Source: Deltaproteobacteria bacterium (lineage in GTDB: Bacteria; Desulfobacterota; DSM-4660; Desulfatiglandales; HGW-15). From it: DNA of 37,755 bases. Each line of letters begins with the position of its first letter. Positions within the stretch are counted from its first letter, which is position 1. The stretch spans positions 1-37,755 of the forward strand of contig JAFDEE010000041.1 in assembly GCA_019310525.1 (NCBI GenBank). Reading direction: 5' to 3'. The translations under genes were made by a program, and so were the position numbers. The notes beneath the pieces are model-generated. The model made no database searches, was not told where the DNA came from, and worked only from the letters and a program-made list of their open reading frames with translations. Of this stretch, positions 1 through 37,755 are shown one piece after another.

Positions 1-365
1 GGTGGAACCGATAGCTTGGGGTAGTGAAGGTTCAGGATTATCCGTCTTCGCAGGAGACCACGGACTTATCCGTGGGTGAATGTGCAAACAATTGTTGTGC
101 CGCGGCGTGATGTCGCCCCGAAGGCGAAGACGGGTATTTTGGGGGACCACGGGTTTACCCGTGAGGCTCAATAAGAAGGAAAGATCCGGACAATTTTTTT
201 GACACATAAGCTCCAAGAACCTTCCTCACAGTTGCCGATACAGTGGCTTGTAAGGGTTCACGGCAGACTGGCGGTTTAAAGAGGCTGTTTAGAAACTGCT
301 GCGCTTGCTGTTTTTTTCAACAGCCTGTTAATGTGAAAGCGGACGATATCAGGGGAGAGTGAAGA
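1..365. repeat. Non-coding region with nested inverted repeats
   Basis: No convincing gene lies here. Several hairpins are visible: CCACGGA (58-64) with TCCGTGG (69-75), CACGGGT (148-154) with ACCCGTG (157-163), and a longer-range pair CCGTCTTCGC (42-51) with GCGAAGACGG (124-133) that encloses the first hairpin. A perfect AACAATTGTT palindrome lies near position 90. A further hairpin, AGGCTGTT (282-289) with AACAGCCT (319-326), sits just before the first gene and shares its arm sequence with the hairpin at 27064-27116. The stems are not followed by T-runs, so ordinary terminators are unlikely; REP-like repeats fit better. No promoter for the kinase gene could be assigned. Confidence 0.55.
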
Positions 366-473
366 ATGAGCGATAAGATTTGCAGGGAAATGGAGCAAAA
401 AATAGAAGAGATGGAGCAGAAGATACTTCGCCTGAAACAAGGAATAGGTCTTTTTACAGGACTTTCCGGGTGA
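366..473 (+). pseudogene. Original 5' end of the hybrid kinase gene, now out of frame
   Basis: An ATG at 366 follows a good ribosome binding site (GGGGAGAG, 350-357) and encodes 35 residues, MSDKICREMEQKIEEMEQKI and onward, before a TGA at 471-473. The Met/Glu/Lys/Leu-rich heptad pattern resembles the short coiled coil that opens many PAS kinases. The kinase reading frame (positions congruent with 380) takes over in another frame with a PAS domain that lacks its first half. The simplest reading is that a deletion whose length is not a multiple of three removed the early PAS region and shifted the frame. Alternatives are a leader peptide or an assembly error. Confidence 0.5.
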
Positions 474-3181
474 CACCTGAAGACACGGTTGGTTTCGAAT
501 TGTTCGCCCTCGGTAATCGACAATGGGATATCCCTAGATTGAGAAAACTTCTCGGAGAAGTTCTTTCTGAAAACATCTTTTTTGAGGACTTTGAAGTGGA
601 GCATGACTTTGAAACCATCGGGCGGAAAGTCATGCGGCTCAATGCCAGGGTCCTGGCCTCCGATGATGGGGCGGAACGAATCCTCCTGGCGATTGAAGAT
701 GTTACAGAGCAGACAAAGGCCCGGGAACGAACGGAACATCTGGTATCTGTGCTAAGGGGGCTCCGAAGTGTCAATCAGTTGATAACCAAAGAGAAAGATC
801 CTCAAAGCTTGATTCAAGAGGTATGCCGGGCCCTCATAAATACCCTCTCTTTCGATACGGCCTGGATCGCATTGCTTGACGAGTCAGGGGAATTTCTCTT
901 CGCCTCCGATGCAGGCATTGGGGAGCCTTTTAAAGAAATGATTCAGAACTTCCGCCACGGTCGATTTCCCCGTTGCGCACGCAGAGCTTTCAGGCAGGCG
1001 GAGGCACTGGTTATGGAATCGATGATTTTTTCCTGCAAGGATTGTCCCCTATGGGGCCGTTACAATGAAAGGGGAGCCCTTGCGGGACGCCTGGAGCATA
1101 ACGGCAGGATATACGGCATGATGTGCGTAACGCTCCATTCATTCTTTGCCGCCAACAGAGATATCCGGGAATTGTTCGAAGAGCTGTCAAGAGACCTCGC
1201 CCTTGCCCTTTATGCGGTGGATATGAGGCGGGAGCGTGAGAAAGGAATCGAGAGGCTCAGGGCCAGTGAAGAGCGGTACCGGGACCTTTATGAAATGGCT
1301 CCCAGCGCTTATTTCACAGTCCGCCCGGACGAGAGAGGCACTGTTGTTGACTGCAACCTGGCCGCGGAAAGGCTCTTCGGTTACGACCGGGCGACCCTGA
1401 AAACGATGAGTGCTTTGGATCTGTGTGCGGATACTCCTGAAGGGTTACAGAAAGCAATGGAACTCCTCGGACGCTGCAACAGGGGGGAACCCGTGCGGGA
1501 CATCCCCTTGATGATGAGGCACCGTGCCGGACATTCTCTCTGGGTCGGATTGTCTGTGGATCCCCAGCATGATTCCAGTGGAAATATCGTGCAACTACTC
1601 CTGATGATGACCAATCTTACGGAGAGAATGAGGGCTGAAGAGATCCTCAGGGATAAGTGGCGGCAGATGCAGACCATTTTCGATGGAATCAATGAGGTCA
1701 TCTATGTTTCGGATCCAAGGACCTACGAGGTGTTGTTCGCCAACAAGGCCCTGCGGGATTTCCTGGGGAAGGATCCCGTGGGTAGCGTTTGTTACAAGGA
1801 GTTTCACGGGTTTGATTCCCCTTGCGATTTTTGCAAGAACGAGCTGCTTTTTAAGAACAGGGAGAAGCCCATCCAGTTCGAGAACCGTTGGCCGGGGACC
1901 GATCGGGATTTCCTGGTCACAAACAGGATCATCGATTGGCCGGACGGAAGGGATGTAAGATTCGAGATCGCCTGCGACATCACAAAGCAAAAAAAGCTGG
2001 AGACCCAACTCAGGCACGCCCAGAAGATGGAGGTGGTCGGGACCCTGGTGAGCGGCATTTCCCACGACTTCAACAACCTCCTTCAGGCCATATACGGCTA
2101 TACCCAGATCCTGCTGATGGACAAGAGGTCGGACGATGTGGACTGGGATCGATTGAAGGGCATCGAAGAGGCGGCCGGGCGGGCCAGGGACCTCCTCCAG
2201 CAACTCCTGATTTTCAGCCGGAAGGTGGAGAGCCGTAAGAGGCCTGTTGACCTCAACCGGGAGATCCGGCAGGGCATCAAGATCCTAAGGCGGACCATCC
2301 CCCGAATGATCGATATACAGTTCAGGGAAGGCCCGAATCTGCGGATGATCAATGCTGACCCCGTCCAGATGGGCCAGGTGGTGATGAACCTCTCGGTTAA
2401 CGCCAGGGACGCCATGCCGGAAGGGGGCGAACTTATCATTGAAACCGGGAACGTGATCCTGGACCAGGAATACGCTGATAGCCACCTGTGGGTGGAGCCC
2501 GGCGAATATGTTTGTTTGAGCGTTTCGGATACGGGCGTGGGCATGGACAAGGAGACGATGGAACACATCTTTGAACCCTTCTTCACCACCAAGGAGATCG
2601 GGAAAGGAACCGGCCTGGGTCTTTCAACGGTTTATGGGATCGTCCAGGATCACGGCGGGCACATAACCTGTCAGAGTGAACCAGGGAAGGGTACGACTTT
2701 CAGGGTGTATCTGCCTGTCCTTGCAGCAGACCATTCCGGGAGGGAAGAGAACGGCGGAAGGGAGGATGAAGACTTGCCCGGCGGCAAGGAGACGATCCTT
2801 CTGGTGGATGATGACGATATGTTGAGAAAAACCGGATCCGAAATGCTTCAGAGGTTCGGCTACAGGGTGCTTACCGCAGAAAGCGGAGAAAAGGCCCTTG
2901 AGGTATATAGAGAAAACAAGGAGAAAATCGCCCTGGTTATTCTGGACCTCGTAATGCCTGGAATGGGCGGGAAGCGCTGTCTGGAAAAGCTTATAGAAAT
3001 GGATCCCGGTGTAAGGGTACTGGTCGCAAGCGGGTATTCCGCAAACGGCCTTTTAGAAGATTCCCTGAGGGCGGGAGCAATGGTAACCATTCTCAAGCCC
3101 TTTGAGATGAAGGAGCTGATGAAGGCGGTGCGGAAGGCCCTGGATCAAGAGATCGAAAGCCCGCGATCCAAAGACCCCTGA
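380..3181 (+). CDS. Hybrid sensor histidine kinase (partial PAS, GAF, PAS, PAS, HisKA, HATPase, REC)
   Basis: A soluble multi-domain kinase of 933 residues if read from TTG 380; this start has no clear ribosome binding site, and the strong site upstream serves ATG 366 in another frame. Domains in order: C-terminal half of a PAS domain (about 22-110), GAF (about 125-280), PAS (about 293-420), PAS (about 428-545) with a Cys-rich CYKEFHGFDSPCDFC segment, HisKA with phosphoacceptor His562 in SHDFNN, HATPase with N, G1 (DTGVGM) and G2 (GKGTGLGL) boxes, and a receiver with Asp856 in VILDLVMP. No membrane segments are seen, so sensing is probably cytoplasmic. The sigma54 regulator follows at 3455 and is a likely partner. 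The phosphorelay domains look intact; the doubt concerns how translation begins. Confidence 0.85.
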   Translation: MQGNGAKNRRDGAEDTSPETRNRSFYRTFRVTPEDTVGFELFALGNRQWDIPRLRKLLGEVLSENIFFEDFEVEHDFETIGRKVMRLNARVLASDDGAERILLAIEDVTEQTKARERTEHLVSVLRGLRSVNQLITKEKDPQSLIQEVCRALINTLSFDTAWIALLDESGEFLFASDAGIGEPFKEMIQNFRHGRFPRCARRAFRQAEALVMESMIFSCKDCPLWGRYNERGALAGRLEHNGRIYGMMCVTLHSFFAANRDIRELFEELSRDLALALYAVDMRREREKGIERLRASEERYRDLYEMAPSAYFTVRPDERGTVVDCNLAAERLFGYDRATLKTMSALDLCADTPEGLQKAMELLGRCNRGEPVRDIPLMMRHRAGHSLWVGLSVDPQHDSSGNIVQLLLMMTNLTERMRAEEILRDKWRQMQTIFDGINEVIYVSDPRTYEVLFANKALRDFLGKDPVGSVCYKEFHGFDSPCDFCKNELLFKNREKPIQFENRWPGTDRDFLVTNRIIDWPDGRDVRFEIACDITKQKKLETQLRHAQKMEVVGTLVSGISHDFNNLLQAIYGYTQILLMDKRSDDVDWDRLKGIEEAAGRARDLLQQLLIFSRKVESRKRPVDLNREIRQGIKILRRTIPRMIDIQFREGPNLRMINADPVQMGQVVMNLSVNARDAMPEGGELIIETGNVILDQEYADSHLWVEPGEYVCLSVSDTGVGMDKETMEHIFEPFFTTKEIGKGTGLGLSTVYGIVQDHGGHITCQSEPGKGTTFRVYLPVLAADHSGREENGGREDEDLPGGKETILLVDDDDMLRKTGSEMLQRFGYRVLTAESGEKALEVYRENKEKIALVILDLVMPGMGGKRCLEKLIEMDPGVRVLVASGYSANGLLEDSLRAGAMVTILKPFEMKELMKAVRKALDQEIESPRSKDP

Positions 3182-3343
3182 ACCCTCACTCACCTTCGTT
3201 CTGAACGTTTGCTGCGGATAAGAGGACGCCCAGAGCGAAGGGCGCAATGTCAAAAATCCAAACAAAATAATAAACTTTTTGTTTTTCAAATTTACCCCCC
3301 CCTATCTACTTGAAAATAAAACAGATTCAGGTTGAATATAGAT

Positions 3344-3360
3344 TATGCCAAATTGGCATA
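3344..3360. promoter_or_regulatory. Perfect inverted repeat overlapping the -24 element
   Basis: TATGCCAA-A-TTGGCATA is an 8-bp perfect inverted repeat around one central base. Its right arm contains the GG of the sigma54 -24 box. It could be an operator that blocks sigma54-RNA polymerase, or a chance consequence of the TTGGCA motif. No regulator can be assigned. Confidence 0.4.
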
Positions 3361-3369
3361 TTTATTGCA
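3354..3369 (+). promoter_or_regulatory. Sigma54 (-24/-12) promoter upstream of the response regulator
   Basis: TGGCAT-ATTTA-TTGCA matches the sigma54 consensus TGGCAC-N5-TTGCW at every position but one and has the exact 10-bp spacing between GG (3355-3356) and GC (3367-3368). Transcription would begin near 3381, about 75 bp before the ATG at 3455. Because the downstream gene is itself a sigma54 activator, autoactivation is plausible. This is motif recognition only. Confidence 0.7.
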
Positions 3370-3454
3370 CTACTCATTGCATATTGGTTTCATGGATAGT
3401 TACACGCTAGCCTGAAGGAAAAAGCTCCCTGTTCACAGGAGAAAGGGGCGAACG

Positions 3455-4909
3455 ATGAGTGCCGGCAATGATACCCGGATTCTCGTGATTGATGATGACC
3501 CTCAAATCCTGGATTTCGCCGCCACCGTCCTGGAGAGGGAAGCATACAGGGTCGAGACGTGTGATTCCTCCAAAAAATCTTTGCTTTTGCTCCATCGCCA
3601 CGATTTTGATCTGGTCCTCCTTGATCTCGTGATGCCGGAAATGGACGGGATCGAGGTGGCCTCCCATATACAAAACAACATGGTGAACGCAGAGATCATC
3701 ATCATGACCGGAGAGCCGGATGAGGACAGGATCGACCGGTGCAAACAGATGGGTATCGCCCATTTCCTTTTTAAACCCTTCAGTGCCCAGCAACTCAACT
3801 ACACCGTATATGCCGGACTCTATTCAAAAAGGATGGAACAGGCCCTGGCGGACAGGGCAGGGAGAAGCGTAAGCGGCATGCCCATCATCGGGGTTTCCAT
3901 GGCCATCCGGCATCTCCGTGAAGAGATCGAAATTTTGGCCCCTACGGATCTTCCCGTCCTTCTGGAGGGGGAGACGGGCACAGGAAAGGAACTGGTTGCA
4001 AGGGAGATCCATGAGCGGAGCAGACGCCGCGGGAGACCATTTTTCCCCGTAAACTGCGCCACTCTGGGAGAACTTGCGGAAAGCGAGCTTTTCGGACACG
4101 AGAAAGGTGCCTTTACGGGCGCAGTCCGATCAACCCGGGGCTGCGTTGGTTCGGCGGACGGTGGAACACTGTTTCTCGACGAGATCGGGGATCTACCCCT
4201 TTCCCTTCAGGCCAAGCTGCTCAGGTTCCTGGACAGCGGGGAGTACAGGAGAGTGGGAGATTCCCGCACGAGGAAGGCGGACGTACGTGTTATTTCCGCC
4301 ACCAATTGCGACCTTGAAACGATGTGCCAGGAGAACCGTTTCAGACAGGATCTCTACTTTCGCATTTCAGGAGCACGCATCAGGACCCTTCCCCTTCGAG
4401 ATCACCCGGAAGACATTCCCTTATTGACATGGCATTTTATCGAAGAATTCTCCTTTAGGCACAACCGAACCTTCCAGATGGCGCCGGATGCCGTCACCGC
4501 TCTTTCGGATTACGAATGGCCTGGTAACGTTCGCCAGTTGAAGTATGTAGTTCAACAACTCTGTGAAAGGTCGTTGGACGGCCGGATTCAATATCGGGAT
4601 GTCGCAAACCTGTTGGGAATCAATAGCCGGCTGGGGCTGGACATCTACCGGAGGGCCAAAGAAAAGGCCCTCAGGGATTTCGACATCAAGTATTTTTCAG
4701 AAGTGATAACAGCGGCACAGGGGAAGTTGAAAAAGGCCCTTGAGATCACCGGCATGCACAAGAAGAATTTTTACACAAAACTGCGTGAATTAGAGTTATC
4801 GTTAAAGGAATTCGCTCCGGAGAGTCAAAAGGGAGGGATTCCCAAAAGAAGATCGGATACTGTCCTTTCCAAGCCCCTGCCTTATCCCGCCAGACAGCTT
4901 CGCGGATAG
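3455..4909 (+). CDS. Sigma54-dependent response regulator (NtrC family)
   Basis: A 484-residue bacterial enhancer-binding protein. The receiver domain (about 6-120) has the acidic pair DDD near its start, phosphoacceptor Asp57 in LVLLDLVMPEMDG and a late conserved Lys in FKPF. The AAA+ domain (about 145-385) carries Walker A GETGTGKE, the GAFTGA loop that contacts sigma54, Walker B GGTLFLDEIGDL, and an arginine-finger region around FRQDLYFRI. The C-terminus (about 410-465) is a Fis-type helix-turn-helix ending near GMHKKNFYTKLRELEL. ATG 3455 follows GGGGCGAACG. It lies behind the hybrid kinase and a sigma54-type promoter, so it is probably that kinase's output and may control itself. Its target genes cannot be read from the window. 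Confidence 0.93.
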   Translation: MSAGNDTRILVIDDDPQILDFAATVLEREAYRVETCDSSKKSLLLLHRHDFDLVLLDLVMPEMDGIEVASHIQNNMVNAEIIIMTGEPDEDRIDRCKQMGIAHFLFKPFSAQQLNYTVYAGLYSKRMEQALADRAGRSVSGMPIIGVSMAIRHLREEIEILAPTDLPVLLEGETGTGKELVAREIHERSRRRGRPFFPVNCATLGELAESELFGHEKGAFTGAVRSTRGCVGSADGGTLFLDEIGDLPLSLQAKLLRFLDSGEYRRVGDSRTRKADVRVISATNCDLETMCQENRFRQDLYFRISGARIRTLPLRDHPEDIPLLTWHFIEEFSFRHNRTFQMAPDAVTALSDYEWPGNVRQLKYVVQQLCERSLDGRIQYRDVANLLGINSRLGLDIYRRAKEKALRDFDIKYFSEVITAAQGKLKKALEITGMHKKNFYTKLRELELSLKEFAPESQKGGIPKRRSDTVLSKPLPYPARQLRG

Positions 4910-4923
4910 AATTCTTTGGAAAT

Positions 4924-4960
4924 GGGATGAGAGGAGGCCTCCGTCTCTCCTTTTCATCCC
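4924..4960. terminator. Candidate bidirectional terminator hairpin between convergent genes
   Basis: GGGATGA (4924-4930) pairs with TCATCCC (4954-4960), with further imperfect pairing inside around a GGAGGCCTCC palindrome. It lies between the convergent response regulator and aminotransferase genes. TTTT precedes the right arm rather than following it, so termination is plausible but not classical. Confidence 0.4.
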
Positions 4961-5003
4961 CGGGAAGGAGTCCATCGGACTGACCTCTGAAGCCTGAAAC
5001 TTT

Positions 5004-6122
5004 CTACCTCCCGAGGACGGCTTTCAGTGCCTGCATCAACCGTTTGACGTTTTCCGCCCTGGCCGAGTGACCCATCAAGCCGATCCGCCAGATCTTACCG
5101 GCTAGTGGTCCCAGTCCCCCTCCGATCTCGATCTTGTGCTTTTCGAGAAGTTCCCTCCTTACAGCCGCCTCATCCACACCGTCCGGGACCAGAACCGCAT
5201 TCAGCATGGGAAGACGGTGGGAAGGATCGACCAGCATCTTCAAGCCGATATCCTCCAGGCCGGATACCAGCACTTGATGATTCTCCCGGTGCCTCTCAAA
5301 GACCTTCTCCAACCCCTCCTCGAGGATGAGTCGAAGCGCCTGGTATAGGCCGTAGAGCATATTGATGGGGGCCGTGTGGTGGTAGACCCTGGTGTGTCCC
5401 TCCCAGTAACGGGTGATCAGGGTGAGATCCAGGTACCAATTGGGAACCTTGCTTTTCCTGTTCCGGAGCGCGGAGACCGCCCTCTGGGAAAAGGAGATGG
5501 GAGCCAGGCCGGGAGGGCAGGAGAGGCACTTCTGAGTGCCGCTGTATAAGACATCCACCCCCCACTCGTCCATGGCGACCTTCATGCCGCCGAGGCTGGT
5601 GACCGCGTCCACCAGAAAGAGACTCTCAGAACCTTTAAGGAGGCCTCCGATCTGAGCCACGGGGTTACAGACACCGGTGGAGGTCTCCGCGTGGACCACC
5701 GCAACGACCTTGTAATGTTTTGCACAGGTTTTTTTCTCCACGTCCTCAGGGATCACCGGCCTTCCCCACTCGTATTCAAGTGTGTCGACCTCGGCCCCGA
5801 GACGGGAGGCCACCTCCTTCATCCTCTGACCGAATACCCCGTTTACCAGGATCAGGACCGGGTCGCCAGGCTCTATGAGGTTCACAAAAGCGCATTCCAT
5901 CCCAGCAGAGCCAGTGCCCGAAACAGGCAGGGTAACGGGGTTGGATGTCTTCATCACGTTTTGCAATTGGACCTTGATGGCGTCCATGATCTTGATGAAA
6001 TAAGGGTCGAGGTGGCCGATGGTCTTCCTGGACAGGGCCCGGTAAACGGCGTCCGGAACGCAGGAGGGGCCTGGTCCCATGAGAAGGACCTCCTTGAGGC
6101 CGTCAAGCATATTGTCTTGCAT
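5004..6122 (-). CDS. Class V pyridoxal-phosphate aminotransferase (alanine-glyoxylate/serine-pyruvate type)
   Basis: A 372-residue fold-type I aminotransferase. The N-terminus has the family signature LLMGPGPSCVPDAVYRAL, and the PLP-binding lysine is in GTQKCLSCPPG. An Asp in LVDAVTSLGG is well placed to contact the PLP ring nitrogen. The family moves amino groups between serine or alanine and glyoxylate, pyruvate or related acids; the substrate cannot be told from sequence. The reading frame stays open further upstream, but ATG 6122 is preferred because AAAGGAGT lies directly before it and the family begins here; the 78 residues upstream look non-coding. The gene stands alone, divergent from the CYTH gene and convergent with the regulator. 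Confidence 0.9.
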   Translation of the reverse strand: MQDNMLDGLKEVLLMGPGPSCVPDAVYRALSRKTIGHLDPYFIKIMDAIKVQLQNVMKTSNPVTLPVSGTGSAGMECAFVNLIEPGDPVLILVNGVFGQRMKEVASRLGAEVDTLEYEWGRPVIPEDVEKKTCAKHYKVVAVVHAETSTGVCNPVAQIGGLLKGSESLFLVDAVTSLGGMKVAMDEWGVDVLYSGTQKCLSCPPGLAPISFSQRAVSALRNRKSKVPNWYLDLTLITRYWEGHTRVYHHTAPINMLYGLYQALRLILEEGLEKVFERHRENHQVLVSGLEDIGLKMLVDPSHRLPMLNAVLVPDGVDEAAVRRELLEKHKIEIGGGLGPLAGKIWRIGLMGHSARAENVKRLMQALKAVLGR

Positions 6123-6358
6123 ATCGACTCCTTTCCTTTCGAGTGGTTCTAAGCCGCTTCCGAGGGGCGACTTAACCGGCGCCGGTGAAGAACCGCCGGG
6201 CAGCCGGGTCCCTCCTCGACCGGCAAGTGTTTGGTAAAATTTGGTTTTCCATTGATTATGTGAAAAATATAATGCACGATTCAGGAATGTAAAGATCCTC
6301 CGCCCCCAAAAAAGGCGGGGTGCGGGGGGGAGGAATAACAGGTTTATGGGACCCAAAT

Positions 6359-6417
6359 TGAGCGATTCCTGATGATATATTTGATTAAGCTATCTCATCA
6401 ATATTTTGAAACGCTCA
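6359..6417. promoter_or_regulatory. Nested inverted repeat in the divergent intergenic region
   Basis: TGAGCG (6359-6364) pairs with CGCTCA (6412-6417), and inside it TGATGA (6370-6375) pairs with TCATCA (6395-6400). The segment is AT-rich and lies just upstream of the CYTH gene. It may be part of its promoter or 5' leader; no -10/-35 pair could be fixed with confidence. Confidence 0.3.
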
Positions 6418-6450
6418 GTTTAGGTAAAGGTTAAGGAGGAGCATGGAGAA

Positions 6451-6921
6451 ATGGCCGTTGAAATCGAAAGGAAATTTCTGGTCAAGGGTGAAGGGTGGAG
6501 AGGTAAGGTCAAGGGGGTGTTTTACCGACAGGGATACCTTTCAACTGAGAAGGAGCGAGTGGTTCGGGTACGGGCTACGAAAGACAAGGGCTTCCTGACC
6601 ATAAAGGGCGCCCCGGAAAACCTCAAGCGCCCGGAGTACGAGTATGAGATTCCGGTAAAGGACGCCGAGGAGATGCTGGACTCCCTCTGCATCCGGCCGC
6701 TCATAGAAAAGACGCGATACCGGGTGGAGCACGGGGGATTTGTATGGGAGATCGATGTCTTTTCCGGTGAAAACAAGGGCCTCGTTCTGGCGGAGGTGGA
6801 GATCCAAGATCAAAACCAAGAGATCCCTTTGCCCGAGTGGATTGGAGAAGAAGTTTCAGGTGACCCCCGTTACACCAATGCACAGCTCGTGAAGAATCCT
6901 TACATCAGGTGGAATCCTTAG
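6451..6921 (+). CDS. CYTH domain protein (triphosphatase-like)
   Basis: A 156-residue single-domain CYTH protein. It opens with the family signature EIERKFLV (residues 4-11). Alternating charged residues follow along the expected tunnel strands: VVRVRATKDKGFLTIKG, YEYEIPVKDAEEML, KTRYRVEHGGFVWEIDVF and LAEVEIQ. CYTH tunnel enzymes hydrolyse inorganic triphosphate or thiamine triphosphate with divalent metal, and a few make cAMP; the short bacterial single-domain form is most often a tripolyphosphatase. AAGGAGGAGC precedes the ATG. The length is normal for the class and the charged positions appear intact. Whether it hydrolyses PPPi is inferred from the family. It has no operon partner. Confidence 0.88.
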   Translation: MAVEIERKFLVKGEGWRGKVKGVFYRQGYLSTEKERVVRVRATKDKGFLTIKGAPENLKRPEYEYEIPVKDAEEMLDSLCIRPLIEKTRYRVEHGGFVWEIDVFSGENKGLVLAEVEIQDQNQEIPLPEWIGEEVSGDPRYTNAQLVKNPYIRWNP

Positions 6922-7278
6922 GGAAAATGGGTGGTTCCATGAAGGGCTCCGATTCGCCTCCCTTGATCCGGAATCGCCGGGGGCATGGTCATTCCCCGGA
7001 AGATCTGGTATAAACCGGGCCGTCATGCCATGAAGGTCCCCTGCGGACGATTTTTCTCCTCGTTGCCGTAAGAAAGGCCCCCCGAAGCCGCGAAATGGAT
7101 CTGGGGCATATTAGGGGACTCTATCTGTTCACAAAGGCACTTCACCGTCCTGAAACCCTTTACATAGATGACGTTCGGCTCGTAAGGCGGCCTCTGGGTG
7201 GAATCCGGCCTGCAAGTGGAGAAGGATCCCTGAAAGGAGACCTTTGAAAAACGCCTGGCTTTACTCGATCCCGAGCCC

Positions 7279-7533
7279 CTTCCGTTTCCATAACACCCGG
7301 TGAGCACTTCAATTCGGTACCAACCTCCCTCCGAAAGGCCGATGGCGCCTTTTCTTTCGTTCCGAGGCTCCCGGGCTGGTGTTTTCAGCGGCTTATCAGC
7401 GGGGGACACTTGCCCGCCGCTTCCTGGCGGGCCGGCCCCCTCCGCATTCTCCCGCTCTAAGAAGAGCGTGAGCTGCGCGCCCTCCCGCCAGTCACTTCAG
7501 AAAAGGGGCCATCGGCCCTTGTTCAAACCATCC
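7279..7533 (+). repeat. 255-bp dispersed repeat, copy 1
   Basis: This segment reappears as a reverse complement at 18370-18629. Shared blocks include CGTTTCCATAACACCCGG, GTGAGCACTTCA, AGGCTCCCGGGCTGGTG, TTTTCAGCGGCTTATCAGC and CATTCTCCCGCTCT. It contains short hairpins such as GCTCT-AAGA-AGAGC and the self-complementary GGCC-GAT-GGCC. A further partial copy at about 7895-8133 is split by an inserted element. No coding signal is seen. Confidence 0.75.
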
Positions 7534-7686
7534 TCCCAAGGAGAAAAAGACTGAAAACATCAAGCCTCGGTAATCGGGAATTTCAACCGTAACTGACTCT
7601 CTTTAGTGAATGACAATGGGCCTTTTCCCAGGCCCTTTCTGGATCAAGCGCTTTCCCTGAAACCATTGTGCGCACCACCGGGAGAA

Positions 7687-7879
7687 GGGGCATGGAGATC
7701 TTTTCGGAAGTGACCTGTTGGGAGGCCTTCGTTATTTCATGGGGTTAGAGATGGGGGAAACCCCGGCTCCCGCTTGTAAAAGCGGGAGATCGGCGGAGGG
7801 GGCAAGAATCCCCCGTCACTAACCCCTTGAAATAACCAGGCCGGGAGACTCGGGAACGAGGAAAAGATCCCCATGCCCC
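7687..7879. repeat. Three-tier nested hairpin of about 190 bp
   Basis: The outer arms 7687-7705 and 7861-7879 are 19-bp complements with one mismatch (GGGGCATGGAGATCTTTTC and its partner). The middle arms 7732-7757 and 7810-7835 pair imperfectly over 26 bp. The inner stem is a perfect CTCCCGCTT-GTAA-AAGCGGGAG (7767-7788). A related unit in opposite orientation lies at 18632-18753, and a degraded one near 24247-24305. The pattern suggests a cruciform-forming or foldback element rather than a terminator. Confidence 0.7.
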
Positions 7880-7941
7880 TTCAATCTGATCCGGCGAATA
7901 CTTCAATTCGATACCAACCTCCGAAAGGCCGATGGCCCCTT

Positions 7942-8104
7942 GAGACCTTTGAAAAACGCCCCCTTTTGCTCAATTTCTGCGTCAGACTCAAATTTTAATC
8001 CTCGAAATACTCAATGTATTCCTGTGGTTAAAATTTTCGTCTTCCTTGATCTTGATTTCGTCTTCCTTGATCTTGAACAAAATTGAACGTTTTTCAAAGG
8101 TCTC
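7942..8104. mobile_element. MITE-like palindromic element with 17-bp terminal inverted repeats and 5-bp target duplication
   Basis: The ends GAGACCTTTGAAAAACG (7942-7958) and CGTTTTTCAAAGGTCTC (8088-8104) are perfect inverted repeats. CCCTT flanks both sides (7937-7941 and 8105-8109). Removing the element plus one CCCTT restores a sequence that aligns across the junction with 7337-7374, with only a few substitutions, so the insertion is directly visible. Inside, AAATTTTAA (7990-7998) pairs with TTAAAATTT (8028-8036) and AATAC (8006-8010) with GTATT (8016-8020). A perfect 21-bp tandem duplication (8035-8055, 8056-8076) lies in the right half. There is no open frame, so movement would need a transposase from elsewhere. 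Confidence 0.75.
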
Positions 8105-8185
8105 CCCTTTTCTTTCGTTCTAAGGCTCCCGGAGGATCGGCCTTAAGATCGAACTTTTTTCAGAGTTTGAAAGACCATTCCTTTC

Positions 8186-8203
8186 CTGTCAAAGATTTGA
8201 CAG
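8186..8203. promoter_or_regulatory. Palindrome CTGTCAAA-GA-TTTGACAG with an embedded -35-like box
   Basis: An 8-bp perfect inverted repeat about 155 bp upstream of the substrate-binding protein gene. Its right arm includes TTGACA (8197-8202), a consensus -35 hexamer; AT-rich TTTATTTTC sequence follows 17-19 bp later as a possible weak -10. An operator overlapping a promoter would explain this arrangement, but no regulator is identifiable. Confidence 0.35.
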
Positions 8204-8359
8204 AAAGCAACTCCCAGCCTTTATTTTCTTTTTGTGCCTTTCCATGAAAAGGACCGTTTGAGAGTGAGAAAACAAAAGAAGCCTTCCTGATGGAGATTTG
8301 GCGCGAAAGATGCAATTATTTGAGATTGCCAAAATTCCAGGACGAGAAAAGGAGAGAAA

Positions 8360-9427
8360 ATGAAAAGGATCGTCGGAATTACCGGAATCGTGCTTGTTCT
8401 CCTGGGGGGAGGATTGATCCCTTCTTTTTCTTCAGCATCAGATACGCCTCGCAGCCTTTTTATCCTTCACAGTTACGAGAAGGGGCACGTCTGCGGCCAG
8501 CCACAGCATGACGGCGTAATTGCGGCCCTAAAGGAGGCGGGATTCGAGGAAGGGAAAAACCTGGTTCTTCGAACTTATTACATGGATACGAAGCGGAAAA
8601 ACAACACGCCGGAACTCATTGAATGGCAGGCAAGAATCGCTCTGGATATGATCCGCGACTTTGATCCGGATCTCCTCGTCACCCTGGATGACAATGCCTT
8701 TCGTACCGTTGCCCTGAAACTGGTGGACTCCCCGATCGCCGTAATCTTTTCCGGGATGAACGGCCAGCCCGAGGATTACAATGCCATTACGCCTTTCATG
8801 AAGGATAGGTCCCGGCCGGGGCACAACATCACCGGGGTCTACGAAAAATTGCACTTTGTCGATGCGGTGAAGGTCCATGCCAGGCTTTTCCCGGGACTTC
8901 GAAAAGTTCGGGTGCTGGTGGATCCTTCTCCCACCGGCAAGGCTGTCATGAACCAGGTCCGGAAGGAGATCAGTCGCGAACCGCTTCCCTGCGCCTGGGA
9001 CATGAAACTTGTCAAATCCTGGGAAGCTTACCGGAACACGATTCTTTCCACAAATGAGGATCCTGAAATCGGCGCCATATACCCCGCCGCCCTGCTGCTC
9101 AAGGACGCCCGGGGAAAGACCTATACCGCACCCGAGATCTTTGCCTGGACGGCACGCCACTCCAGGCGGCCGGAAATCGCCGTGAACTACGATTTCACGC
9201 GCATGGGACTTTTCGGCGGGGCGGCGGTGGATTTCTTTTACATGGGGAAGCAGGCCGGCCGAATGGCCGTGCGGTGCCTGAGGGGTGAGGACCCGGGAAC
9301 CATTCCCATCGAGGATGCCGAGCGATATGCCCTGGTTTTCAACCTGGATCGTGCGAGACAGCTGGGTATTCACATCCCCCCCGATGTTCTGATGGCTGCG
9401 GATGAAGTTGTTCAGGCCGGAAGATGA
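8360..9427 (+). CDS. Periplasmic ABC-type substrate-binding protein, probable sensor partner
   Basis: A 355-residue exported protein. A signal peptide (Lys-Arg, hydrophobic residues about 5-22, probable cleavage after SSAS near 26) is followed by a two-lobed periplasmic binding fold: SLFILHSYEKGH, then LLVTLDDNAFRTVALKL and PIAVIFSGMNG. The overall pattern resembles the ABC_sub_bind family (PF04392). Its stop overlaps the ATG of the membrane hybrid kinase by 4 bp, and no permease or ATPase gene is adjacent. It is therefore more likely to deliver a ligand signal to that kinase than to feed a transporter. The ligand is unknown. AAGGAGAG precedes the ATG. Confidence 0.82.
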   Translation: MKRIVGITGIVLVLLGGGLIPSFSSASDTPRSLFILHSYEKGHVCGQPQHDGVIAALKEAGFEEGKNLVLRTYYMDTKRKNNTPELIEWQARIALDMIRDFDPDLLVTLDDNAFRTVALKLVDSPIAVIFSGMNGQPEDYNAITPFMKDRSRPGHNITGVYEKLHFVDAVKVHARLFPGLRKVRVLVDPSPTGKAVMNQVRKEISREPLPCAWDMKLVKSWEAYRNTILSTNEDPEIGAIYPAALLLKDARGKTYTAPEIFAWTARHSRRPEIAVNYDFTRMGLFGGAAVDFFYMGKQAGRMAVRCLRGEDPGTIPIEDAERYALVFNLDRARQLGIHIPPDVLMAADEVVQAGR

Positions 9428-12390
9428 TCAGCGGGAGGGCGAGTATGCGGGCTGGTAGAAAATTTTCAAGATTCATCCTTTACTCGTTGATCCTTTTACA
9501 GGGATTATCTCTTACCCTGGTCCTGGGTATCCTTTACGGGATCCTTGGGCGAACCATGGGTCGTGAATTCTACAACAGGCTCCAGAGAAAGCAGGTCGAG
9601 GTATGCATGGTCCTCATGGATCGGTTCAACGGGCTTGAATCCAGGCTCCGCGAGCTGGCCCTGGACAACACCCTGAGGGTCAGCATGATGCTGGGGGTGG
9701 AGAGTCAGGCACTCGAGGTATTGGCCCGGCACTATCCCCGCTCAAGCGGGGCCTGGTTCCTGGTCCATGACCGGGCGAAAGACCGTTACCTGCCCGAAAT
9801 AGATCCGGAACTTCGTTTTTTGGTTCCTCACTTAAAAAGGCTCTCGCAATCAGCACGGGTGAAAGTGGAGATGTTCAGGGATTTCGGAAAAGGGAAACTC
9901 CTCACCCTGATTTCTTTCCCCATCATGAGGAGTGACGAACGTTTGGGGACCAGCTACGCCGTCTACGATCTAGCCCGGGACGAGCGGTTCTGGAGCAGGA
10001 TTTCAGGGAACCTGGGTGGCCGATTGGTGTTCCAGGGGCATGGATACCGGGTAAACCTTCGGACCGGGGAAAGGGAGCCGGTTGGACGAAAGGACTTTCA
10101 AGATGAATGTGTTTTCTTGCCTCTCAAGGATTTCCCGGGGATCTATTACGCGGCATCGACCCGGCCCCTCAGGGAAGAAAAGTTTTTTCTGGTCACCACC
10201 CTTGCCCAGCTCTGCGGTGCGGTTTTCCTGTTTACAGTAGTGGTGTCTCTATTCATCACCAGGAGGATGGGGGCTCGCCTGGAGAACCTGGCCGAGCAGT
10301 CCCTGGAAATCGCTGAGAACCCATCGAGACGGTCCCTTGAAGAGGACAAGCTCGGATACCTCGAGTTTCAAAAACTTGCAAAGGCCTTCAACGCGGTCCT
10401 GGCAAGACTCCTCGACGCCCAGGAGCAGCTCCGGGCCAGGGCCAGGAAGGAACTGGATGTCAGCGAGATGCGTTACCGCAGGACCCTGGAGGCCGCACCC
10501 GACGCCATCACGATCAGCACTATGAAAGACGGCCGTTTCATTGAAGTCAACGACGCCTTTTGCCAGTTGACCGGGTATTCCAGAGAAGAGGCCCTGGGGA
10601 AAACGGCCTATGATTTGAACCTCTATGTTGATCCCAAGGAGCGGGACAGGCTTTTGAAAATCCTGGAGGAGCGGGGCGGGGTGAGCGGGTTGGAGTTGAC
10701 ATTCCGGAAAAAAGACGGAACGGAATTTTCCGTCCTGCTCTCTGCAAGGACCATGCGGCTCAAGGGCGAAGAGTGCATGGTCGCGGTCTCCTCGGACATT
10801 ACGGAACGCAAGCTGGCCGACGAGGCCCTGAGGGAATCCCATCACACACTCCTAACGGTCCTTGACAGCATCGAGGCCGGCATTTATGTGGCGGACATGG
10901 AAACCTTCAAAATCCTTTTCATGAACCGTTACATGAAGGAAATCTTCGGCCACGGGCTGGAAGGCGAGATATGTTACCAGGCCCTCAGGAACGAAAAAAA
11001 GCCCTGCCAACAGTGCGTTTCCAGCAGACTGGTGGACAGGAACGGCAATCCGGCCGGGGTAGTGGTCTGGGAAGGTGAAAACCCCATTACCAAAAAATGG
11101 TACGTCAATTATGCGCGGGCCATCCGCTGGATCGACGGACGGCTGGTTCGTTACCATGTCTCCTTTGATATCACCCAGCTCAAGGAACTTGAAAAGGAGA
11201 GGCTCAATGCGGAAATTCAACTCCGAAAGATCCAGAAGATGGAGGCGGTTGGAACCCTTGCAGGCGGCGTGGCCCATGACCTGAACAACATCCTCACAGG
11301 TATTGTGAGTTATCCGGATCTCCTCCTGATGCAACTCCCTGATGACAGCCCCCTCAGGGGGCCGATCCTGACCATCCAGAATACCGGCAAGAAGGCGGCG
11401 GCCATCGTGCAGGATCTTTTGACCCTTGCACGGCGGGGGGTCCCGGTAAACGAGGTGGTCAACCTGAACGACATCGTCTCCGAGTATCTGAACAGTCCCG
11501 AGCACAGGAAGATCATGGCCTACCATGAAGGGGTGCGGGTTGAAACCCGGCTTGATCCCGGTTTGTTGAATATCATGGGATCTTCCGTCCACCTTTCCAA
11601 GACCGTCATGAACCTAGTCTCAAACGCCGCGGAAGCCATGACCGAAAGGGGTACCATCCGCATTACTACGAGAAACCAGTACCTGGATCAACCTGTTCGG
11701 GGGTATGAGGACGTCAAGGAAGGGGACTATGTGGTACTTTCCGTCGCGGACACCGGGATCGGTATATCTCCTGAAGATCAGGAAAGGATCTTCGAACCCT
11801 TTTACACCAAAAAGGTCATGGGGAGAAGCGGGACAGGCCTTGGCATGGCCGTTGTATGGGGAACCGTGAAAGACCATGAGGGGTATATTGACGTGGAATC
11901 GGCCGTGGGAAAAGGAACGACCTTCACCCTCTATTTTCCCGTGACCCGAAAAGAGATGGCACGGAAACCAGAAGCGGTTTCCGTGGATTCCTATAAGGGA
12001 AAGGGGGAGAGGATTCTCGTGGTCGATGACGTACGCGAGCAGAGGGAGATCGCATCTTTATTGCTCTCTAAGCTGGGGTACTCTGTCACCACCGCCGCAA
12101 GCGGAGAGGAGGCCGTTGAGTATCTTAAAGAAAATTCTGCGGATCTGCTGGTGCTGGACATGATCATGTCCCCCGGAATGGACGGCCTTGATACCTACAA
12201 GAAGATCCTTGAGATACATCCAGGGCAAAGGGCGATCATAGCCAGCGGTTACTCGGAAAACGAGCGGGTAAAGGAAGCCCAACGTCTGGGCGCAGGGCCC
12301 TATGTCAAGAAGCCTTATACTTTGGAAAATATCGGCCTTGCAGTTCGGAGGGAGTTGGATAGAGAAGCAAGGGACAGATCCCAGGGATGA
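9424..12390 (+). CDS. Membrane hybrid sensor histidine kinase (HAMP, PAS, PAS, HisKA, HATPase, REC)
   Basis: A 988-residue kinase. TM1 lies near residues 16-42, a periplasmic sensor region of about 220 residues follows, and TM2 (near 268-288, GAVFLFTVVVSLFI) leads into a HAMP-like linker. Two PAS domains follow (about 350-465 and 475-590); the second carries a CYQALRNEKKPCQQC cysteine cluster like that in the first kinase of the window. HisKA has phosphoacceptor His618 in AHDLNN. The HATPase has DTGIGI and GTGLGMAV. The C-terminal receiver has Asp912 in LLVLDMIMS. Translation may start at ATG 9424, overlapping the upstream stop, or at ATG 9445, which has a better ribosome binding site (GGGAGG). 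The upstream binding protein probably supplies the ligand input. Its phosphotransfer target is not evident. Confidence 0.92.
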   Translation: MISGRASMRAGRKFSRFILYSLILLQGLSLTLVLGILYGILGRTMGREFYNRLQRKQVEVCMVLMDRFNGLESRLRELALDNTLRVSMMLGVESQALEVLARHYPRSSGAWFLVHDRAKDRYLPEIDPELRFLVPHLKRLSQSARVKVEMFRDFGKGKLLTLISFPIMRSDERLGTSYAVYDLARDERFWSRISGNLGGRLVFQGHGYRVNLRTGEREPVGRKDFQDECVFLPLKDFPGIYYAASTRPLREEKFFLVTTLAQLCGAVFLFTVVVSLFITRRMGARLENLAEQSLEIAENPSRRSLEEDKLGYLEFQKLAKAFNAVLARLLDAQEQLRARARKELDVSEMRYRRTLEAAPDAITISTMKDGRFIEVNDAFCQLTGYSREEALGKTAYDLNLYVDPKERDRLLKILEERGGVSGLELTFRKKDGTEFSVLLSARTMRLKGEECMVAVSSDITERKLADEALRESHHTLLTVLDSIEAGIYVADMETFKILFMNRYMKEIFGHGLEGEICYQALRNEKKPCQQCVSSRLVDRNGNPAGVVVWEGENPITKKWYVNYARAIRWIDGRLVRYHVSFDITQLKELEKERLNAEIQLRKIQKMEAVGTLAGGVAHDLNNILTGIVSYPDLLLMQLPDDSPLRGPILTIQNTGKKAAAIVQDLLTLARRGVPVNEVVNLNDIVSEYLNSPEHRKIMAYHEGVRVETRLDPGLLNIMGSSVHLSKTVMNLVSNAAEAMTERGTIRITTRNQYLDQPVRGYEDVKEGDYVVLSVADTGIGISPEDQERIFEPFYTKKVMGRSGTGLGMAVVWGTVKDHEGYIDVESAVGKGTTFTLYFPVTRKEMARKPEAVSVDSYKGKGERILVVDDVREQREIASLLLSKLGYSVTTAASGEEAVEYLKENSADLLVLDMIMSPGMDGLDTYKKILEIHPGQRAIIASGYSENERVKEAQRLGAGPYVKKPYTLENIGLAVRRELDREARDRSQG

Positions 12391-12417
12391 TGAAAACCCT
12401 AAGTGAAGAGCGGAAAG

Positions 12418-12439
12418 GCGATCCAGGCTTGCGGATCGC
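12418..12439. terminator. Candidate hairpin after the hybrid kinase gene
   Basis: GCGATCC (12418-12424) pairs perfectly with GGATCGC (12433-12439) around an 8-nt loop. It lies 28 bp after the kinase stop and before the protease gene. No T-run follows, so its role as a terminator is uncertain. Confidence 0.3.
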
Positions 12440-12566
12440 TCTGAACTCCGGTATGAAGATGAGGTGGGAGGGTGCCGGGGAAGGGCCTTTTGCTCGGTAA
12501 TCCTCCCCAACCGGAGAAAATGGTCTCAAACAGGGGTTCCCTTGCAAGGGAAAAAAGGGGGATTTG

Positions 12567-14108
12567 ATGTTCTTAAGCAGAAAAGGCAAGCCCTTTTCAT
12601 TGATGATGCTTTATCTTTTTACGGTCGTTTGCGGCTGTTTTATTTTTTCCCGGGTGAGCGAAGCCGCCGAGGGGATTTCTGAAATCAGGAAGGGTATTGT
12701 CAAGGTTTCTGTCATCGCACAGGTCCCGGATTACAGCGTACCCTGGAATCCGGGCAGGATGGAGCAGAGGGCGGGATCCGGGTTCATCCTCTCTGGAAAT
12801 CGGCTCCTGACCAATGCACATATCGTCAGTGATGCCCGTTTCATCGCAGTGGAAAAGGAAGGAAATCCCAGGAAATTCGAGGCCGGGGTCCGATTCATCG
12901 CGCATGACTGTGACCTGGCCGTGCTGAAGGTGGAGGATGAATCATTTTTTGATGGAACGGTCCCCTTGAAGATCGGGGGAATCCCCGCCCTGAATTCCAT
13001 TGTAAATGTAGTGGGATATCCCATCGGTGGCAAGCGTCTCTCGGTCACGCGAGGGGTGGTTTCCCGCATCGATTATCAGCTCTATACCCATTCCATGATG
13101 GATCAGCACCTGGCCATCCAGATTGATGCCGCCGTCAACCCCGGAAACAGCGGTGGCCCGGTTCTCCAGAATGGGGCCGTGGTGGGAGTGGCCTTCCAGG
13201 TATACAGGGGAGAAGCCGCTCAAGGGGTGGGATACATGATTCCCGTCCCGGTGATCAAACGATTTTTAAGGGACATCTCAGACGGGCGCTACGACCGGTA
13301 TGTGGACCTTGGAATCCGTTATTTCCCTTTGATCAACAGGGCAATGCGCCGCGCTGTGGGCCTGGGCCCGGGTGAATTCGGCGTAATGATCACCCAAGTC
13401 TTCCGGGGAGGGCCTTGCGGCAACATGCTTCGTGAGGGCGATATCCTCCTCTCTATTGATGGCTTTCCTGTATCGAGCGACGGGTACGTGGCTATGGACG
13501 GGGAAAGGGTGCACATGGCCGAGGTGGTGGAACGGAAGCTCAAGGGAGACAAGGTCCGTCTCAAGATACTTCGGGGAAAGGAGCCAAAGGAGGTAACCGT
13601 TTCCTTGTATGCGCCATGGCCTTTCCAGATGCAGGCCTTGCGTTATGATGTACGCCCTCGTTTCGTCCTGTTCGGGGGTCTCCTTTTCCAGCCCCTGTCC
13701 CGGCCTTTTCTGGAGAGGGCCAAGACCCGGAATGTGGACCTTATCTACCGGTTCTCCTCCTACCTGGACAGAGAGCTTTACCTCGAAACCCCCGAAATCG
13801 TGGTATTGAGCAGGATCCTGCCGGATCCTATCAACGTATATCTCCAACCCTTCGTGAATTCCATTGTCCGGTCCGTAAACGGGCATAGAATCCGGACCCT
13901 GGAGGATGTCGCAGAGGCTTTTAAGAAACCTTCGGAATGCTATGTGATCCGGCTGGAGGGGAATGGCCGGCCACTGGTCCTTGAAGGGAAGGCGGTCAAG
14001 GTGGCGCGGGAAAGAATTTTACGTCGGTACGGGGTCCTCCGGGAGTCTTACCTGGGGGATTCTTTTGTGCCTGAAGAATGGAAAGAAAAGCGGGCGGGTT
14101 TGAAATAG
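12567..14108 (+). CDS. HtrA/Deg-type serine protease with PDZ region
   Basis: A 513-residue exported protease. A hydrophobic signal segment lies at about 11-30, ending near SEAAEG. The trypsin-like domain keeps the whole catalytic triad: His85 in TNAHIVSD, Asp116 in DCDLAVLKV and Ser195 in NPGNSGGPV. A PDZ domain follows (about 245-345; LREGDILLSIDGFPV), then a second C-terminal region (about 365-500) including VNGHRIRTLEDVAEAF, arranged as in Deg proteases with a divergent second PDZ. The family degrades misfolded envelope proteins. ATG 12567 is favoured over the TTG one codon earlier, with GGGG just upstream. A homologous lipoprotein lacking the triad follows after 49 bp, so the two probably act together. 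Confidence 0.9.
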   Translation: MFLSRKGKPFSLMMLYLFTVVCGCFIFSRVSEAAEGISEIRKGIVKVSVIAQVPDYSVPWNPGRMEQRAGSGFILSGNRLLTNAHIVSDARFIAVEKEGNPRKFEAGVRFIAHDCDLAVLKVEDESFFDGTVPLKIGGIPALNSIVNVVGYPIGGKRLSVTRGVVSRIDYQLYTHSMMDQHLAIQIDAAVNPGNSGGPVLQNGAVVGVAFQVYRGEAAQGVGYMIPVPVIKRFLRDISDGRYDRYVDLGIRYFPLINRAMRRAVGLGPGEFGVMITQVFRGGPCGNMLREGDILLSIDGFPVSSDGYVAMDGERVHMAEVVERKLKGDKVRLKILRGKEPKEVTVSLYAPWPFQMQALRYDVRPRFVLFGGLLFQPLSRPFLERAKTRNVDLIYRFSSYLDRELYLETPEIVVLSRILPDPINVYLQPFVNSIVRSVNGHRIRTLEDVAEAFKKPSECYVIRLEGNGRPLVLEGKAVKVARERILRRYGVLRESYLGDSFVPEEWKEKRAGLK

Positions 14109-14157
14109 CCGGGTGGTGGTAAAGGCTCCCGAAGATGAAAGAGAGGAAAGAGAAAGG

Positions 14158-15666
14158 ATGCTGAAGGCAAAACGGGCCGTTTTAGGAGGGATTGCCCTCC
14201 TGATGGTTCTTTCGGGATGTTGTTTCAGGAGGACGCCGGAGACCGGCTGGAGGGGAGGGAGTGCCTTTGTCAATTCTCTGGTCCGGGTCAATGTGGTTCG
14301 GCAGAACTATCAATTCCATCGCCCCTGGCTTCAGGGGGCTCCTTCGAGGCATACAGGGATAGGGGTGGTGGTCAGGGGCCCGAAGGTGCTGGTGACAGCC
14401 TGGATGATGGCTAATCACCGATACGTGGAACTGGAAAAATTGGGTAGCGGAAAGAAGGGAAGGGCCAAGGTATCGGTCATTGATTACGAAGCCAACCTGG
14501 CCCTGCTGGAACCCCTGGACCAGGAGTTCCTTGCCGATATGAAACCCCTTGAAATCACTACAGAGACAGTGGAAGGAGATCATTTAAAGGTCCTTCAGGT
14601 GAAACGGAACGGCGATGTCGTCGCCACCAGTGGACCTGTCACCTCAATCGAGTTGCTCCGGTATCCTTCCGGGAGCGCTTTCCTTGCCTATCGTTTGAAC
14701 GGCTCCCTCCAGTTCCGTTTCGCCAACTTCACTCTCCCCGTAACCAGGAGGGGGAGCCTCGCCGGACTCCTCATGGGATACGACGCCAAGGCCCAGAGCA
14801 TTGACATAATCCCCGCCCCCCTTATCCTGCATTTCCTTCAGGGGGCCTCAGGCGGGGTATACCGGGGTTTTCCGCGGTTGGGGTTGCGGGTCTCCGCCAT
14901 GACTGATCCCCAGTTGCGAAGGTTTATCGGGATACCTGAAACACTGGACGGCGTCTATGTCCGGGAGGTGGCCCGAGGGAGTGCAGGGGAGAAGGCCGGG
15001 ATACGCGTGGGGGATGTGATCATGGAGATGGGAGGCCGCCCGGTTGACCGTTACGGGAACTATGAACATCCCCTGTACGGAAAGATATCCCTGGCTCACC
15101 TGATTCGATGCGAGTTCCATGATGGGGACAGGATTCTCCTGAAAATATTCAGGAATGGGAAAGTGATGGAAAAGGAGGTTTTCCCGGAATACATTCCACC
15201 TGAAGACCTCCCCGTGCCCCCGTTTCTGCCTGATTCACCTCCCCGGTACGTGATCCTGGGTGGACTGGTTCTACAGGAACTTTCCCTCCCTTATTTGAGG
15301 GAGTATGGGGCCCAGTGGAATCTCAAGGCTCCCGTCTCCCTTGTGTATTACCAGAAAAATCAGTACACCCTTGATCTTGGGGGCAGGGAAAAGATCGTCA
15401 TCCTTTCCAGGGTCCTCAGGACATCCTGTACCATCGGTTACGGGAATCTTACAGATCTTGTGGTCTCCAGGATCAATAACCGACCCATACGAAAACTGGA
15501 GGATGTCCCCGAGGCCCTGAAGCATCCGGTGGAAGGTTTTCACAAGATCGAGTTCGAAGACCACCCGAGGGTCATTTACGTGGATCCGGGGGAGATGGAT
15601 CTGGTCAACCAGGAGATCATGAGACGCTACCGGCTGCCCGCCCTCCAGTATTTAGGGGATCGATGA
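14158..15666 (+). CDS. Lipoprotein paralogue of the Deg protease, catalytically degenerate
   Basis: A 502-residue protein aligning along its whole length with the preceding protease, including the PDZ (about 265-365; KAGIRVGDVIMEMGGRPV) and C-terminal region (ILGGLVLQELSLPYL; INNRPIRKLEDVPEAL). The triad is broken: the TNAHIVSD position reads VTAWMMAN, DLAVLKV becomes NLALLEP, and NPGNSGGPV becomes VTRRGSLAGLL, which may retain only the Ser. A lipobox LSGC places acylated Cys at residue 21, so it should be membrane-anchored. ATG 14158 has AGAGGAAAG upstream and begins the signal peptide directly; a GTG at 14113 would put extra charged residues before it. Its role is probably as scaffold, adaptor or substrate receptor for the active enzyme. 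Confidence 0.82.
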   Translation: MLKAKRAVLGGIALLMVLSGCCFRRTPETGWRGGSAFVNSLVRVNVVRQNYQFHRPWLQGAPSRHTGIGVVVRGPKVLVTAWMMANHRYVELEKLGSGKKGRAKVSVIDYEANLALLEPLDQEFLADMKPLEITTETVEGDHLKVLQVKRNGDVVATSGPVTSIELLRYPSGSAFLAYRLNGSLQFRFANFTLPVTRRGSLAGLLMGYDAKAQSIDIIPAPLILHFLQGASGGVYRGFPRLGLRVSAMTDPQLRRFIGIPETLDGVYVREVARGSAGEKAGIRVGDVIMEMGGRPVDRYGNYEHPLYGKISLAHLIRCEFHDGDRILLKIFRNGKVMEKEVFPEYIPPEDLPVPPFLPDSPPRYVILGGLVLQELSLPYLREYGAQWNLKAPVSLVYYQKNQYTLDLGGREKIVILSRVLRTSCTIGYGNLTDLVVSRINNRPIRKLEDVPEALKHPVEGFHKIEFEDHPRVIYVDPGEMDLVNQEIMRRYRLPALQYLGDR

Positions 15667-16448
15667 GTCCGCTGAATTGTCGCCGGAAGGATCTTTTAGA
15701 GAGACGTGGGGAGGACTCTCTAAGGGAAAAGGGAGGGCCGCCGGGAAAGGCCGTGTTGAAGTGGTCACGTCTGATCCAGGGAACCCTGATAAGACGCTAC
15801 AAGCGTTTCAAGGCTGAGGTCAGATTGAGGAACGGCCACCGAGTTACTGCTTTTTGCCCCAACACCGGGAGCATGCTCGGGTGTTCAGAACCCGGACGGA
15901 CGGTCTATCTTTCCCGACATAACCACCCCGGGCGAAAATTGAAGTACACCTGGGAACTGATCGCTATGCCGTCATCCCTGGTGGGGATCAATACGGGGGT
16001 TCCAAACCGTTTGGTGAAGCAGGCCGTCGCGGCCGGAGAGGTGCCGGAACTCTCCGGGTTTGAAGGGATCCGATCAGAGGTTAACTATGGGAACCGATCC
16101 AGGATAGACCTCCTCCTCGAAAGCGGCCGTTCCAAGTGTTATGTGGAGATCAAAAACTGCACCCTGGTGGAAGAGAAAACGGCTTATTTCCCGGACGCTG
16201 TCACGGAAAGGGGCCTTAAGCACCTCCGGGACCTGCAGGCTGAGGTTCGTTCCGGTAACCGGGCCGTGATGTTCTATCTGATCCAGCGTATGGATGCCGA
16301 GGTCTTCAGCCCCGCGGATCACATTGATCCGGCATACGGCAAGGAGCTCCGGAAGGCTGTAAAAGCGGGTGTTGAGATCCTCGCTTACGACGTAAACCTT
16401 GATCTCTCGGGGATTCGCCTCAATCGAAGTATTCCCCATCGGCTTTGA
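15663..16448 (+). CDS. sfsA: SfsA family nuclease/sugar fermentation stimulation protein
   Basis: A recognisable SfsA homologue. Hallmarks are GTLIRRYKRFKAEVRLRNG, FCPNTGSMLGC, TWELIAMPSSLVGINTG, RIDLLLE, CYVEIKNCTLV, FPDAVTERGLKHLRDL and a C-terminal segment beginning at ILAYDV. In E. coli SfsA is linked to maltose metabolism and binds nucleic acid; related proteins contain a restriction-endonuclease-like core, here probably centred on VEIKNCTL. The first ATG overlaps the previous stop, giving 261 residues, longer than the usual 230-240. A GTG at 15753, just before the conserved block, would give a family-typical N-terminus. The following gene overlaps or abuts, so the genes from the protease onward are likely co-transcribed. 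Confidence 0.92.
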   Translation: MSPLNCRRKDLLERRGEDSLREKGGPPGKAVLKWSRLIQGTLIRRYKRFKAEVRLRNGHRVTAFCPNTGSMLGCSEPGRTVYLSRHNHPGRKLKYTWELIAMPSSLVGINTGVPNRLVKQAVAAGEVPELSGFEGIRSEVNYGNRSRIDLLLESGRSKCYVEIKNCTLVEEKTAYFPDAVTERGLKHLRDLQAEVRSGNRAVMFYLIQRMDAEVFSPADHIDPAYGKELRKAVKAGVEILAYDVNLDLSGIRLNRSIPHRL

Positions 16449-16474
16449 AAACTTCGAAGAAAGGGGTTGTGGAG

Positions 16475-17257
16475 ATGACCAAGCAAGGCATTGACGGTAT
16501 TGAGCCCGCTCCTCATCGCCTGAGATACAAGAAGGGCGATTTGATCGTCAAGGAAGGAGATTACGGCATCTCCATGTACAAGGTTCTGTCAGGAAAGGTT
16601 CAGGTGCTGGTTGAGCTGGAGGATACGGAGATCCCTCTTACCACCATCAGCGAGGGGGATGTGATCGGAGAGATGGTTTTTCTGAGCCGTTCCGTGGAAC
16701 GGCGGACGGCCACGGCCCGGGCCCTTGAAGAGACGGTCCTCGAAGTGTGGCACCCGAACCTGATCGCCAGGGAATACGAGGAGATGCCGCCTGTCCTGAA
16801 ACTCATCGCGGACCAGACATTATCAAGATTGAAGCGCATGAACAGGCTGGTGCCCCACTTGATTTCCAAGCGGAGAAAAGAGAAGGCATCACCAGGGCAG
16901 AAGGATCCCTGGGCCTCCCAGAGGCGTTTTTACCGGAAGAAAGTCGATCTGCGCGCCCACCTGCGGGCGGTGGAGGCCCTGGAAGGGGGGCGAATGGAAG
17001 GGACCATAAAGGATATCAGTCTCGGAGGGGCAGGCATAGAGATCCGACCTAGGAACGTCCGGCGATTCCCTTACAAGGAGGGACACTCCTTTGAGATCGA
17101 GACCATCCTTCCAAACGGCAAACCCCTCCATTTTTCCGCAAGGATCGTATCGGTCAAGCCGGGTCACGTGCCGGGCACACTTTTCCTGGGTATGTCCATC
17201 ACGGATATCGATGACCAGTCGGGAAAGGACCTCGGTTTCTTCCTGATGCCCGCATAA
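16475..17257 (+). CDS. Cyclic-nucleotide-binding domain fused to a PilZ domain
   Basis: About 260 residues. The N-terminal CNB domain (about 10-125) shows LRYKKGDLIVKEGD, LSGKVQVL and a phosphate-binding cassette IGEMVFLSRSVERRTATARA that keeps Glu and Arg. The C-terminal half (about 145-255) is a PilZ domain with RRFYR (the RxxxR c-di-GMP motif) and DISLGGAG (DxSxxG). There is no helix-turn-helix, so this is not a CRP-type transcription factor; it may integrate cAMP and c-di-GMP to control motility or envelope behaviour. An upstream TTG (16445) is possible, but ATG 16475 has GTGGAG before it and fits the domain start. A second CNB gene follows after 18 bp. Confidence 0.87.
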   Translation: MTKQGIDGIEPAPHRLRYKKGDLIVKEGDYGISMYKVLSGKVQVLVELEDTEIPLTTISEGDVIGEMVFLSRSVERRTATARALEETVLEVWHPNLIAREYEEMPPVLKLIADQTLSRLKRMNRLVPHLISKRRKEKASPGQKDPWASQRRFYRKKVDLRAHLRAVEALEGGRMEGTIKDISLGGAGIEIRPRNVRRFPYKEGHSFEIETILPNGKPLHFSARIVSVKPGHVPGTLFLGMSITDIDDQSGKDLGFFLMPA

Positions 17258-17275
17258 GGAAGAGGAGAGACGAAA

Positions 17276-17674
17276 ATGGCAGTCGAGGATGTGATATTCG
17301 GATACCTGGCCAAGGAAGAGATTTATGAGGACGGCATCCCCGTGATCAGGGAAGGGGCGAGCGGGGACTGGGTATACGTCATCCTGGAGGGACAGGTAAA
17401 AGTAAAGAAGATGACCCCCAAGGGAATGGTGACCATTGATACGCTGGGGGAGGGAGAGATCTTCGGCGAGATGACCCTCTGGGGGGGGAGCCGTGGGATC
17501 CGCACTGCCTCCGTGATCGCGGATGGTAAGGTGAAAGTAGGGGTGCTGGATACCGAACATCTCCAAAGGGACTACGATTCCATATCACCACGACTGAAAA
17601 GCCTCATCCGCTCACTGATTACCAGGCTCAAGGAGACGACGGAAAAGGCGGTCAGTATCGCTGTTGAATCCTAA
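17276..17674 (+). CDS. Stand-alone cyclic-nucleotide-binding domain protein
   Basis: A 132-residue protein consisting of one CNB domain: GIPVIREGASGDWVYVILEGQVKVKK, then GEGEIFGEMTLWGGSRGIRTASVIA, which contains the Glu and Arg of the phosphate-binding cassette, and a C-terminal helix. It has no DNA-binding, kinase or transporter domain. AGGAAGAGGAGAG precedes the ATG. It is 18 bp behind the CNB-PilZ gene, and the two probably work in the same pathway. The window encodes a class I adenylate cyclase at 32538, so cAMP is a reasonable ligand, although non-cyclic-nucleotide ligands are known for such domains. Confidence 0.85.
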   Translation: MAVEDVIFGYLAKEEIYEDGIPVIREGASGDWVYVILEGQVKVKKMTPKGMVTIDTLGEGEIFGEMTLWGGSRGIRTASVIADGKVKVGVLDTEHLQRDYDSISPRLKSLIRSLITRLKETTEKAVSIAVES

Positions 17675-17764
17675 AGGCCCTCCAGCCATGCCATAGAGAC
17701 CTCATTCCGATTGTTATATAGGTTGAATTTTTAAAGATCAGAGAGATGACAGTCGGAGGCTGAT

Positions 17765-18052
17765 TTGGAAGCTCCAGAAAAACTTTCCATCACCTGGACT
17801 ACTTATATGAAATATAGGGCTGATTTCAGAGGATTCGATCTCGTCAAGATTGAAAATATATTGCGGTATTCGGCAGAAAGGTATTTTGATACAATTACAC
17901 ATAGGATGATCGTAGTGGGACGGCACGATGAATGGTTGGTCCTGATTCCTTACGAGAAAAAGGGGAATGAGATAATACCAATCACAATTCATACAACCAC
18001 ACGTCAGCAGATAAATTTCCGCCTCAAGGCGGGGAGGTTTAAACATGAATAA
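17765..18052 (+). CDS. Small protein, toxin-like partner of a DUF2283 protein
   Basis: A 95-residue protein beginning at TTG 17765 with GGAGG five bases upstream. Its core runs from YFDTITHRMIVVGRHDEWLV to ITIHTTTRQQINFRLKAGRF, which resembles the DUF4258-like small proteins often paired with DUF2283 genes. The C-terminal Thr/Arg/Gln pattern and small alpha/beta build recall RelE-fold toxins, but no catalytic residue can be named. It overlaps the next gene by 8 bp, so the two are probably translated together. AT-richer composition than the neighbours is compatible with acquisition. The family call is moderate and any toxic activity is inference. Confidence 0.6.
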   Translation: MEAPEKLSITWTTYMKYRADFRGFDLVKIENILRYSAERYFDTITHRMIVVGRHDEWLVLIPYEKKGNEIIPITIHTTTRQQINFRLKAGRFKHE

Positions 18053-18296
18053 ACCAAGAATGAACTATTTCAAAGAAGAAGATATTCTGCATCTGGTAAT
18101 CTCTGATGAAAAGGAAGCAGGCAGTGTTGAGTTAAGTCCGAATATTACGGCAGAGTTAAATGACAAAGGCGAGCTGATCGGTATAGAGATTCTGGAAGCA
18201 AGTTCTTTTATTCGCGATTCCATACTGGAAGCCGCCCAGGCGAAGATGCTGAATCTGCCAAAGACGTATAATAACAGGCTGGAACCCACCTCGTAA
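18045..18296 (+). CDS. DUF2283 domain protein, probable antitoxin-like partner
   Basis: An 83-residue protein. The segment NYFKEEDILHLVISDEKEAG, then VELSPNITAELNDKGELIGIEILEAS, is the compact beta-rich pattern of DUF2283. A C-terminal helical tail (FIRDSILEAAQAKMLNL) is suited to binding a partner. ATG 18045 lies inside the end of the upstream gene, with GGGGAGG about 6 bases before it. Toxin-antitoxin pairs commonly show this overlap and size. No DNA-binding motif is seen, so self-repression cannot be claimed. Confidence 0.7.
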   Translation: MNKPRMNYFKEEDILHLVISDEKEAGSVELSPNITAELNDKGELIGIEILEASSFIRDSILEAAQAKMLNLPKTYNNRLEPTS

Positions 18297-18868
18297 CCTC
18301 GACGGCTCACCCTCATCGATATAACGATATTCGCCCTTTCCCTCGATACCTAAGCCAGGATGGAAAAACGGATGGCTCGATCAAGGGTCGATGGCCCCTT
18401 TTCTGGAGTGACCGGCGGAAGGGCGCTGTCGTTTTCGCGGTTTATCAGTAGGGGAAGCCGCAGTTCACGCTCTAAGAGAGCGGGAGAATGTGGAGGCGCC
18501 GGTGGCCCCTGCTGATAAGCCGCTGAAAACACCAGCCCGGGAGCCTCCGAACGAAAGAAAAGGCGCCATCGGCCTTCGCGGAAGCTGTTATCGAAATGAA
18601 GTGCTCACCGGGTGTTATGGAAACGGAAGGAGCATGGGGATCTTTTCCTCGTTCCCGGGTCACCCCCATCCCTAACCCCATGAAATAACGAAGGTTTACC
18701 TGCTGCTATCTGGCAGGCCTCCCAACAGGTCACTTCCGAAAAGATCCCCATGCCCATTTTCCGGTGGTGCGAGTAGCCTTCTAATCTGCTGACCTCATGG
18801 GGAGTTATATTCTCCCAGAGATACAAAAAGACAGGCTGCTCGATTTTTCTTGTGGGCCCTGGGGCTGG
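18297..18868. repeat. Inverted copy of the 7-8 kb repeat cluster
   Basis: No gene is seen. Read as reverse complement, 18370-18629 matches 7279-7533, and 18632-18753 matches the outer parts of the nested hairpin at 7687-7879. The arms AGCATGGGGATCTTTTC (18631-18647) and GAAAAGATCCCCATGC (18738-18753) form a perfect 16-bp inverted repeat. The order hairpin-then-255-bp-repeat is the same as at 7687-8133, so the two together are one composite unit. The remaining 18756-18868 shows nothing recognisable. Confidence 0.75.
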
Positions 18869-20905
18869 TTATTTCCCCTCGAAGACTGGTCGGCCTTTCC
18901 CGACGCTCGTAAGCCCCGTGAGGGCGTCCTTGGTGGAAAAGATCTCCTTGAGATGATCCAGCTCCAGCCGGGTGGCTTCAGCCAGGGGTTTCCCGTAACC
19001 TTCGTCCATGATCTGGTTGGCCAGCCTCAAGGCGATCGGGGCCTTGGTGGAGAGGATCTTGGCCGTCTTTGCTGCGAGAGGATCATCGCTTTCGGCGAAT
19101 TTGCCATCAAGCAGGCCTGGTATGTTGTCATCTGAAAAGAGCGCCTTGATCTTCCGCCATTCCTCGGGGAGTTCTTCTTCTTTTCGTCCCTTGTTGGGAA
19201 CCAGGGTTCCGTCTGAAATCCCGGACTTGATCTTTTCCTCGATCTCTTCAGGGGAGAAGAGATAATCAACGAGTCCGATGGCATGGGCCTCTTCGGCGGA
19301 AATGATTCTGCCCGTGAAGACCAAGTACTTGGCCAGCTCTTTCCCGATGTAACGGCTGGGTCGCTGTGTGCCTCCCAGGCCCGGGTAGATTCCGATCCCT
19401 GTCTCGGGAAATCCCATCACGGCCTTGGGCGAGGCGGCGATGACATCCGCCGCCAGGGCATATTCCAGTCCGCCCCCGAGGGCGAGACCTTCCATCTTTG
19501 CCACCACCAGTTTTTTGCAATCGTCGATGCGCTGGAGGACCTTCTGGCCGTATGCGGTGAAGGCCACGTTGTCATCCAGGCGGTCTTCCTTGATGCATTG
19601 AATGAAGAAACCGATGTCAGCCCCCGCAACAAAGGCCTTCCCGGTGGCATCCAGGATGATAGCCTCGGTTTCCGGATCGGATTCTGCCTGTATGAAGGCC
19701 TCTTCCAGTTGCTTGACGACAGTCTCGTTCAAAGCGTTCATGGCGTCGGGCCTGGCTATGGTCACCCTTCCCACACGGCCGTCCCGGGAATACTTCACGT
19801 ACCGGATCTCCCAAGGCTCTCTTTTTTCTTTCTGACGTTCCAGGGTGGCGGGGATCCGGATGGAGGGCCAGGATTCGAGCAGGCTCCGGACCATTTCATA
19901 GGCCTTGTCGATTCCTACCCTGTTCATCAGCTCGAAGGGTCCCCTTTTCCACCGGAGACCCACCTTGGCCCCCAGATCCGTGTCCGCAACGTCCGAGACC
20001 CCTTCCTCCAAGAGTGAAGAGGCGACGAAAAACACCACAGACAGCAGCCTGTCGGCGACCTCCTGGAGCCTGTCTTCCTGGATCTCGCCTTCCAGAGGCC
20101 AGAGTTCGCCGGAGCCGGCCTGTTCCCTGAGCCTGGCCGAGGGCGCATAGAAGGGCCCCAGCTTGTCTCCCAGGGTGGTTGAGGAATGAAGGGCGATGGG
20201 AATGCCTGTCACGTTCATGAGCTTGAACGGCCCCATCCCGATGCCGAGGGAGTCCATGGCGGCCTTATCTATGGTGGGAATGTTGGCGATTCCTTCTTCG
20301 AGGATGCGGGTGGCCTCGTTCAACCAGGGGACGAAGAAGCGATTTACGGCAAACCCGGGGGCATCTTTTACCAGGATGTCGATCTTGCCCGTGAGCTTGG
20401 AGTAATGTTTGCAAACCGCAGTGGTCTCCTCGGAAGTCCGGCTCCCCGGGATGATTTCCAGTAGGCGGTTTTTCGCCGGGTGATAGAAGAAGTGAAGACC
20501 GATGAAGCGGTCCGGCCGCTTGGTTGCTGAGGCCAGCTCATCCACTGAAAAAGAAGAAGTGTTCGTCGCCAGGATGGTTTTAGGTTCGCAGATCTCGTCG
20601 AGCCTCTGAAACAGGTCCTTCTTAACGGCCATGTCTTCGAAAACGGCCTCGATGACCAAGTCGCAGTCCCGGGTCTCTGAAACGTCCGTGGTACCCCGGA
20701 TCCGACCCAAAACTTCGTCCACCTTCTCGGGCTTGAAGATTTTCCGATCGACCGCTTCCTGGAGCGTGCTTTTGATGGTCTCCAATCCCCTTTCTACAAA
20801 CTCCGGTTTGATGTCGACCATGACGACCGAAAGGCCTTCCTGGGCCGTTTTCTGGACGATCCCGCTTCCCATGTTGCCGGCGCCTATAATACCTACTTTT
20901 TTCAT
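18869..20905 (-). CDS. Fused 3-hydroxyacyl-CoA dehydrogenase / enoyl-CoA hydratase
   Basis: A 678-residue bifunctional beta-oxidation enzyme. The N-terminal half is the NAD-dependent dehydrogenase: Rossmann GIIGAGNMGSGI, VIEAVFEDMAVK, ATNTSSFSV and GLHFFYHPAKNRLLEII. Two C-terminal dehydrogenase subdomains follow (KDAPGFAVNRFFVPWLNEA and DTDLGAKVGLRWKRGPFELM). The hydratase begins near 390 (VGRVTIARPDAMNALN) with oxyanion segment GKAFVAGADIGFF and the two catalytic glutamates in LGGGLEYAL and FPETGIGIYPGLGG. The order dehydrogenase-hydratase is the reverse of FadB, as in archaeal and many anaerobe enzymes. It should convert trans-2-enoyl-CoA to 3-ketoacyl-CoA, or crotonyl-CoA to acetoacetyl-CoA. 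No thiolase or acyl-CoA dehydrogenase is adjacent. Confidence 0.93.
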   Translation of the reverse strand: MKKVGIIGAGNMGSGIVQKTAQEGLSVVMVDIKPEFVERGLETIKSTLQEAVDRKIFKPEKVDEVLGRIRGTTDVSETRDCDLVIEAVFEDMAVKKDLFQRLDEICEPKTILATNTSSFSVDELASATKRPDRFIGLHFFYHPAKNRLLEIIPGSRTSEETTAVCKHYSKLTGKIDILVKDAPGFAVNRFFVPWLNEATRILEEGIANIPTIDKAAMDSLGIGMGPFKLMNVTGIPIALHSSTTLGDKLGPFYAPSARLREQAGSGELWPLEGEIQEDRLQEVADRLLSVVFFVASSLLEEGVSDVADTDLGAKVGLRWKRGPFELMNRVGIDKAYEMVRSLLESWPSIRIPATLERQKEKREPWEIRYVKYSRDGRVGRVTIARPDAMNALNETVVKQLEEAFIQAESDPETEAIILDATGKAFVAGADIGFFIQCIKEDRLDDNVAFTAYGQKVLQRIDDCKKLVVAKMEGLALGGGLEYALAADVIAASPKAVMGFPETGIGIYPGLGGTQRPSRYIGKELAKYLVFTGRIISAEEAHAIGLVDYLFSPEEIEEKIKSGISDGTLVPNKGRKEEELPEEWRKIKALFSDDNIPGLLDGKFAESDDPLAAKTAKILSTKAPIALRLANQIMDEGYGKPLAEATRLELDHLKEIFSTKDALTGLTSVGKGRPVFEGK

Positions 20906-21446
20906 GTCTCGAACCTCCGTTTGAGTATTTTTCCGATCATCAGTGATTTGCCATCACTCCTCAGAAACGGTCTCCCGGGGGCCGTATCGGATCCCGGAAC
21001 CCGTGAAGCCTTTTCCGCTCCGATCAGGAACATGTCAGCCTTCAGGTGAGATGATCCATCTGCAGCCAGTGACTCTCTCACGGATCTATACCCCGGGAAT
21101 CCTTATCAAAAGGAAAAGTAGGGGTCAATAAAAAAGAAGTCATCAACAACTTTGGATAAGTGTCCTAACTTATCGAACTAACACCTTTTACTGTTTTCCT
21201 TTTTCAAAACCAAAAGGTCATGTCAAAGACTCCGGCCAGGGTCTTCCCGCTTCCAAATCACTTGACGGGTCTAAGGGAAATTCATTATAGGTAGTCAGGT
21301 TTTATCCCAAGATGATTCTAAGGGCCGGGGGTTCCCTGGATCATGTATGATATGGGTCGCACCCCTTGACCCCTTGAATCTTTGAATCCTCAAGCCAATC
21401 CGAACCGGAACGGCCGTTAACTGCTAGGGAGGCATTTGATATTTCC
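20906..21446. other. Divergent intergenic region before nadA
   Basis: About 540 bp without a credible gene. It separates the divergent beta-oxidation and nadA genes and should hold both promoters. Visible signals are an inverted repeat at 21155-21174 and a 21-bp segment (21366-21386) that recurs exactly, inverted, at 31597-31617. No promoter boxes could be assigned confidently. Confidence 0.5.
21155..21174. promoter_or_regulatory. Inverted repeat GATAAGT-N6-ACTTATC, candidate operator
   Basis: A perfect 7-bp inverted repeat with a 6-bp spacer, extended by TT/AA pairs after one mismatch on each side. It lies about 250 bp from both divergent starts, upstream of nadA and of the beta-oxidation gene. 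Symmetry and spacing suit a dimeric regulator, but it matches no operator I recognise. Confidence 0.35.
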
Positions 21447-22382
21447 ATGGATGGTCATGATCCACAGGAACTTCAAGAAATGGGAGCGGCCATCCGGGCG
21501 CTCCTCAAGGAAAAGAAGGGTATTCTTTTAGCACACAATTACCAGCGGCCGGAAGTGCAGGACCTGGCCGATCTCTGTGGGGATTCCCTGGAATTGTCCA
21601 TTCGGGCGAGCCGGACCGATGCCGAGGTCATCGTTTTTTGCGGCGTCCATTTCATGGCGGAGACGGCCGCCATCCTTTCCCCGGAAAAAAGGGTTCTGCT
21701 TCCCGTAGTGAGCGCCGGATGTCCCATGGCGGACATGTTGGGGGCCGATGAGTTACGGGAAAAGAAGCGGGAAATGCCTGGGGCCGTGGTGGTCTCTTAT
21801 GTGAACACGACGGCCGAGGTTAAGGCGGAGAGCGATATATGCTGTACCTCGGCTAATGCTGTTCAGGTGATCCGATCCATTGATTCGGACAAAGAGATCC
21901 TTATGACTCCGGACAAAAACCTGGCCCTTTACACCATGAAACAGACCGGAAGGGCCATTCACTACTGGGAGGGATATTGCCCTATCCACAATAACCTCCG
22001 GGCGGATAAGGTTCTGGAAGTCAAAGCAGCCCATCCCGGGGCCTTGTTTATGGCCCATCCCGAATGTCCGCCCGAGGTTCTTGAAATAGCGGATCTTGTA
22101 AAGAGCACCTCAGGGATGATAGCCTTTGCCGCTGAATCGGATCACGAAGAATTCATCATCGGGACGGAGACAGGCATCCTCCATCCCCTTTCCAAGGCCA
22201 ATCCCGGAAAGACCTTCATCCCCGCAGACCCTGCGATGGTCTGCAAGGACATGAAAAAGACAGGATTGAAGGAGATCTATGAGGCCTTAAAAAGCCTCCA
22301 ACCCGTGGTGACCGTACCCGAGGAGATCCGGGTGAAGGCGAAGGGTGCAGTGGAACGGATGTTGGCTGTACCTCGCGGATGA
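21447..22382 (+). CDS. nadA: Quinolinate synthase NadA
   Basis: A 311-residue NadA that condenses iminoaspartate with dihydroxyacetone phosphate to make quinolinate for NAD. The signatures are ILLAHNYQRPEVQDLADLCGDSL, CGVHFMAETAAILSPEK, YVNTTAEVKAESDICCTSANA, WEGYCPIHNNL and GTETGILHPL. The three expected [4Fe-4S] cysteines appear in SAGCPMADM (Cys92), HPECPPEV and MVCKDMKK. The length fits the compact NadA form. AGGGAGG lies upstream, at a longer than usual distance from ATG 21447. No nadB or nadC is in the window. The aspartate decarboxylase gene starts 21 bp downstream, giving a two-gene unit that draws on aspartate. Confidence 0.95.
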   Translation: MDGHDPQELQEMGAAIRALLKEKKGILLAHNYQRPEVQDLADLCGDSLELSIRASRTDAEVIVFCGVHFMAETAAILSPEKRVLLPVVSAGCPMADMLGADELREKKREMPGAVVVSYVNTTAEVKAESDICCTSANAVQVIRSIDSDKEILMTPDKNLALYTMKQTGRAIHYWEGYCPIHNNLRADKVLEVKAAHPGALFMAHPECPPEVLEIADLVKSTSGMIAFAAESDHEEFIIGTETGILHPLSKANPGKTFIPADPAMVCKDMKKTGLKEIYEALKSLQPVVTVPEEIRVKAKGAVERMLAVPRG

Positions 22383-22403
22383 AAGGGTTTCCGCAGGAGA
22401 GGT

Positions 22404-24143
22404 ATGTACCCTAAATCAAAAAAAGTCCAAAGCAGCCTGGAATACCTCCGGAAGCTCTTCATCATGCCGGACAAGCCGGACAAGTTCATCGAGTTCGGCC
22501 ACGACCTCCTGGAGATGATCCACGATTTCTTCGCTGAGAAAGGGGGGATTCACAGCAGCATCACCCTCCCGGAACTCAGTGAGATCTTCAGCCAACTATC
22601 CATGCCCGAAGGCCCCCACCTCATCAAGGATGTTTTGGCAGAGATCAAGGGGAAGGTCACCGCCCACTCGGTGAAGGTCGGAAGTCCTTACTACATTGGA
22701 CATATGACGAGCGCCATCCCCTACTTCATGATCCTGCTAGAGATGATCATCGCCGCCCTGAATCAGAATCAGGTCAAGATCGAGACGGCCAAGGCCTCCA
22801 GCTTCGTGGAAAGGGAACTCCTGGCCTGGTTTCACCGTCTGGTCTACAATCGAACGGAAAGGTTTTACAGGAAAAACATACAGAATCCCCGGGTCGCCTT
22901 GGGAAACGTGACCGCAGACGGCACCATCGGGAACCTCACTGCTCTTCTCATCGCAAGGGAAAAGGCCTTTCCTCCTGACGGCCGCTTCACGGGTTGCCGT
23001 ATGGCGGGCATGGCCAAGGCCCTCAAGCATTACGGATACGAGAGGGGAGTCATTCTCGTCTCCGCCCGGGGCCATTACTCCATCCGAAAGTCTGCAAATG
23101 TCCTCGGCCTGGGAGAAGAAAACGTGTTGCCGGTTCCTGTTGACCATTTCAACCGGGTGGACCTGCGGAGCCTCAGGCGGAGAATCCGGAATCTCGAAGC
23201 CAGGGAAGGACGGACAAAGATAATTGCTATCGTGGGCATCGCCGGGACCACGGAGACGGGCAACATCGACAACCTCCAGAAGTTGGGTGAGATCGCGAGA
23301 GAGGTAGGGGCCCACTTTCATGTGGATGCCTGTTGGGGCGGTTCAGCCCTTCTGGTTGATGAATACCGGCCGATATTCAAGGGAATCGAGACATCAGACT
23401 CAGTCACCATCGACGCCCACAAGCTTCTCTATTGCCCCATGACCATGGGCATGGTGCTTTTCAGGAGCGAGAAAGACCTCAACTACATCAGGCAGAGTTC
23501 GAATTACGTGATCCGCAGGAATTCCGTCGATATGGGCCGTTTCACTCTGGAAGGATCCCGGCCCTTTGCCAGCCTCAAGCCTTGGGCGGCCCTGAAGATC
23601 ATCGGCAGGGATGGATACCGGCTTCTTTTCCGGAGCGCCCGGGAAAACACCGATACCCTCAAAGAAATCCTGGAGAGGTGGGGCAATTTCGAGATTCTCA
23701 ACCGCCCCGAGCTCTTCATCCTGAATTACCGGTTTATTCCCCACTCGGTCCAAACCAGGATCAGGGAGTGGAACGAGGTGTCAATAGAGAAAAAAAAGTC
23801 TGATGATAGGGAAGCGGTCAAGGAAGTTGAGAAAAACATCCGCAAGGTGAACCATCTCATAAATGGATTGAATATCAAACTCCACAAAGCATTGAGAATG
23901 GATGACACAACCTTTGTCTCCAGGACCACCCTGGAATCCACACCCTACCGCCCTCAGAAGATAGTGGTTCTCCGTGCCGTTCTTATGAATCCCCTTACGA
24001 ACCCCTCTATTCTCGAGGAGATCGTGGATACCCAGAACCGCATCGGGCTGGAATTGTGGCGGGAGTTCGATCCTGCTTTCAAACGCCTGCTGGCCGGAGC
24101 CCGGTCTCTTCCCAGCGAGCTGGCCATGGGTCGGGGCTGCTGA
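22404..24143 (+). CDS. panP: PLP-dependent aspartate 1-decarboxylase (PanP type)
   Basis: A 579-residue group II PLP decarboxylase. It follows the PanP pattern closely: SPYYIGHMTSAIPYFM, IAALNQNQVKIETAKASSFVERELL, GNVTADGTIGNLTALLIAREKAF, LVSARGHYSIRKSANVLG, VGIAGTTETGNIDNL, FHVDACWGGSALL and the PLP lysine in TIDAHKLLYCPMTMGM. PanP supplies beta-alanine for pantothenate in bacteria lacking the pyruvoyl enzyme PanD. It is distinguished from glutamate decarboxylase by these blocks, but substrate identity remains inferred. AGGAGAGGT lies directly before the ATG, 21 bp after nadA. The C-terminal 100 residues include a charged insert (about 455-480) unlike the catalytic core. Confidence 0.88.
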   Translation: MYPKSKKVQSSLEYLRKLFIMPDKPDKFIEFGHDLLEMIHDFFAEKGGIHSSITLPELSEIFSQLSMPEGPHLIKDVLAEIKGKVTAHSVKVGSPYYIGHMTSAIPYFMILLEMIIAALNQNQVKIETAKASSFVERELLAWFHRLVYNRTERFYRKNIQNPRVALGNVTADGTIGNLTALLIAREKAFPPDGRFTGCRMAGMAKALKHYGYERGVILVSARGHYSIRKSANVLGLGEENVLPVPVDHFNRVDLRSLRRRIRNLEAREGRTKIIAIVGIAGTTETGNIDNLQKLGEIAREVGAHFHVDACWGGSALLVDEYRPIFKGIETSDSVTIDAHKLLYCPMTMGMVLFRSEKDLNYIRQSSNYVIRRNSVDMGRFTLEGSRPFASLKPWAALKIIGRDGYRLLFRSARENTDTLKEILERWGNFEILNRPELFILNYRFIPHSVQTRIREWNEVSIEKKKSDDREAVKEVEKNIRKVNHLINGLNIKLHKALRMDDTTFVSRTTLESTPYRPQKIVVLRAVLMNPLTNPSILEEIVDTQNRIGLELWREFDPAFKRLLAGARSLPSELAMGRGC

Positions 24144-24748
24144 CCCCCCATCCTTAGGCTCCTGAAATCTTCTCCAAAAGAACAAAGTCGGCAGACACTG
24201 TCGAATCCCTCCATCTCCTTTTTTCATGGTCTCTTGGAGCGAGACCTTATTTCATGGGGTAGGGATGGGCAGACTCGGAAACAATGAAAAGACCCCCATG
24301 CCCCTCCATTGTAACCCGGTGAGTATTCAAAATACTGTATTGCATCCCTGTGGTTGAAATTTTCGTCTTCCCCTTCGGGGGCGTGGGTCTTACGGGCTGG
24401 AGGCTGACCTTGAACAAAATTGAACGTTTTTCAAGGATCCCAAGGTCACGACACAAAGCGTTTTTGCGTCCAATTTTTTTGGACAATATCCAATAAAACC
24501 AGAAAATGGAAAACATATCAGAAATATTTGGGCTTTGTTTCATTATGCAATATAAAGGTATAGTTCTATGAATTGTGAATAATTATAGCAATCCATAAAA
24601 TGGCATTTTTCTTGAATAATCAGAGATGAAAAATGGCTGAAACCACGCTTTCAGTCGAATGGCCCGAAGGTTCCTGTGAAAGGCCAGTGAATGGCGAGTG
24701 ATGCAGGTCAACCTGAAAGCATACTGAACGGAGGGGAGGAATTGAAAA
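24144..24748. repeat. Intergenic region with degraded repeat copies
   Basis: No gene is seen. 24247-24305 resembles the outer parts of the hairpin at 7687-7879 (TTATTTCATGGGGTAGGG and the CCCCCATGCCCCT end). About 24325-24435 matches the right half of the 7942-8104 element (TGTGGTTGAAATTTTCGTCTTC and CTTGAACAAAATTGAACG), ending in a truncated terminal repeat. The left half is missing. 24480-24700 is AT-rich and probably carries the chemoreceptor promoter, though no boxes are convincing. Confidence 0.6.
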
Positions 24749-26698
24749 ATGAGAAAAGGGTCACTTCATTTTAAACTCGTGGTGGCCGGTGTATTGCTGG
24801 TCTTGATCCCGGTGGCGCTGCTCGGGGTTCTTTCGGTGAACAAGACCACGAAGGCACTGAAGGAGATCTCGGGAGACCGGGCGATCCATATAGCAAAAAA
24901 CTTGGCCGAGATGACTCAAATTCTGTTAACCGAGGAAGAGAAGCTGGCCGCAAGCCTCTCACGGACCAATGCCGTCGTTAAGGCCGTCACTGAGTTGGAG
25001 GAAAAAGGGCCTGAAAAAGCAAAGGAGGCTGTTGCAGTCCTTGACAGGGAACTGGCGGCCATCAAGAAGCGACTGGGTGACCAGTACGAAACCCTTTCCG
25101 TGACCGATTCCAAGGGGAAGGTTTTTTCAGATGGTGTTGGGGGCAGTCATAAAGGAATCGATATCTCAAGTCGGCCTTACTTTCAAACAGCAAAAATAGA
25201 AGGGAAGGTCGTTATCTCAGATCCTGTCAAGTCGAAATCCTCCGGAAAACCGGTCATTCCAGTGTGTGCCCCGATCTTTTCGTCAAGCGGAAAATTCGCG
25301 GGGGCATTAATCACCGTGCTCAGGATTGAGTCTCTCTGTGATGCCATTACATCCCACAAAGTTGGGAAAACCGGGTATCCTTTCATGGTGGACGAAAAGG
25401 GGTTGACTATCGCCCATCCCAACAAAGAAAACATCTTCAGGTTGAATGTCAAGGAAATCCCGGGAATGGAAGACATCGCAGAGAGGATGCTGAACCGGGA
25501 AGTGGGTATTGAGGGTTATCAATACAAGGGCCAGAACAAAACTGCCGCCTTTGCCTCCATTCCTATTACCGGGTGGAGTATCGCTGTAACCCAGGCCAAT
25601 GAAGAGTTTCTCGGGACGGCCAGCAGTATCCGAAATCGTATTTTTTTGCTAGGTGGGGGACTGTTGATCGCGGCCGTTCTGGGAGCGATTTTCTTCGCAA
25701 GGAGTATCTCCAGGTCGATTCAACGAATCATCCAGGGGCTCAGTGAGGGAGCGGAGCAGATGGCATCGGCTGCAAGCCAGGTCTCTTCAGCGAGCCAGTC
25801 GCTGGCCGAGGCCTCCTCCGAGCAGGCTGCATCACTCGAGGAGACCTCTTCCTCCCTTGAGGAGATGTCGTCCATGACCAAGCAGAATGCGGATCATGCC
25901 ACCGAGGCGGATAACCTCATGAAGGAGGCAAATTCCATCGTTGGCAAGGCAAACGGGAGCATGAAGGATCTGATCCAGGCCATGGAGGAAATTACGAAGT
26001 CAAGCGAAGAAACCTCCAATATCATCCGCACCATTGATGAGATCGCCTTCCAGACCAATCTCCTGGCCTTGAACGCTGCCGTAGAGGCGGCCAGGGCCGG
26101 GGAGGCCGGGGCGGGGTTCGCCGTTGTGGCGGACGAAGTCAGGAATCTGGCCATGAGGGCGGCCGAGGCCGCGAAAAACACGGCGATCCTTATCGAGGAT
26201 ACAGTCAAGAGTATCAAGGACGGATCGGAACTGGTGGCCAGAACCAACGAAGAGTTTTCCCAGGTATCCCAGAGCGCCGCGAAGGTGGGTGAGCTTGTAG
26301 GTGAAATCGCCGCCGCCTCCACTGAACAGGCCCGCGGGATCGAGCAGATAAACTCGGCGGTGGCAGAGATGGACAAGGTCGTGCAGCAAAACGCGGCCAA
26401 TGCTGAAGAATCGGCCAGCGCCTCCGAGGAGATGAGCGCACAGGCTGAACAGATGAAGGCCATGGTGAAGGAATTGACGGCCCTGATTCAAGGATCCGGC
26501 AAAGGAACCAGAAGAAGGAAAGAACGCTTTGCCAAGAAAGCTGAGCCTTCCATGGCCCGCAAGGAAAACCAAAAACAAGCCCAGGTCCTTCAGAAGGTTT
26601 CCGGGGGCGGAGAATCCCTTCCCGTCAGTGGTGGAAACCGGGAAGTCAGGCCTGAAAAAGTCATTCCTTTGAACGAAGACGATTTCCAGGATTTTTAA
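24749..26698 (+). CDS. Methyl-accepting chemotaxis protein with extracellular Cache-type sensor
   Basis: A 649-residue chemoreceptor. TM1 spans about 9-30 and TM2 about 293-315. Between them is a double-Cache-like ligand domain ([57 protein letters not shown] and [17 protein letters not shown]). The cytoplasmic part is a long coiled coil with the signalling tip [38 protein letters not shown]. Only a short linker ([20 protein letters not shown]) follows TM2, so a full HAMP is not obvious. The C-terminus ends in an acidic/aromatic tail DDFQDF, possibly a docking site for adaptation enzymes. GGAGGGGAGG precedes the ATG. No other chemotaxis gene lies nearby. Confidence 0.93.
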
Positions 26699-27567
26699 TA
26701 TATGTCGAATGTCCCGGGAACCGATCCAGGCTCCCGGTGGCACGGGTGAGCGACCCCGGGAATAATCCGGCGTCTTTTCACCCGAATCAAAACCCTCCCT
26801 CCAACAGCGGATCCCGGGAGTTGACCGGGCTCCCGGGGTTCGCTCCCCTCCTCTTGCGTTGACAGCAAAAAAGAAAACCGCTTAATATGGCGCTTCCGAA
26901 CGAAGATTGAAGGAGGCGATTTTATTCCGCCGCCCTGATCGAATCAGTATCGCCAGGCGACTGATCGATTGGTTTGTCGAAAACCATACTTGACACCCCG
27001 GCCCGGTTTTAAAGGCCATGAAAGTACGGTGGGGGCAAGTGAAGAAGTGTAGGCTGCCTCCTCCAGCAGGTTGTTGAAAAACGTAGTGAGCGCAGTAGCT
27101 TTTCAACAGCCTGCTGAATGGCTCCGTAGAATCAAATAATGGCCTGCCTTTTTTCCTGCCGGTCTTGTGGCTCATCCCTTTTTGGTCCACCCAGGCTTTT
27201 ATGTACCTTTTTTCGCTGGGGAGATACCGGGGCCGTTTTCCTTCTTGGGATAGAATTTCAGATCGCCATATGCATGACTTCCCTGAAATTGACCCATGGT
27301 AAATTGTAAGCGTTTTTATCCTAGCAAATACATAGGAAAAATTGTAAGATTAACATCTAATTTATGATGTCGACCCGCAAAAGACCGCATGTATCTCATA
27401 ACGTTTTACAGGTGCGGGAGTCCGGATTTATTGACTGATTCTTTGCGGTACCTGGACAATTTTTTGATAGATGAGAGCATTTTTCAGTTTCGGACATTAG
27501 AGGCAAGGTTCGTGATTGTTTTTGATCTGGAAAGGGCGGCCGATTTATCGATTGAGGAGAGGGAAGA
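26699..27567. repeat. Intergenic region with several hairpins
   Basis: 870 bp without a convincing gene. Stems: CCGGGA (26714-26719) with TCCCGG (26732-26737); CCCGGGAG (26813-26820) with CTCCCGGG (26830-26837); and a 17-bp stem at 27064-27080/27100-27116. The 10-bp direct repeat AAATTGTAAG occurs at 27301-27310 and 27339-27348, upstream of the Rrf2 gene, and may be part of its control region. A 60-codon open frame (27389-27571) overlaps the Rrf2 start but lacks a ribosome binding site. Confidence 0.5.
27064..27116. repeat. REP-like hairpin with 17-bp stem
   Basis: CAGCAGGTTGTTGAAAA (27064-27080) pairs with TTTTCAACAGCCTGCTG (27100-27116), with one G-U type mismatch, around a 19-nt loop. The TTCAACAGCCTG part recurs at 282-326 in a similar hairpin. 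No T-run follows, so a dispersed palindromic repeat is more likely than a terminator. Confidence 0.6.
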
Positions 27568-28044
27568 ATGAAGCTTTCAACGAGAACCCGCTATGGAACC
27601 AGGTTGATGCTCGACCTGGCGAGGCATTACGGAAAGGGTTTTCTCCAGCTTCGAGAGATTGCGGAACGCCAGGAGATTTCACTGAAATACCTTGAGCAAA
27701 TCGTTATTCCCCTGAAGAAGGCTCACTATATCGAAGCCTCCCGCGGGGCCAAAGGTGGATATAGATTGGCAAGGCCCCCGGAAAAGATCATGGTTGGTGA
27801 AATCGTGGCCCTGTTGGAACGCGGGGGTATGCTCAGCGAATGTCTTGATGACCCTTCGATCTGCAAACGATCCGATTTCTGCCCGACCCGTCATCTCTGG
27901 AAAGAGGCTGAAGAGGCCATTTTCGAAAAACTTAACCGTGTCTCCCTGAAAAGCCTGATGAAGGAAACAGGCGACGAGATCGAGGCGGAATCAAGAACGA
28001 GGAAGGAAGATTCTGGTTATGAGGGTTGTTTCCATCGCTGTTAG
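27568..28044 (+). CDS. Rrf2 family transcriptional regulator
   Basis: A 158-residue Rrf2 protein. The N-terminal winged helix shows KLSTRTRYGTRLMLDLA, LREIAERQEISLKYLEQIVIPLKKA and SRGAKGGYRLARPPEKI. The cysteine cluster SECLDDPSICKRSDFC matches the spacing that binds an iron-sulfur cluster in IscR/NsrR-type members, so it probably senses Fe-S status, redox or nitric oxide. The C-terminal 25 residues are charged and may be a family extension. Its end overlaps the MOSC gene by 26 bp, so the two are translated together. GGAGAGGGAAG precedes the ATG. A direct repeat upstream (27301-27348) is a candidate binding region. Confidence 0.92.
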   Translation: MKLSTRTRYGTRLMLDLARHYGKGFLQLREIAERQEISLKYLEQIVIPLKKAHYIEASRGAKGGYRLARPPEKIMVGEIVALLERGGMLSECLDDPSICKRSDFCPTRHLWKEAEEAIFEKLNRVSLKSLMKETGDEIEAESRTRKEDSGYEGCFHRC

Positions 28045-28462
28045 CAAGAAAAAGGGTACAGGAAAGATTCCAGTCCGAGAGGCCGAAGTTGTGATCAATC
28101 ATGGTATCCGTGGCGACGCCCATGCGGGATCGTGGCACCGCCAGGTGAGTTTTCTCGCCTCGGAACAGATCGAGCAATGCCGGGCACGGGGACTTGATGT
28201 GGACTTCGGAGATTTTGCTGAAAACATCGCGACTGAGGGGGTGGATTGGAAACAAGTTCCGGTAGGGTCCAAGGTGAGGATCGGTGATGCCGTGATCCTG
28301 GAAATCACTCAGATCGGGAAGGAATGCAGGAAAAAATGCGCGATCTATTACCAGGCCGGAGATTGTATCATGCCAAGGGAGGGTACCTTTGCGCGTGTAT
28401 TGAAAGGGGGAGCCGTTCGGGTGGGTGATTCTGTGAAAATCGAAAAAAGCCGGATTCCTTAA
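28019..28462 (+). CDS. MOSC domain protein
   Basis: A 147-residue stand-alone MOSC domain: VVSIAVSKKKGTGKIPV, INHGIRGDAHAGSWHRQVSFLASEQI, FAENIATEGVDWKQVPVGSKVRIGDAVILEITQIGKEC and a C-terminal KGGAVRVGDSVKI. MOSC domains handle sulfur bound to molybdenum cofactor; the conserved cysteine is probably in GKECRKKC, with another in AGDCIMP. Single-domain MOSC proteins in anaerobes often lie near moaC or mog genes; here it follows an Fe-S regulator gene instead, with 26 bp overlap. That suggests co-regulation of metal-sulfur cofactor work. Its acceptor enzyme is unknown. Confidence 0.9.
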   Translation: MRVVSIAVSKKKGTGKIPVREAEVVINHGIRGDAHAGSWHRQVSFLASEQIEQCRARGLDVDFGDFAENIATEGVDWKQVPVGSKVRIGDAVILEITQIGKECRKKCAIYYQAGDCIMPREGTFARVLKGGAVRVGDSVKIEKSRIP

Positions 28463-28484
28463 TAGTCCGGAGCGGGAAAATTAG

Positions 28485-28931
28485 TTATTCGGACTTCACC
28501 ACAAGGACCGCGGCACCTTCCAAGGCCCGAACCAGCTTCACGCTGACATCCCCCAAGACGAATTCCTCCGCCTTGGACATCTTCTTTCGGCCGATAACCA
28601 CCATATTGTATTTTCTTTTTTTACATTGATCAATAATGCCGTCCGCTATGGTCGGGTAAGGTTCGGTCACCAGCTTGATCTCGATATGATCCGGGTTGAA
28701 TCCCGCCTCGACGAGCTTGTCCCTGGCCTTTTCCAACATGGCCCTATAACGCTCGGGGAGTTCCTCCGTGAATTTCTTGCCCATCAGTTCTTCGCTTGCC
28801 GACGGTTTTCTGAAAAGATGAATAAGCGTGATGTGCCAGTCTTCCGGGCAGAATGACAGCTGGGCCAGGTATTCCACGACGGCCCTGGAACTTACGGAAT
28901 CATTGAGTGATACAAGGATTGAATTCGGCAA
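28485..28931 (-). CDS. Universal stress protein (UspA family)
   Basis: A 148-residue Usp domain: ILVSLNDSVSSRAVVEYLAQL, ITLIHLF, an amphipathic helix region (LPERYRAMLEKARDKLVEAG), DGIIDQCKKRKYNMVVIGRKK and VSVKLVRALEGAAVLVVKSE. The nucleotide loop reads GRKKMSKAEEFVLGDVS, so the canonical G-2X-G-9X-G(S/T) is altered at the second Gly and ATP binding is uncertain. Translation starts at TTG 28931, with AAGGAAGGGG nine bases upstream. It lies 17 bp downstream of the kinase-like gene and is probably the last gene of the panE-GAF-kinase-Usp unit. Confidence 0.87.
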   Translation of the reverse strand: MPNSILVSLNDSVSSRAVVEYLAQLSFCPEDWHITLIHLFRKPSASEELMGKKFTEELPERYRAMLEKARDKLVEAGFNPDHIEIKLVTEPYPTIADGIIDQCKKRKYNMVVIGRKKMSKAEEFVLGDVSVKLVRALEGAAVLVVKSE

Positions 28932-28948
28932 GGTTTACCCCTTCCTTC

Positions 28949-29854
28949 TTAGAAATCCGTATACAGACAACGGTTCAGGTCTTCAAGCATCTCTTCCACC
29001 TGTTCATAGTAAACGTTCGCTCCGATGGAGAAATGCATGATTATGTCGTTGAGTGATTTTGGGATATAGGGATAAAGCTTCTTCAGGTTGACGAAACGCC
29101 TCTTGAAGATGATGGAAAAGTCATCCCGATCAAGACGGTCCTTTAAGTCTCCATAGACCATGGTATCCTTCCGGATCATTTCTATAGCATGAAATCCCTT
29201 GCCCACGGCATTGATCAAAACGTTTCCAAGCCCGAAGATATCGAGGCTGTATGGGTTTTCAAGGGCCTCGTAATCATAGTCAAAATCGATCCAGACGTAG
29301 TTCCCTGTCTTGTTTTCGACCATGAGATGATCATTGCGAATGTCCCCATGCTTAAAACCCAGGTGATGAAGATGCCGGATGGCTTCAAAGGCCTTGATCA
29401 ATTTTTTCAAAATGACCGGAAAATGGTTTTCGAAATAGTGCCGGTGGCTCATCTCAAGGGCGTCTGTATAAAGAAAGAAGTTGGGACCGTGAACGATATC
29501 CAGTACACGGATGATGTTTTCCTTTTCATCGCGGAATGCCCTTCCCTGCATGAAATGGGGGTGTTCTCGAACTGCTTCTAATATGCGGGCTTCCTTGTCG
29601 GGATTCCTGAAGCAAGTGATTTTCGCTCCTCCGAGGCTGGTCTCGAAGGATTCCAGAAAGGTAAGCTTCAGGATCTTCTTTTCTCCTGTCTCAAGATCCA
29701 CAGCCCTCTTGACCCAGAATTTGGGATCGTCCATGCCGAAGCGGCGTTCCCGTTCATGACCCGTGACCCTGTATCGCTTTTCACCGATCTGTATGATATC
29801 GCCCCGGTCGATGGAAAAGATATCCGAAGTGTCAGTGAACAGCCTTCCTTTCAC
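28949..29854 (-). CDS. Protein kinase-like fold protein
   Basis: A 301-residue protein with a eukaryotic-like kinase core. The putative nucleotide-binding lysine is in EKKILKLTFLE, the catalytic loop is LGFKHGDIRNDHLMV (HxD with the usual terminal Asn replaced by His), and the metal-binding motif is WIDFDYDYE in place of DFG. The C-lobe continues through LDIFGLGNVLINAVG. The HGD form is nearer to the aminoglycoside phosphotransferase/lipopolysaccharide kinase branch than to Hanks kinases. The substrate is unknown. The GTG start (29854) lies 4 bp after the GAF gene, with GGAGGACC upstream inside that gene, so coupling is tight. A signalling role with the GAF and Usp neighbours is likely. Confidence 0.75.
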   Translation of the reverse strand: MKGRLFTDTSDIFSIDRGDIIQIGEKRYRVTGHERERRFGMDDPKFWVKRAVDLETGEKKILKLTFLESFETSLGGAKITCFRNPDKEARILEAVREHPHFMQGRAFRDEKENIIRVLDIVHGPNFFLYTDALEMSHRHYFENHFPVILKKLIKAFEAIRHLHHLGFKHGDIRNDHLMVENKTGNYVWIDFDYDYEALENPYSLDIFGLGNVLINAVGKGFHAIEMIRKDTMVYGDLKDRLDRDDFSIIFKRRFVNLKKLYPYIPKSLNDIIMHFSIGANVYYEQVEEMLEDLNRCLYTDF

Positions 29855-29857
29855 GGA

Positions 29858-30424
29858 TCAAAGGTCCTCCAGCACCCTCTGGGGAAGACTCTCGACCGCC
29901 GTCTTGATCTTTTCGGCAAAATTACGAAGACCATTGTTTTCAATGACCAGGCCGAGCTGTTCGGCCAGCACACACATGGCGCTGACATCCTCCGGGTGAA
30001 ACGGGCGGGATTCGCTTTGATAAATCCTGATAGACCCGATGACATTCCGCCGGTGCTTAATGGGTACGCAGAGCATGGAGGTGATACCCTCTTTCACCGC
30101 CTCCTCAGGGTAGTGGATCCGTGGATCAGTGCTCATATCCTTCACAAAGATCGGTTCACCGGAAAAAAAGGAGCAATACTTCTCATCTGCGAATATGGGC
30201 CCCTTGTGGAGGTAGGCGTCACTGATGCCGTAACTGCCTACTGTGAATAACTGGTTTTCCCGCTCGTCGAAGATCATGATGCTGCATCCCTTTGCCCGGA
30301 ACGACCTGGCGGTGCCTTCAGCGATGTGATTGACCAGGAGGTTGAAATCCTCATAGGTTGAGATAGCATGGCTGATGGCTTTGAATTCATTAAGGTAAAA
30401 CCTTCTTTTGGTTTGCGGCTTCAT
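29858..30424 (-). CDS. GAF domain sensor protein
   Basis: A 188-residue protein. After a short helical lead (FKAISHAISTYEDFNLLVNHIAEG), a full GAF domain spans about 35-170: CSIMIFDERENQLFTVGSYG, IFVKDMSTDPRIHYPEEAVKEGITSML, CVPIKHRRNVIGSIRIY and FHPEDVSAMCVLAEQLGLVIEN. No output domain is attached. Cys residues in the core could bind a ligand or sense redox, but none is diagnostic. ATG 30424 has a strong GGAGGAGGAGAC immediately upstream; the frame extends further upstream but without a start signal. It is 61 bp after panE and directly before the kinase-like gene, which may be its effector. Confidence 0.85.
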   Translation of the reverse strand: MKPQTKRRFYLNEFKAISHAISTYEDFNLLVNHIAEGTARSFRAKGCSIMIFDERENQLFTVGSYGISDAYLHKGPIFADEKYCSFFSGEPIFVKDMSTDPRIHYPEEAVKEGITSMLCVPIKHRRNVIGSIRIYQSESRPFHPEDVSAMCVLAEQLGLVIENNGLRNFAEKIKTAVESLPQRVLEDL

Positions 30425-30485
30425 GTCTCCTCCTCCCCGGAAAGCTCTTTGATGACCTGGGTTCCTCCACTCGGTCGTCATACCT

Positions 30486-31430
30486 TCAAGGTTCAGATAC
30501 CTTATGCCACTTTTCGGCCAAGCGCACGAGCTCTGTCATGGTTTGGTGGGTGATGACACCAAGGCTCCTGGCCTCACCCATTGTCCTGATGGCCCCGTTC
30601 AGGGCGTCAATTTCAGTAGGCCTGCCGTTCAAGAGATCCTGGAGCATGGGAGAGAGATTTTCCGAAGTCTTGCGGCAGACTTCAAGCAGGGAATCGTAAA
30701 GATCTTCCCCTGGCAATTGAATTCCGTATGCCTGGGCCACTTGTTTCCCTTCGTCGATCAGACGCTTGGCCAGCGAAATGGACTCCATTTTTTCGGTAAG
30801 CTGGCCGTTTTTCAACTGGAGCAACGCTGTCAGCGGATTAACGGCCGAGTAAACCAGTGCCTTCGCCTAAATATGTCCCATCACGTTGTCAGTGATCCGC
30901 GTATGGATATCCGATGCATTCAGAAGGGCCTGAACTCGTTCGACCCGCTCTCCGATTTCCCCGTCGATCTCGCCGATGATCGTACGTCCCGTTCCGGCAT
31001 GCCTCACCATGGAATCTCTTAGGGAGGTGGAGCCGTGGTAAGTCACTCCTCCCAGTATATTTTCCGGATCAAGGATCTCGCACAGGGTTTCCACATTTCC
31101 AAGGCCTGTTTGGAGGGTCAGGATAGGAGAGGATTCGGTGACAAGGTGACGGATACCCCTGGCTGCTGATGCCGTTACGTAACTCTTTACGGCCAGAATG
31201 GTCAGGTCACATGCCTCGATGCTTTTTCCGTCCTGTATCGCCCAGGCCTTGACGGTGAGGTAGGGGGCCGTCCCTGAGGCGCCCAGCTCGATAAACTGGA
31301 TTCCCTTGTGGTTGATGGCATCCACGATCCCGGGGTCCTTCTCGACAAAGATCACTTCATTGCCGCTTCTTCCGAGCATTCCCCCGAGAAACCTTCCCAT
31401 GGCCCCGGCGCCCACGATGACGATTTTCAT
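30486..31430 (-). pseudogene. panE: 2-dehydropantoate 2-reductase PanE interrupted by an in-frame amber codon
   Basis: Together the two halves make a complete ketopantoate reductase of about 314 codons. The N-terminal half (31430 to 30870) has the NADPH fold KIVIVGAGAMGRFLGGMLG and LAVKSYVTASAA. The C-terminal half runs from AKALVYSAVNPLTALLQLKN to GAIRTMGEARSLGVITH. Both are in the same frame, separated only by a TAG codon at 30867-30869, exactly where PanE proteins usually have Trp (VMGHI-W-AKAL). TGG to TAG is a single G-to-A change. The enzyme reduces ketopantoate to pantoate for CoA synthesis. AGGAAG precedes ATG 31430. It may be a recent nonsense mutation, a sequencing error or a read-through; TAG ends other genes here. 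Confidence 0.85.
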
Positions 31431-31681
31431 GTTTCTTCCTAACGGAAACGGGACCGGGATGGGCCCCCTCCCTTTCATGGGGTTGCTTCTCTAGTCTGAA
31501 GGTATGAAAATTTCTATTTATTAAATAATACCGAAAAACAGGCAACGGAACAAGCATCGAACATGGATATATAGTCGGATCGTTTTTTTATTAGGGTTCA
31601 AAGATTCAAGGGGTCAAGTGAGAAAAAGGGATTTAAGGTAAAATGATTTTCACTTGAACCCAGGACCCTTGGCCCCTAAAG

Positions 31682-31701
31682 CTATCGGCTTCAGCCGATA
31701 G
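31682..31701. repeat. Perfect hairpin CTATCGGCT-TC-AGCCGATAG
   Basis: A 9-bp perfect stem with a two-base centre. No T-run follows. A short related motif (CCGATAG) occurs at positions 9-15. It looks like a short palindromic repeat. Confidence 0.55.
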
Positions 31702-31736
31702 TAGTTTGCTGACAATATCTGTTATGGATGCTAGAA

Positions 31737-31891
31737 TAGTGCCCATCCATAAATGGCCTTTTTCCCCAATCTCTCAGGTCAGGCTCAGATTTTAATTATG
31801 GTGCCTCTGCCGCTTGGCATCCTTCACGGGGCGGTTAAAATCTTCGCCTCCTTGACCTTGAAGAAAATTGCCTGTCTATGGATGGGCACTA
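31737..31891. mobile_element. Palindromic element related to 7942-8104 but with different terminal arms
   Basis: The terminal arms TAGTGCCCATCCATA (31737-31751) and TATGGATGGGCACTA (31877-31891) are perfect 15-bp inverted repeats. The middle stem is AGATTTTAA (31787-31795) with TTAAAATCT (31835-31843), and the inner stem GGTGCC (31800-31805) with GGCATC (31816-31821). The core segments (TCAGGCTCAGATTTTAAT; GGTTAAAATCTTCG; CTTGACCTTGAAGAAAATTG) align with the 7942-8104 element, but arm sequences differ while staying complementary. No clear target duplication or open frame is present. Confidence 0.65.
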
Positions 31892-32060
31892 AGATAATTT
31901 CGGATTATGCATGACAAATATTGAAAGAAACTTTACTTTCACCCGTCGGGTCAGACTTCCTTCCTGCCGGGTCATGACCTAACAGAGTGAATTTCCATTA
32001 AATTATTAACGTATTCAAGATTGCTTGTGCAAGATTTCTGGGTTGAAAAAAGGCTGGAAG

Positions 32061-32234
32061 ATGGTGTTTTCTGTAAAGGCCCTTTCCACTTCAATCCTGC
32101 TGATCGCCGGGGGCTTGATCTTTTATGGCATGAGCCGGGAAAATCACGTGGTCTTCCTGGTCGGCTTGTGTCTCGGGATCGGAGGATATCTCCAGATCCG
32201 CCGCAGGCTCAGGCGGAGGCCCGAAGACGAATAA
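32061..32234 (+). CDS. Small two-helix membrane protein, unknown
   Basis: A 57-residue protein of unknown function. Two hydrophobic segments (about 7-21, LSTSILLIAGGLIFYG, and 25-40, VVFLVGLCLGIGGYL) are joined by a short polar turn, and a basic tail (RRRLRRRPEDE) should lie in the cytoplasm. GGAAG is very close to ATG 32061 and AAAAGG slightly further back; the frame could also start at TTG 32025. It stands alone between repeat DNA and the cyclase gene. The clean membrane topology makes it more likely real than chance, but no family is recognised. Confidence 0.5.
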   Translation: MVFSVKALSTSILLIAGGLIFYGMSRENHVVFLVGLCLGIGGYLQIRRRLRRRPEDE

Positions 32235-32537
32235 CAGGAAATGATTCAAGGGTGACCTTTATCCCGGGGGCGCGAATCCGGATCTTATCCAGGGCACATA
32301 CATGAACGTCTTATTGGTATCAGGGCCGGGCCGCCCAGGAATAAGGTTGATTTCTGATCCCTCCCCTTGAACCGAAAGACGGGAATGCATAGGATGAGAA
32401 TGGAACAAGGCTGAAATCAGATAATCCGTACGGTTTCGAGAAAGTTCTGGCTTCTTCTGTTTGGTTGCCCTTGACCTTTGATGCTCACCGGCCTATGTTC
32501 CCTTTGAAATGATGATTCCACAACAGAGTATTCCATT
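32235..32537. other. Intergenic region before the adenylate cyclase gene
   Basis: About 300 bp. Nothing recognisable was seen: no open frame with protein signatures, no strong hairpin and no clear promoter boxes. It probably contains the cyclase promoter. Confidence 0.4.
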
Positions 32538-34517
32538 ATGATCAATCACTTTGATACTAATCTGCTTCGAAAAAACAAGATCATTTTCCGGCAATACGCC
32601 CAAATGAGGAGAGAGTATGCCTATGAACTTAACCAGGAGAAGGCCTCCGTGGCCTTTGAGATCATCCCGGCCCTCTTAAGCGTCAATGAGCCCGAACTCC
32701 CCGGTTTCGTTCCTGACGGGGAGGATGCTTGTGGTGTTTACGGAATCGGAACTTCGAGCGACCTCGAAGGGCAAATCCACCGCTATTTCCCGGAAATGAA
32801 AAAGCGCCGCGTCCATTTTCAGAAATACCTGGTCAAGAGACCCATCGTGGAGTCCCTTTTCCTCATGGGGAGCATCGGAACGGTGGCCCAGACGGAGAAG
32901 TCGGATTTCGATTTCTGGGTTTGTGTGGACTCTACAGTCTTTGACGCTCGCTGTCTCCGACACTTGCACAAGAAGACCCAGGAGATCTCCCTTTGGTGCG
33001 GGAGCACTTTCGGCATGGAAGTCCACTTTTTCATATCGGAGTTGGACCGTGTCCGGGAAAACGATTTCGGGCGGGTGGACGAGGAGAGCACGGGATCAAG
33101 CCAGAAGCGGTTCTTGAAGGAAGAGTGTTACAGGACCATGCTGTTCGTTGCGGGAAAGATACCCATCTGGTGGGTGGTTCCTCAGGGAACGGACCGTGAG
33201 GGATACTATCGACTCATGGATCGATTCAGGGAAGAGGCCCCTTATGACTTCGACGACTTCGTGGACCTGGGATACTTGGGTAGCATCTCCAGGGAGGAAT
33301 TCATGGGGACGGCCCTGTGGCACTTGAGCAAGGGCATCAAGGACCCCTTTAAGGCCCTCCTCAAGATGGCCATGATGGAGTGGTATCTTTCCGATGCCTT
33401 CGAGGGGAGATTGCTCTGTGATCTTTTAAAGGAACGGGTGCTTGCAGGCGGGAAAAACCTGCTGGATGTTGACCCTTACCTCCTGATGGTGGAAACCGTC
33501 CTTGATTATTACCTTTCACAGGGTCGATACGAGCACATGGATCTCGTCCGAAAGGCCTTTTACCTCAAAGCCGATCCAGGAATTACGAGGGTGAAACTAC
33601 GTCGCGGCCCTGGTGATTACAAGACAGAGGCCTTCAGAGGACTGATCGGGAAATGGGGATGGCCGATCGAGGTCGTGGAGGAACTCAACCTGGTGGAGAA
33701 GTGGAGCTATGCCAGGCATTTGAAGCTTTCAACAGAAATCAACAAGTTTTTCTTTTCCACCTACCGCAGGCTTTCCGATAGTCAACTTCTGAAGGAAAGA
33801 CAGGCGATCAACGACCTGGATCTTACCATCTTGGGAAGAAGAATCTATGTTCTGTTCTCAAGGCAACCCAAGAAACTCCAGTTGATCCCTTACCTTACCG
33901 GCAGAAGAATCGTCCTGGACCGTTGCATATTCCAGTACCGGCGCAGCAAGTCCGGTCAGTCGGGGTGGACTCTTCTCGATGCGACCCGCTATGCACTCGA
34001 GAGGAACAAGAAGCCGCCCCGCATATTCACTTCGGACCGGATCGTGAGGGCCGCCGCCTGGTTGGTGATAAACGGCATCTTCGATTCTCGCGAAACGACC
34101 GTGGAGATGCCTTCTAATCCTTCGGGTGTGGACATCAACCGGTTGATCGAGTTGCTTCGGCACCTCTATGATTTTTTCAAGCCCGGGGAGAGGGGAGTGG
34201 GCATGGGAGACGCCCTGCAAAGTGAGGCCAAATACGAGAGAATCGTCGTGGTAGTGGATATGGAGCCTTTAGCCGTACCTGGAGGTCCGTCGAGTATCGA
34301 TCTGGTTTACAGTAATACCTGGGGTGAGATCTTCACGGATGCCTTTCCTTTCCAGGAAGGGCTCTCAGTCGTGAGCGGGTATGTGCACCAGATGGAGCTG
34401 AAGGATCCCTCGGAGGCCGTATCCAGGGTCAAGGTATACCTTCCCCAGACGGAAAAGGACGACGAACGACGAAAGATGATTTACCAGGCGATATTGTTTG
34501 GGTTTGCAGGATGTTAA
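32538..34517 (+). CDS. Class I adenylate cyclase (CyaA type), short form
   Basis: A 659-residue homologue of enterobacterial CyaA. The nucleotidyltransferase core has LMGSIGTVAQTEKSDFDFWVCVD, with the metal-binding DxD in SDFDFW, then WCGSTFGMEVHFFISELDRVREND and EESTGSSQKRFLKEECYRT. Family blocks continue with FVDLGYLGSISREEFMGTALWHLSKGIKDPFKALLK, LDVDPYLLMVETVLDYY, DLVRKAFYLK and LVYSNTWGEIFTDAF. E. coli CyaA has about 848 residues, so part of its C-terminal regulatory region is absent. It makes cAMP from ATP in the cytoplasm. It stands alone; the CNB proteins at 16475-17674 are candidate receptors. The ATG has only a weak ribosome binding site. Confidence 0.88.
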   Translation: MINHFDTNLLRKNKIIFRQYAQMRREYAYELNQEKASVAFEIIPALLSVNEPELPGFVPDGEDACGVYGIGTSSDLEGQIHRYFPEMKKRRVHFQKYLVKRPIVESLFLMGSIGTVAQTEKSDFDFWVCVDSTVFDARCLRHLHKKTQEISLWCGSTFGMEVHFFISELDRVRENDFGRVDEESTGSSQKRFLKEECYRTMLFVAGKIPIWWVVPQGTDREGYYRLMDRFREEAPYDFDDFVDLGYLGSISREEFMGTALWHLSKGIKDPFKALLKMAMMEWYLSDAFEGRLLCDLLKERVLAGGKNLLDVDPYLLMVETVLDYYLSQGRYEHMDLVRKAFYLKADPGITRVKLRRGPGDYKTEAFRGLIGKWGWPIEVVEELNLVEKWSYARHLKLSTEINKFFFSTYRRLSDSQLLKERQAINDLDLTILGRRIYVLFSRQPKKLQLIPYLTGRRIVLDRCIFQYRRSKSGQSGWTLLDATRYALERNKKPPRIFTSDRIVRAAAWLVINGIFDSRETTVEMPSNPSGVDINRLIELLRHLYDFFKPGERGVGMGDALQSEAKYERIVVVVDMEPLAVPGGPSSIDLVYSNTWGEIFTDAFPFQEGLSVVSGYVHQMELKDPSEAVSRVKVYLPQTEKDDERRKMIYQAILFGFAGC

Positions 34518-34537
34518 AATGTGGGTTTAGGAGAGAC

Positions 34538-36076
34538 CTAACGTTTTTTCTTAACAACACGTCTCCGAACGACCCGCCTTCTCGGCCTTCTCACCACCCT
34601 CCTCTTCCTCCTCCCCCCCTTTGGAGAAGCAAGCGCAGCGGAGGCCACTCCAGGCCCATCTGCCGTTGAATGCTCCTGCCAGTAACCGCAAGTGGCCCTT
34701 GGACACTTCAAGATCTCGGTCCCGTCCCTTTTCGTGCCTTCAACCAGGAAAGGATTTTGGCACTGTGGGCAAGGAATATGGAACGGCTTGCCCCAACTGA
34801 TGAAGTTGCATTCCGGAGCATTACACTTGTAATAGGTCTTACCAGTTGAGGTCTCTTCCCTGCTGATGACTCCTGTTTTGCAAAGGGGACACTGAAGAGA
34901 GAGGGCCTGTTCGAACTCCTGGATGCGTTTTTCAATGTCATCTTCCGGAGGTTCCTCTGGTTCAGGCTCAGCCTCAGGTTCAGACTCTTTCGCCTCATCC
35001 GCTCCGGGTTCAGGGGGAAGGGATTCATACCCGGTACGGGGATAAGCGGAATCTCCCGTCAAGGCTGCGGTTTCATCCTCATCGGATAACTCTTCTGTCT
35101 CATCCATTTCCGGTTGAGCATCTTGGGCATCTTCCCTGGGCTCCATCCCGGCACGATCATCTTCCTCCTCGGCTTTTTCTTCATCCGGCAGTTGGGCCGC
35201 ATCTGCAGTCTCTCCCTGAGGTGCCTGAGGAAGCGAGGATTCCATCTCCTGGAACGGAATGTCTTTGATTCCGGATTCATCCGTGGCTGTTTCATCGGAG
35301 GATAAGGTTTCGATATCGTTGGGTTCAAGGGAAACGCCTTCTTCAGAACCAGTCCCTGCAAACCCTTCCCTTTCCGTTTGCTTTTGGGACTGCTCCCGTA
35401 TCTTCTTGAGCAGTTCAGCCTGGTAAATATCCGAGAGCTTCCGTCTGGGTCCGATCGTGGATGGTGGGATGAAAATAGGGGAGGCAGGAGTTCGTTCCTT
35501 GATTTTTGTTGAGGTAGTGCTGGATTTGCGCCCTTTTCGCGAGGATTTTTCCTGCGATAGGGGAACCCCTTGCATCTTCAAGATCTGATCGAAGACGCGA
35601 AGGGCCGATTCCAGGTCTTTTCTCCCGGAGCGAGCTTCATCCACGGCCTGGGCCAGGGATGCGATCAGATTGAGACCCGGCATCTTGGGAAACGCCCGGT
35701 CGATCATCTGAACCACGCTGATGGTTGGAGTCTTGGCGGAAATGTGCCCCTCTTCGTCTAGGCCGGCATATTCCTTTTGGATGATATCCTGTAGAATATC
35801 CTCCGTGTCTTCCTCCATGGCGAGTCCCATTTCAGTGATTTCCTGGAAGAGGGTGGACAGGGTATAGCGTTCCGACGGATTGGAGAAGTTCTCCATCTCC
35901 TCAGTCAGTTGTTCGGTGAGGAGAATCATACTCGTCACGTTTACGAGGTTCAAGGGAAGGTCGTCGATACCATAGTGGCTTCCAAGCAGTCTGTCCATGT
36001 GCTGGAAAAAAATTTTATCGAAGCATTCTCTGAGGGTTACACCTTCCGATGGTTTGTTTTCAGCAGGCTTTTCCAT
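34538..36076 (-). CDS. Acidic protein with two topoisomerase-type C4 zinc ribbons and a basic tail
   Basis: A 512-residue protein not recognised as a named family. Residues 1-175 are helical. A disordered linker (about 175-400) begins Ser/Lys-rich and becomes extremely Glu/Asp/Pro-rich. Two C4 zinc ribbons of the topoisomerase I type follow: CPLCKTGV with CNAPEC, then CPQCQNPF with CPRATC. The last 30 residues are an Arg/Val/Lys tail with repeated RRVV, like histone-like DNA-binding tails. No topoisomerase or nuclease core is present. It probably binds nucleic acid through its C-terminus and a partner through its N-terminus. It lies downstream of the ParA and acidic-protein genes on the same strand, after a 186-bp gap. 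Confidence 0.75.
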   Translation of the reverse strand: MEKPAENKPSEGVTLRECFDKIFFQHMDRLLGSHYGIDDLPLNLVNVTSMILLTEQLTEEMENFSNPSERYTLSTLFQEITEMGLAMEEDTEDILQDIIQKEYAGLDEEGHISAKTPTISVVQMIDRAFPKMPGLNLIASLAQAVDEARSGRKDLESALRVFDQILKMQGVPLSQEKSSRKGRKSSTTSTKIKERTPASPIFIPPSTIGPRRKLSDIYQAELLKKIREQSQKQTEREGFAGTGSEEGVSLEPNDIETLSSDETATDESGIKDIPFQEMESSLPQAPQGETADAAQLPDEEKAEEEDDRAGMEPREDAQDAQPEMDETEELSDEDETAALTGDSAYPRTGYESLPPEPGADEAKESEPEAEPEPEEPPEDDIEKRIQEFEQALSLQCPLCKTGVISREETSTGKTYYKCNAPECNFISWGKPFHIPCPQCQNPFLVEGTKRDGTEILKCPRATCGYWQEHSTADGPGVASAALASPKGGRRKRRVVRRPRRRVVRRRVVKKKR

Positions 36077-36262
36077 ATTTTTCTCTCTTCGTCCCCGGAC
36101 GGTTCATACGCCTCCGCCAGGATCCCTGCAGCTAGCTTCAGGGAGGAATGACAGGTGAGCGCCCCAAAGCACTTTTGCACAAAGGCGGGTTTAACTCCCT
36201 CACAATTCCGCTCAGGATACCCCACTGCTTGAAGCGGAAACCTTCATCCCGGTCCTTGCTTT

Positions 36263-36754
36263 CTACTCCTCCCATTCATTGATCATCTCGCCAGCCTTGG
36301 ATGCCGATTGAGTAATTTTTTCCTCCGGGGATTCCTCATCATGTGTTGAGGAAACATCGGACCGATCCGGATCCTCTTCTTCCGGCTTGGATTCGTTGAT
36401 TTGATCCGTCGACTCTTCACCTTCACCTTTCTCGTCCTGAGATTCCCTGCTGGGAGGGGCCTGCTCCTCATCCCTTTTCATGCTTGTGTCTCTCGAAGTG
36501 GAAACAGAAAGATAATTTCCATCCCTGTCCAGCAGAACGGAAAGGGTCACTTTGACTTCGAAGTCCAACTGGTAGGCCACTTGTCCCTGGTGTACAACGA
36601 TATCTCCCCTCTTGTATTCCACGTCCTCGTCGATACCGAGACCGTGCTCTTTTCTGAAGATGTTTTCGAGGGCTTCCCAGTCCAAATCCGCCGTAATAGC
36701 GTCGATCAATTCCTGTTCACAGGTCTTGATAACCTCCGAATCCGTGATTTTCAT
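36263..36754 (-). CDS. Acidic hypothetical protein downstream of ParA
   Basis: A 163-residue protein with no recognised family. Residues 1-95 look folded: a helical start (EVIKTCEQELIDAITADLDWEALENIF) and beta-rich segments (DVEYKRGDIVVHQGQVAYQLDFEVKVTLSVLLDRDGNYLSV). The last 65 residues are highly acidic and probably disordered, with many Glu, Asp, Ser and Pro. AAAGGGG precedes the ATG at a somewhat long distance. It begins 42 bp after the ParA stop and is probably co-transcribed with ParA. The acidic tail parallels the linker of the next gene's product, which suggests a shared assembly. Function is unknown. Confidence 0.7.
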   Translation of the reverse strand: MKITDSEVIKTCEQELIDAITADLDWEALENIFRKEHGLGIDEDVEYKRGDIVVHQGQVAYQLDFEVKVTLSVLLDRDGNYLSVSTSRDTSMKRDEEQAPPSRESQDEKGEGEESTDQINESKPEEEDPDRSDVSSTHDEESPEEKITQSASKAGEMINEWEE

Positions 36755-36796
36755 GGTTAATGTTCCCCTTTCATTTAAAAGGTCGTCATTCCCTGC

Positions 36797-37612
36797 CTAT
36801 TCTGGAAGGCCGGATACGGCAACCTTCAAATCCCCCCTGGGTTTATCTTCTGTCCGTTGAATGACCTCCCCGGCCAGGTCCAGATACCTCTTGGCCCCAA
36901 AAGAGCGGATGTTATGAAAAACCAGAGGTCTTCCAGTCCCGGCACTTTCCCTGAAATCAGTGCTCCTGGGAATCGCGGTTTTAAAAACCGCTTTCCCGAA
37001 GTGTTTTCTTGCGGCCTCCGCGATCTTACGGGACGCCGGGTCGTCGGAGTCGAGCATGGTCAACAGGATTCCCGACATGCGGAGACCGGGATTGTACCTG
37101 GTTTTCAGCCAACGAAAACACTTGAGGGAGTATTGTATTTCTTCGAGGGCATAGAATTCGCATTGAAGCGGGAGCAGGAACGAGTCGGCGGTGGCCAGGG
37201 CACTGGCGCAATAAGAATTCAAGGAAGGGGGGGAATCCAGAATGACGTAATCGTATATCTCCTTAAGATTTATAAATTTTTCTCTCAATCTGAGTTCTTC
37301 GTCCATCCCTTTACCGGACAGTAGTAGTAATTCAGGATTGCAGGAGGGAAGGGAGGGAAGGATGTGCAGGTACCTTACGGAAGTGGGAATCGCCGCGCTC
37401 TTAGGCGATATTTCTCCGGTCATGATCTTGTAAAGATTGTTGTTTAATTTTTCAGTGAGGCCTTCGAAACTCATGGATGCATGTCCCTGGGGATCAAAGT
37501 CAACGAGAAGGGTTTGTTTTTCAGCAAGGGCAAGGGCCGTCGAAAGATTGACGGCCGTTGTGGTTTTGCCTACACCTCCTTTCAGGCTCGCAACGCAGAT
37601 TATTACACCCAT
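36797..37612 (-). CDS. ParA/MinD-family ATPase
   Basis: A 271-residue P-loop ATPase of the ParA type. The deviant Walker A is SLKGGVGKTTTAVNLSTAL with the signature Lys. Other motifs are switch I/A' LVDFDPQGHAS, Walker B DYVILDSPPSL and LLPLQCEFYALEEIQYSL. Such ATPases dimerise on ATP and bind DNA nonspecifically to position plasmids, chromosomes or protein complexes. ATG 37612 has AAGAGG immediately upstream; the frame extends upstream without family residues. No parB or parS-like gene is adjacent, so it is more likely an orphan positioning ATPase working with the two downstream proteins than the main chromosome-partition ParA. Confidence 0.9.
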   Translation of the reverse strand: MGVIICVASLKGGVGKTTTAVNLSTALALAEKQTLLVDFDPQGHASMSFEGLTEKLNNNLYKIMTGEISPKSAAIPTSVRYLHILPSLPSCNPELLLLSGKGMDEELRLREKFINLKEIYDYVILDSPPSLNSYCASALATADSFLLPLQCEFYALEEIQYSLKCFRWLKTRYNPGLRMSGILLTMLDSDDPASRKIAEAARKHFGKAVFKTAIPRSTDFRESAGTGRPLVFHNIRSFGAKRYLDLAGEVIQRTEDKPRGDLKVAVSGLPE

Positions 37613-37755
37613 AACCTCTTGAGTTCCTTTTGGTTGGGGATTGCCTTTCAAATATCCGAGGCTCCCCGGATGGCGTATTCACTGAATCTTTCCCCAGGAT
37701 ATCTCACAGCACCTCTTCCGGAAGGTCTTTCTTTTGTAACCTTGTGGTCTCTTGT
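37613..37755. other. Upstream edge of the ParA operon
   Basis: 143 bp reaching the window edge. It should contain the leader or promoter of the ParA operon. No gene or clear signal was identified. Confidence 0.4.

Follow-up and report, generated by a model that had tools for sequence, protein, structure and literature searches.

Short gene-less elements of Desulfobacterota with one common core and several types of transposon end

Two copies of one short palindromic element lie in the window analysed here (the whole stretch of 37,755 nucleotides), and their arms remain complementary although the arm sequences differ. Which process keeps such an element paired, and how can its copies carry unrelated outer arms? 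The sequence-only reading of this stretch described three nested stems and proposed either selection on a folded RNA or single-stranded DNA, or subfamilies mobilised by different enzymes. The features that bear on this question are the following.

31739-31889, plus strand: type A element of 151 bp with ends GTGCCCATCCATAAATGG..GGATGGGCAC (GTGCCC..GGGCAC)
31739-31756, plus strand: left terminal inverted repeat of end type A, matching ISNCY-family transposon ends in relatives
31872-31889, minus strand: right terminal inverted repeat of end type A
31732-31738, no strand: left flank TAGAATA of the type A copy, a probable decayed target-site duplication
31787-31843, plus strand: middle stem AGATTTTAA/TTAAAATCT around a replacement apical hairpin module (GGTGCC..GGGGCGG)
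7942-8104, plus strand: type B element of 163 bp with ends GAGACCTTTGAAAAACG..CGTTTTTCAAAGGTCTC (GAGACC..GGTCTC)
7942-7958, plus strand: left terminal inverted repeat of end type B, matching IS5-family transposon ends in relatives
8088-8104, minus strand: right terminal inverted repeat of end type B
7937-7941 (left) and 8105-8109 (right), no strand: target-site duplication CCCTT of the type B copy
7971-8085, plus strand: the type B copy's portion of the shared directional core, from a core profile match
8035-8076, plus strand: two tandem copies of a 21-bp unit, TTTCGTCTTCCTTGATCTTGA, within the right arm of the type B element, read from the sequence
24325-24441, plus strand: degenerate type B copy with decayed ends
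7237-7269, plus strand: solo type B left end within another large repeat

The arms quoted in the sequence-only reading can all be located, for the 31.7-kb copy (outer arms 31740-31751 / 31877-31888, TGCCCATCCATA/TATGGATGGGCA; middle stem 31787-31795 / 31835-31843) and for the 7.9-kb copy (outer arms 7946-7958 / 8088-8100, CCTTTGAAAAACG/CGTTTTTCAAAGG; middle stem 7990-7998 / 8028-8036, AAATTTTAA/TTAAAATTT). Both copies fold far beyond dinucleotide shuffles (z of -6.75 and -7.45; none of 200 shuffles equals them). The inner stem fared less well: its arms are present, but the innermost hairpins of the two copies are not homologous, the one at 31.7 kb being a replacement module (GGTGCC..GGCATC..) that occupies the same spot in many copies, and its minimum-energy pairing differs from the inner pairing proposed earlier. 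Note that the interval 31737-31891 given in that reading is the type A element plus flanking TA/TA. The right flank of this copy (31890-31896, TAAGATA) is identical to the left one at 5/7 positions. The tandem duplication inside the 7.9-kb copy brings its length from 142 to 163 bp. Other repeats share the window: 7237-7766 and 18370-18762 are large diverged inverted copies of the longer repeat that holds the solo type B end, and a different dispersed palindromic repeat (GGGTTCAAGGATTCAAGGGGTC..CTATCGGCTTCAGCCGATAG), found at 31576-31700 and 21365-21407, sits also within core elements elsewhere (L017, L025, L029, L032).

Judged by their sequence features, 31739-31889 and 7942-8104 are MITEs. 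The family is gene-less and ~142 bp long; most copies lie between genes, and terminal inverted repeats and target-site duplications mark their ends. Among 168 copies a mean of 13.4-15.1 of the 16 terminal bases are complementary, a figure partly selected for, since typing used both ends. No transposase ORF was found between matched ends; the sole ORF there (L116) is transporter-like, and the ends around it match by chance. Arm pairs flanking genes at a spacing of 0.7-3 kb were considered as well, and the pairs in L116 and L213 proved to be chance or two solo copies. Long coding capacity was not found in the core (the longest frame free of stops has a median of 46 codons), nor was an IHF site (0/168 exact matches, with near-matches fewer than in shuffles), and an Rfam scan of the window gave 0 matches above the gathering threshold.

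Direct repeats in the flanks point to past transposition of the elements. They also bear on the idea that a RAYT (Y1) transposase moved these elements as REP/REPIN palindromes, or that they are single-strand elements of the IS200/IS605 type. Such an origin would suit the palindromic form, intergenic location and high copy number, but the elements have target-site duplications and matched terminal repeats in common with DDE transposons, and we give it practically no credence; the REP/REPIN class was rejected, as it is expected to have a Y1 transposase and no target duplication, whereas duplications are present here.

At least five types of end, with differing duplications, were found around a single core; they are listed here with the copies showing the duplication as exact flank matches and the expectation from shuffled partners.

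End type A: GTGCCCATCCATAAATGG; 6-bp duplication, mostly TANNTA; 27/61 copies, 1.8 expected
End type B: GAGACCTTTGMAAAACG; 5-bp duplication; 33/60 copies, 0.6 expected
End type C: GAGCCARTTTCAAAACG; 4-bp duplication; 9/13 copies, 1.1 expected
End type D: GTGCCTGAACGAAAACTG; 6-bp duplication; 12/19 copies, 1.3 expected
End type E: GGAGGCTGTCCGAGAATGG; TA flanks; 7/12 copies, 5.8 expected, not separable from a TA target preference

One further copy (L209) suggests a sixth end type. The type A right end exists in a second form with an extra 30-35 bp (TCTCATTTCTGGA.TGGAAACTC..TGCCCA..TGGATGGGCAC), seen in different genera (L053, L082, L113).

Which enzymes could have moved these ends? In relatives, type A ends are found on ISNCY-family transposons, flanked by duplications TAATTA (L293, L292) and TAAATA (L310), and type B ends on IS5-family transposons with duplications TGAAG (L262) and ACTGT (L263). 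Type D ends belong to a second ISNCY clade (both ends in L299, one end in L298, L301 and L302), which is ~27% identical to the type A clade. Ends resembling type E, with TA flanks, occur on IS1182-family transposons (L231, and a related end in L333), the match being imperfect. For type C, one end adjoins an IS5-like transposase in L343; a matching second end was not found. Thus the ends of types A, B and D are shared exactly or near-exactly, and those of type E near-exactly, with autonomous transposons, as is expected of MITEs. No sequence similarity was found between the core and the bodies of these transposons. The proposal of subfamilies mobilised by different enzymes is borne out, as the end types differ in the length of their target duplications and four of the five (A, B, D and E) match transposons that encode distinct transposases in relatives.

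The partner transposases examined (A, B and E) all have DDE_Tnp_1 and DUF772 domains, which would fit descent of types A to E from one ancestral MITE by drift of its ends along with a single co-evolving transposase lineage, as would the weak likeness among the ends of types A, B, C and D (8-12 of 18 positions). However, these transposases belong to different NCBIfam families (ISNCY, NF033593; IS5, NF033581; IS1182, NF033551), the duplication lengths differ between types, the cores are not sorted by end type and hybrid-ended copies exist (see below), which makes such a drift quite improbable.

A helper transposase in the same genome, a usual but not strictly defining trait of MITEs, was not found for types A, B and E: their transposases gave 0 matches in the genome of the window (G000; assembly 97% complete). 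Helper transposases are often lost, and an absent helper is usual for old MITEs, so that its absence here is compatible with MITE membership. Mobility in this genome would therefore be past, or would depend on an enzyme that was lost or is unassembled. The PF01609 match in this genome was rejected as a helper, as it is a single intact IS4-type transposon whose ends (CAATGTCATTAACTTAA) are unrelated. At the end of a contig, this transposon (L092, G000:C62:1-2581) adjoins a copy of the element.

The family is large. With the type A and type B copies as queries, 58 and 55 scored matches, respectively, were obtained in their own genome, and first-look candidates exceeded 300 for either query; patterns for the ends matched 270 (type A) and 248 (type B) times genome-wide, control patterns 0 times. 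A sample of long contig stretches of the same genome, 416 kb in total, has 34 core matches (one locus being counted on both strands), from which ~300 copies can be extrapolated, an estimate only, as the contigs were picked partly for length and presence of matches. The sampled copies with identifiable ends are all of type A or B except one hybrid. ORFs make up 85% of this sample, and 30/34 core matches lie outside them, versus 15% expected. Median length is 141-144 bp for every end type. Many contigs of this genome stop within ~130 bp of an element end (C3, C7, C14, C19, C61, C62, C85, C121 and others); the elements thus fragment the assembly.

Beyond this genome, a scan of GTDB contigs with an exact pattern for the apical core returned at least 117 stretches, and the core family occurs in the genomes of dozens of relatives. 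The records bearing the core are, by their names, MAGs of Desulfobacterota type (Desulfobacteraceae, Desulfobacterales, Syntrophobacterales, Desulfatiglandales, 'Deltaproteobacteria' and others). The exact pattern was not found in viral contigs.

Do core and ends share one history? In 34 copies less than ~90% identical to one another, the cores are as similar within end types (identity 0.841) as between them (0.845), whereas the left arms of the same copies are 85-92% identical within end types and 41% between them. A core tree requires at least 27 end-type changes where 4 would suffice; note that this tree comes from 93 columns and resolves few forks, and its strongly supported branches force only few end-type changes. 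In the genome of the window the nearest core of a copy often carries the other end type, which is not so in most other genomes. The hybrid copy of this genome (L082, the same as the 18366 region of L113) combines a left end of type B with a right end of type A, and keeps AATCTG, resembling a type A duplication, in its two flanks, as would be expected had one end been exchanged in situ. Two to three more copies are hybrid-ended (L213, perhaps L134).

From these comparisons we conclude, with a probability of about 0.88, that one core family has spread via several helper transposases through at least five interchangeable end types. The outer stem would be a terminal inverted repeat recognised by a transposase supplied in trans, and the inner part a common directional core of ~100 nt, a quasi-palindrome with conserved unpaired segments. 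Each end type would be served by a different transposase, A and D by those of two ISNCY clades, B by IS5 and E by IS1182. Template switching, or recombination with a second element, may replace one end, and the other end may then be made to match it by arm-to-arm copying through the hairpin; the evidence for exchange by template switching consists of few hybrids and a core tree with few supported branches. The same copying would hold the inner stems complementary while they change.

The covariation of the outer arms is thus exchange of paired transposon ends. For the inner stems, a multi-copy alignment bears out the compensatory change that had been noticed in two copies. In the structure examined (28 pairs) 95.4% of cells are paired, and double changes occur in 17/28 pairs. 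Doubly changed cells number 61, compared with 10.6 in shuffles (0/500 reach 61) and 6-14 with slid partners, and only 8 cells are changed on one side. The covariation is therefore real, but it does not establish the selection on a folded molecule, RNA or single-stranded DNA, that was proposed from it. RNA helices usually evolve via G-U intermediates, and an excess of double changes almost without one-sided G-U changes suits maintenance of the palindrome in DNA, by arm copying in a hairpin, at least equally.

Conservation of the unpaired segments has to be weighed separately. The alignment was partly chosen by the exact pattern, so that conservation in columns 58-92 carries no independent weight; in nine copies lacking the exact pattern, identity over these columns is ~72-82%. 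In the unpaired stretches that the pattern does not cover, identity is 79% (columns 33-43) and 86% (columns 106-114), no lower than in the stems. Maintenance of the palindrome at the DNA level accounts for the pairing, not for these conserved unpaired stretches.

One could hold that selection acts on the core as a structured regulatory or processed RNA, which the transposon ends merely spread. The strong covariation, the unpaired segments conserved no less than the stems and a core direction that is constant under all end types agree with this. Nevertheless we regard it as unlikely: the window has no Rfam match, one-sided changes are rare although an RNA would tolerate G-U intermediates, hairpin modules of various kinds, and even unrelated repeats, break up the core, and its strand relative to neighbouring genes is inconsistent (in a small sample). 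The near absence of one-sided changes would fit hairpin-templated repair, copying arm to arm, as the sole source of the covariation, structure and core being without function. The quasi-palindrome indeed spans the whole element, and the tandem duplication and the modules resemble template-switch products. Still, this explanation falls somewhat short of an even chance, as arm correction alone leaves the conserved, asymmetric unpaired segments across host families unexplained and recent horizontal spread would have to be assumed.

The extra modules are located at few fixed core positions in many copies of the genome of the window (e.g., L018, L019, L022, L037) and are themselves hairpins (CCGCCAGACAGCGGCGG, GGGGACCCACCCGTTGGGTGGGGAGTCC, CCTCCGGGGCGTAGGCC..GGAGG). 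In L024, L044 and G000:C19:107123-107572 a further MITE-like palindrome (AACCCAAATTATGC..GCATAATTTGGGTT) is nested in the middle stem.

Our preferred reading, a core family served by several transposases, leaves room for a function of the core. Tentatively, and with some doubt, we consider that it may be a portable functional module, conserved throughout Desulfobacterota, to which ends of different IS families have been joined time and again; it could be a host-factor site, an enhancer of transposition for several unrelated transposases, or an RNA.

MITEs are normally viewed as decayed derivatives of a single insertion sequence. The elements described here would instead be non-autonomous elements able to switch their helper and to outlast any single one. 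Their hundreds of copies in dozens of genomes are a natural data set on end exchange and on a conserved transposon interior, and the same data bear on whether hairpin repair produces apparent RNA covariation. Strong covariation in a bacterial repeat should thus not be taken alone as proof of an RNA.

Among known systems, the ISNCY, IS5 and IS1182 insertion sequences have terminal repeats and target duplications like those of end types A/D, B and E, respectively, but they encode a transposase and their bodies have no sequence in common with the core. Prokaryotic MITEs such as Chunjie (Geobacter), Correia/CREE and ERIC are, like the present elements, short, gene-less, intergenic, hairpin-forming elements of high copy number with terminal inverted repeats and target duplications (PMC10969869; PMC2649163). 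Prokaryotic MITEs of type I and II are relatives of insertion sequences that share IS sequence or only the ends, and the ends of a type II MITE are those of one related IS (PMC10969869), whereas here one core has the ends of several IS families. Literal searches of open papers yielded no description of such a prokaryotic core, nor of chimeric or common-core MITEs; within the reach of these searches and of Rfam, the suggestion that the family is an undescribed structured one holds. TIMEs, the miniature elements derived from Tn3, are also non-autonomous with modular mosaic interiors, but combine one end family with varied interiors (PMC4133298), the reverse of one interior with varied ends. The best parallel, by analogy, is the highly conserved central domain of some SINEs (V-SINE and similar), where a conserved centre is likewise combined with exchangeable ends that fit different helpers; the V domain is reported to have been spread also by a DNA transposon (PMC6887750). 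SINEs are animal retrotransposons; the parallel is only a mechanistic one and homology is not expected. If the core is indeed a portable module, it would be a bacterial counterpart of these conserved central domains.
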